Program-made: the position numbers and the translations under genes
Origin: a virus
IMG/VR virus record: IMGVR_UViG_3300024273_001986
Coordinates: 1-37,426 of that record
Length of the DNA stretch: 37,426 nt
Direction: 5' to 3' (one strand)
Notes under the pieces: model-generated
What the model was told of the DNA's origin: nothing
Seen by the model: the letters and a program-made list of their open reading frames with translations, nothing else
Database searches by the model: none
Shown: one piece after another, positions 1 through 37,426 of the stretch
Numbering within the stretch: the stretch's first letter is position 1
How the letters are laid out: every line of letters begins with the position of its first letter

Positions 1-61
1 AGCTGGCTAGAGCGCCTGCCTTGCACGCAGGAGGTCATCGGTTCGACTCCGATATCCTCCA
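1..61 (+). tRNA. tRNA-Ala (TGC), 5' truncated by window edge
   Basis: The 3' part of a tRNA. The D-loop and D-stem remnant is at the very start. The anticodon stem is CCTGC/GCAGG around the 7-nt loop CTTGCAC, which gives anticodon TGC (Ala). A T-arm with loop TTCGACT and the 3' acceptor strand ATCCTCC plus discriminator A follow. CCA is not encoded. About 13 nt of the 5' end (acceptor 5' strand and the start of the D-arm) lie outside the window. It reads in the same direction as the two small genes that follow. Confidence 0.9.
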
Positions 62-86
62 CTTTCAAAATTAAAGAACAAGTATT

Positions 87-299
87 ATGAAAGATTTATT
101 TACAGAAAAAAAAGACGGAAAAATATCTAGCAAAAAGTTTTGGGGAAATATATTTTTGGCATTATGTGCAATTACTTATATCTTAGATGGTTTTCATTTT
201 TATGATGTAGGAAAAGAGTTGTTTAACTCTATTTTAGTTGCTGGTTGTACTCTAGTTGGCTTGAGAACTTTTGGGAGTTTATTTAAGGACGATAAGTAG
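87..299 (+). CDS. Small two-helix membrane protein, holin-like (hypothetical)
   Basis: A 70-residue protein with a charged N-terminus (MKDLFTEKKDGKISSKKFW), two hydrophobic segments at about residues 20-35 and 46-64 separated by a short polar turn, and a charged tail ending FKDDK. This is the general shape of small phage holins, but no family motif proves it, and other small membrane proteins occur near the endolysin further on. It starts 26 nt after the tRNA and lies 18 nt before the GH16 gene, so it is probably co-transcribed with it. Function is inferred from size and topology only. Confidence 0.6.
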   Translation: MKDLFTEKKDGKISSKKFWGNIFLALCAITYILDGFHFYDVGKELFNSILVAGCTLVGLRTFGSLFKDDK

Positions 300-317
300 A
301 GACAAAAACATTTACAT

Positions 318-1184
318 ATGTGGAAAGTGAAGGATTACTTAGTAAATTCATTTTTGAAAATTAGACTATGGTGCTATCTAGCATTTAATTCAAGAAATTT
401 TAAAGACGTTAATAATCTTGCGGAAAAAGATGGTTGGAAACTTACTTTTCAGGATGAGTTTGATGAGCAAAAATTAGACAAGAAAAAATGGAGAACTGAC
501 CACCACTTTGGACTAAGATACAATCCAGAAAGTATAATTAAAGAAAATAAATCTCCGAAACAATATTGCGGAGATAACATGTTTGAATTTACAAATTCTA
601 CAATAAAGCAAAAGTCTGAGAAAAATCCTATAAAAATAAATTACACAGACTGTAATGGTGTTGACTATGGTTCATACACTATTCCCTACAGAGTTGGGCA
701 TCTAGATAGTTCTAAATCTTTTATTCAAAAATATGGTTATTTTGAAATTAGAAGCAAAATGACATCACAACCAGGGCATTGGCCTGCATTTTGGATGGCG
801 TCCACAGATTCTCACTTTCCAGAAATTGATATATATGAAGCTTATACTAGTAAGTCGATTAAAGGTTTGGTTAGTTTTGAATCAAATTTTCATTGGGGCA
901 CTTCTGAAAATAAAGCGATGAAAGTAATGGGTCATAATGTTGAAAATATTTCAAAAAACTTTCATATATATGCTGTAGAATGGAATGAGAAAGGCTTTAA
1001 GGTGTACTACGACAATATGTTAATTAGAGTTTTTAGCAACCCAGAAGCTATCAAAGAATTTAAGCACCCCATGCACATTATTGTGAGCAATCAAATAGAT
1101 ATGAGTGAGGGCGGAAAGTTTGATGAAGCTATATTTCCAACATATCACGAAATAGATTACGTTAGAGCTTATGCAAAAAGTTAG
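318..1184 (+). CDS. Glycoside hydrolase family 16 (beta-glucanase/laminarinase/agarase-type)
   Basis: A 288-residue protein with a GH16 core. GWKLTFQDEF near residues 39-48 is the usual start of the fold. YGYFEIRSKM near 139-148 and HWPAFWMAS near 154-162 are typical GH16 strands. The catalytic motif is EIDIYE at residues 169-174, with E169 as presumed nucleophile, D171 as helper and E174 as acid/base. GH16 enzymes hydrolyse beta-1,3 or beta-1,4 bonds in glucans and galactans; the exact substrate cannot be read from sequence. There is no clear signal peptide; residues 1-30 are basic and hydrophobic. In a phage it could be a capsule or EPS depolymerase, or act on algal polysaccharide carried by the host. 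It overlaps the convergent HNH gene by 4 nt. Confidence 0.9.
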   Translation: MWKVKDYLVNSFLKIRLWCYLAFNSRNFKDVNNLAEKDGWKLTFQDEFDEQKLDKKKWRTDHHFGLRYNPESIIKENKSPKQYCGDNMFEFTNSTIKQKSEKNPIKINYTDCNGVDYGSYTIPYRVGHLDSSKSFIQKYGYFEIRSKMTSQPGHWPAFWMASTDSHFPEIDIYEAYTSKSIKGLVSFESNFHWGTSENKAMKVMGHNVENISKNFHIYAVEWNEKGFKVYYDNMLIRVFSNPEAIKEFKHPMHIIVSNQIDMSEGGKFDEAIFPTYHEIDYVRAYAKS

Positions 1185-1675
1185 ACCTTAAGTCCAACAT
1201 ACACATTCCATGATTTATGGATTTCTTTAAATTTCTGAACATAATATATGTAAGAAGGTCTAAAAGGTCTATGTCTCATTTGCATATTAGCCTCTTCTGG
1301 CGTTTTGTTGTCTTTAGTCTCATTACATGACTTGCAACACGTTGCTAAGTTTTGCCAAGTATTATTGCCACCTCTAGAGCTAGGCATTACATGGTCTATT
1401 GTTAAATGTTTTTCGCTATTACAATATAAACACTTAAAATCATCTCTTCTAAATATATTTTGTCTACATAAATATACTTTTCTAAATGGTACTGACACAT
1501 ACTTTAGAAGCCTTATGACTGTAGGTCTTTTAAATCTTTTTTTATCAGTAACAATTGGCTCTTTTGAAATGTGTTCTAGTATTTCAGCCTTTCCTTTAAA
1601 TACCAATTTAAACCCTCTAGATAATGTTGTTACATTTATTGGTTGGTATGTACTGTTTAATACTAATACTTGCAT
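1181..1675 (-). CDS. HNH endonuclease
   Basis: A 164-residue HNH-family nuclease. The zinc pair KCLYC (C82, C85) is followed by LTIDHVMPSSRGG (catalytic H95), the N-rich segment NNTWQNL and a second zinc pair CKSC (about C114, C117) leading into NETK. The N-terminal part (VLNSTYQPINVTTLSRGFKL) matches the N-terminal extension of free-standing HNH proteins common in bacteria and their phages. The C-terminus after residue 125 is basic and aromatic. It may be a homing-type or packaging-related nuclease; the context does not decide. Its stop overlaps the GH16 stop on the other strand (TTAG). Confidence 0.88.
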   Translation of the reverse strand: MQVLVLNSTYQPINVTTLSRGFKLVFKGKAEILEHISKEPIVTDKKRFKRPTVIRLLKYVSVPFRKVYLCRQNIFRRDDFKCLYCNSEKHLTIDHVMPSSRGGNNTWQNLATCCKSCNETKDNKTPEEANMQMRHRPFRPSYIYYVQKFKEIHKSWNVYVGLKV

Positions 1676-1744
1676 AAAAATAAGTGTTTATAATAAATAT
1701 ATATTAGTTTTATAAATTATATTAATAATAGATAAAAAGTCAAG

Positions 1745-2215
1745 CTACATAATAACTTCTACCTTCACGTATGCCCTAACATACTTTCCTTCTAATATGA
1801 ATTTAATTTCATTGTCAACATATCCTCTTTTTACACATTCTTCTTCTAAATTTTGATATAGGTCATCAAAATTATCTTCAAAATATTTTGTTTTAAACCT
1901 TTTTAAAAAAAATAATCTATCTTCTGACGGTAAGCTTTTGGCGGTAACAATATTACTTTTATTTACAGCCTCTTTCTCTATTAGTTGAACAAATTCTTCA
2001 CATTTATTATCACCAGAAAACACTTGTCTTAAGACGGAAATTTTATCCATTGCCAACTTTGTGTCCATCCCCTTTTTAACTAAGTCTATAAGCTTCTGCT
2101 CCCAAATGATATCATTGTGAGAATCCATAAATGACTTTATCTTGTCTTCAGCACCTTCATACCCTACTGCAACAAGTCTTTGATACCAGTTTTTATATTT
2201 ACCTATAAATTCCAC
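1745..2215 (-). CDS. Hypothetical protein
   Basis: A 156-residue soluble, mostly helical, charged protein with no motif I recognise. It probably starts at a GTG at 2215, overlapping the end of the kinase gene by 13 nt, which suggests translational coupling in one minus-strand operon (2898 to 1745). No signal peptide or membrane segment is seen. Possible partner of the kinase; function unknown. Confidence 0.72.
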   Translation of the reverse strand: MEFIGKYKNWYQRLVAVGYEGAEDKIKSFMDSHNDIIWEQKLIDLVKKGMDTKLAMDKISVLRQVFSGDNKCEEFVQLIEKEAVNKSNIVTAKSLPSEDRLFFLKRFKTKYFEDNFDDLYQNLEEECVKRGYVDNEIKFILEGKYVRAYVKVEVIM

Positions 2216-2898
2216 AATTCTTTTTTAATCATTTTTCTAACAGACTCTTTTAACTCTTCCTTTTCCATCGCAGACTTCAAATTATCTATATTGTCAACAG
2301 AAACTATTTCATCAAACCCTTCAGATGTTGAAGGTTGAGAATAAGATGAAAACATTTTGTCAAAAACACCAGAAGGTATGGTTTTTGATTTTCCCATTCT
2401 TTTTGCGGCCTCGGCCCTTTTTAGTGCCATTTTTTTAATAACTTCTTCCGCCCCTTTAAACTTAAAATCTACAGCCACTTTGTGGTATTCATCTTCATTG
2501 CCCTCTATTGCCTTCATAGCATTTTTTCTGGAGCTTGCATTCATATTGGTCATATCAACGACTACATCTTTATTGCTGGGGTGTGCTTGGGATATTCTGT
2601 CATTCATTAATTTTTGAACTTTTCCATTTGCTTCAAAAACTTTGTCAAAAATAGTGTCGGACCAAGACATCCAAGAAGGAGATTCTTTGACACTTCCATA
2701 CTTTTCATCAATTTCACCCACCTCAGAATCGGCGGGTGGTGTTGCAAACATATCATCGTATGTCCATCCGTAGCTTGAAGCTATTGATTCCACTATTTCA
2801 TCTCTGTTGATAATGTATGCCTCTGGGTAGTTTGAAGCTATCCAAGTAGATTTTCCCACAGAAGGTGGTCCAACTAAAATTAACATTTTTCTCTTCAT
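2203..2898 (-). CDS. P-loop kinase, polynucleotide/zeta-type (AAA_33-like)
   Basis: A 231-residue P-loop protein. Walker A GPPSVGKST is at residues 10-18, INRDE at 30-34 and VVVDMTNMNASSRKN at 112-126. The last is the D-x-T-N-x-N-xx-x-R segment of T4 Pnk-like and related AAA_33 kinases (lid/substrate Arg). This supports a nucleotide or polynucleotide 5'-kinase. A role in RNA or DNA end repair is an inference encouraged by the nearby tRNA genes. The C-terminal 35 residues are a charged helix ending KESVRKMIKKELWNL, like the amphipathic tags on other small proteins here. It lies directly downstream of an ATATTTATTATT motif in a divergent promoter region (2899-2928). An alternative start is ATG at 2886. 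Confidence 0.75.
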   Translation of the reverse strand: MKRKMLILVGPPSVGKSTWIASNYPEAYIINRDEIVESIASSYGWTYDDMFATPPADSEVGEIDEKYGSVKESPSWMSWSDTIFDKVFEANGKVQKLMNDRISQAHPSNKDVVVDMTNMNASSRKNAMKAIEGNEDEYHKVAVDFKFKGAEEVIKKMALKRAEAAKRMGKSKTIPSGVFDKMFSSYSQPSTSEGFDEIVSVDNIDNLKSAMEKEELKESVRKMIKKELWNL

Positions 2899-2928
2899 AA
2901 TAATAAATATGTGACTATTTACAAATAT

Positions 2929-3627
2929 ATGAATTACATTAGAAAAATTGTTATAGAAATTTTAAAAGAAGCCTTTTCTGGAGGTCATTCTTTAGATAGA
3001 TTGTCTGAAAGGTTTATAGATAGAGAAAATCTTCAAGTCGGATATGAAAAAGAAGGTTCGGTTGGGGAGTATAAAACAATAGGAACATACAACTTAAGTG
3101 ATGGCGAAAAAGAATCTATAAAAAAGAAGTATAAATTTATAGAAGATTACAAATTCCCAGAAGATGAAGATTTTGGAATAAGACTAACATATATAAAGAT
3201 AAATCCAGATGAAATAAATTATTATTCTGAAGAAGACAAAGTAGATTCGTTAGGAAAAAACTTATTATTTGTAGACGAAAAAACAAATAGTAATGGAAAT
3301 GAAATATATGTTATAATTAGAAGAAATGAAATACAAACAATATATTTCGCCAAGAACTACATTCAACAAACGAAAGAAAAGTTAAGGGTTGATAGAATTG
3401 TTAAAAACGAACTATTCTTCACAAAGTTAAATGGTGAAAAGCCAAACCCTAAAGGAGGCAGCAGAAAAAAGGTGGAGCTAGATTTGCCCAAAGTAAAAAT
3501 TGGAGGAAAAGATTGGTATGTAGATGAGCCAAACGAAGAATTAATATACTCCAAAAATATCAAGAAAAAAATATCTTTTGATAGATTATCAGAAAAGCAA
3601 TTTGAGGAATTAATAGAATTTATATAG
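2929..3627 (+). CDS. Hypothetical protein with N-terminal amphipathic tag
   Basis: A 232-residue protein if started at ATG 2929 (MNYIRKIVIEILKEAFSGG). An in-frame GTG at 2911 would add six residues but sits in the divergent promoter. The N-terminal helix IVIEILKEAF resembles tags on other small genes in this window. HSLDRLSERF follows, and the rest is charged and alpha/beta. I do not recognise a family. Its end abuts the structured RNA region that starts at 3629. Confidence 0.7.
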   Translation: MNYIRKIVIEILKEAFSGGHSLDRLSERFIDRENLQVGYEKEGSVGEYKTIGTYNLSDGEKESIKKKYKFIEDYKFPEDEDFGIRLTYIKINPDEINYYSEEDKVDSLGKNLLFVDEKTNSNGNEIYVIIRRNEIQTIYFAKNYIQQTKEKLRVDRIVKNELFFTKLNGEKPNPKGGSRKKVELDLPKVKIGGKDWYVDEPNEELIYSKNIKKKISFDRLSEKQFEELIEFI

Positions 3628-3628
3628 G

Positions 3629-3832
3629 TTAATTCCGACATCAAGCGGGTGTTATCTCAAGTACGACTAATCTGCGCCTGGCGACACAGCCTCAAAGTCT
3701 CACACCTATCCTCATACACTTGTGTAAATTTAATTACTGTCGAAGTATCTCCATATGGTTATCACACCATTTCTCATCATCCTATGGACTGGACTAGCCG
3801 CAGATTAAACGGCACGTATTTTAAATGTTTTT
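3629..3832. other. Structured non-coding segment, strand uncertain
   Basis: Roughly 200 nt without a convincing gene and visibly richer in G+C than the neighbouring coding sequence. A 9-bp long-range pairing joins 3668-3676 (TAATCTGCG) to 3799-3807 (CGCAGATTA). Inside it are small hairpins: TACAC/GTGTA near 3715-3726, ATGG/CCAT near 3755-3770 and a GGC/GCC-type stem near 3679-3691. It could be the 3' part of the adjacent large RNA or a separate RNA. Short open frames here have no family features and no good start. Confidence 0.4.
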
Positions 3833-3864
3833 AAAAAGGGGCAGTTTTATTCACAGTCTGCCCC
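3833..3864 (-). terminator. Intrinsic terminator for the tRNA/ncRNA transcript
   Basis: Read on the minus strand: 7-bp stem GGGGCAG/CTGCCCC (3858-3864 with 3838-3844), 13-nt loop, followed directly by TTTTT (3837-3833). This fits termination of the minus-strand tRNA-Arg, tRNA-Met and structured RNA transcript. The stem could alternatively be an internal helix of the RNA. Confidence 0.55.
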
Positions 3865-4267
3865 GTTATTTCAGTGTCCTACTACTCATACAGACATTAG
3901 CTAACATGTCCAAGGGCTTGTGTTTATCACTGTCTGGCTTCACCAGCTTAGGTCCCATGAGATTTTATAGAGTAAATTTGGACCGTACAACCTCTATAAA
4001 CCCGCTGTATCAGGTTTAATAACATGCAAGCAGTGTCTAAGAAGTGACTATTAAACTCTCCTTATTAAGGTTGAAGGTGACAACTGCTTGCTTAGTCGCG
4101 ATTTCAAGATTCGAACTTGACGGAGGGATATCTCCCAAAAAATGCTCAAAAGTATCTTGACATCATCACCGAGGTAATAAATTCAAAGAACAATTTGTTA
4201 AAATCTTAGTCATCCAAAAATGGATGTGCGATAGCCACTACGTGCAAGTGTTTTAACTTTGGCTATC
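3838..4267 (-). ncRNA. Candidate large structured RNA beside tRNAs (GOLLD/ROOL-like in context; unverified)
   Basis: About 430 nt directly 3' of the tRNA-Met/Ile2, with many pairings and no convincing gene. Helices: 4230-4237/4260-4267 (GATAGCCA/TGGCTATC); 4211-4216/4221-4226 (CATCCA/TGGATG); 4142-4149/4157-4163; 4104-4120, a T-arm-like hairpin TCAAG-TTCGAAT-CTTGA on the minus strand; 4027-4034/4083-4090 (CAAGCAGT/ACTGCTTG); 3964-3972/3992-4000 (9 bp); 3893-3897/3906-3910; and the terminator stem. GGTCC 3951-3955 can pair with GGACC 3980-3984, which interleaves with the 9-bp stem and makes a possible pseudoknot. G+C is raised relative to the surrounding AT-rich genes. Phages are known to carry large ornate RNAs (GOLLD, ROOL) next to tRNA genes, and GOLLD contains T-loops. 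Assignment to either class is an inference from context, not a match. Confidence 0.5.
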
Positions 4268-4341
4268 TGGGCCCCACAGGACTCGAACCTGTAACCTACT
4301 GATTATGAGTCAGTTGCTCTAACCAGCTGAGCTAGAGGCCC
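4268..4341 (-). tRNA. tRNA with CAT anticodon (Met, or Ile2 if lysidine-modified)
   Basis: A complete 74-nt cloverleaf on the minus strand. The acceptor is GGGCCTC/GGGGCCC with one T-G pair, the D-arm is AGCTCAGCTGGTTAGAGC, the anticodon loop CTCATAA gives CAT, the T-arm is ACAGG-TTCGAGT-CCTGT and the discriminator is A. CCA is not encoded. Whether it is elongator Met or Ile2 cannot be settled by eye. It lies 9 nt from tRNA-Arg (6 nt if the encoded CCA is counted) and in the same direction. Confidence 0.93.
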
Positions 4342-4347
4342 TTTAAA

Positions 4348-4424
4348 TGGTGAACGGAGAAGGATTCGAACCTTCGACCTACGCATTAGAAGTGCGTGGC
4401 TCTATCCAACTGAGCTACCCGTCC
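4348..4424 (-). tRNA. tRNA-Arg (TCT), CCA apparently encoded
   Basis: A complete cloverleaf on the minus strand. The acceptor GGACGGG pairs with TCCGTTC (one G-T at each of two positions). The anticodon stem CGCAC/ atGCG-type arm holds loop CTTCTAA, anticodon TCT (Arg). The T-arm is GAAGG-TTCGAAT-CCTTC and the discriminator A is followed by CCA at 4350-4348. A TCT tRNA decodes AGA, the dominant Arg codon in AT-rich phage genes such as those here. Confidence 0.94.
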
Positions 4425-4463
4425 ATTTAAATTACTTTTCCAACATTTCAAAGAACCTTTTCT

Positions 4464-4505
4464 TATCTAACGACAAATATATAAAAATATTACATCAGAT
4501 AAAAA
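4464..4505 (-). promoter_or_regulatory. Candidate Bacteroidota-type promoter for the tRNA/ncRNA cluster
   Basis: On the minus strand, TATATTTG (4481-4474) fits the Bacteroidota minus-10 form TANNTTTG. A T-rich block (TTTT instead of the usual TTTG) lies 19 nt upstream. Transcription would begin near 4467, giving a leader of about 40 nt before tRNA-Arg. The match is to a known consensus; activity is inferred. Confidence 0.45.
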
Positions 4506-4517
4506 TATATTTATTTT

Positions 4518-4549
4518 AATTGTCAAATGGTTAAATAGTTAAATTGTTA
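4518..4549. repeat. Four-copy 8-bp tandem repeat abutting the DUF1566 stop codon
   Basis: Plus-strand units AATTGTCA, AATGGTTA, AATAGTTA, AATTGTTA at 4518-4525, 4526-4533, 4534-4541 and 4542-4549. The last unit contains the stop codon (TAA on minus, 4549-4547) of the candidate DGR target gene. A 15-bp stretch at 4514-4528 (TTTTAATTGTCAAAT) recurs at 4858-4872, at the other end of that gene. Confidence 0.75.
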
Positions 4550-4870
4550 AGAAGCCCTGACCGAACGAACGAGGCCGTTGGCGCCCTTAGTGAGGTTGGC
4601 CTGGTAACCATCGAGGAAATCCTGGAACCACGCAAGGTTGAAATCGTTCTCCGTAGAACTCCAATAGTAGTTAATAGCAAAACCGCCAATTTCTTGCTTG
4701 TTTTCATAAAACATATTCAACTCATCTTTTGTCGGAAGTCTCCATCCTGGTCCTAATTTTTTGCAAGCAATTTTTGCTTCATGCCAATTCATCATTCCTA
4801 AATTATCAGAAACTTCCAATCCGTTGATTGATTTTCTACCTTCTAGTAATATGTGTTTTTTAATTGTCAA
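4547..4870 (-). CDS. DUF1566/C-type-lectin-fold protein; probable diversity-generating retroelement (DGR) target
   Basis: About 107 residues if it starts at TTG 4870, just after the lipoprotein stop; the frame is open back to ATG 4969 but that would overlap the lipoprotein by 95 nt. The domain reads NGLEVSDNLGMMNWHEA, then GPGWRLPTKDELN, then YYWSSTEN, AWFQDFLDG and VRSVRAS, the usual order in Lcl/DUF1566 domains and DGR receptor proteins. The last 35 codons look like a DGR variable region: the sites that hold Asn in a typical template are here D, F, L, Y, A, T, G, all with NNC or NNT codons, as A-to-N change of AAC/AAT would give. These C-ending codons and high G+C contrast with the AT-rich upstream part. 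Neither a reverse transcriptase nor a template repeat is in the window. It is last in a minus-strand run with the lipoprotein and helicase. Confidence 0.8.
   Translation of the reverse strand: MTIKKHILLEGRKSINGLEVSDNLGMMNWHEAKIACKKLGPGWRLPTKDELNMFYENKQEIGGFAINYYWSSTENDFNLAWFQDFLDGYQANLTKGANGLVRSVRAS
4560..4670 (-). other. Putative DGR variable region (VR)
   Basis: The 3' segment of the DUF1566 gene, from the codons for WSSTEN to VRSVRAS. It is GC-rich, and about 17 codons end in C or T at positions where DGR templates carry AAC or AAT. Invariant framework codons (TGG, CAG, GGT, AAG, GTT CGT) contain few or unchanged adenines. Boundaries are approximate because the template is not available. 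Confidence 0.65.
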
Positions 4871-4874
4871 ATTA

Positions 4875-5147
4875 CTACTTTGTTGCACGAGAAGCGAAGG
4901 CGCCAACCCCCAGTAAAAAACCAAAATCATACCAAGCTCCATTGTTGTTATAAGCATACACCGCCACATTATCCATAAACAAACTTCCTACAAAAGAAAA
5001 TATTGATATTAGTCCATGCCACAAACCTCCAAAAAATCCATAAGAAGATTCATTAACACAATCGATTGCGTTAGAACTTACGTCTGCACATCCTGTAATT
5101 AATAAACTCAAAATGAGAATGTATAAAATAGTGTTTAGTTTTTTCAT
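4875..5147 (-). CDS. Small lipoprotein with membrane segments
   Basis: A 90-residue protein with a lipoprotein signal: MKKL, hydrophobic core, then LLITGC with C20 as the lipidated Cys. The mature part GFFGGLWHGLISIFSFVGSLF and the later NNNGAWYDFGFLLGVG follow a pattern I know from short bacterial membrane or lipoproteins of unknown function (glycine-rich helix, D-x-x, then W-Y-x-F-G-F). It could coat the host envelope during infection, as in superinfection exclusion, or anchor a surface display; both are inference. It begins 4 nt after the helicase gene ends and stops 4 nt before the likely start of the DUF1566 gene. Confidence 0.78.
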   Translation of the reverse strand: MKKLNTILYILILSLLITGCADVSSNAIDCVNESSYGFFGGLWHGLISIFSFVGSLFMDNVAVYAYNNNGAWYDFGFLLGVGAFASRATK

Positions 5148-5151
5148 GTTT

Positions 5152-7047
5152 TTAATTGTATAATAATTTTATTAAATCTCCGAATATATTACCGTCTTTA
5201 ACCTCAACTGTCTGCTCAAATTCTTTTCCATCTAAAACTTTAGATAATATTGAAGACTTTTGATTTAAAAGCTTTTCTATATCTTCGTCAATTGTATCTT
5301 GACATATAAGTCTTATGATTTGTATTTTGTCAGACGTAGAAGATGCTCTGTGTATTCTGTCTTCTGCCTGCTCTCTATCTGCACTAGTCCATGGTTGGTC
5401 AATGAATATTGAAATACTTGCCGATGTAAGCGTTATACCGACTCCTGCTGCGCCTATCGTCCCAGAGAAGACCTTGACATTGTCATCTGTCATAAAAGCC
5501 TCTACAGCCTCTTCTTTTTTGTTTGCATTAATATCTCCATTAAATATAACTGCTTTATCTCCGAATTTATTAGCAACTTCGTAAGAAATACCTTTGTACT
5601 GACTAAAAACAACAACCTTCTCGTCTCCATCAATAATGTCTTGAATAAATTCAAATGCTCTTTTCATTTTTATTTCGGAAGTAAACTGTTTTAGCTTTTG
5701 AATCCTAGTTAGGTGATTCATTCTATTGTCGACTTCCTGGTCATCTTGAGCACCCTCTTCTTTTATGCCTTTTTTGATTTTATTATATTCTCTCGCCTCT
5801 ATAGGACTAAGCTCTACAGGTATGGCTGTATAAGTTTTTGGAGGTAAATGTTTTAGGATATCTTTCTTTAACCTCCTAAGAAAAAAAGGTGATATTTTTT
5901 CAAACAATTCATCTAAATTAGATGCTCCGTCATAATTCCATCCAAAGTTATTTTTTTCTGCAGCACAATATCTAACGCCAAAAGAGTGTGCATTACTCCA
6001 CTCTTCTGGGTATAGGAAGTTTAGAAGCGAAAAGAACTCGTAAGGCCTACTTTTTATTGCAGTACCTGTCAATAGAAGTTTTTGAGGAATATCTTTTAGA
6101 GTTTTCTTTGCTAATTTAGTTCTGTCTGCGGAGTTGTTTTTTATGTAATGAGCTTCATCCATTATTAAAATCTCATAATCTTCAACATTTAAAACTGCTC
6201 CCATTTTATCTGGTGTAAATGTGACATTTTTGGTTGCCCTTGAATTTACCATACCTCTTACTCCGCAATTAGGGCAAACTTTGTCTTTATATCTTTTTTT
6301 ACTATTTCTACCCTTCCATCCACAGAATACGTTTTTACATGTGTGAGACATTTCTATGGTTATGTATGTATCCAAGGAACTGTAGCTCATAATGTGAAAC
6401 ATAGACTCATCCTTAGGGTGGTTAGTTTTCTTAGATTTTTTGGTCGGCTTCCACTTGTATACAAAAGCTTTCTCTTTTGTGAACTTAAGTATCTCATTAC
6501 GCCAATTTAGTCTTAGATTTGCAGGACATACAATTAAGGTTTTCTTCTTCTTCCAGCAAGCATATGTCATTGCAGCAGCAGTTTTTCCAACTCCTGGCTG
6601 GTCGCCCAACAAAGACCTTCCGTTACAAGCGTCAAAAAATATAGCAGCCTGTTTTTGGTAGTCATAAGGCTCTATGTTCATAAATGAAAAATCAACCTTA
6701 GACGTATCTATATTATTAGTTTTTACTGATAATGCTTTAAGTAAAGACTCTTGCCTCTTAATAAAATTCTTTCTCAACAATTCTACCTCTTCAGAGGTTA
6801 AGTTGTTGAACTTAAAAGGCATTCCATTATCTTTTATAAAAGAAATCACTTTACCTATGTAACCAGAAGACACTATTCTGTACCAACTTTCATAGCCAGT
6901 GCCATCAGGATTTTGAATGTAGTCAACATTAATCTTTCTCTGGTCTTCTGGGAATCCTTTAATAAAATCACTTAAATTTTTTCTATAATTATATTCTACC
7001 TTATAGTTTGATTTAAGTTTTGTTATAACTATGGGGTTTGTGCTCAT
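5152..7047 (-). CDS. SNF2-family DNA helicase/ATPase with zinc insert
   Basis: A 631-residue SNF2/Superfamily 2 ATPase. YDYQKQAAIFF near 128-138 is the Q-like motif. Walker A GDQPGVGKTA is at 148-157, LIVCPANL near 171-178 is motif Ia, MDEAH 296-300 is motif II and LLTGTA near 325-330 is motif III. A Cys4 zinc insert lies between motifs Ia and II (C237, C242, C258, C261). The C-terminal lobe has VFSQYKG, GVGITLTSA and DREQAEDRIHRASS (motif VI). It probably remodels DNA or protein-DNA complexes in phage recombination or replication, a role held in T4 by UvsW and similar helicases. The start is set at ATG 7047 (MSTNPIVITK); the longer frame to 7185 would run through the divergent promoter and into the next gene. 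Confidence 0.93.
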   Translation of the reverse strand: MSTNPIVITKLKSNYKVEYNYRKNLSDFIKGFPEDQRKINVDYIQNPDGTGYESWYRIVSSGYIGKVISFIKDNGMPFKFNNLTSEEVELLRKNFIKRQESLLKALSVKTNNIDTSKVDFSFMNIEPYDYQKQAAIFFDACNGRSLLGDQPGVGKTAAAMTYACWKKKKTLIVCPANLRLNWRNEILKFTKEKAFVYKWKPTKKSKKTNHPKDESMFHIMSYSSLDTYITIEMSHTCKNVFCGWKGRNSKKRYKDKVCPNCGVRGMVNSRATKNVTFTPDKMGAVLNVEDYEILIMDEAHYIKNNSADRTKLAKKTLKDIPQKLLLTGTAIKSRPYEFFSLLNFLYPEEWSNAHSFGVRYCAAEKNNFGWNYDGASNLDELFEKISPFFLRRLKKDILKHLPPKTYTAIPVELSPIEAREYNKIKKGIKEEGAQDDQEVDNRMNHLTRIQKLKQFTSEIKMKRAFEFIQDIIDGDEKVVVFSQYKGISYEVANKFGDKAVIFNGDINANKKEEAVEAFMTDDNVKVFSGTIGAAGVGITLTSASISIFIDQPWTSADREQAEDRIHRASSTSDKIQIIRLICQDTIDEDIEKLLNQKSSILSKVLDGKEFEQTVEVKDGNIFGDLIKLLYN

Positions 7048-7119
7048 AATATTGCAATTTACAAGAAAAAAAGAAAAATTCCTATATTTATAGTTAAGAA
7101 TTTTTACAAAAATACAAAC
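7048..7119. promoter_or_regulatory. Divergent intergenic region with ATATTTAT motif
   Basis: 72 nt between the helicase start (minus) and the next plus gene. It contains ATATTTATAGTTA at 7084-7096 on the plus strand, 28 nt before ATG 7120, matching the motif seen ahead of several other plus-strand genes. Confidence 0.4.
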
Positions 7120-7467
7120 ATGAAAATTAATAAAGAAATTATTAGGCAACTTATAAGAGAGTCTTACGAAGAAATGGCGGCACAAGAAGAGGTTAAAGCT
7201 TCAGAGAGCATATTTGACAGTAAGCCTGGTGAAACTGTAATACTGAACTTTGAAGGGGTAACTGTAAAGATGGAAAGACAGTTAGATGATTTATTTAAAA
7301 TAGTAGATGCTGCAGAAAGCGAAAAACTTAAAGATGGTGACTATGTAAAGATTCAAGGAAATGACAGCCTTACTACAGGTAAAAGCTTTAAGTTCTTGAT
7401 ATATAGAGAGACTCCTCTAAAATATGAAACTAACCCATTAGAGAGTTGGAAGATTATTAAAAATTAA
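7120..7467 (+). CDS. Hypothetical protein with N-terminal amphipathic tag
   Basis: 115 residues. The N-terminal helix MKINKEIIRQLIRESYEEM has the I-x-x-L-I-R-E form common at the N-terminus of small T4-like phage proteins from marine metagenomes (recalled, unverified). Residues 30-115 look like a small beta-rich domain (GETVILNFEGVTVKM, DGDYVKIQGNDS). No family recognised. Convergent with the next minus gene, with a 4-nt TTAA overlap of the two stops. Confidence 0.7.
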   Translation: MKINKEIIRQLIRESYEEMAAQEEVKASESIFDSKPGETVILNFEGVTVKMERQLDDLFKIVDAAESEKLKDGDYVKIQGNDSLTTGKSFKFLIYRETPLKYETNPLESWKIIKN

Positions 7468-7736
7468 TTTCCAAATCTATTCCACCAATCTAATCTAACT
7501 AAATTCTTGTATATTGATAGTGGCTGTAGAGTTATGCCTATAGTAAAGCCATAAGATGCTATGAATCCCATTATTGCAGGATACAATGGCATTCCATAAT
7601 TATATTCCTCTATAAGAAGAGGTGTAATATAACACGATTGAATTACACCAATTATAGTTAATAACACTTTTAGCTTGCCTCTTTTATGTTCTGTAAATAG
7701 CCACTTGAAGTATGTGGGATTTTTTTTGTTTTTCAT
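7464..7736 (-). CDS. Small membrane protein (two helices)
   Basis: 90 residues with a basic N-terminus (MKNKKNPTYFKW...KRGK) and two hydrophobic segments: about 25-42 (VLLTIIGVIQSCYITPLLI) and 50-70 (LYPAIMGFIASYGFTIGITL). Topology suits a holin or spanin-like accessory of the lysis genes upstream, but no signature decides it. Confidence 0.65.
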   Translation of the reverse strand: MKNKKNPTYFKWLFTEHKRGKLKVLLTIIGVIQSCYITPLLIEEYNYGMPLYPAIMGFIASYGFTIGITLQPLSIYKNLVRLDWWNRFGN

Positions 7737-7763
7737 TTTTATAAATTTTTATTAAATAAAATA

Positions 7764-7786
7764 CCCATCAACATAATGTTGATGGG
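7764..7786 (-). terminator. Hairpin between two minus-strand genes, probable terminator
   Basis: CCCATCAAC/GTTGATGGG, 9-bp perfect stem with 5-nt loop (ATAAT on plus). On the minus strand it follows the gene ending at 7814 and is followed by TATTTTATTT. The run of T is interrupted, so termination may be partial. Confidence 0.5.
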
Positions 7787-7813
7787 TCAATAGTTTTCAG
7801 TAAATTAAAAAGT

Positions 7814-8086
7814 CTATTTCTTCTTTGGGGCAGCCTTTTTTGTTGCAGGTTTCTTAGCTGCAAGTTTCTTAGTTGCAGGTTTCTTAGTTGCAGGTTTTTT
7901 TGCAATTGGCTTCACCTCTTCTGATACAACCATCGATTTCAATGATTTTACTAAAGAATTAAGAGCCCAACCTAAGGCTATACCTGCATATAGTTTGTAG
8001 CCATAAATTAAAAGTGCTACACCTAACAATCCAGTTGCAGCTATGTCAATCCACCAAGATTTCAAAATTGTAATAATTGTTTTCAT
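7814..8086 (-). CDS. Membrane protein with histone H1-like Lys/Ala/Pro tail
   Basis: 90 residues. Residues 1-50 hold one or two hydrophobic helices (IDIAATGLLGVALLIYGYKLYAGIALGWAL). Residues 58-90 are a low-complexity tail of repeated KKPATKKPATKK-like units ending AAPKKK, very similar to histone H1 or HU-tail repeats. A short linker (SMVVSEEVKPIA) separates them. It may be a holin-like protein with a strongly basic cytoplasmic tail, or a membrane tether for DNA. The tail is also visible as imperfect 15-21 nt repeats at the DNA level. Confidence 0.7.
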   Translation of the reverse strand: MKTIITILKSWWIDIAATGLLGVALLIYGYKLYAGIALGWALNSLVKSLKSMVVSEEVKPIAKKPATKKPATKKLAAKKPATKKAAPKKK

Positions 8087-8096
8087 TTTTTTGTTT

Positions 8097-8615
8097 TTAT
8101 TTATTATATCCAGCCAACCTTTTCATTCTTTCGTAGTTGGATTTGATGGTATTTCTTCTATTTTTTACCATTCTAGATTCGTTTATTGGCATCTTCTCTC
8201 CTTCTGGAGAAGTCTCTGCGGGCCCACCTAACTGTTCTATTTCATCTCCATCTGTACCTAACATAACTTGGTCACCTGTCTCTTCTGCATCTGCTTCATA
8301 CTCAACATCTCTAACAACTTGATTTAACTTGTCATAAAACACTTGATATATATCTTGGATATTTTTAAGTATATCTTTGTTTTTATCGTTAATTACAAAA
8401 TGTGCGTCTAATATTTTAACACCATTAATTAGAGAAAACTCCCAAGATAAACTATAGTCATTTTCCAAAAGAACAGTTCCAGACCAATTGGCATCTTGAC
8501 CACTGTACCCTTTGTATATTGATAGTTGATTAAATTTAACTGCATAGTCTCCAATTTTTTGAGTAAATTGTTTCTGCAAGTCTTGTATTTCTGCCTGTGT
8601 GATTTCAGCTGTCAT
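8097..8615 (-). CDS. Hypothetical protein with C-terminal YxRMKxLAG motif
   Basis: 172 residues from ATG 8615 (MTAEITQAEIQDLQKQF); the frame extends to 8663 but would overlap the upstream gene. The N-terminal 40 residues are a coiled-coil-like helix, a beta-rich middle follows (SGTVLLENDYSLSWEFSLINGV), then an acidic linker (YEADAEETGDQVMLGTDGDE), and the C-terminus is basic: RRNTIKSNYERMKRLAGYNK. The final motif matches those in four other unrelated proteins here. No known family. Confidence 0.7.
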   Translation of the reverse strand: MTAEITQAEIQDLQKQFTQKIGDYAVKFNQLSIYKGYSGQDANWSGTVLLENDYSLSWEFSLINGVKILDAHFVINDKNKDILKNIQDIYQVFYDKLNQVVRDVEYEADAEETGDQVMLGTDGDEIEQLGGPAETSPEGEKMPINESRMVKNRRNTIKSNYERMKRLAGYNK

Positions 8616-8616
8616 T

Positions 8617-8835
8617 TTAATGTTTTTTTTTATTTTTTCCTCCGTAAAATAGTATATTGTCAAAATCTTCTTCTGTCATACTTTTTTTTGGCACTTTTCC
8701 TTTTGATTCAGAAGCAACAACGTTAGACTCTTCCACCTCTGTTGCGACTTCTTTCGTAGGCTCCTTGGATGTCATGTCTGAAAAAACTTTTGACACCTCT
8801 AAATCTATTAAATCTTTTAACTCTTGCTTCTTCAT
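8617..8835 (-). CDS. Small hypothetical protein
   Basis: 72 residues, charged, with no membrane segment. An N-terminal amphipathic helix (MKKQELKDLIDLEVSKVF), a low-complexity E/V/S/K middle, and SMTEEDFDNILFYGGKNKKKH at the end. It sits 1 nt after the upstream gene's stop and just before the next start, so it is part of the 9046-7814 operon. Function unknown. Confidence 0.62.
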   Translation of the reverse strand: MKKQELKDLIDLEVSKVFSDMTSKEPTKEVATEVEESNVVASESKGKVPKKSMTEEDFDNILFYGGKNKKKH

Positions 8836-8836
8836 A

Positions 8837-9046
8837 CTAAATGTTATTTACCCAAAAACTCTTCTTTTCCCAGAAAAACTTATATTGCTTTATCATCATC
8901 TTTTTAACAATGTCTCTAACATCTTCTTTATTTAAAATGTTAGCGTTATTTAAAGCTCTTTCCATTTCAGATTTAACAATTTTCTTAACCTCCGTTTTAG
9001 TTAGGGGTTTGTTGGTAGATTCCGATATTACATAAAAGTCTTTCAT
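8837..9046 (-). CDS. Small hypothetical protein
   Basis: 69 residues, basic and helical. LTKTEVKKIVKSEMERAL (about 16-33) is an amphipathic segment similar to tags on other small proteins here. An ATATTTAT motif on the minus strand (9059-9052) lies 5 nt upstream of the start, so any transcript from it would be nearly leaderless, or the true start is downstream. First gene of the small operon that runs to 7814. Confidence 0.6.
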   Translation of the reverse strand: MKDFYVISESTNKPLTKTEVKKIVKSEMERALNNANILNKEDVRDIVKKMMIKQYKFFWEKKSFWVNNI

Positions 9047-9080
9047 ATATAATAAATATGAACTAAAAATTAACTATTGA

Positions 9081-10052
9081 CTAAAGATTTTTCAGCATGT
9101 CTACTAAACGTGGACAGGGATACATATCATATTTGTCTTTTCTGACGCTTGTGTGGCTCCACAACCCTTTCACTCTTCCATGATATGCATCGGCATTAAA
9201 TTCAAATGCATCCTTAGGGTCAACTCCATCTTTTAAAAGTTGTGGTATACCTGCTTTTATATCTATTTTCGGATAAATCCTTGCAACGTGCTTAATCAAA
9301 AGTCTTAGAGATTCAATTTGTTCTGGCGTGTATGCGTGCCAGTATTGATGTCCTCTAAATTTATAGCCTAAATCACAAACCATACTTTCGGGCACTTCCA
9401 CATTTACATAGTTATAATACTTGTCCCCCTTTTTAACTGCATAACCAAAATTGTTAACCTCGACTGCAGAAGAGTACTTTGACATATTAAAATTACCCAC
9501 TTTACCTAAGTGCCAACCTATGTAATCGTCTGGGAAGCATTCTACAACTTCTCCATTGTATTTATCATCTCCGTATTTTCCTTTTTTTATGCTCACTCCT
9601 CCAATGCAGTATTGAGTCGCAACCCTACCTCTTTCATCTCTATTCCATGAGTTTATAGTGTTATAAGGGTTGTTCCATCCTGCTGTGTGATGTATAAAAA
9701 AGTTTTCTGGCTCTATTTTACCATAAGTTCTTACATATTCGTCAGAGTCTAAATAAGCTCTATCAATCTCTAAGCCATCCTCTGTTGTATAAGAGCCTAG
9801 ATATTCTAACTTATTATCCTTATCGTTTGACTCGTCATAACCAAACCTATCAGTATCTGCATCTAAATTTTCTCCTATTAATTTTTTATAAGTTTTAGGA
9901 CCAACAATGCCATCCGCTGTCAAGCCTTTGGAGTTTTGATATTTTTTAACAGCTGCCTCCGTATATGCGCCAAATATTCCATCAGCTTTTAAGCCTAAAG
10001 CTTTTTGTATTTCTTTTACCTCATTTCCTTTGCTACCTTTTTTTATTATCAT
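9081..10052 (-). CDS. Endolysin: peptidoglycan-binding domain plus N-acetylmuramoyl-L-alanine amidase
   Basis: 323 residues. Residues 1-58 are a PG_binding_1 domain (KGSKGNEVKEIQKALG, KADGIFGAYTEAAVKKYQ, GLTADGIVGPKTYKKL). A linker of about 45 residues leads to an amidase_2/PGRP-type catalytic domain from about 115: FFIHHTAGW (zinc ligand H121 or H122), GWHLG near 179-183, FRGHQYWHAYTPEQIESL, and the second zinc site LWSHTSVRKDKYDMYPCPR (H300, C313). It cleaves the amide bond between MurNAc and the peptide stem for host lysis. No signal peptide, so export would need a holin; small membrane proteins at 7464-8086 and 87-299 are candidates. It follows the gene at 10054 by 1 nt. Confidence 0.93.
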   Translation of the reverse strand: MIIKKGSKGNEVKEIQKALGLKADGIFGAYTEAAVKKYQNSKGLTADGIVGPKTYKKLIGENLDADTDRFGYDESNDKDNKLEYLGSYTTEDGLEIDRAYLDSDEYVRTYGKIEPENFFIHHTAGWNNPYNTINSWNRDERGRVATQYCIGGVSIKKGKYGDDKYNGEVVECFPDDYIGWHLGKVGNFNMSKYSSAVEVNNFGYAVKKGDKYYNYVNVEVPESMVCDLGYKFRGHQYWHAYTPEQIESLRLLIKHVARIYPKIDIKAGIPQLLKDGVDPKDAFEFNADAYHGRVKGLWSHTSVRKDKYDMYPCPRLVDMLKNL

Positions 10053-10053
10053 T

Positions 10054-10482
10054 TTATCTTAAATTTTCATTTACACTAATAACACCACACATTCTTTTTA
10101 ACTTATCCTTGTATCCTTCAAAAATCTTACCTTCAGAAATCATTGATGAATCGCACTTAATAATAAATTCAGATAATTCTTGTGCAAACTCTTCTAAATG
10201 ATTTTTCTTAAAATCTTCAATAAAGTCATAATCGTTTACACTTTCAGAAAGTTCATTAATAAACACAATTCCTTCAGCACCATTTACACAACTAAAAGAA
10301 GCTTCGTTTAATTTTTTGTTTTTATTTTTAGTAACATTAAAGTTTATTGTACCTTCACTTATATGTCCTGACAATAAATAATTATCATCATAAAAAATAT
10401 CTTTATATGACATTTCAACATTCACAAAAGGCTTATCTTTTATTAGTTTAGTATTTATTTTATATGAAGATTTTGACATCAT
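10054..10482 (-). CDS. Hypothetical protein with C-terminal YxxxLKxMxG motif
   Basis: 142 residues. Beta-rich N-terminal half (TKLIKDKPFVNVEMSYKDIF, GTINFNVTKN), helical middle, and C-terminus EGYKDKLKRMCGVISVNENLR, which carries the same short motif as the proteins ending at 8097 and starting at 11882, 12262 and 15544. Start is ATG 10482 or 10479 (tandem ATGATG), overlapping the upstream stop. No family recognised. Confidence 0.7.
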   Translation of the reverse strand: MMSKSSYKINTKLIKDKPFVNVEMSYKDIFYDDNYLLSGHISEGTINFNVTKNKNKKLNEASFSCVNGAEGIVFINELSESVNDYDFIEDFKKNHLEEFAQELSEFIIKCDSSMISEGKIFEGYKDKLKRMCGVISVNENLR

Positions 10483-11198
10483 TTTTCCAGAGTTAATTTA
10501 TAAACTTTTCCGTCTATTTTCACTTTGTTTTTAGCTACTATTTCTGCTTTTTTAACATTCTTACTTTCCATTATCAAACCACCTTTAGCTTTTGAAAGTT
10601 CCATTATTACGTTTTTAATCATATCCTTTGAAACCTTTTTTGCAACTTCTGTTATTTTATCAGTAAGCTCCGCATCAGTAAGTTGAGTTTCTGTTATGGG
10701 TTGAGAAAAAGTCTGTTGAGGTTGAGCAAAGTGAGAGCCTTGATTTACTTCACCCTGCTTTTCTTCAAGTCTCTGCTTTAGTCTACTTCTAATGTCTACA
10801 TTTTGTGGGCCAAAATCTGAAACATCCGAAGATACACTTGTTTGACTTGTTGGTAAAGAACCTCCTCCGTACATCATATTTTCTAACATAGATGCTTCTG
10901 AATTAGACTTTGGAGTAAAGCTGCTAAGTGCTGGTGCATCTTTTGTTTTCTCGTTTGGATTTTTACCTACCTTAGGAACTGGTATACTTGCTGGCATTGA
11001 CGATGTCTTTTCAGACTTCTCTATGAACTGCTGAAAGTTATTTTTTAAAGAACCGTTTCTTATTTGTTCCATTTTTGAAGCCATTTCAGGATTTCTAGAT
11101 ACTACTCCTGGGTTGGTCATAGGAGTTACGGGTTTTGGTATTCCCATTTCTGCAAACCTTTGTTGCATTTCTTTTTTTGTATTTCCTTTATTACTCAT
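10479..11198 (-). CDS. Hypothetical protein, largely disordered
   Basis: 239 residues rich in Ser, Pro, Lys, Gln and Met. The N-terminus MSNKGNTKKEMQQRFAEMG is basic, and residues 60-170 are low complexity (PASIPVPKVG, SQTSVSSDVSDFG). The ordered C-terminus has a helix (ELTDKITEVAKKVSKDMIKNV) and a short beta pair (KNKVKIDGKVYKLTLEK). Such layouts occur in phage head-associated or scaffolding proteins, but that is only a guess. It overlaps the upstream gene by 8 nt. Confidence 0.68.
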   Translation of the reverse strand: MSNKGNTKKEMQQRFAEMGIPKPVTPMTNPGVVSRNPEMASKMEQIRNGSLKNNFQQFIEKSEKTSSMPASIPVPKVGKNPNEKTKDAPALSSFTPKSNSEASMLENMMYGGGSLPTSQTSVSSDVSDFGPQNVDIRSRLKQRLEEKQGEVNQGSHFAQPQQTFSQPITETQLTDAELTDKITEVAKKVSKDMIKNVIMELSKAKGGLIMESKNVKKAEIVAKNKVKIDGKVYKLTLEK

Positions 11199-11529
11199 AT
11201 TCTTCTTCTTTTATCATAGTAACACCTCGTACTATCCAGTCATAAATAGTCTTAATCTTATTATTTTGTATTAAATTTTCAAATAATTCAATTTCTTCTT
11301 CATACATTTCAGCCCTAACAGTCAGCACATTGCCTATCCTTCCATATTTTCTAAATTTTATTTTAGAATTTATGGATTCAAACATAATTTCCTTAAATTC
11401 AATATAGCTTTGCTGTTCTAGTTCTTGATAAGTAACTGCGAAGCCATAAAATTCTTCAAATTCATTCATTGAGCCTTTATATGCTAAATCTATTAAAACA
11501 TTTTTGGTATCTTTTCTATTTGCTTTCAT
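11191..11529 (-). CDS. Hypothetical protein
   Basis: 112 residues, soluble and acidic, alpha/beta (NVLTVRAEMYEEEIELFENLI). Ends in EEEYE. Overlaps the genes on both sides (14 nt upstream, 8 nt downstream), so it is tightly coupled in the 11806-9081 operon that ends with the endolysin. No family recognised. Confidence 0.68.
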   Translation of the reverse strand: MKANRKDTKNVLIDLAYKGSMNEFEEFYGFAVTYQELEQQSYIEFKEIMFESINSKIKFRKYGRIGNVLTVRAEMYEEEIELFENLIQNNKIKTIYDWIVRGVTMIKEEEYE

Positions 11530-11806
11530 ATAAAAATATTTCTACTTTTTCTTCATTCTTGTCCCACCAAGCGTAAAATTTGGGGTATATATTTATTTCG
11601 TTTATAAAAAAATTTTTTATTTCTTTTTCTATGTTTATTTTTTGAAATCTTGATTCTAAACCTTTTTTTGCCTCTATGATAACTTGGTCATTAGTGCTTA
11701 TGTTTGTCAGCTCTTTTTGAGAGCTGGAGAAGTCTCTTTTTAACCATTTTTTTATTTCATATGAAAAATGTTTTTGATTTTTAATTATCTGACTCCTTGT
11801 GTGCAT
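11516..11806 (-). CDS. Hypothetical protein, first gene of endolysin operon
   Basis: 96 residues, basic and helical, with a C-terminal beta/aromatic stretch (IYPKFYAWWDKNEEKVEIFLYES). No motif recognised. Starts at ATG 11806, downstream of the dyad at 11840-11870 shared with the divergent gene at 11882. Confidence 0.66.
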   Translation of the reverse strand: MHTRSQIIKNQKHFSYEIKKWLKRDFSSSQKELTNISTNDQVIIEAKKGLESRFQKINIEKEIKNFFINEINIYPKFYAWWDKNEEKVEIFLYESK

Positions 11807-11839
11807 TATGAAAACAATTTAACTTAAGAATGATAAAAG

Positions 11840-11870
11840 TAAAGTTTATTGATATTTATAATAAACTTTA
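11840..11870. promoter_or_regulatory. Inverted repeat around an ATATTTAT motif in a divergent promoter
   Basis: Perfect 11-bp arms TAAAGTTTATT (11840-11850) and AATAAACTTTA (11860-11870) flank a 9-nt spacer GATATTTAT (11851-11859) that contains the recurrent motif. It lies between minus gene 11806 and plus gene 11882 and is a good candidate operator or promoter. Confidence 0.5.
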
Positions 11871-11881
11871 GTTTAAATAGT

Positions 11882-12259
11882 ATGAATTTATCCGAATCTT
11901 ACATAGAAAGAATAAAGCTTCTATCTGGTGTGTTGTCCGAATCTGTTAGCATGTCTCAATACAATTATCAAATTAGAGACATTGGAGGTGATGTGTTTTA
12001 TAAAAAATTAAAAGATGATGAATGTTGGCAATTTACTAGTGAATTAGATTTTTGCAAAAACTCAAATAAAGACAATGTCATTGACTGGGTTAAACCAGAG
12101 GCAAATGATAAATATAAAGTAAAACAGGTAGAGATAAAACAAGACTTAAACTATCAGAAACATCCCATGGAAACATATAAAAGATATTTAGAAAATATAT
12201 GCCCCCCAGACTTTAAGGTAGAGATTGTTGGAAATCATATTAAAGTATCAAAAGACTAG
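11882..12259 (+). CDS. Hypothetical protein with N-terminal ESYIxRxKxLSG motif
   Basis: 125 residues from ATG 11882 (MNLSESYIERIKLLSGVLSES); an ATG at 11849 would start inside the dyad. The first 21 residues match the N-termini of the genes at 12262 and 15544, while the remainder (about 35-125) is unrelated and of unknown fold (GGDVFYKKLKDDECWQF, NHIKVSKD). VLSE/S resembles a phage prohead protease site (small-x-E), which is inference. It ends 2 nt before the next gene. Confidence 0.72.
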   Translation: MNLSESYIERIKLLSGVLSESVSMSQYNYQIRDIGGDVFYKKLKDDECWQFTSELDFCKNSNKDNVIDWVKPEANDKYKVKQVEIKQDLNYQKHPMETYKRYLENICPPDFKVEIVGNHIKVSKD

Positions 12260-12261
12260 AC

Positions 12262-12843
12262 ATGTTGTTAAGCGAAGAATATAAAAATAGAATAAAAAAA
12301 CTTTCAGGCATGATAGTGTGTGACAATTGCTATCACAGTTGGAATAAAGACAAAGGTGACAAGGACCCCAATTTATGTCATGTTTGTGGATTTGACTCGG
12401 AAAAAGATGAGTTTAGAGTAGAAGCCCTTAAAGATTGGTTAGTTGACAAATATGGAAGCCTAAAAGAGGCTTGGAGTAAAAAGTACAAGGATTCTATAAA
12501 TTGCAATAACCCAAAAGGATTTAGTCAGAAAGCTCATTGTAAATCAAAATCAGTTCAAGAAAATGTAGGCCCAGGCCCAAAAGACACAATGACGGCTTCT
12601 GATATTTATATGGATATGTTTAATCAAATGTTTGTATCTAATGATTTCAAGAAAAAATATGACCCAGAAGATGGAGAGTTTTGGTTTGATTCAGATTTTG
12701 ATATGATAAATCAAAAAAACTATTCAGACAAAGAGGATGAATTGGCAGATGAGGGAGATTTGGATAAAGAGGAAGTTAAAAGTATTGATAAAAAATACCA
12801 AAAAATGAAAAGAGCTTATAATTGGAAGAATTTTAAAAATTAA
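12262..12843 (+). CDS. Zinc-ribbon-like protein with N-terminal EYKxRIKKLSG motif and a PKGFSQKAHC module
   Basis: 193 residues. Residues 1-18 (MLLSEEYKNRIKKLSGMI) match the 11882 and 15544 N-termini. Next is a four-Cys zinc-ribbon-like segment, CDNC (about 20-23) and CHVC (about 39-42). Then comes CNNPKGFSQKAHCKSKS near residue 80, a short Cys-Cys module I recall from many marine T4-like phage proteins. The C-terminal 90 residues are acidic, ending with a Lys-rich tail (KYQKMKRAYNWKNFKN). Probably virion- or head-associated. The stop overlaps the convergent nuclease gene by 4 nt (TTAA). Confidence 0.75.
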   Translation: MLLSEEYKNRIKKLSGMIVCDNCYHSWNKDKGDKDPNLCHVCGFDSEKDEFRVEALKDWLVDKYGSLKEAWSKKYKDSINCNNPKGFSQKAHCKSKSVQENVGPGPKDTMTASDIYMDMFNQMFVSNDFKKKYDPEDGEFWFDSDFDMINQKNYSDKEDELADEGDLDKEEVKSIDKKYQKMKRAYNWKNFKN

Positions 12844-13691
12844 ATTGAATCTAAATCTATCTTTTGATTAACACTGCTATTACAAAGTTGATAACTATCT
12901 TTAAAGGGACAATATTTACAAGATTCTTTTCTTTTTTCTAACTTTGCTTTTTTAAACAATTTTTTTATAAAAATATCCCTAGTTGTTTTTGCTAAATCAT
13001 CTAAAGTTTCTTCCATCAATTCTTCAGATGTATCTATTTCAACATTTTGAATGTAACCATTACCTTCTATGCCTTTTAATTTCCTTCTACTTAAAACAAC
13101 ATATTTACACTCTATGTCTGATAGGTTTATTTTCTTTTTTGTTGCATAAAAATATTTATAAAATATCATTTGAGATAAAAAAGTTTTATCTTTATTTTTG
13201 GACTCTAAATCCCAAGGGTAGGTAGAAGTCTTCCAGTCTATAATTGTATACTTCCCAGTTTTTTTGTGCTTTAAAACTAAGTCTATAAAGCCTACAAAAT
13301 AATAATCTTTATACATAGGTTCTATAATCATTTCTTCTGAGCCTATGAATATATATTTTTCAGAAAGTCTTTCCGTAGGTATTAGTTTTAATATATCTAT
13401 ACCTTGTATTGTGAATTCTTCTAGCCTATTAAAGTCGGGGTAATCTTTCATATTATCCATAACCAACTTTTTAAACATGTACGTAAAGTTATTTATGCGC
13501 TCTTCTTCGTTTAATTTATACTCTACACCTTTCCTTAGAGAATCGTGAATAGCATCCCCAAAGTAGGCATATATAGATGGAATAAAATCAGGAGCTTTTA
13601 TTATGTTTTCCAAATAGTATCTATGACCACATTCTTTATATCTTGAATATTTGGAATAGCTTATTTTTATGTTTTTATATTCTGATGACAT
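12840..13691 (-). CDS. PD-(D/E)XK nuclease with Fe-S cluster, Cas4/RecB-like
   Basis: 283 residues from ATG 13691; an upstream ATG at 13709 adds six residues. The layout is that of Cas4/RecB-type nucleases: SYSKYSRYKECGHRYYL with C21, FGDAIHDSL with H49, FVGFIDLVL with D137, YTIIDWKTS with D152 and K154 (the D-x-K of the catalytic motif), and three Cys at the end in CKYCPFKDSYQLC (C258, C261, C270). These with C21 can bind a 4Fe-4S cluster. Such nucleases act on DNA ends in recombination or repair. No cas genes or CRISPR array are nearby. On the minus strand TATAAATACTTTG (13719-13707) lies just upstream. Confidence 0.88.
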   Translation of the reverse strand: MSSEYKNIKISYSKYSRYKECGHRYYLENIIKAPDFIPSIYAYFGDAIHDSLRKGVEYKLNEEERINNFTYMFKKLVMDNMKDYPDFNRLEEFTIQGIDILKLIPTERLSEKYIFIGSEEMIIEPMYKDYYFVGFIDLVLKHKKTGKYTIIDWKTSTYPWDLESKNKDKTFLSQMIFYKYFYATKKKINLSDIECKYVVLSRRKLKGIEGNGYIQNVEIDTSEELMEETLDDLAKTTRDIFIKKLFKKAKLEKRKESCKYCPFKDSYQLCNSSVNQKIDLDSI

Positions 13692-13759
13692 TATGATGCA
13701 ATATACCAAAGTATTTATAAAATTCCAACTATTTATCTAATAGCTTATACACATAATAA

Positions 13760-14380
13760 ATGAGAAGATTTATATCAGAAATATTAGAAACAGAACTTAT
13801 GGAAGTTATGATTCTTAAAGAGCATAAAGAAGATGTTAGTGATGGCTTGCGTTACCACATAGACAAAGGTATAAGTGTTCACAACTCTATATATAGATAT
13901 ACTTCAGAAAATCATATAAGCTTAATAAATGAAGTTAAGTCATTATATGCAAAGAACTCTATTGTACTTTGCGAAAATGATGAAAGTATAATCAAAAGTG
14001 ATGCTGGTATGCTGGGTGATTTTGAAGGCGATTTAGTTCTTTTAGATTTACCATTTGAAGAAAGAGAGCCTGGCTTAGATGAGGCTACTTATAAGGGCAA
14101 AGAAGTAGAGTTAAACAAACCCAAAAGGGGAGGGAGTAAGAAATTTTACGTGTTCGTAAAAAATTCCGACACTGGTAAGGTGATAAAGGTTTCATTCGGC
14201 GCAAAAGATGGGGGGGGTAAATTGGCAGTTAAACTCAAAGACCCTGATGCTAGAAAAAGGTTTGCAGATAGACACAACTGTGAAAGCAAGAATGATAAAA
14301 CAAAACCAGGATACTGGTCATGTAGGCTTCCTAGATATGCAAAAATGTTAGGATTGAGCGGACAGGGAAAGTGGTGGTAG
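13760..14380 (+). CDS. Hypothetical protein with RHNC/GYWSCRLPRYAK module
   Basis: 206 residues. The N-terminal tag is MRRFISEILETELMEVM. Residues 100-190 include YKGKEVELNKPKRGGSKKF, a beta-rich stretch (YVFVKNSDTGKVIKVSFG) and KRFADRHNCES...GYWSCRLPRYAKMLGL, a short Cys/Arg module I recall in many marine T4-like phage proteins, usually next to head or structural genes. Ends GQGKWW. The gene contains a run of eight G at 14210-14217 (Gly codons), rare in this AT-rich genome. A CTATTTAT motif is at 13729-13736. Confidence 0.75.
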   Translation: MRRFISEILETELMEVMILKEHKEDVSDGLRYHIDKGISVHNSIYRYTSENHISLINEVKSLYAKNSIVLCENDESIIKSDAGMLGDFEGDLVLLDLPFEEREPGLDEATYKGKEVELNKPKRGGSKKFYVFVKNSDTGKVIKVSFGAKDGGGKLAVKLKDPDARKRFADRHNCESKNDKTKPGYWSCRLPRYAKMLGLSGQGKWW

Positions 14381-14398
14381 ACAAGATTAATTGATGTG

Positions 14399-15541
14399 AT
14401 GGACGATATTAATAAAAACAAAAAACAAAATTTACCATTTAAAGAAAAGGTAGATGGAGATTTTGTTGTTAGAAAATTTTCTGACCTATTGAAAGAAGGT
14501 GAGCTTGTTTGGCATAGAGATATAGAGGATAGAATAATATTCCCCTTACACGAAAGTGATTGGAAAATACAAATAGACAACGAAATTCCACAACCTCTAA
14601 ATGTTGATAATCCTGTATTTATAAAGTCAGAACAATTTCACAGGCTAATAAAAGGAACTGGTGAATTAGAGGTTAAAGTTTATAAAAGCAAATTACCTAA
14701 TGATAAAACTGTTTTACAAAAAATAATATCAGAAACATTAGAATTGTTTCTAGAAAAAAGAGGTGCTGACTCTGAAACAAAAAAGGGAAGAAAGGTACCT
14801 GGGAAATATTTGACATCTAAATCTAAAAGCAAAAGGTCTCAAATGAAAAAGGAGATAGATAAATTTGCTAACAAAAAATCTTCTGACCCAAAAGCTTATA
14901 CTAAGCAATGGAAAGCTGACAAAGGTGAGTACACAGAAAAAAGTGACGCGACTTTAGCTTATAAAAAAATGTACGGAGAGACTTTTGAGGTTTTAAAAGA
15001 TAAAAAAAATAAATTATCTCAATCCTTTAAAAAGTTTAAAGAAATAGCATTAAGAGAAAAAAGAGAAACTATACAAGCGTTTAAAATATGCAAAAAAATA
15101 CTCGCGAAAAAAGATGTATCCAAAGAAGAGGTGCATTTTTTAAAAGAGCAATCTAAAGATTTAGCGAAAATAGTTGGAGTTATGGCTATGGGCTCAATTT
15201 CAATGGCTATACCAATTGCTCTAGAAGGCATTTTAAACAAAAAGTATGGCATATCAATAATGCCAAAGAGTCAAGAAGGTTTGAGTGAATCCAAAAGTAA
15301 CGACAAAGGGTTAAAGAAAAAGTCAAAAGATTCTAGCATACCTTATTATATATTAAAGCAAGTTTATAACAGGGGAATGGCTGCTTGGAGAACAGGTCAC
15401 AGACCTGGTGTTGCTCAAAATCAGTGGGCTATGGGAAGAGTTAATAGTTTTATAACAGGTTCGGGCGGTGCTAGAAAGGCAGATGCTGATTTGTGGTCTA
15501 AAGCCAAAAAGGCTAAAGCAAAGAAAAAAAGTAAGAAGTAA
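14399..15541 (+). CDS. Basic multi-module protein, putative head/virion associated
   Basis: 380 residues from ATG 14399; a GTG at 14396 is also possible. Residues 1-95 form a compact domain (WHRDIEDRIIFPLHESDWKI). A tag-like helix VLQKIISETLELFLEKRG is near 105-122. A Lys/Ser-rich segment, KKGRKVPGKYLTSKSKS, leads to a basic helical region ending YKKMYGETF. A hydrophobic stretch (IVGVMAMGSISMAIPIALEGIL, about 259-280) could insert in a membrane. The C-terminus VYNRGMAAWRTGH...QWAMGRVNSF...KADADLWSKA has a signature I know from marine phage and large-virus proteins of unknown function. Poly-basic tail. May be injected with DNA, a speculation. Starts 18 nt after the 13760 gene. Confidence 0.72.
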   Translation: MDDINKNKKQNLPFKEKVDGDFVVRKFSDLLKEGELVWHRDIEDRIIFPLHESDWKIQIDNEIPQPLNVDNPVFIKSEQFHRLIKGTGELEVKVYKSKLPNDKTVLQKIISETLELFLEKRGADSETKKGRKVPGKYLTSKSKSKRSQMKKEIDKFANKKSSDPKAYTKQWKADKGEYTEKSDATLAYKKMYGETFEVLKDKKNKLSQSFKKFKEIALREKRETIQAFKICKKILAKKDVSKEEVHFLKEQSKDLAKIVGVMAMGSISMAIPIALEGILNKKYGISIMPKSQEGLSESKSNDKGLKKKSKDSSIPYYILKQVYNRGMAAWRTGHRPGVAQNQWAMGRVNSFITGSGGARKADADLWSKAKKAKAKKKSKK

Positions 15542-15543
15542 TT

Positions 15544-16137
15544 ATGTTATCCGAGTCTTACATAAAAAGAAATAAAGAGTTAGCTGGTATTTTGGTACAA
15601 GAAAGTGCTGAAGACTTTTCTGCAAGCAACACTAGAGTCCCATTCAGTACAGACTTAATGACACAAGCGATACTTCAAGGTAGAGAGGTTGGGATACTAT
15701 ATAAAGGCGATGACATGATAGCTCAATCTGGTAAATATAGAGTTATATATCCTGTGGCAATGGGCATGTCTAAGGCGGGGAATCGTGTCATAAGAGCAGT
15801 ACACAAGGTGGGTCAGTCAGAATCAGAAGCTGGTAAAACGAGCGTCAGAAGTGCTGAGGCTAAAAACGTGTGGCGACTTTTTAAAGCTAGTAACATTAGG
15901 GGCATGTGGTTTACGGGTGACTTTTTTAATTTCAATCCTAAAAGCTATAACCCAAACGATAGGGGTATGAGTACTGTAGAGGTTAGTTTCAGTCTGACTA
16001 AGGCACAAAAGTTCCAACAAGAGTTCGTCACAAAACAGGAGGAAGCAAATGAGCTCAGGTCTAAAGTTAGAAGGTTTAAAGAAGCTGGGGCTCGTGATTT
16101 AGAGCAACCCTATAAAGACCCAGAAACTAGAATTTAA
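15544..16137 (+). CDS. WYL-like domain protein with N-terminal ESYIxRxKxLAG motif
   Basis: 197 residues. The N-terminus MLSESYIKRNKELAGILVQES matches those at 11882 and 12262. Residues 38-135 resemble a WYL-type ligand or nucleic-acid binding domain: AILQGREVGILYKG, GKYRVIYPVAMGMSKAGNRV, IRAVHKVG, VWRLFKASNIRGMWF. There is no HTH domain. The C-terminal 50 residues are a charged helix. WYL domains often regulate transcription, but here fusion to the shared tag suggests a virion or delivered protein. Moderately sure of WYL. The stop overlaps the Mre11-Rad50 gene by 4 nt. Confidence 0.68.
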   Translation: MLSESYIKRNKELAGILVQESAEDFSASNTRVPFSTDLMTQAILQGREVGILYKGDDMIAQSGKYRVIYPVAMGMSKAGNRVIRAVHKVGQSESEAGKTSVRSAEAKNVWRLFKASNIRGMWFTGDFFNFNPKSYNPNDRGMSTVEVSFSLTKAQKFQQEFVTKQEEANELRSKVRRFKEAGARDLEQPYKDPETRI

Positions 16138-19100
16138 GCAGAAACTTCTTTAGGAACACTTTTAGAAACAATATTATTTCTATTATTTACATCAAACACA
16201 GATATTCCTGCCATAGGGTTTTCTTTTATTTGTTCATCAGTTAAAGTTGACCTATTTTTAGTTACTTGAATTATGTTGTCAACAAAGTCTTTAATTTCAT
16301 TTTTATGAGTTATAATCCAAGTGTTTTTGTACTTACCTTTTAAGTAATAAAATACAGACTGCATAGCTATAGTTAAATCGTTATCTAGAGCACCAAACCC
16401 CTCATCTATAATGCACAGTGATGGCTTAGTTAATGAGCTTACAAAGTGAAGGGAGTCTCTTATTGCTACACTTCCTATGAATTTTTGTGCACCTGAAGCC
16501 ATAGTCATTGGTAAGGCATCTTTTTCAATGGAGTTAAAATAAAACAACTCCTTAATGTCACCATTCTTTTTTATAGTCATTTCCATCTTAAAGTCAACTA
16601 AGTTTTTCAAAATAGAATTTATTTTGTAATTAATTACAGGCAACTTTTGTCTTATTATTCTTGCAGGAATTCCGTCTCTATGTACTGCCTGTAAGTATAT
16701 AGCATATTTACTGAAAGAAGACTCTGCTTTTTTTATAGTTCCTATCTTTTCTTCTAAATTTTCTTTATTGTTCTGGGATAGTTTTAAGTCTGATTTAATT
16801 GAAGTCAATTTATCATTAAGTTGATTTATGATTAATCTTAAAGATTTTTTCTCATCTTCATTTAGCTTGATTTCTAAATTTATATTTTCATTAATTTTCA
16901 ATGAACTCTTATTAGATTCTAATATAGAAATATCTTTCTCTATTTTTTCAATCTTTGTTTTTAAATTTAGTATTTCACTTTTTGCTGTATTTAATGAAGT
17001 GTTTTTAGATTCCACTAAACTATTGTGTTTATTTATTTCAGAAATCTTTTGAGATAACTCTAAGACACTTTTTAAATCATCTATTTTAACTTTATTTTCT
17101 TTTAAAGAATTTTTTAAAGAACCAATTTTGTTTTCTTGTTTTCCAAAATGTATATTATGATTACTTATATCTTTAGACTTTTTTATTTCAGACTTTTTAT
17201 CTGTTATAAACTTTATGCCTCTCTCAATTTTCTGTGTACAATCATTTTGCAAATCCACATCAGCTTTCTGTTCAACATTTCCGCATGTAGGACACTTCTT
17301 CCCCTTAGAAACCTCTAATTTATCATTAAGCTTTATTAGGGCAGACTCTGCTTTCAAAATGCCTTCTTTTATAGGCTCTACATCTATTTCTTTCTGTAAA
17401 GGATTGTTTTTTACCCATTCATTAAGGGATTTGAATTCATTTTTTTCAGTTTCAAACTTTTTTCTACAAAGCTTAAGATTATCATTAATTATATCAACAC
17501 TTGATGTAGATTCTTTAGGGACTTCTTTTTTAAAATTAGAAGACACCCAATCAATTAACTCAGATTCTGTTGACGTATTAGTAGATAGTTGTATTTTCAG
17601 TTTTTCAATAGCACTTTTTGCAGAATTAATATCTTTATAGTTTGTGGGCTCTACTTTTATTAAAGTTTTCGTCAATTCTAATATTTTAGAATCCTGAACC
17701 TCCACCAACTTATCAGTATCTAACTTTTCTTGCTTGTACTTTTTTAATAATTTATTATTTTCAACTATAAACACTTCTTCTTTAGCAATGGATTCTTTAT
17801 GCTCTTTTGAGCTGCCTAGATATTTTTGTTTTGACTTTATGTCGTTGAATATCTTTTTTGCATAATCATACCTATCTCTAAAAACTTCAAGACCTAGGTA
17901 TTTGTTTATCAAATCATTTTTAGGTTGCTGACTCATATCTAAAAAATTTCCCTCACCACCTTGGGCTTGTAATACTATTTTTGTAAAATCATCAAACTTT
18001 CCTATAGACTCTATAATAATATTATTTCTCTCAGTTTTTTCAGTAGCAGATTTGTCAGAGTCTATTGATTTCCAAACCTTTTTCCCCTCAGCATTTTCTT
18101 TTAACACCTTATATTCAACTCCATAAGAAACATCGGGGGTACCATCTTTTTTAGTCCTAACCTTTACAGTTCTCTCTATATAAAACTTCTGAGAATCAAT
18201 AGTTAGATAAACACGACCACCAGCCTTATCGCTTTCTGTATACATGTTTGTTAATCTATGAGCCTCTCCTCCTCCCAATATTTTTCTATAAGCAATCCAA
18301 ACAAGGGCTCTAATTAAATTAGTTTTTCCTTTAAAATTTTTTCCAAAAATACCAGTAACCCCAGACATTTCATTAAAATTAAAAACAGTTTTTTGTTCTG
18401 GGAAGCTGAAAAGATTCCAAACTTCAATTCCATCTAGGAACCATTTTTTACCCTTTTCTGAAGAGTGATTTAGTTCTTTATCTATTTTTCTAGAAAGTTC
18501 TAAAACCTCTTCTTCATTATCATATTCACTATTTTCCACAAAATCTTTCAATAAAGACTCAAACTCATCTACATTAGTATAGTCTTTTTCTTCCTCAATT
18601 GATATTCCGTCTATCTCTTCCTGCTTACTTACTTGTTTAAAGTTAACGTTTATAACTTCACAGCCATACTTACTCTTTATTAACTTTTCTATCTGCTTCT
18701 CCTTCTCTACTGAATAATCTTCTTCAAAAGCCTCCCAAGTAACTGAAACTTTTGTTTTTTTAGGATTATTAGAAAGAGTCAAGCTGTCCACCCTTTCTTC
18801 AAAAAGCTCTCCTTTGGATATGTGTAAGCTAGAAAAGCCATAATCATTAGGTATAAACTTTCTTGAGAAAGTCTTCTTTTTTAAATCCCAAACAATGTAA
18901 CCCTTGTCAATAGTCTCTCCATAATCCTGTTGTATTAAACTTCCAGGGTATGCTATATTTTCTGTTGCTGATATTTTTAAGGAAAATGATTGATGCTCAT
19001 GTATATCTCCCAACATTACAATGTCAAAATTATTAAATGTGCTGAGCTTCATCATATATTCGCTATCGTGTAGCTCATAGCCATTATTGCCCCTTGAACC

Positions 19101-19634
19101 ATATACTGGGCCGTGGTACATTGCGATATATGTTTTATTTTTATCTTTTTTATTTAAAGTTAAAATCTCATTATCTAAACAAGAATATATACCATAAACT
19201 ATATCGTTATTTATTTCATAGAAACCGCTGTGAAGAAAGAAGAATATACCATGTCCACTCCCTTTGTGTTTTGGCAATTTTTCAACACCTTTTTCAACAA
19301 TATACCCATCACTAATTAATTTAACTATAGGCTCAATAGAATTTCCTTGGTCTAAAGATTGTAGATTTAAATCATGATTACCTAATATTAAGTCAACTGG
19401 CGCTATTTGAGAGAGTTCCTTCAGAAACCATCCAGCCAACTCTAAGGCATTAGGAGATAGATTTATTTTTATATGAAATAAATCTCCTGTTATTGCAATT
19501 CTTTTTAAATTTTGAGATTTTAAATCATCTATAGTTCTTTGAAAAACAATTTTATACTCCTTATGTCTACTGCCATACCTAATGTGAACATCAGATATAT
19601 GCGCTATTGAATCATTTATTTTAACTGTGCTCAT
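16134..19634 (-). CDS. Fused Mre11-Rad50 (SbcD-SbcC) nuclease/ATPase, equivalent of T4 gp47+gp46
   Basis: 1166 residues in one frame. Residues 1-380 are an Mre11/SbcD phosphoesterase: HISDVH 12-17, GDLFH 50-54, GNHD 85-88, YHGP 173-176, GDIHEH 209-214, the metal-binding set of the family. Residues 405-1166 are Rad50/SbcC: Walker A GIFGKNFKGKTNL about 428-440, two long coiled-coil arms, a zinc hook KKCPTCGN (C781, C784), signature ASGAQKF about 1046-1052 (usually LSGGE), Walker B LCIIDEGFGALD 1073-1084 and switch His at about 1110. The complex processes DNA ends for recombination-dependent replication. T4 has two genes; here one chain carries both. It is translated after the primase with a 14-nt overlap. 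Confidence 0.95.
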   Translation of the reverse strand: MSTVKINDSIAHISDVHIRYGSRHKEYKIVFQRTIDDLKSQNLKRIAITGDLFHIKINLSPNALELAGWFLKELSQIAPVDLILGNHDLNLQSLDQGNSIEPIVKLISDGYIVEKGVEKLPKHKGSGHGIFFFLHSGFYEINNDIVYGIYSCLDNEILTLNKKDKNKTYIAMYHGPVYGSRGNNGYELHDSEYMMKLSTFNNFDIVMLGDIHEHQSFSLKISATENIAYPGSLIQQDYGETIDKGYIVWDLKKKTFSRKFIPNDYGFSSLHISKGELFEERVDSLTLSNNPKKTKVSVTWEAFEEDYSVEKEKQIEKLIKSKYGCEVINVNFKQVSKQEEIDGISIEEEKDYTNVDEFESLLKDFVENSEYDNEEEVLELSRKIDKELNHSSEKGKKWFLDGIEVWNLFSFPEQKTVFNFNEMSGVTGIFGKNFKGKTNLIRALVWIAYRKILGGGEAHRLTNMYTESDKAGGRVYLTIDSQKFYIERTVKVRTKKDGTPDVSYGVEYKVLKENAEGKKVWKSIDSDKSATEKTERNNIIIESIGKFDDFTKIVLQAQGGEGNFLDMSQQPKNDLINKYLGLEVFRDRYDYAKKIFNDIKSKQKYLGSSKEHKESIAKEEVFIVENNKLLKKYKQEKLDTDKLVEVQDSKILELTKTLIKVEPTNYKDINSAKSAIEKLKIQLSTNTSTESELIDWVSSNFKKEVPKESTSSVDIINDNLKLCRKKFETEKNEFKSLNEWVKNNPLQKEIDVEPIKEGILKAESALIKLNDKLEVSKGKKCPTCGNVEQKADVDLQNDCTQKIERGIKFITDKKSEIKKSKDISNHNIHFGKQENKIGSLKNSLKENKVKIDDLKSVLELSQKISEINKHNSLVESKNTSLNTAKSEILNLKTKIEKIEKDISILESNKSSLKINENINLEIKLNEDEKKSLRLIINQLNDKLTSIKSDLKLSQNNKENLEEKIGTIKKAESSFSKYAIYLQAVHRDGIPARIIRQKLPVINYKINSILKNLVDFKMEMTIKKNGDIKELFYFNSIEKDALPMTMASGAQKFIGSVAIRDSLHFVSSLTKPSLCIIDEGFGALDNDLTIAMQSVFYYLKGKYKNTWIITHKNEIKDFVDNIIQVTKNRSTLTDEQIKENPMAGISVFDVNNRNNIVSKSVPKEVSA

Positions 19635-20685
19635 TTTGGTCTTTTAATATTTCTGATTTCATTTTTTCCCACTCACTTTTTAAACCTTTCTCATCTACAC
19701 AATCTCTCTTTTTTACACTTTCTTTAAGTGCAAATTTTTGAAACATATATTGAAAATCTAACTTTCTACAAGTTTTCAAAAGTTCAATTGTAGCTTGTTT
19801 TCCATTTGCTTTATGAAACTCATCTATATCGTCTGGTATTTCGACAAAGTAAACATCTAATCCGTAAGAGCTAAGTTTATTGTAAATTTCTATACTATCA
19901 TAAAGAGCATCTTCATCTAAGCACAAAACGACCCTAGTGTTGTGTTCTACCAACTTCTTTATAATTACATTAGCTGGCTCCTTTCCAAGCATAGGTACAG
20001 AATTGTATATACATGCTGCATCAAAAACTCCCTCAACTAAAAAAACGGGTATATCAAAGTTTACATTTTTAGAATTAAATATAATTTCAGTTCTAGCAAC
20101 CTCTTCCTTTGGGGGTCCCATGTAATTAGGCTTTACGACATCATAATATGTTCTTCCAACATAATAATTTATTTGACCATATTCATTATATGAAGGGAAT
20201 ACTACTCTATACTTTCTATTACCCTTATTCTCTGTATATCCTATATTGTGCTTTTTTATCTTATCCCAGTCCCAACCCCTCTCTTTAGTCATGTACCTTA
20301 AGGCAGCTTTGTAATATTTTGAATCACTTTTCTTGGACATGTATTTAAAACCTTCTGGCAAAGAGCATGAAATCATGTCGTTATACTCCTCTGACTTCTT
20401 TTCTTTTTTAAAGGCTTTTTTTCTTGGGACAACTAATGATACCCTATCTAAATCGTCTTTGTTTCCATATTCTGAAACCAATTTGTGTACGTGACCTTTA
20501 TATTTACATTTCCAACATTGGAATATGTGATTTTGAGAATTGTATGCAAGATTATATTTATCCTCATCATTTCTACAAACTCTACTTTTGCAATTGAACT
20601 CATACTCTTTAATGTCACCAGTTTTCTTAGGTGAACCGAATATTCTTTCTAATATAGATGTGACTATTTGCTTATTATTTTCCAA
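19621..20685 (-). CDS. DNA primase (zinc ribbon plus TOPRIM)
   Basis: 354 residues. The N-terminal zinc-binding region has C32, C37, C57, C60 and H65 (CKSRVC, FQCWKCKYKGHVHKL), like CHC2-type primases. A primase core follows (WDWDKIKKHNIGYTENKG, KYRVVFPSYNEYGQINYYVGR). The TOPRIM fold has VFLVEGVFDA (E218, D222) and LCLDEDALYDS (D257, D259). It makes RNA primers for lagging-strand synthesis; no helicase domain is fused. The start is TTG 20685: an in-frame stop lies five codons upstream, and the next Met would remove the zinc region. Precedes and overlaps the Mre11-Rad50 gene by 14 nt in a replication operon. Confidence 0.9.
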   Translation of the reverse strand: MENNKQIVTSILERIFGSPKKTGDIKEYEFNCKSRVCRNDEDKYNLAYNSQNHIFQCWKCKYKGHVHKLVSEYGNKDDLDRVSLVVPRKKAFKKEKKSEEYNDMISCSLPEGFKYMSKKSDSKYYKAALRYMTKERGWDWDKIKKHNIGYTENKGNRKYRVVFPSYNEYGQINYYVGRTYYDVVKPNYMGPPKEEVARTEIIFNSKNVNFDIPVFLVEGVFDAACIYNSVPMLGKEPANVIIKKLVEHNTRVVLCLDEDALYDSIEIYNKLSSYGLDVYFVEIPDDIDEFHKANGKQATIELLKTCRKLDFQYMFQKFALKESVKKRDCVDEKGLKSEWEKMKSEILKDQNEHS

Positions 20686-20737
20686 TACAGAGATTTATAA
20701 TAAACAAATATACGCTAAAAAGATTTTTTAAACAATT

Positions 20738-21319
20738 TTACAACTCTATTTCTTTTATGATATTCTTTTCAGTTATATGTCTAGTAACAATATCTGCATA
20801 TCCAACAACATAAGCATCAGACATATCAAAATTCTCATCTCTAAGTTTGTGAGTTTTTTTAGAGTAAACCCAATTTATTTGGGGCTCTTTTTCAACGACT
20901 TTTTCCCAAATTAAATACTTTTTATTTGGAGCACTCTTGGGTAGTGTAAGATTTGGAAATGCTGTTTTTCTTGCAGTTTGTACATTATAGTACCTTGGCT
21001 CTATCTTAAATTTTCTATAAACATACAAACTAACAAAAGCATTCATTGTGGTTAGTTTTTGTATCGTTTCCGCATTTGAAAACTTACCCTTAAAAGCTTT
21101 TAGTGGCTCTTCTATTGATATGTGTTTTAATTTATTTTTACCTTTTTCTAAATTAATTGCAGAACTTAACTTTTCAAAATGCTCAACAAAATCATCTAAT
21201 CTTTGAAATAAGTTTGTCTTTGGTTTAAATTTAATGTATTCTAAATTACAAAGCTTATCATCTTTGTCAAAAAGAGCAATTCCAATTACTGTTGTAGAAA
21301 TATCTAATCCTAAAGTCAT
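20738..21319 (-). CDS. ruvC: RuvC-like Holliday junction resolvase
   Basis: 193 residues from ATG 21319; GTG at 21331 would add four. RNase H-fold RuvC features: MTLGLDISTTVIGIALFD with D6, HISIEEPLKAF with E70/E71, and ENFDMSDAYVVGYADIV with D165 and D168, the four-acid active-site pattern. It cuts branched DNA in recombination and before packaging; T4 uses the unrelated gp49. First gene in the minus replication block, 52 nt before the primase. The symbol is by family; orthology to bacterial RuvC is not implied. Confidence 0.85.
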   Translation of the reverse strand: MTLGLDISTTVIGIALFDKDDKLCNLEYIKFKPKTNLFQRLDDFVEHFEKLSSAINLEKGKNKLKHISIEEPLKAFKGKFSNAETIQKLTTMNAFVSLYVYRKFKIEPRYYNVQTARKTAFPNLTLPKSAPNKKYLIWEKVVEKEPQINWVYSKKTHKLRDENFDMSDAYVVGYADIVTRHITEKNIIKEIEL

Positions 21320-21361
21320 ATTTTTTTTCACTAAATTATAATATTATAAAAAAAAGTAAAC

Positions 21362-21389
21362 AAAAAAGCCCTCAAATGTGTGAGGGCTT
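21362..21389 (-). terminator. Intrinsic terminator of the minus structural operon
   Basis: On the minus strand: AAGCCCTCA/TGAGGGCTT 9-bp stem, 6-nt loop, directly followed by TTTTTT (21367-21362, sharing the A:T base of the stem). It lies 23 nt after the stop of the gene at 21412 and before the resolvase gene, separating the structural from the replication block. Confidence 0.85.
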
Positions 21390-21411
21390 ATAGGGTTATT
21401 GTTTTTATTTT

Positions 21412-22566
21412 TTACATTTCTAGATTTATTTCGAAAGTAAGTGCGTTTACATAAGTCTTCTTAATGGGTTCACTCATTTTTGCTACAGATATTAATTCAC
21501 CAAAACTATTATACAAACCAATTTCAGTTATGTATATATCATCATAATTTACAATTGCGGTTTCTGTATTCATTTGTGCAATAGCCTTTTCTTTATCCCA
21601 GGTGGGATTGTTTGATACATAAAACTCTTGTGGCATAGCTATACATACAGATGTCATTTTAAATGATGTATCTATATCTTTATATGAAAGTAAAGCGCCT
21701 TCGGCAGATATGTCTGCTGAGCTACTTCCTGTAAAGTGAATATCTGTTTTACTGCCAACATTGAAATCGTCTACATAAGGAGTGCCAGACTCTGTAAATC
21801 CTGATGTCCATGGAAAGTTATTTACAATTTGAGGGTGAGTAATTACCACATAACCCTTATCTAGAACTGCAAATCCACATGGAACATCATAATTATACCC
21901 CTCTCTATTTTCTGGATATCCTGATGGAACCGTAACGGCATAACTGCCATTCGTTCTTTGGTCTGTATTGTAGAATCGTCTAACTTCAGAATAAGATGTA
22001 GCACCCGCCCTATCTTTATACTCCCCAGTTGGGTCCCAAGAAGTGACTGTTGAATTGTTGATTGCATCTCCTAATTCATTTACTGTCTTACCGCTATAAG
22101 GCTTGTTAATGTCGTCTGAAAATAAAAACACAATATTATCTCCAAGGAGTATGTTAGACTCATATTTAAGAGGTTTCACCGCTGTATATGTACTAGACAC
22201 TAAAGTTACACCTGACAATAATGTAGGATTAGAACTACCAGAAACTGGCACTCTCATTGTAACTGTTCTCCCATCTATAAATTCACTATAGTCATTTGCT
22301 GATATAGGAGTTATTATAATCTGGTCTACATTTAATTGTTGTAGTTCTGGGAAAACTTCAGAAACCCTGCTAGCTGTAGGGAATTGACTTGTCTTAAATG
22401 GTAAATTAAAAGACATAAAATAATTTCCTTTCTTATCGGATAAATTATCTCTATCACAGAGAGTAAACTTTAAAGTTTCTTCTGAAAGACTTTGTATTTT
22501 TGAACTCTCTCTCTGAAGGGCTACATATGAATCTACTTTTTTCGTAAATCTTGAATCTGCAATCAT
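21412..22566 (-). CDS. Phage tail/baseplate structural protein
   Basis: 384 residues, mainly beta and Ser/Thr/Gly-rich, starting MIADSRFTKKVDSYVALQRES. The C-terminus YITEIGLYNSFGELISVAKMSEPI is shared in pattern with the 23733 protein (YITEIGILDGEGNLVAVGKPTYPI) and with phage tail-fibre attachment or baseplate proteins. Exact role not determined. Last gene in the 25760-21412 operon and followed by a strong terminator. Confidence 0.72.
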   Translation of the reverse strand: MIADSRFTKKVDSYVALQRESSKIQSLSEETLKFTLCDRDNLSDKKGNYFMSFNLPFKTSQFPTASRVSEVFPELQQLNVDQIIITPISANDYSEFIDGRTVTMRVPVSGSSNPTLLSGVTLVSSTYTAVKPLKYESNILLGDNIVFLFSDDINKPYSGKTVNELGDAINNSTVTSWDPTGEYKDRAGATSYSEVRRFYNTDQRTNGSYAVTVPSGYPENREGYNYDVPCGFAVLDKGYVVITHPQIVNNFPWTSGFTESGTPYVDDFNVGSKTDIHFTGSSSADISAEGALLSYKDIDTSFKMTSVCIAMPQEFYVSNNPTWDKEKAIAQMNTETAIVNYDDIYITEIGLYNSFGELISVAKMSEPIKKTYVNALTFEINLEM

Positions 22567-22590
22567 TTTATTTTTATTTTATTTATTTAT

Positions 22591-23001
22591 TTATCTCTCT
22601 ATAATAGTGTTACTACCACTAATAGCTAAAGGTTGTATGATTTTTTTGGTGTACTTAAATTCTAACTTAAATTCCCCAATGTCACCAGCTCCAATTATGT
22701 CTTTAGAGGGATTTCCGTAAAATTGAAAGTTTATAGTCTTAGTTCTTGTTGAACCTGTAGGGTTTAAAACTATCTTACCCTCCTTAGTAGTGTCTACCCA
22801 CTTAATTAAAGCTTGTCTTAATCCTTCATCAAAGTTATCCATAACTTGCCAATCGTTATAGGACACTTCAGAATTACCATCATTAATAGACTGTTGAAGT
22901 GGTGATACATCTTTAGTCAATGGTCCCAACCTTCTTGTAAGAGGGGTTTTGCTAAAGTTTTTTGCCTTTTTCCTAGCTGGACTTACGTTATTAGTGTTCA
23001 T
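22591..23001 (-). CDS. Hypothetical structural-operon protein
   Basis: 136 residues. Basic N-terminus (SPARKKAKNFSKTPLTRRLG), polar middle, beta-rich C-terminus (GKIVLNPTG, TINFQFYGN, GEFKLEFKYT). No family recognised. Its position between two structural genes in the same operon suggests a virion or tail role. Confidence 0.7.
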   Translation of the reverse strand: MNTNNVSPARKKAKNFSKTPLTRRLGPLTKDVSPLQQSINDGNSEVSYNDWQVMDNFDEGLRQALIKWVDTTKEGKIVLNPTGSTRTKTINFQFYGNPSKDIIGAGDIGEFKLEFKYTKKIIQPLAISGSNTIIER

Positions 23002-23026
23002 AATTGTTTTTATTTATTAAGTTATT

Positions 23027-23716
23027 TTACTCCACTCCACCAAGTGAAATGGGAGATATAGTTGATGAAAGTTTTTGGTATAATTTCTTATTTGTTTGCA
23101 GTACATTTGCTCTTTCAAATTGAATAGTACATATATTATTATCATCTTCAATTGTTGGATATAAAATTCTTATTCTATATCCAGGGTTTGCTTGGGTAGC
23201 AGCTCTCAATGTAATTATCAATTCCCCATCTTTTACTTGATTCTCTCCAAAATTCTTTGGCAGTAGGTCATATGTAGATTCTAAAGTAGGCTCTTCATCC
23301 AATAGAGTCAACAACTCTTGAGTATATACCGTTTCTATTTGAGATAAATCTTTATTTAAGTCTACAGTAATATCTCCTTGACTAGTAGTATACTCTAAAG
23401 AGTCATCTCCATCTCCTAAAACAGATTCGAAAGGTGATATTAAACTGTTTAACGTCCTACCTTTGGCGCCTGTAATGTTATTTTCATTTTCACCAGACAA
23501 ATCTGGAATATCTCCCGATGTCAATTGGTCTGGTAATCTGTAATTCACATCTGGGTCTCCTAGAGAAAATCTTTCTATTTTTAATCTATCTATTCTAGTT
23601 CCGTCACTAAGCTCTACAAACCTAGGGTGATTATTATCTTGAAATAAATATTGTCTTCCTATCTCTGTCAGATAAGCTGTTGCATAAATTGTGTCTGCTG
23701 ATGTTATTGCTCCCAT
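23027..23716 (-). CDS. Tail structural protein of the TEIGRxxL type
   Basis: 229 residues. The N-terminus TIYATAYLTEIGRQYLFQ, then the FSLGDPDVNYRLPDQL segment, follows the pattern of phage structural proteins with a T-x-x-G-R-x-x-L start followed by a D-x-x-V-N-Y motif, also seen at the N-terminus of the 23733 protein (KLTDVGRRQLSLGN, SDREVNYSID). The two are probably paralogous. Role inferred from the shared pattern and operon. Confidence 0.72.
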   Translation of the reverse strand: MGAITSADTIYATAYLTEIGRQYLFQDNNHPRFVELSDGTRIDRLKIERFSLGDPDVNYRLPDQLTSGDIPDLSGENENNITGAKGRTLNSLISPFESVLGDGDDSLEYTTSQGDITVDLNKDLSQIETVYTQELLTLLDEEPTLESTYDLLPKNFGENQVKDGELIITLRAATQANPGYRIRILYPTIEDDNNICTIQFERANVLQTNKKLYQKLSSTISPISLGGVE

Positions 23717-23732
23717 GTTTTAATTTTATTTT

Positions 23733-25760
23733 TTAAAAGTCTATTTGTAATTGAAAAGTTAAAAACCTTCCTTCATTTTTTGTTATCGGATAAGTTGGCT
23801 TTCCTACTGCCACCAAATTTCCTTCTCCATCTAATATTCCTATCTCTGTTATGTATGTGCCACTATCTAAGACGTTGTCAAAAGAAAGATTTGTTGAACT
23901 GTTTAAGGAATCATTTTTTGCAAAAGTAGTTATCACAGTTTTGTAAGTTGTGGCTACAACGTCTGATTTAACATTTCCAAAAACAAAAGATTCGTCTCCA
24001 AAAGTCAACCCAGTTAAAGAGTGGTCATCATTTTCTGTAAAAACACTATCCAAGACATATGTAGTACCACTATCATAATCTTCTTGAGAAATAATAAATT
24101 GATGTCCATTTAATTTTCTTGCATCTATTGTTGTGTCGGATGTTTCCCCTGAATATATACCATTTCCATATACATCAGATATTAACTTCCACTCATAAGA
24201 GGGAACGTCTTCCAATGTAAGAGAAGCACTTGTGTCATCTTGTTCAGAAACTAGCAGCTGTACTTTATTTGCGTTCCAACCAGTACCAGAAAGAGTGACC
24301 ATACTGTCACTGTTTCTTAAATATGGAAATGTAGCTGTGGGGAAATTTGCGGTTAAATATTGTTTATTACCTTCGCTATCTGTATTTCCATTTAACTTTT
24401 GAATATAACCACAATGTAAACCTTTTGGGTAGCCAAATGTTGTCCCAGAAGCATATGTAGACTCACTCTCTGTAATGTAAGTTACGAAATAAGTTTTACC
24501 CGACTTTACAAGCCCTGTAGCCTCAAGTGTTGTAAGAGGGTATTGTGGAACGCTAGTAGTGGCAACATTTAATGGCGGCAGTGTATAGTTTCTATTTGAT
24601 TTGTAAGTTAATGCGGTTAACAGCTCGGGGTCAGTTATAACAATAAGTTTTAACTTATGATATACTCTACCTAAAGTTCTGCTTGTGTTCGTAACTCCAT
24701 CCTTTAAAAGTCTATATGTTGAATTGGATATTATATCTGATTCTGTTGCTCCGTCTACATCGTATAGTGTTAATCCATAGTTGAGCGCTTGACCATTAGT
24801 CGCTTGAGTACCATGCCACATAACGTATGGCAAATCAACTTGTACTGTAGTTTCAAAAAACTGTTCTGCATAAGTGTTGCCAGTATACTCATTAGTATAA
24901 TGAAGTATTCCTATAGATTCTATATCTATTGTAAATCCAAGATATTGTTTTGTTCCGTTATATTCTATAGAGCCATAAGATGTATATCCACTCTGAGTTA
25001 AGTCAGTTCCTTCTACCGATTGAGTTCTAACTATATTCATATTCCACAACATAGGACTGACTGTAGAAGCTGTTCCATAATAGCTTTCTATACCATTATA
25101 TGGATAGAAGTAAGCGTTAGCCACTTGAGATGTGGAGGCTCCATTAAAGTCTGGGGTCGGTCTATCTAAAGTTATTTCACCTGTACCGGGACTGTCTGCA
25201 GTAGTAACTCTATACCAAAGTGAAACTGTTGGACTTCCTGAAGGTACTATATTTGCCACATATGTTGCTCCACTATTCTGTATTGGGCTCCATGGAATAA
25301 AAACTAAATCTCCTGCATTTGGATAGTATGTCGCACTGTCTAAGATAACTGTAGAGCCTCCACTTAATGGAGATGAGCTATAAGTAATAGTGTTAGCCCC
25401 TAACAATTTTGTAGTATCTATTGCAGTAGATGCGCTAGAAGCCGTAGTTCCAGTAAACATACCATAGCTATCTGTAGCTCCTGTTGAAAATTGTTTTGCT
25501 GAAGTTACTTGGTTTCCCTCTAAAGTTATTGGCTCAGAGCCATCAAAACTAGTTCCAAATGTTGGATTCACATCTAAGGGGGATAGTATTCTATTATTTG
25601 CAATACTATACTTATCATCTCTGTCAATACTATAGTTAACTTCTCTATCTGAAAATACCGCACTAACAAACACCAAGTTACCTAAAGACAATTGTCTTCT
25701 ACCAACATCAGTTAATTTGACGTTTATAAAAGTTTTAGGTTCATTTAAAATATATCCCAT
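23733..25760 (-). CDS. Large tail/baseplate structural protein
   Basis: 675 residues, first gene in the minus structural operon. The N-terminus TFINVKLTDVGRRQLSLGN and SDREVNYSID matches the 23027 protein. The middle is a Ser/Thr/Gly/Tyr-rich beta region typical of virion proteins. The C-terminus GTYITEIGILDGEGNLVAVGKPTYPI is shared with the 21412 protein. It thus looks like a fusion of both ends of its neighbours. Baseplate or fibre-connector role inferred. Confidence 0.75.
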   Translation of the reverse strand: MGYILNEPKTFINVKLTDVGRRQLSLGNLVFVSAVFSDREVNYSIDRDDKYSIANNRILSPLDVNPTFGTSFDGSEPITLEGNQVTSAKQFSTGATDSYGMFTGTTASSASTAIDTTKLLGANTITYSSSPLSGGSTVILDSATYYPNAGDLVFIPWSPIQNSGATYVANIVPSGSPTVSLWYRVTTADSPGTGEITLDRPTPDFNGASTSQVANAYFYPYNGIESYYGTASTVSPMLWNMNIVRTQSVEGTDLTQSGYTSYGSIEYNGTKQYLGFTIDIESIGILHYTNEYTGNTYAEQFFETTVQVDLPYVMWHGTQATNGQALNYGLTLYDVDGATESDIISNSTYRLLKDGVTNTSRTLGRVYHKLKLIVITDPELLTALTYKSNRNYTLPPLNVATTSVPQYPLTTLEATGLVKSGKTYFVTYITESESTYASGTTFGYPKGLHCGYIQKLNGNTDSEGNKQYLTANFPTATFPYLRNSDSMVTLSGTGWNANKVQLLVSEQDDTSASLTLEDVPSYEWKLISDVYGNGIYSGETSDTTIDARKLNGHQFIISQEDYDSGTTYVLDSVFTENDDHSLTGLTFGDESFVFGNVKSDVVATTYKTVITTFAKNDSLNSSTNLSFDNVLDSGTYITEIGILDGEGNLVAVGKPTYPITKNEGRFLTFQLQIDF

Positions 25761-25941
25761 TTTCTATTTACTCTTTTTAAGAATTTTTTATAATATAACT
25801 TTAAAAGTTTTAAAGTAAACTTTTGATTTGTTTAGTTTAAAAAATATTTCATTCCTATAGGAATAAATATTATAGTAAAAAAAAATAGAAATAATTTCTA
25901 TAAGTTTTTTTGACTAAATATTTATTATTAAAGAATTTTAC
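25761..25941. promoter_or_regulatory. Divergent promoter region of the two structural operons
   Basis: 181 nt of very AT-rich sequence. It holds a 19-nt palindrome with arms ACTTTAAAA/TTTTAAAGT around a G (25798-25816), and a second dyad with core ATTCCTATAGGAAT (25851-25864) flanked by AATATTT and AAATATT (25843-25871). On the plus strand ATATTTATTATTA starts at 25918, 16 nt before ATG 25942. On the minus strand ATATTTATTCCTA (25870-25858) sits in the second dyad. Confidence 0.55.
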
Positions 25942-28521
25942 ATGACATCAATAGATAGTGGTACAACTTTAGACATAAAACCAACTCCTGGTAGAGACAC
26001 TAGATTCGCTGCAACTAGTGCAGAATCTGTATTTACGTTTGGAACTTTTAATATTGATAGCAGTCCGTCTAATGAAAAGTTCACTGAGTCAGTAAGTGCT
26101 TCTACGCTTTCATTTGGGCCTTACGAAACTATAGAAAATTCAAAAAGTGCTGATTTTGATGTTTTAAAAATTATAACCACAAAATCAAATGAATTAAATT
26201 TAAACCCAGAAGACGCTAATAGTTACGCATATTTTGGCTCCTTTTACACTAAAGTGGCTAATGCAATAAATAATGTAGTAGACAATTTTCCATACGCACT
26301 ACTATCTAAATCCATAAGCAGTGGAGTAACTATATATGATTATTCTCATGATTTGGTAGCTCAAACTTCCTTGTTTAAAATTTCACTTTCTTCTATAACT
26401 AATCAAGGAGATGTTATATATGTATCAGGTAGGTCTGAACAATCTGAATCTCAAATAGATTTATATAATGACACAAGCTCTTTTGCCATACAATTAAGTG
26501 GAGATTCACAAAGTACGACTACTGGAAATACGTTTATGAATGATATTCATGAAATAATCTCATACGATTACTTATATAATCAATATTTAGAATTTAAAAT
26601 CAAGGGAATATTATTGCCGACAGAACCATCTTCTGCCATTACATTTAATTACCCAATATACATAAGACCAACCAGACAAAGACTGGGGCAATTTAAAAGA
26701 ACTTTACCCAACTTAGAGAATCAATTAATTTATGATGGTAACTTCTTGGTTCCCGAGCCTGAAACAGACACTTATGAAAGGGTTCAATTTGATTGGCCTA
26801 GGACTATTGATGGATTCTCTCCAGATAGCTATGGAAGTGGGTTTGAATCCTATGCAAATAACATACTATCTAATGCTAGAGTTATTGACGAGGAAAAGAC
26901 AAATATAATGCTCAGGACTATGATTCCTGAAAATTTTACCGACCTAGACTCTCAAGATAAAATATACAGAAAATTAACAACAGTTTATAGTGAGCAATTT
27001 GATTCCATAAAACAATATATAGATGGTATGGCTTATGCTCATTCTGTTAGTTATGATGGTTCAGAAAGTGTTCCAAATAAGTTTTTGTCTAGGTTGGCAG
27101 ATATGTTAGGGGCAAAACTTCCAAATGCATTTAATGCAGAAAATGTTATAGATTATTTAGCTGGTGAATTTGATTCAACTGGTAAAGCTTTTGAAGAATA
27201 TAATCTAGAGATTTGGAGAAGAATGATGGTAAATATAGTTTGGCTTTACAAAAATAGAGGAACTAGAGATGCTGTCAGTTTTGTATTTAAATTAATAGGG
27301 GCACCCAAATGTCTATTTAACTTAGAAGAATTTGTATATGATGTACAGCAAGTAAAAAGAGAGTTTGATTTAAATTTGGACACTGTAGATGATGATATAA
27401 CACCTTTAGAGAGCGACCTATTCATTCCAGAAAATCCAGATGACCCAGAAACATTTATACCTGCCAACTTATTTGAAGACTTAAGTTCGGAAGATTTGCA
27501 AGATGCAAAACCTTTAGATGAAAATGGCAATCTTTTAATTAATGATGGATACCCAGATGTAAATTCTCAGATTTTTCAAATTGGAGGCTCAGGTAGGGGT
27601 AATGGAAGCGATTTTATTGACGGATTAGGCAGTGAATATGAACCATTTAAAAGAGTTGATAATTTAAAAATAAAAACAGGTAGCACAAGAAGTATTGTAA
27701 ATAGCAAAGAAGTAAACGTAGACTTAAGGCCGTCAAGAGCTATAGAGTGTGATGTTATGGATTGGTATGAATTTGGTTATGGATGGTGGAAATGGGGCTC
27801 TTCCTCTTCTGTATTCTCTGGGTTGACGGTTCCTTTTGAGTGGCAAGTTGAAGATATAAATACAGTTGTGCCAGACAATTTAACTGGTATGACTATATAT
27901 GAATGGTTAGACTATATATACCAAAACAATGTAGACCCCAGAAATAGAAAGACAAGTGGTTGGCAAAATGGAACAACAGGTACTTACAGGGATTTAAAGA
28001 AAATATATGTAACATACATGTTGTGGACTAACAATCAAGAATCTAATAGGCTAACATTTAGAAAGTTAGAGAAGTTCTTGACGCTTCTAGAAAGAAATTT
28101 CCAAGATTTAGTACCTTTCTTAGTGCCATCTACAAGCATACTGTCTTCATATGGTACTGTATATGGAAATACAGCATTTAATAGACATAGATTTGTATAT
28201 AGACCAGGTATAAATGATGGCTCTGAGTTTAAGGTGGAAATACCACCCGTATTTGAGCCCGTTATACAAGCTTCTGATTTCACTGTTAATGTATCAAATA
28301 GATTTGACCCAACAATAACATCCAATTACTTTTATGCTGATGTTTCTAATAAAGCTGAAGGTAATGTTGACATTTCAGATTTTCAAATTAAATTAGTTGA
28401 AACGGTAAATTTAAATACAAATTTAGCAAACACAAACACTAATATATATGAAGAAGACACTATTTCATCTGACTATGAGGTGGAAATTAATGACTTAACT
28501 CCAATAACTTACCCAGATTGA
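25942..28521 (+). CDS. Baseplate/tail protein (P2 gpI-like segment)
   Basis: 859 residues, first gene in the plus structural block. Residues 345-450 have the features of tail protein I or baseplate wedge proteins: KIYRKLTTVYSEQFDSIKQY, FLSRLADMLGAKLPNAF, EIWRRMMVNIVWLYKNRGTR, AVSFVFKLIGAP. The N-terminal third is beta-rich. The C-terminus contains polar repeats (NLNTNLANTNTNIYEED). A baseplate component anchoring fibres is the likely role; the exact T4 equivalent is not clear. 1 nt separates it from the next gene. Confidence 0.75.
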   Translation: MTSIDSGTTLDIKPTPGRDTRFAATSAESVFTFGTFNIDSSPSNEKFTESVSASTLSFGPYETIENSKSADFDVLKIITTKSNELNLNPEDANSYAYFGSFYTKVANAINNVVDNFPYALLSKSISSGVTIYDYSHDLVAQTSLFKISLSSITNQGDVIYVSGRSEQSESQIDLYNDTSSFAIQLSGDSQSTTTGNTFMNDIHEIISYDYLYNQYLEFKIKGILLPTEPSSAITFNYPIYIRPTRQRLGQFKRTLPNLENQLIYDGNFLVPEPETDTYERVQFDWPRTIDGFSPDSYGSGFESYANNILSNARVIDEEKTNIMLRTMIPENFTDLDSQDKIYRKLTTVYSEQFDSIKQYIDGMAYAHSVSYDGSESVPNKFLSRLADMLGAKLPNAFNAENVIDYLAGEFDSTGKAFEEYNLEIWRRMMVNIVWLYKNRGTRDAVSFVFKLIGAPKCLFNLEEFVYDVQQVKREFDLNLDTVDDDITPLESDLFIPENPDDPETFIPANLFEDLSSEDLQDAKPLDENGNLLINDGYPDVNSQIFQIGGSGRGNGSDFIDGLGSEYEPFKRVDNLKIKTGSTRSIVNSKEVNVDLRPSRAIECDVMDWYEFGYGWWKWGSSSSVFSGLTVPFEWQVEDINTVVPDNLTGMTIYEWLDYIYQNNVDPRNRKTSGWQNGTTGTYRDLKKIYVTYMLWTNNQESNRLTFRKLEKFLTLLERNFQDLVPFLVPSTSILSSYGTVYGNTAFNRHRFVYRPGINDGSEFKVEIPPVFEPVIQASDFTVNVSNRFDPTITSNYFYADVSNKAEGNVDISDFQIKLVETVNLNTNLANTNTNIYEEDTISSDYEVEINDLTPITYPD

Positions 28522-28522
28522 T

Positions 28523-30028
28523 ATGTCAATAAATAAACAAATAGTATCTAGTACAATTGGTGAAAACAATGGTGTTTCTCAAGTCTTCTTACAAAATACT
28601 ATACCCAACATATTTGAACCCGAGTTGGAACCGAAACCTTTTAATGTTCCACTATTTTCACTAAAGGGTGCCACATTTAATTATTACGAACAAGTTGTTG
28701 ATGGTATATCTGTTAATATAAACAATTCAAAAACATTAAATTATAATTATACAGCAAACACTTCTTCGTTTAGCTCTATAACAAGAACTATATATGATAT
28801 ATATAAAGTTGAATTTTCAACTTATAATCAAGTGTTTCAAAGTTTTAACTACTTAGGGGAGGAGATATTGCCATCTAGCGGACAAACGATAGCTGCTACT
28901 GGGGAAACTTTGACAAAGGAAAGTATAGGCAGCTTATTGTCTACACCTTTAATTTCACTATATGATACAGGCTCTACGATAACAACGCCTTTATACAGCT
29001 TAACATTACCTTCAGTAGTAAAGCCGTTAGATGAATTTTCTCAAAGCCTTTTAACTGATAAGTCTCAATATTTTGTAGATACTAGATATGAATTTCCCTT
29101 AGAAAGAGATAAAACTTTAGGGGGGTATCAAATTTTAAGCGAAGGAGTTGCGACAAATATAACACTAACAGGACTTAGTGAGGATGGCAACTTTTTACTT
29201 CAAACAAGTAGGAATTCAGAGGTTATAAATAAAGGAATTTTCTCTGGGCTTACGGTTCATGGAGCTTTATTTACTTATTTTATAGCGCCCCAAAAACCAA
29301 ACATAGACGTACTTAGTGATGAGCCAAGTGTTCAAGGTCAATTAGATACTTTTTCTCCCATTTTCAGTTTTAACAATGTGTCTGATGGAGATTATTATAA
29401 GTTACAAGTAACATATGATATTGATGATGTTAGATTTACAGCTTCTACTGTTTTTGACATACAAAGACAAGAGGGTGAGCCAGAATTTATAAGAACATTC
29501 TCAACACCATTAAGTCCAGATTCTAACTTTTTATACAGGGTTGGAAACACTAAAGAAATTACAAATGTATTTGGGGTAAAGCAAAATGTCACAACTTGGG
29601 GTAGGGCAGAAAATGCGTTTACTGCTACTGATGGTATATATGATATTTCTGGTAGAATTTATCAAAATGAATTATTTGGAAGTTCAGTCTCTGGTGCCAC
29701 TGTCAAATTTACTGTTGTTACTACAACATCAGATGTAGAACTAGGAGTTGATGCACCTTATGAAAATGTTATAGAAGAAGGTACCAATGAGCCTCTAGGA
29801 GGTGGTACTGGTGCAGTATTCTCTGCAATTACAGACTCAAATGGAAATTACTCAATAAGTGACATAAAAGGTGGTGCACTTCAGCTTGAAGTGTCTAAAT
29901 ATGGATACGTGACTCAAGAATATGTGTTAGAAGTAAACGAAGACCTTACAGGACAAGACTTTACCATTAGATTAAATTGGGGTAGCGATTTAACAATAGA
30001 AGATGTACAAGGACAAATACTTATATAA
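28523..30028 (+). CDS. Virion protein with C-terminal carboxypeptidase-regulatory-like (Ig-type) domain
   Basis: 501 residues. The N-terminal 380 residues are beta-rich with no known motif. Residues about 380-495 form a CarboxypepD_reg-like beta-sandwich: DISGRIYQNELFGSSVSGATVKF, AITDSNGNYSISDIKGG, LQLEVSKYGYVTQEYVLEV. Such domains on virions are thought to bind sugars or stabilise fibres. It precedes the four fibre paralogs by 8 nt and may be their baseplate connector. Confidence 0.75.
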   Translation: MSINKQIVSSTIGENNGVSQVFLQNTIPNIFEPELEPKPFNVPLFSLKGATFNYYEQVVDGISVNINNSKTLNYNYTANTSSFSSITRTIYDIYKVEFSTYNQVFQSFNYLGEEILPSSGQTIAATGETLTKESIGSLLSTPLISLYDTGSTITTPLYSLTLPSVVKPLDEFSQSLLTDKSQYFVDTRYEFPLERDKTLGGYQILSEGVATNITLTGLSEDGNFLLQTSRNSEVINKGIFSGLTVHGALFTYFIAPQKPNIDVLSDEPSVQGQLDTFSPIFSFNNVSDGDYYKLQVTYDIDDVRFTASTVFDIQRQEGEPEFIRTFSTPLSPDSNFLYRVGNTKEITNVFGVKQNVTTWGRAENAFTATDGIYDISGRIYQNELFGSSVSGATVKFTVVTTTSDVELGVDAPYENVIEEGTNEPLGGGTGAVFSAITDSNGNYSISDIKGGALQLEVSKYGYVTQEYVLEVNEDLTGQDFTIRLNWGSDLTIEDVQGQILI

Positions 30029-30036
30029 AAACAGAT

Positions 30037-30915
30037 ATGCCAGTAACAGAATTATTATTTAGTGGAGACACAACAGAACAAGGTAGGGTTATCATAAATG
30101 ATGCTTATACCCAAGACTGTATATGGACTGGTAGCACTGGCGACTTTACTGGTATTACAAAAAATATTATAACTAATAATGATGGAAACAATATAATAAG
30201 TGGAAATAGTGCCACAAACTCTTCTGTAGTAGAATATAGTTCAATATTGGCTGGTTTGGGGAATACTATATTTGGACAGGACCCTTCTAATACAACTATA
30301 AAAAACTCTTCTATTGTTGCAGGTAATTCAAATTTAATTACTCACAATGGTAGTAATGTAGATATTGAAAACTGTGTAATTGTTGGAGGGGCAGACAATG
30401 CTATTACAGGAACTTCTGACGTTAGTAATACAGTTATTTTGGGTGGACAAGGATTGACTGGCAATACTTCTGATACAGTTTACACTGAAAACATACAGTC
30501 TTTTGGTGCTAGAATTAGAAATAATAAAAAGGTAACGGTGTTAAGTAGTTCATATGTTAGCGGTGGTTTTGCCAGCTTTAAAATAGAAGATGAAGATGAG
30601 CACTTTATTGTTTATAACTTTAACTTATCGACGCCCGGTGTCGGCGAATGGAATGTGGATGTGTCAAATTTAGTTTTTGGCAACTCCAAAGTGGGCAGAG
30701 TGATTGATATTATACACAGGATAACTGGGCTTTTTTCAGTCCAACCATTAATATTAGGCGCAGACGTTAGTGCTGGTGTTGACTATTATATCAACAACTT
30801 GCCTATAAGTACCCCATTTACAATCAGTGACTCAAATTATGTTAGCGTGAGAATAGTCGTGTCAAAAATTGTGGGAAACACAACTTACTTAGAGGTGTAT
30901 GGCACAGGAGCGTAA
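30037..30915 (+). CDS. Tail-fibre-like protein, paralog 1 (SIxGGxxNxI repeats)
   Basis: 292 residues. N-terminus VTELLFSGDTTEQGRVIINDAYTQ is shared with paralogs 2 and 3. Residues 45-145 are YadA-head-like repeats (SSILAGLGNTIFG, SSIVAGNSNLIT, CVIVGGADNAITG, TVILGGQGLTG), which form left-handed beta-roll trimers in known proteins. FGARIRNNKKVTVL is the conserved junction. C-terminal 120 residues are beta-rich and differ from those of the other paralogs, suggesting the receptor-binding or trimer tip. Confidence 0.78.
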   Translation: MPVTELLFSGDTTEQGRVIINDAYTQDCIWTGSTGDFTGITKNIITNNDGNNIISGNSATNSSVVEYSSILAGLGNTIFGQDPSNTTIKNSSIVAGNSNLITHNGSNVDIENCVIVGGADNAITGTSDVSNTVILGGQGLTGNTSDTVYTENIQSFGARIRNNKKVTVLSSSYVSGGFASFKIEDEDEHFIVYNFNLSTPGVGEWNVDVSNLVFGNSKVGRVIDIIHRITGLFSVQPLILGADVSAGVDYYINNLPISTPFTISDSNYVSVRIVVSKIVGNTTYLEVYGTGA

Positions 30916-30936
30916 TAAAATATTATAAAAAAGATT

Positions 30937-31719
30937 ATGAGCGAATTAATATTAAGTAGTGACACAATAAATGAAGGTAGAGTTAAGATAAATAACGCTT
31001 ACTCTGCAGTAACTAATTTATGGTCAGCCAGTACGGGTAGCAATTCTATAATTGCTGACAATAGTACAGAGAACTTAGTGGAATCAACCTACTCATCCAT
31101 ACTGGGTGGGACTGGTCATTTAATTTCTGGCTCAACTCAGTATTCTGCTATTGTTGGAGGTGAAAATAATGTAATATATGACTCTACTGCAGAATTTGAT
31201 TGTGCCATTATTGGAGGTCGAGACACCTACGTGTCTAATGTATCGCGTTCGGTTGCGTTAGGAGGCGATTCAATAATATCTAAAAATATAGGTAATACTA
31301 CTTTTGTTCAAGGTTTAAAAACAACAAAAAGTAGAGTTAGAAATGTGAGAATTGAACCCACTATAACGGCTCACAATGATGTCTCAAGTGCTATAATGGC
31401 AAGTGATGATATAGTATTTGTAGACATAAACATAGGAGGCGCAATACCTCCTTCGATATTTTGGTCTTTGGCGTTAGATGGATTAGCAGGCAGTGCCCGA
31501 AGTGGACAAATTGTTGAGTTGAGAGTGACTAATTTTATTAGTGGAAGTTTGTTCTTAGGCTTTGCTATTGGGTTCTTTAATGGCTATAGAATAAATGATA
31601 GACCAGTAAACGCCCCACTTCAAATTTCAAGTACAAACACACTTTCTGTAGTACATATACTGAATGCAGGACTAAACAATGCAGGAAATTCACAATTTTA
31701 TGTTTATGGAATCGTTTAA
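30937..31719 (+). CDS. Tail-fibre-like protein, paralog 2
   Basis: 260 residues with the same architecture as 30037: MSELILSSDTINEGRVKINNAYS, repeats SSILGGTGHLIS, SAIVGGENNVI, CAIIGGRDTYV, then VQGLKTTKSRVRNVRI and a unique C-terminal domain from about residue 145. Divergent tips on a shared scaffold suggest recent duplication and diversification. 21 nt after paralog 1. Confidence 0.78.
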   Translation: MSELILSSDTINEGRVKINNAYSAVTNLWSASTGSNSIIADNSTENLVESTYSSILGGTGHLISGSTQYSAIVGGENNVIYDSTAEFDCAIIGGRDTYVSNVSRSVALGGDSIISKNIGNTTFVQGLKTTKSRVRNVRIEPTITAHNDVSSAIMASDDIVFVDINIGGAIPPSIFWSLALDGLAGSARSGQIVELRVTNFISGSLFLGFAIGFFNGYRINDRPVNAPLQISSTNTLSVVHILNAGLNNAGNSQFYVYGIV

Positions 31720-31739
31720 ATTAATTAATATTTATATAT

Positions 31740-32543
31740 ATGAGCTGCAAAATTGACCCTATACTTATTACAGATTCTCTAAATACTGCTAGAGAAAAAA
31801 TAAACGATGTTTATACTGGTAGAACTGAAATATGGTCTGGTGGTACAGGATTTCAATCTATAGTTTCTCGTGGAGATGATACAAATTCATCGTCTTCGGA
31901 CTACTCGGTTATTTTGGGAGGTAAGAATAACATAATTACTGGCGGGACTAAAAACTCTATAATTGGAGGTAATAATAATTTAATAAAAAATAATTCTACA
32001 AATTCTGCAATAATAGGTGGTGAAAACAATATTCTTAGCGGAACTTCAAACTCAGTAATAGTAGGGGGTTCAAATATAACTGGTGTAACTGACAATACAA
32101 CATTTGTTCCAGATTTAAAAAGCACAGGTAGTAGAATAAGAAATACTAGATATCTTACACTAGAACCTTATGAGCCAGATAAGTATAAAATTCCTGTAAT
32201 TTCTTTAGATGATGAGATTTTGTTAATTACAGATAATTCAACAAATACAGGCGGCCTCCCTACGAGTACTGATTTTTCTCTTGATTTGAGACTTATGATT
32301 AGTGATGACCAAATAGGAAGGACTGTTGAGTTAGTAATTATTGATAATGGTGGATTCCTTGGTAACATAAGATTAGGAAGTCTTAATGATTTTTTTATAA
32401 ACAATCAATTATCTGGGCTTAGCCTTGATTGTTGTGGCAGCAATTATCAACATGTCACTATAACCTATTTGGGATTAGACACTAACTTTCCTTCTCCAAC
32501 CACTCCTACACCTCATTTTTCAGTAATTGGTACTGGTTTATAA
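31740..32543 (+). CDS. Tail-fibre-like protein, paralog 3
   Basis: 267 residues: DPILITDSLNTAREKINDVYTGR start, repeats SVILGGKNNIITG, NSIIGGNNNLIK, SAIIGGENNILSG and SVIVGGSNITG, junction VPDLKSTGSRIRNTRYL, then a unique C-terminus (about 150-267) with Cys pair DCCGSN. Preceded by ATATTTATATATATG, where the recurrent motif lies only 4 nt from the start codon. Confidence 0.78.
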   Translation: MSCKIDPILITDSLNTAREKINDVYTGRTEIWSGGTGFQSIVSRGDDTNSSSSDYSVILGGKNNIITGGTKNSIIGGNNNLIKNNSTNSAIIGGENNILSGTSNSVIVGGSNITGVTDNTTFVPDLKSTGSRIRNTRYLTLEPYEPDKYKIPVISLDDEILLITDNSTNTGGLPTSTDFSLDLRLMISDDQIGRTVELVIIDNGGFLGNIRLGSLNDFFINNQLSGLSLDCCGSNYQHVTITYLGLDTNFPSPTTPTPHFSVIGTGL

Positions 32544-32559
32544 AAAATTCTAAAAAAAA

Positions 32560-33612
32560 ATGGGAACAGACTTTAGAAATAGTAGAGGATTAAACTTATC
32601 AGACCCCAAATACGATAAGGATGCAGTAAACCTTAGAACGTTAAAACGAGAGGTTCAAAACATTGTTGTAGGCACTGGTAGTACTACTGTTGGTCTTTTT
32701 GAGGAAGGTTCTGGAAATAATTCTATTGTATCAAAAGATTCAGGCAGCAATGCTGGTGGTGATTATTCAATTGTTTTAGGTGGTTTAAATAATAATGTAG
32801 CTACAAATGCTGACTACTCTGCAATAGTAGGAGGTGTTGGAAATGATGTTTTAAATGGAGTGCAAAATTCAGTAGTAGTTGGCGGAATTAATGTGAATGC
32901 ATCTCAAAGCAATTCTCTATATACTCAAAATGCAAGATTAGCAGAAAATAATGGTATAATTTATTCAGCAGGAACTAATCTATATAACATATTCGCACCA
33001 GTAGGTGCTGTAGGTGGACCAGATATATTTACCAACTCTTTATCTTATGATAATTCAAATAAAATAACACTAACTAAAAGTGATGCTTCAACCTTAGATA
33101 TTGTTATAGATGAATTTAGTGGATTAACCATAAGTGGTGACCTTGAGGTTTCTGGAATTCTTACATCTGGCTCTACAGACCTTTACGACATATTCTCTAC
33201 AGACGGTGCTGCGCTAAACTCTTTAAATCAAGGAAGAGTTTTTGTTGGAAATTTATCTAACACACCACAAGGAGTTGATTTGACGGGTGATATTTTAATA
33301 AACTACTCTGGAAATACCACAATTCAACCAGATAGTGTCACATTTGACAAGATGCAAGACTTGGGTGGGAGGTCTGTAATAGGAACCGTAACCCAATCTG
33401 GTGGTACGGTAGAGGAAATACCTATGTTGGAATCTTACACGCTTTCAGCTTCTACAATTACTTTGTTAGACAATTCTAGCAATTGGAGTCCCTCTGGCGT
33501 GTATACAGGCTCTACCATTTCTGGGACATACCAAGGCCAGGCGTATTACAATGCAAACTATTGGTTTACAGCTGTTGATGATGACATTTGGATTAGAATG
33601 GCTAGAAGCTAA
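32560..33612 (+). CDS. Tail-fibre-like protein, paralog 4 (longer)
   Basis: 350 residues. It differs at the N-terminus (GTDFRNSRGLNLSDPKYDKDAVNLRTLKREV, a tail-fibre anchoring pattern), then has the shared repeats SIVLGGLNNNV, SAIVGGVGNDV, SVVVGGINV. From residue 130 it continues into a different fibre shaft and tip (SGDLEVSGILTSGSTDLYDIF, FDKMQDLGGRSVIG, ending DDDIWIRMARS). Probably the main fibre-type member of the group. Confidence 0.78.
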   Translation: MGTDFRNSRGLNLSDPKYDKDAVNLRTLKREVQNIVVGTGSTTVGLFEEGSGNNSIVSKDSGSNAGGDYSIVLGGLNNNVATNADYSAIVGGVGNDVLNGVQNSVVVGGINVNASQSNSLYTQNARLAENNGIIYSAGTNLYNIFAPVGAVGGPDIFTNSLSYDNSNKITLTKSDASTLDIVIDEFSGLTISGDLEVSGILTSGSTDLYDIFSTDGAALNSLNQGRVFVGNLSNTPQGVDLTGDILINYSGNTTIQPDSVTFDKMQDLGGRSVIGTVTQSGGTVEEIPMLESYTLSASTITLLDNSSNWSPSGVYTGSTISGTYQGQAYYNANYWFTAVDDDIWIRMARS

Positions 33613-33662
33613 AAATTAACAATAATTTATAAATAATTACTATTTATTATTAAAAGTAAATT

Positions 33663-34376
33663 ATGCCAGCACTTATAACACATAACGGCAAAAGTGTAAT
33701 AAATAGCAATCCCTACATCACCCCAATGGACGTTGGGGCATATAGTGTTTTCAATAATATGTTTCAACTAAACAATCTTCCTTCAGAAAGAAGAAAGTCT
33801 GGGATGTTGGCATACATATTAGAGACTAATGATTTTTTTGTGTTAAAAAATTCAAATTGGGAATTTACAATAAATGACTGGCAACCCCTTTCCATACAAC
33901 ATAGAGATGATAAACTTTTTTATGACAGAGAAATTCCAAACGGATTAACCGATGGTATGAATACCAATTTTGAATTGTCTCAAGAGCCAAAAATAGGCTC
34001 TGAACATGTTTATTTAAACGGTTTATTGCAAGACCCTGGGGTGGGGTATGACTATATCATAATTGATAATTTAATAACTTTTAATTACCCTCCCTTTCTA
34101 GGCTCTACCGTTAGATGCTCCTATAGAATGGTGGACACTATATCTCCAGAACTAAATATATCTGACAAGGAAATACCTTCTGGTGTGGCTGATGGTATTA
34201 ATAAAGAGTTTATTGTACAAAATTATCCTGAATTAAATTCTGAACATGTTTATTTAAACGGTTTATTACAAGATGAAAGTCAAATGGCTGACTATGTGAT
34301 GGTTGAAAATAAAATTATATTTAACTACCCGCCTATGAAAAGTTCAAGAATAAAATGTACCTATAGATTTTTCTAA
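33663..34376 (+). CDS. Structural protein with two tandem EHVYLNGLLQ repeats
   Basis: 237 residues. Residues 1-80 form a unique N-terminal domain. Two homologous 75-residue modules follow, each EIPxGxxDGxNxxF then SEHVYLNGLLQD, YxxxxNxIxFNYPP and CxYR at the end. The DNA also repeats: TCTGAACATGTTTATTT occurs in both modules (33998 and 34228). Phage tail proteins often carry this module. It follows fibre paralog 4 and a CTATTTATTATTA motif (33640-33652) 11 nt before ATG. Confidence 0.76.
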   Translation: MPALITHNGKSVINSNPYITPMDVGAYSVFNNMFQLNNLPSERRKSGMLAYILETNDFFVLKNSNWEFTINDWQPLSIQHRDDKLFYDREIPNGLTDGMNTNFELSQEPKIGSEHVYLNGLLQDPGVGYDYIIIDNLITFNYPPFLGSTVRCSYRMVDTISPELNISDKEIPSGVADGINKEFIVQNYPELNSEHVYLNGLLQDESQMADYVMVENKIIFNYPPMKSSRIKCTYRFF

Positions 34377-34470
34377 TTTTTTCTAATTTTTTTCATTTTT
34401 TGAATCTATTATCTAAAAAATTATGATATTTATTATTAACAAAAAACGAGTAATATAAATAAAGAAAAAA

Positions 34471-34698
34471 ATGAACAAGTACAAGACATCAGACCTTTAT
34501 TTGTCAGCTTTTTTAAAACTTAAGGGTTTTAAGTATGAGGTTGAGAAATTAGGCAAAAAAATTGTGTTTCTTTTTGAAGAGACACCAGAGTTATTAAAAT
34601 TAGTTAATGACTATTTAACCGAAAATGCTTCTTGTGACCCTCTTGGGTATGCAAACAGTATTAAAAATTTAAAAAACTTTCTATATAATAATAGATAA
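34471..34698 (+). CDS. DUF5659-like small protein
   Basis: 75 residues: KTSDLYLSAFLKLKGFKYEVEK, then KKIVFLFEETPELLKLVNDYL and NSIKNLKNFLYNNR. The pattern S-D-L-x-x-A-x-x-K-x-x-G then F-x-F-E-x-T matches DUF5659-type proteins of unknown function, common in phages and mobile DNA (family recalled, not searched). It is the last gene before the terminator at 34721. Confidence 0.72.
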   Translation: MNKYKTSDLYLSAFLKLKGFKYEVEKLGKKIVFLFEETPELLKLVNDYLTENASCDPLGYANSIKNLKNFLYNNR

Positions 34699-34720
34699 GA
34701 AAAACAACTTTAAAATAAGA

Positions 34721-34751
34721 AAGAAGGTTGTATGACCTTCTTTTTTTTTTT
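34721..34751 (+). terminator. Strong intrinsic terminator
   Basis: Stem AAGAAGGT/ACCTTCTT (34721-34728 with 34735-34742), 6-nt loop, then a run of 11 T from 34741. It ends the plus structural transcript after the gene at 34471. Confidence 0.9.
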
Positions 34752-34759
34752 GCTATTAT

Positions 34760-35500
34760 ATGTTAGGAATATCAAAAATTGTACATATAGTTTCAAATGA
34801 TATTGTAAAAGTTATACAAGAGCACTTTGAAAACAACAACGTCAATCTAGATGAGTTGAAAATAACCATTCCAGGAAATATCACAAGTCAATACAATGAC
34901 ATAAAAGTAGACGAGTGGATAATACAACATTCTGAAACCATTCATTATGACCATAGCAATTCTGGATTTATTGATAACAAATATAGAGTTTATTTATATC
35001 TAAATTTTTCATATCTAACTCTGGATGCGGTAATACATGAGATTAAACACGCTTATGTAGATTGGTGTATTTTCAAAAATAAAGGTACGCCCATAAAAGA
35101 AACTAAAGAAGCCAAACAATTGTATACTGAAGATTTTTCAAAATTAATCTCTAAAGAACTAGTTGTATTCCCTAAATTAAGTGATATAATTATGATGTAT
35201 TATTATAGCACAAAGTTGGAAATACCTTCATTTTTAGAGAATCACTTTTTAGACAGTTCATATATAAACTATAAATCAATATCAAAAAAAATGATGAATA
35301 TAGATATTGAAATATATAAAAATGTAGATGCAGAAAAAGAGTTTGAAACACTAAAGTCATATGACATACCTGCATTTAACAAACACTATAACTATAATAA
35401 CTTTTTAAAAAGTACTAAAAAATTCTTTAAAATAAGAGGTTTCTACATAATGAAAAGGGTAAATAGATTAGATGTTTTGAAAAAAAATAAAAATATATAA
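34760..35500 (+). CDS. Putative zinc metallopeptidase-like protein (HExxH)
   Basis: 246 residues with VIHEIKHAY at 92-100, a clean HExxH motif (H93, E94, H97). A third zinc ligand is not obvious. The remainder is basic, Lys/Asn/Tyr-rich and helical. I do not recognise the family; some phage and archaeal proteins with this motif are SprT-like or wss-type peptidases. The gene lies alone after a terminator. Because HExxH can arise by chance, the peptidase call is tentative. Confidence 0.6.
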   Translation: MLGISKIVHIVSNDIVKVIQEHFENNNVNLDELKITIPGNITSQYNDIKVDEWIIQHSETIHYDHSNSGFIDNKYRVYLYLNFSYLTLDAVIHEIKHAYVDWCIFKNKGTPIKETKEAKQLYTEDFSKLISKELVVFPKLSDIIMMYYYSTKLEIPSFLENHFLDSSYINYKSISKKMMNIDIEIYKNVDAEKEFETLKSYDIPAFNKHYNYNNFLKSTKKFFKIRGFYIMKRVNRLDVLKKNKNI

Positions 35501-35830
35501 AATCTAAAATACTGATATTCAGTTAACTATAATTTTTTTTTAAATAAAATTTAATTTTTTTTTATAAAAATACGATTTTATATTTTTTCATTCTATTTAT
35601 TATTGTAATCGGCTGTAAAGTTGATTAAATATTTATATTTATAACACATATTTAAATCTAATGGGTAATTAAAAGTTTACATTCTGTAGCTTTTTAATTT
35701 TTGTTATTATTAACCCCACATTACTTTATCACATATTAATATTTATCGGTAATTTAAAAAGTTAAATTTTTAATTTTTTATAAATCTGTACGCAAGAGTA
35801 CTGTTTTAATTAATAAAAAATCAAAAAAAA
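35501..35830. promoter_or_regulatory. Long AT-rich leader/promoter region of the coiled-coil fibre gene
   Basis: 330 nt without a gene. It holds three copies of the recurrent motif on the plus strand: CTATTTATTATTG (35593-35605), ATATTTATATTTA (35629-35641) and ATATTTATCGGTA (35739-35751). AATTAAAAG and CTTTTTAATT (about 35667-35699) can pair with a T-rich tail, and GTAC-GCAAGA-GTAC (35788-35801) is a small hairpin in the likely 5' leader. No Shine-Dalgarno is evident; an A-rich stretch precedes ATG 35831. Confidence 0.45.
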
Positions 35831-37426
35831 ATGGATTTATTTTTATTATTTTCAGGTTCTACTACAGGTGGAACTAGGATTGTTTTAGACAAACAGTCTG
35901 ACCTTAAATTGACTGGTGCTCAAATTTTAGAACCAGTTGGAATTGTTCAAAAAGACGTTAAAGGAGTTGACGAGAATTTCGAGCAAGCTGCTTACGAACT
36001 TGGTCTTGAACAAGCAAGAGCTGAAGCTGCTGAAGCTGAATTAACTGCTGCTATATCTTCTGAAGAAGCTGCAAGAATTGCTGATGATGCTGCATTAACT
36101 GCTGCTTTAACTGCTGAAGAGAATGCAAGAATTGCTGCTGACGCTGCATTAACTGCTGCTGTTGAACAAGAAGCTGCAAATAGAGTTGCTGCTGATACGC
36201 AAAATGCTGAAAACCTTAGTCTTGAAGAGACTAGAGCAAAAGCTGCTGAAGCTGCATTAACTGCTGCTGTTGAACAAGAAGCTGCAAATAGAGTTGCTGC
36301 TGATGCTGCTCACGATGTAGAGATTTCTGAAATCATAACTGAAGCTGCTGCTGAAAAAGCTGCTTCTGCTGCTGCAAGAGCTGCTGAAACTGCAAGAGCA
36401 CAAGCTGCTGAAGCTGCAAATGCTTTAGCTATATCTAATGAAGAGTCTGCAAGAATTGCTGCTGACGCTGGTATACAGTCTGCACTAGACGCACAAGAGT
36501 CTAAGCAAGAAAGCGAAAGAGCTGCTATGGATGTTGCTTATAAAGCTGCTGACACTGCACTTCAAGGTGACATTGATACTGAGAAAGGTAGAATTGATGC
36601 AATTTTAAATGCTGCTACTGCTGATGCTGATACATTTGCTGAAATCGTTACTTTAATCAATTCTGTTGACACTGAAAACGACCAGGCATTTGCTTCTTAC
36701 GTTCTTTCAAATGATGCTGCTGTTAAAGCTGTTCAAGATGACGTAGACGCTAATCAAGAAGCTACTGAAGCTGCTGACAAAGTCTTAACTGACGGATTAG
36801 CTGCACAAGTTGCTAAACAAGTTGCTGATGAAGCTGCTATGGATTCTGCTTATAAAGCTGCTGACGCTGCTACTAATGCTGCACTTGCTCAAGAGCTTTT
36901 AGATAGAGCTGCTGGTGATGTTGCTGTTCAAGCTAATTTAGATACTGAAATCGCTGCAAGAGCTGCTGCTGATATCGTTCAATCTAGTAACTTAACTGCT
37001 GAACAAGCAAGAGCTGAAGCTGCTGAACAAGCAAATGCTGCTGCAATTGCTGCTGAAGAAGCTAGAGCTTTAGTTGCTGAAGGTGCAATCACTTCAAACG
37101 TTTCTGACTTAGCTGCTAAGCAAATCGCTGACGAGGCTGCTATGGATTCTGCTTATAAAGCTGCTGACGCTGCTGCAAAAGTTGCTTCTGACGCTGCTGA
37201 TGCTGCCATTCAAGCTGACGTAGATTCTAATGAAGCTACCGCCTTAGCTGGAAGAGTTGCTATTCAAGGTGATGTAGATGCTAATCAAGCTGCTGCTGAA
37301 GCTGCTGACAAAGTAAATGCTGATGCAATTGCTGCACAAGCTGCTAAGCAAATCGCTGATGAAGCTGCTATGGACGCTGCTTACAAAGCTGCTGACACTG
37401 CACTTGATGGTAAGATTTCTACTGAA
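35831..37426 (+). CDS. Ala-rich coiled-coil fibre protein, 3' end outside window
   Basis: The frame is open from ATG 35831 to the last base (532 codons, no stop). After a short N-terminus (MDLFLLFSGSTTGG, then KLTGAQILEPVG) the protein becomes a long heptad-like repeat rich in A, E, D, R and T: EQARAEAAEAELTAA, SSEEAARIADDAALTAAL, EQEAANRVAAD, AAMDSAYKAADAA, with a non-repeat insert IDAILNAATADADTFAEIVTLINSV. Such repeats are known in phage tail fibres and virion proteins; long alpha-helical coiled-coil trimers are expected. Codon use shifts to GCT and GAA, giving higher G+C than neighbouring genes, and the DNA carries many imperfect direct repeats. Role: probably a tail or whisker-type fibre. 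Confidence 0.85.
   Translation, partial: MDLFLLFSGSTTGGTRIVLDKQSDLKLTGAQILEPVGIVQKDVKGVDENFEQAAYELGLEQARAEAAEAELTAAISSEEAARIADDAALTAALTAEENARIAADAALTAAVEQEAANRVAADTQNAENLSLEETRAKAAEAALTAAVEQEAANRVAADAAHDVEISEIITEAAAEKAASAAARAAETARAQAAEAANALAISNEESARIAADAGIQSALDAQESKQESERAAMDVAYKAADTALQGDIDTEKGRIDAILNAATADADTFAEIVTLINSVDTENDQAFASYVLSNDAAVKAVQDDVDANQEATEAADKVLTDGLAAQVAKQVADEAAMDSAYKAADAATNAALAQELLDRAAGDVAVQANLDTEIAARAAADIVQSSNLTAEQARAEAAEQANAAAIAAEEARALVAEGAITSNVSDLAAKQIADEAAMDSAYKAADAAAKVASDAADAAIQADVDSNEATALAGRVAIQGDVDANQAAAEAADKVNADAIAAQAAKQIADEAAMDAAYKAADTALDGKISTE

What the first reader, a model, noticed from the sequence alone, without database searches (positions are those of the whole stretch)
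4547..4870. Probable DGR target protein with a diversified 3' region
The DUF1566/lectin-fold gene ends in a GC-rich segment whose variable codons are nearly all NNC or NNT, in a genome whose other third positions are mostly A or T. In DGRs, adenines of AAC/AAT template codons are replaced, giving exactly this. Framework residues (WSSTEN, AW, VRSVRA) follow the DGR receptor pattern. No reverse transcriptase or template repeat is in the window, so they must be elsewhere or the target is a remote or orphan VR. It lies next to a lipoprotein gene.
Basis: partly seen in the sequence, partly recalled or inferred. Interest (0 to 1): 0.78.

Follow-up and report, generated by a model that had tools for sequence, protein, structure and literature searches.

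The report
Phage hypermutation target lacking its mutator
A phage carries a small lectin-like gene, in close relatives repeated up to five times in a row, whose end is rewritten adenine by adenine by a mutating retroelement that the phages do not seem to carry but that sits in genomes of aquatic Flavobacteriales, suggesting that phages borrow a bacterial hypermutation machine.

Summary
Window 4547-4870(-) encodes a 107-aa stand-alone C-type-lectin (Lcl_C/DUF1566) protein whose last ~138 bp (4550-4687) is a genuine DGR variable repeat (VR). A template inferred from phage copies alone turned up almost letter for letter beside DGR reverse transcriptases in Flavobacteriales genomes. The window's VR differs from the nearest template at 24/46 adenines but only 2/65 other bases (p=1e-9). 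Two related phage contigs share an identical gene body and differ at 24 VR sites, all template adenines (p~2e-12). Relatives hold 0, 3 or 5 tandem copies; the window has one.

Twelve VR-bearing phage contigs (549 kb, several unrelated lineages) contain no RT; template patterns find no template in 2.9 million viral contigs. One lineage is a complete 117-kb genome with a VR and neither RT nor template. In the three host loci examined, template and RT are chromosomal. Phage families A and B also carry the heptamer repeats that follow host VRs.

Best reading: host-encoded DGRs diversify phage targets in trans. Not excluded: an RT in unsampled parts of the window's phage, or frozen VR genes acquired from hosts. 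Trans action between genomes is inferred, not shown; papers found here describe it only within one genome.

The parts
4547..4870 (-). DGR target gene: 107-aa stand-alone C-type-lectin (Lcl_C/DUF1566) protein, probable TTG start
   Evidence: Pfam Lcl_C E=5e-9; AlphaFold model pLDDT 87, best PDB match Legionella Lcl C-terminal domain 8q4e; one copy here, 5, 3 and 0 copies at the same place in L002, L004 and L003/L005
4550..4687 (-). Variable repeat (VR), homologous to the template repeat of Flavobacteriales DGRs
   Evidence: 2/65 non-A and 24/46 A mismatches to template L097, p=1e-9; GC 52%
4522..4549 (-). Stop codon and heptamer-like repeats (AATTTAAC TATTTAAC CATTTGAC) after the VR, also found after bacterial VRs; putative recipient-side cis element
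   Evidence: >=1 heptamer in 59/71 bacterial VRs, 0/11 templates, 8/9 phage family A/B VRs, about 4% of random positions
4514..4527 (-). Downstream copy of direct repeat TTTGACAATTAAAA flanking the target gene
   Evidence: single copy at the empty site of L005
4858..4871 (-). Upstream copy of direct repeat TTTGACAATTAAAA, holding the TTG start codon
   Evidence: sequence; empty-site comparison
4875..5147 (-). Upstream small lipoprotein gene (phrog_30702), probably co-transcribed
   Evidence: PHROG E=1e-26; 58% identical to genes of Cellulophaga phages

Best explanation
The gene is a true DGR target. Its C-terminal ligand-binding face is rewritten by mutagenic retrohoming: RNA of a template repeat is reverse transcribed with errors at adenines, and the cDNA replaces the VR. 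Template and reverse transcriptase are most likely supplied by the Flavobacteriales host, which carries this DGR to diversify its own secreted Lcl-domain proteins; the phage carries only the recipient gene, in tandem arrays in close relatives, and is diversified in trans during infection. Shown: VR identity, adenine-only changes between phage genes, template plus RT in Flavobacteriales genomes (chromosomal in the three loci examined), absence of both from a complete VR-bearing phage. Inferred: that the phage's host carries such a DGR, that retrohoming occurs on phage DNA, and that the lectin binds a variable ligand (host surface, rival phage or defence component).
For: L002 copy 2 versus L004 copy 1: 24 differences, all at template adenines, body identical. 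Template inferred from phage copies was then found, nearly unchanged, beside DGR RTs in Flavobacteriales; six phage VRs (five distinct sequences) match it at 65/65 non-A positions. No RT in 12 VR-bearing phage contigs, 549 kb; no template in viral contigs; none of 40 viral contigs with related RTs has this template. G010 is a complete 117-kb phage with a VR, no RT and no template. Host loci L142, L097, L143 have chromosomal neighbours. Phage families A and B share the heptamer repeats that follow host VRs but not templates.
Against: The window's own lineage is covered to about 116 kb and not closed. 11 of 11 bacterial genomes with a VR that were not chosen for a template lack an RT of this family, so orphan VRs are common even in bacteria. 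The complete phage G010 has 8/65 non-A mismatches to the nearest known template, and its VR is identical in G010 and G011, so diversification in that lineage is not shown. Phage VRs lack the GC hairpin present after 30/74 bacterial VRs. The host of the window phage is not identified.
Confidence: 0.55

Rival explanations
1. Ordinary phage DGR with a remote target: the window's phage encodes RT and template elsewhere in its genome and the VR gene is a distal target.
For: The window lineage is known only as fragments, about 116 kb in union. Distal VRs in RT-bearing phages are published (PMC8008677; PMC12629997).
Against: No RT in any VR-bearing contig of several lineages; zero template hits in 2.9 million viral contigs with two patterns although VRs were found in ten stretches; a complete VR-bearing phage has none.
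Confidence: 0.22
2. Frozen orphans: the phages acquired already diversified VR genes from bacteria or from each other, and variants spread only by recombination, with no retrohoming on phage DNA.
For: RT-less bacterial genomes with VRs; an identical VR in two phage families of one sample; identical VR in G010 and G011; missing hairpin.
Against: L002 copy 2 and L004 copy 1 differ only at template adenines inside otherwise identical genes; phage VRs are no more than 73% alike to any bacterial VR or template at A sites, so no donor VR was seen.
Confidence: 0.17
3. The DGR belongs to another mobile element (prophage, plasmid or integrative element) that visits both host and phage and acts in trans on each.
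For: Template and RT are patchy: 3 of 399 sampled genomes of the order, and many VR-bearing bacteria lack the RT.
Against: The three host loci examined have chromosomal neighbours; no template in phage records and only a 71% relative in plasmids; none in viral contigs.
Confidence: 0.06

Closest known systems
Diversity-generating retroelements with C-type-lectin targets (type system: Bordetella phage BPP-1, target Mtd)
   Same: Adenine-specific VR variation, template beside RT, lectin-fold target, different 3' ends of VR and template (GGGCTT against GGGGTT)
   Different: Phage holds only the recipient gene, as a single copy or a tandem array; template and RT are found in bacterial genomes
Trans-diversified targets in Thiohalocapsa PB-PSB1 (PMC10907252)
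   Same: VRs that match a template encoded elsewhere at all non-adenine sites
   Different: There both lie in one genome; here recipient and template lie in phage and bacterium
Distal second VRs in Bacteroidota phages (PMC8008677, PMC12629997)
   Same: Lectin-type VR away from the RT, in phages of Bacteroidota
   Different: Those phages encode their own RT
Partial DGRs without RT in DUSEL4 Nanoarchaeota (PMC4372165) and RT-less epsilon crAss-like phages (PMC11054128)
   Same: VR or target without an RT beside it
   Different: Interpreted there as fossils, remote targets in the same genome or decayed cassettes; here several phage lineages share one template known only from bacteria

Membership tests
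DGR target (variable protein) | VR differs from a template repeat essentially only at template adenines | tested here: met
   24/46 A against 2/65 non-A for the window; 24/24 differences at adenines between L002 and L004 copies
DGR target (variable protein) | C-type-lectin or Ig-like fold with the VR at the C-terminus | tested here: met
   Pfam Lcl_C; model matches 8q4e, TM 0.79 on the query
DGR target (variable protein) | IMH at the VR 3' end that differs from IMH* of the template | tested here: met
   VR GGGCTT(C/T)T against template GGGGTTTT in L142, L106, L097; another template clade (L115, L110) ends GGGCTTTT like its VRs. Sequence only, function not tested
DGR target (variable protein) | Hairpin downstream of the VR | tested here: not met
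   0/16 phage VRs, 30/74 bacterial VRs by a simple GC4-stem rule. Known for BPP-1 from general knowledge (target recognition study PMC3240598, listed, not read); clearly not universal in this family
Complete DGR in the same genome | Reverse transcriptase in the genome | tested here: inconclusive
   Absent from window and from about 116 kb of its lineage, which is not closed; absent from complete phage G010
Complete DGR in the same genome | Template repeat in the genome | tested here: inconclusive
   None in the window or sister contigs (plus for all viral contigs); lineage not closed
Complete DGR in the same genome | Accessory variability determinant (Avd) or equivalent | not tested
   No dedicated search was made; no ORF of 150 aa or more lies between template and RT in L142, L097 and L143
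Host DGR acting in trans on phage | Retrohoming from the host template into phage DNA | not testable with these tools
   Needs reads, host assignment or an assay

The most novel reading that the evidence does not exclude
Phages of several unrelated lineages carry lectin genes, in one lineage as tandem arrays, that are hypermutated in trans by their bacterial hosts' own diversity-generating retroelement: phages exploit a host targeted-mutation system without encoding it.
Probability: 0.45. Interest if true: 0.87.

Novelty: new variant of a known kind. Interest (0 to 1): 0.72.

Why it matters
DGRs are usually treated as cis cassettes, and surveys centred on the RT miss targets far from it (stated in PMC8144416). 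If phages use the host's DGR, targeted hypermutation becomes a resource shared or stolen across genome boundaries, phage diversification would depend on which host is infected, and RT-less VRs become a class to be found with templates from bacterial genomes. The isolate Psychroserpens burtonensis DSM 12212 carries a template and RT of this family, so the question is testable at the bench.

Tried and rejected
A single-protein search for the target in viral contigs found nothing. A first VR-constrained pattern found nothing, and a first template pattern found 18 loci that do not carry this repeat, because it assumed AAY after TGG where the real template has AAA. GenBank phages hold only distant DUF1566 homologues and no template; plasmids one 71% relative. 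The 299-kb contig of L038 has only a weak Lcl_C hit (22.7 bits) and was set aside. Chance composition was rejected by the real template and the 24/24 adenine differences. Assembly error was considered, since G001, G003 and G006 come from one metagenome: it cannot easily produce 24 differences confined to template adenines, but it could explain the VR shared by L004 and L036. Searching 399 genomes of the order of L097 (only the three known templates) and 222 of the family of Aquirufa (none) did not find the window's exact template. The comparison of template counts between viral and bacterial collections is weak on its own (templates are about 12 of some 85 hits in bacteria, so about one or two would be expected among the viral hits).

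Full report
What is there. The window is a 37.4-kb viral record. At 4870-4547 on the minus strand lies a 107-codon gene with a probable TTG start just after the stop of the lipoprotein gene 5147-4875. It is a stand-alone Lcl_C/DUF1566 domain, predicted with good confidence to be a C-type-lectin fold closest to the Legionella Lcl C-terminal domain.

Relatives. The neighbouring helicase gene leads to four syntenic phage contigs (92-95% protein identity). At the same place, between the lipoprotein gene and two tRNA genes, L002 has five tandem copies of the target gene, L004 three, L003 and L005 none. The unit is 344 bp. L005 shows an empty site: a single TTTGACAATTAAAA, which in the window stands on both sides of the gene, so copies could be gained or lost by recombination between repeats.

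Variable repeat. Copies agree in the framework and differ in the same codons. From the phage copies alone I wrote a template with A at the variable bases. The copies in L002 and L004 fit its non-A positions at 92-100% and its A positions at 45-75%; the window's fits at 89% and 48%. The strongest single comparison is L002 copy 2 against L004 copy 1: 206 bp upstream identical, then 24 differences, every one at a template adenine, all other VR bases and the following spacer identical (p about 2e-12). This is the signature of mutagenic retrohoming in phage genes, unless the VR was swapped with an unseen donor VR.

Where the template is. A pattern with the adenines left open found VRs in further phages: lineage B (G005-G007), C (G010/G011), D (G009/G014) and two more contigs. 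They share VR nucleotides although the rest of the genomes differ. Nearly the same pattern in 84,980 prokaryote species found 74 stretches, mostly from aquatic Bacteroidota. About a dozen are templates with nearly all adenines in place, seven of them with a DGR RT close by. Template L142 matches my inferred template except for AAA in place of AAT after GCGTGG, AAT in place of TAT near the end, and its GGGGTTTT end. Against real templates the window VR has 24/46 adenines and 2/65 other bases changed; the best template is L097, whose GTTCGTTCGGTCAGGG end it shares. Six phage VRs (five distinct sequences) have 0/65 non-A mismatches. L036 copy 2, both L037 copies, L063 and L064 fit less well (12-18 of 64-65 non-A mismatches) and are only probable members. 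The three host loci looked at further (L142, L097, L143) sit among chromosomal genes next to secreted Lcl-domain targets.

Where it is not. No RT was found in any of 12 VR-bearing phage contigs (549 kb) nor in the VR-free sisters, by a model that scores these RTs at E=8e-20 or better, and none by tblastn with the RTs themselves, whose best hits are at E 0.4 or worse. No viral contig matches the template pattern, and of 40 viral contigs with related RTs none has this template. Contig G010 is closed: its ends overlap by 179 bp and G011, from another sample, runs across the junction. It encodes a terminase, major head protein, rIIA/B and ribonucleotide reductase, carries a VR in a 270-aa protein, and has no RT; the all-viral pattern scan shows no template in it either. 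The window's own lineage reaches about 116 kb and is not closed, so for it a private cassette remains possible.

Cis elements. Bacterial VRs are followed by heptamer-like repeats (ATTTAWC) in 59 of 71 cases, templates in 0 of 11, random positions in 4%; phage families A and B have them in 8 of 9. Phage VRs lack the GC hairpin seen after 30 of 74 bacterial VRs. Families A and B thus carry the recipient side of the host system, not the template side.

Complication. Eleven bacterial genomes that have a VR and were not picked for a template show no RT of this family, isolates among them. VRs without machinery are therefore widespread, and some phage VRs may be frozen captures. One VR is identical in two phage families of one sample, which is recombination or an assembly chimera.

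Interpretation. Target status is near certain. That the diversifying machinery acts from the host in trans is the best-supported reading (0.55 for the full statement), ahead of an unseen phage cassette (0.22), frozen captured genes (0.17) and another mobile element (0.06). The function of the lectin is inferred only: small binding proteins beside a lipoprotein gene, in up to five versions per phage, could serve adsorption, exclusion of rivals or counter-defence. The papers read here describe trans action within one genome (PMC10907252), distal VRs in RT-bearing phages (PMC8008677; PMC12629997) and RT-less fragments (PMC4372165; PMC11054128). I found no report of a host DGR acting on phage targets in seven searches of an open-licence library, which is not proof of absence.

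Noticed in passing
L002 14136-14560 (place equivalent to window 4268-4424): A group I intron (Rfam Intron_gpI, 80.8 bits, 14247-14483) interrupts the tRNA-Met(CAT) gene of the relative L002, followed by an endonuclease-like ORF 14556-15437 with a weak NUMOD3 motif; the window's tRNA-Met is uninterrupted.
   Followed up: partly
window 4138-4208 (+): Remnant KNAQKYLDIITEVINSKNNLLKS* of an endonuclease-like ORF that is intact in L004 4340-5023(-), fused to what looks like a truncated tRNA.
   Followed up: no
window 318-1184 (+): Phage-encoded glycosyl hydrolase family 16 protein (Pfam E=4e-19), next to an HNH endonuclease gene 1181-1675(-).
   Followed up: no
window 16134-19634 (-): One 1166-aa protein matches both an SbcC-like and a metallophosphoesterase (SbcD-like) PHROG, as if the two subunits were fused.
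   Followed up: no
L130, L117, L127, L082, L147 (bacterial isolates): VRs of this family in isolate genomes (Aquirufa, Polaribacter, Lacinutrix, Psychroserpens, BAL38) with no RT of the family in the genome: RT-less VRs in bacteria deserve their own study.
   Followed up: partly
window 35831-37426 (+): Open-ended protein of alanine-rich repeats (SEEAARIADDAALTAAL...), probably a long fibre; no Pfam match.
   Followed up: no

Follow-up and report, generated by a model that had tools for sequence, protein, structure and literature searches.

A predicted late-class promoter element inside an inverted repeat between divergent phage genes, and a gp55-like sigma factor as its candidate reader

The window analyzed here is the whole stretch of DNA in IMG/VR virus record IMGVR_UViG_3300024273_001986 (37,426 nt). 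Two divergent genes in it are separated by a 75-bp gap, from the ATG at 11806 (minus strand) to the ATG at 11882 (plus strand), and this gap holds an inverted repeat. For the plus gene, the listed open reading frame begins with a TTG (11849), but relatives conserve the start at 11882. Neither protein has a Pfam match above cut-off or a PHROGs match at 0.001, and megablast of window positions 9000-18000 against named phages gave no match. The features of the locus, and sites of the same class elsewhere in the window, are as follows.

11516..11806, minus strand: divergent gene, 96 aa
11814..11821, minus strand: invariant block in the minus leader, ACAATTTA (TAAATTGT on the minus strand), 14/14 loci
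11834..11841, minus strand: weak candidate for a -7 box of the minus gene, TACTTTTA (in G001-G003 TACTTTTG), with no TTG at -33
11835..11848, no strand: invariant block AAAAGTAAAGTTTA of putative function, of which 9 bp lie in the left arm and 5 bp outside it, 14/14 loci
11840..11870, no strand: inverted repeat, arms 11840-11850 and 11860-11870 with perfect 11-bp complementarity, 9-nt spacer
11852..11859, plus strand: ATATTTAT, putative late-class -10-like element of the plus gene; 11852-11860 invariant in 14/14 loci
11864..11865, plus strand: predicted transcription start, at the AA of motif offset 12-13, within the invariant TAAA (11862-11865)
11873..11881, plus strand: invariant plus leader TTAAATAGT, directly before the start codon, 14/14 loci
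11882..12259, plus strand: gene behind the putative late-class promoter, 125 aa
13729..13736, plus strand: same late class, CTATTTAT, before the gene at 13760
25918..25925, plus strand: same late class, before an 859-aa gene at 25942, conserved in 5/5 genomes aligned
33640..33647, plus strand: same late class, before the gene at 33663, which has weak virion-protein PHROGs matches

The preliminary description reported an 11-bp inverted repeat with a motif in its spacer, and the repeat is present exactly as claimed: TAAAGTTTATT, GATATTTAT and AATAAACTTTA form arm, spacer and arm, in a single occurrence in the window. Perfect repeats with arms of ≥11 bp and loops of ≤20 nt number 2 in the window against a mean of 0.73 in 60 Markov shuffles. 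Arm length alone is therefore unremarkable and was rejected as evidence by itself, so that the repeat needs conservation to be of interest. A 12-bp perfect inverted repeat with a 1-nt loop, acccatcaacatAatgttgatgggt, lies at 7763-7787, between the minus-strand ORFs 7464-7736 and 7814-8086.

Conservation was assessed over 14 orthologous loci (the window and 13 relatives), which comprise 8 distinct intergenic sequences. Protein searches with the two flanking genes, which made no use of the motif, recovered 11 of the 13 relatives; single-sequence searches with the minus gene confirmed no relatives, and an alignment search yielded 8 loci. L061 and L062 came from a scan for the left arm plus spacer (17 stretches, 13 of them this same locus) and are no test of motif conservation, since the search pattern contains the motif. 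The remaining four stretches (L055, L056, L059 and L060) were dropped because their flanks look unrelated, and a partial match of the plus protein in L003 (30% over 43 residues) was judged non-orthologous from its surroundings. When viral contigs were scanned for AAAGTTTATT-N9-AATAAACTTT, seven records were returned, all seven at the reported locus.

Five segments are invariant in all 14 loci (11814-11821, 11835-11848, 11852-11860, 11862-11865 and 11873-11881), and the start codon of the plus gene varies among ATG, GTG and TTG. Positions 11833-11917 form an 85-bp run identical to a relative with 80.8% identity over 10.5 kb; this is the second longest such run against that relative, the longest being 97 bp at 9211-9307. 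At third positions of conserved codons the window and its relatives share 64-79% identity, and the dyad is identical at 30 or 31 of 31 positions in the lineages that have it. A search for the dyad in related phages, proposed in the preliminary description as a check, gives a divided answer: the region is conserved, but the arms are perfect in only 5 of the 8 distinct sequences (8 of the 14 loci), and conservation of both half-sites, as expected of a dyad operator, extends no further than these five. Perfect arms occur in the window and in the lineages G011/G006, G004, G005 and G001-G003. They are absent from G007/G008, G009/G010/L062 and L061, all three of which retain the spacer motif, the 9 bp immediately preceding the plus start codon and, of the left arm, 9 bp of 11 together with 5 bp beyond it. 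Measured from G001, the dyad-less G007 (minus protein 68% and plus protein 60% identical) is about as close as G011 (69% and 59%), which has the dyad. A stretch of 84 bp at 11230-11313, within coding region, is identical to L002; it contains a minus-strand CTATTTAT (11249-11242) that precedes the gene at 11198.

Among all 8-mers upstream of the 526 genes called in five contigs, the window and four related ones, the spacer element ATATTTAT is the one most in excess, with 98 occurrences against 9.4 expected (mechanical gene calls, expectation from whole-contig frequencies). Together with its invariance in 14/14 loci, this bears out the earlier suggestion that the spacer contains a promoter element. 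The form [AC]TATTTAT occurs 93 times at -65 to -16, against 9.6 expected and 27 antisense; the reversed-sequence control is also high (57), but what it counts, TATTTAT[AC], overlaps with the motif. By contig, the sense, antisense and expected counts are 8/4/0.7 (window), 48/7/4.6 (G001), 18/5/1.5 (G007), 8/6/1.4 (G005) and 12/6/1.3 (G009); the pooled counts are not independent, because the five contigs share orthologs and the gene calls are mechanical. Antisense counts are not negligible in G005 (6 versus 8 sense), G009 (6 versus 12) and a further genome, G014 (5 versus 10). An EM motif model drifted to poly-T and was dropped, and exact 8-mer counts were used.

Alignment of 96 sites gives the consensus [AC]TATTTATwwwwAA, in which the strongest other columns are the A's at offsets 12-13 (0.29 and 0.49 bits). 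There is no -35 box: upstream columns of the 96 sites all carry ≤0.22 bits, and the TTG spacing has no peak for this class. The motif at 11852 lies 30 nt before the start codon, and the median for the class is 29. It is directional, ATATTTAT reading toward the plus gene at 11882, which runs counter to the proposal that one promoter element serves both genes. For 27 of the 526 genes called, window 31740 and 2898 among them, no more than 9-14 nt separate the motif from the start codon; either their transcripts would have next to no leader, or their starts are misplaced, as at least one call in G007 is. A second divergent gap in the window, 25761-25941, contains a conserved block, TTAAAGTAAACTTTT, that is similar to the left arm, and the late motif is present there as well, in 5/5 genomes; the 859-aa protein encoded beyond it had no match in the phage collection.

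The label 'late' rests on the genes downstream of the motif. The 38 of 93 such genes that were scanned (the longer ones, with near-duplicates left out) matched 37 PHROGs families, the best 25 of which include terminase, portal, tail sheath, baseplate hub, tail fibre and PhoH. Genes behind a second element, TAnnTTTG, are of another kind: scanning 26 of 36 gave 35 families, with primase, ribonucleotide reductase, methyltransferases and a sigma factor among the best 25. The spacing from TTG to TAnnTTTG peaks at 19 and 20 nt (9 and 13 cases; antisense, 7 and 2). These phages thus use, before replication genes, boxes like those of the Bacteroidetes sigma-A promoter (-33 TTTG or TTG, -7 TAnnTTTG), whereas the spacer motif has neither the -33 box nor the TAnnTTTG pattern. 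Shine-Dalgarno cores are rare, at 13 of 526 upstream regions. The TAnnTTTG class and the scarcity of these cores point to a Bacteroidota host, a reading of both that passages of PMC6847099 support.

Flavobacterium phage immuto (Immutovirus, NC_055915) is distant from the window family (primase 30% identical), and has in common with it the late motif and a homologous sigma-like protein, gp118. Upstream of 225 annotated plus-strand starts (150 kb) in immuto the motif occurs 22 times against 2.1 expected, with 0 antisense, and stands before TerL, the gp20 portal, sheath, tube, hub, PhoH and others; the count for TTG-N19/20-TAnnTTTG is 0 (0.26 expected). The top 8-mer of immuto is another element, not the late motif. 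An over-represented upstream element in immuto (L068, L070 and L071), GTATATTTAGGTATCAAT, was read by eye from overlapping 8-mers and is possibly an earlier promoter class. The words 'promoter' and 'immuto' are absent from the main text of PMC7077304, on Baltic Flavobacterium phages, and among the matches listed in the open PMC literature we found no description of the motif as a phage late promoter.

ATATTTAT is likewise the top 8-mer in the distant genome G012 (41.5% GC; 18 sense, 1 antisense, 1.7 expected) and in Mel-JY01 (17, 1 and 3.0), and the signal is weaker in G014 (10 sense and 5 antisense against 1.9 expected). No motif sites occur in the 50 kb of pT24 examined (0.6 expected) or in 194 upstreams of LR756508 (150 of 484 kb; 0.55 expected). 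Short loci around distant homologs of the sigma-like protein (74 loci, 340 upstreams) contain 6 sites against 4.3 expected and 4 antisense, a count judged uninformative because of packed operons, and whole contigs were used instead. Mel-JY01 (PP395634), recorded from Microcystis, carries the late motif, the sigma-like protein and the closest named relative, at 26.5%, of the SbcC-like protein of the window; whether Microcystis is really its host may merit a check.

Late transcription in T4 uses the sigma factor gp55 with gp33 and the clamp gp45, and the T4 late box is TATAAATA. This box is present exactly on the minus strand at 11860-11853, where it would form a T4-type late promoter toward the minus gene, and it occurs 25 times in sense against 6.8 expected. 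It is, however, mostly an antisense sequence (49 versus 25 in the five contigs, 14 versus 3 in immuto, 12 versus 0 in G012 and 12 versus 1 in Mel-JY01), an excess expected of the reverse complement of the real motif, and a promoter of T4 polarity for the minus gene was rejected as highly improbable.

We consider the best explanation of the locus as a whole, with a probability of roughly 75%, to be that the spacer motif is a late-class -10-like element driving the plus gene at 11882 and read by a gp55-like factor. The assignment of a late-class promoter to this gene follows from the over-representation of the motif, the virion genes downstream of it and its use in immuto and two distant genomes. 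If the element lies at -12 to -5, the span given for the flavobacterial -7 box in passages of PMC9723704, the A's at offset 12-13 become the predicted start point. RNA beginning at 11864/11865 would lack the left arm, its leader, of about 17 nt, would contain no Shine-Dalgarno sequence, and a minus transcript beginning near 11829 would lack the full dyad; judged by these predicted starts, the dyad would act, if at all, as DNA. The perfect complementarity of the arms could suggest a hairpin in the leader RNA, but neither transcript would hold both arms, and the pairing is not kept, as the right arm changes in 3 of the 8 distinct sequences while the left hardly does. We therefore rejected the hairpin, which seems barely credible.

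That 3 of the 8 distinct sequences keep the motif without a perfect dyad speaks against the dyad itself as the operative element. Its right arm is in part the AATAAA that often comes after the late element, the dyad is perfect in some lineages only, and the inverted repeat around the motif appears to be a lineage-specific extra of putative use. Arms of ≥11 bp are centred on 2 of the 96 late-type sites in five contigs (0.0008 per site in a shuffled-flank control), both at the reported locus, once in the window and once in G001; the dyad is present in the G005 ortholog too, which was missed in this count, its start being called further upstream. An operator, with a dimeric phage regulator on both arms blocking or recruiting polymerase at the spacer promoter, would need a stronger left half-site and right half-sites that are degenerate in some lineages. 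Such a reading gains from the invariance of the left block, from the absence of arms >9 bp at any other of the 96 sites, and from the agreement of the right arm at 11/11 positions between the window and G001, where third positions agree at 64% (about 0.7% by chance if sites are independent). It loses from the three sequences that lack the right arm and from the presence of AATAAA, 6 of the 11 bp of that arm, after the motif at several immuto promoters as well; conservation of the remaining CTTTA is unremarkable (about 11%). Moreover, the left block plus motif, with up to 3 mismatches, was found only at the reported locus in 11 related records. A regulator that binds the dyad is hypothetical, and we consider it unlikely. 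A 13-mer of the left block alone has one further exact copy, at G007 L042:1987.

The left arm may be under a second constraint common to the orthologs, although the signs of it are weak, from either an overlapping minus-gene promoter or a bound regulator; for the invariance of the left block, a host-type minus promoter and a regulator half-site are equally possible. Under the former, the two promoters would stand back to back, the minus gene being read by the host sigma from TACTTTT[AG] (minus strand, 11841-11834), and the upstream spacer of the minus box would hold the plus late element, so that late polymerase would shut off the minus gene. TACTTTT is invariant on the minus strand in 14/14 loci, and G001-G003 have an exact TAnnTTTG; a TTG-N19/20-TACTTTTG site also precedes another gene (G007 L042:10401). 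TACTTTT[AG] occurs upstream of genes 11 times against 4.3 expected and 7 antisense, some of these being the reported locus itself. Set against this, no TTG stands at the N19/20 spacing from the box, TTA-N20-TAnnTTTA is not enriched (12 sense versus 11 antisense), and the final G of the box is A outside G001-G003. A minus-gene promoter at 11834-11841 is thus a weakly supported candidate, and we treat the back-to-back arrangement as tentative, leaning against it.

The late-class element driving the plus gene resembles the T4 late promoter in consisting of one -10-like element without a conserved -35, in having an AT-rich downstream region and in standing before late structural genes, virion genes having been found behind it in the five contigs and in immuto. 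The flavobacterial-phage box [AC]TATTTAT differs from TATAAATA, being the T4 box as read from the opposite strand. The likeness extends to the candidate reader, a sigma-like protein whose gene lies elsewhere in these genomes and whose domain 2, as predicted, matches T4 gp55. A T4 gp55 profile matched immuto gp118 weakly (E 0.008, at a cut-off of E 1 that also let through 7 of 14 control genomes), and another search gave E 0.5 for the gp55 sequence match. Alignment of the protein with gp55 by hhalign was colinear but weak, at E 5.9e-5 and probability 65, then E 5.1e-4 and probability 31 with a larger alignment. The gp55 families phrog_234 and phrog_12791 had no match in the seven related records searched, a result that does not show absence, since control genomes gave no match (T4 itself matched later). 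Homologs of gp118 are encoded in G001, G002, G005, Mel-JY01 and LR756508; the sigma-like protein was found in 3 of 12 related contigs, most of them fragments, and a scan of viral contigs yielded at least 545 stretches encoding relatives.

Structure prediction gives the sigma-like protein (mean pLDDT 72) a sigma-2 fold. The best of 550 compared chains is T4 gp55 (7d7c_F; Z 10.9, 2.3 A over 101 residues), and the best 50 rows are all sigma or RNA-polymerase holoenzyme entries by title, with the caveat that helical folds reach middling Z by chance. Foldseek gave no match at E 0.001 or better, and 48 of its best 50 rows are sigma or RNA-polymerase entries by title. From this fold match, a phage late sigma whose domain 2 is gp55-like is the most likely factor to recognize the motif. 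LR756508, which has the sigma-like protein and lacks the motif in the part examined, argues against a simple pairing of protein and motif. Two adjacent RpoD-like sigmas in G001 (L030 17223-18089 and 18184-19047; 288 and 287 aa, 44% identical to each other), which we take to be short like Bacteroidota RpoD, could be alternative readers; Sigma70_r4 matched only G001 among 8 records.

The sigma-like protein carries an extra C-terminal helical domain (residues 200-294, 95 residues) that folded alone with a mean pLDDT of 84. Its best structural match is the sigma 3mzy (Z 7.5, rmsd 3.4 A, 75 residues), and the first 16 rows comprise 8 sigmas and 6 signal-recognition-particle M domains. No sigma is among its best 50 Foldseek rows, and its best match among PDB sequences (E 0.15) is not a sigma. 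Given the signal-recognition-particle matches and the Foldseek result, a sigma-4-like identity is suggestive only. If it holds, the protein would carry in one chain what in T4 is supplied by a separate protein, gp33, and would bear on the open question of why T4 splits its late sigma; passages of a 2010 review (PMC2988020) ask why no fused late sigma exists. The wider proposal, that a large phage group reads its late genes from a T4-like box of reversed polarity by means of a late sigma in which gp55-like and sigma-4/gp33-like parts are fused, is speculative and in our view doubtful.

Under the preferred reading, of a late-class element read by a gp55-like sigma, an isolated palindrome would become a start signal that can be read in a group of phages, most of them uncultured, late genes could be called from sequence by the motif, and an unannotated protein with at least 545 relatives in viral contigs would be named as their likely late sigma. 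The question is directly testable, because a cultured phage with both motif and protein exists. The plus-gene protein (11882-12259) and its neighbour (12262-12843) share an N-terminal tag, LSExYxxRIxxLSG, followed by unrelated sequence; the tag is present in 13 of 532 called genes in five contigs and may be a targeting or processing signal.
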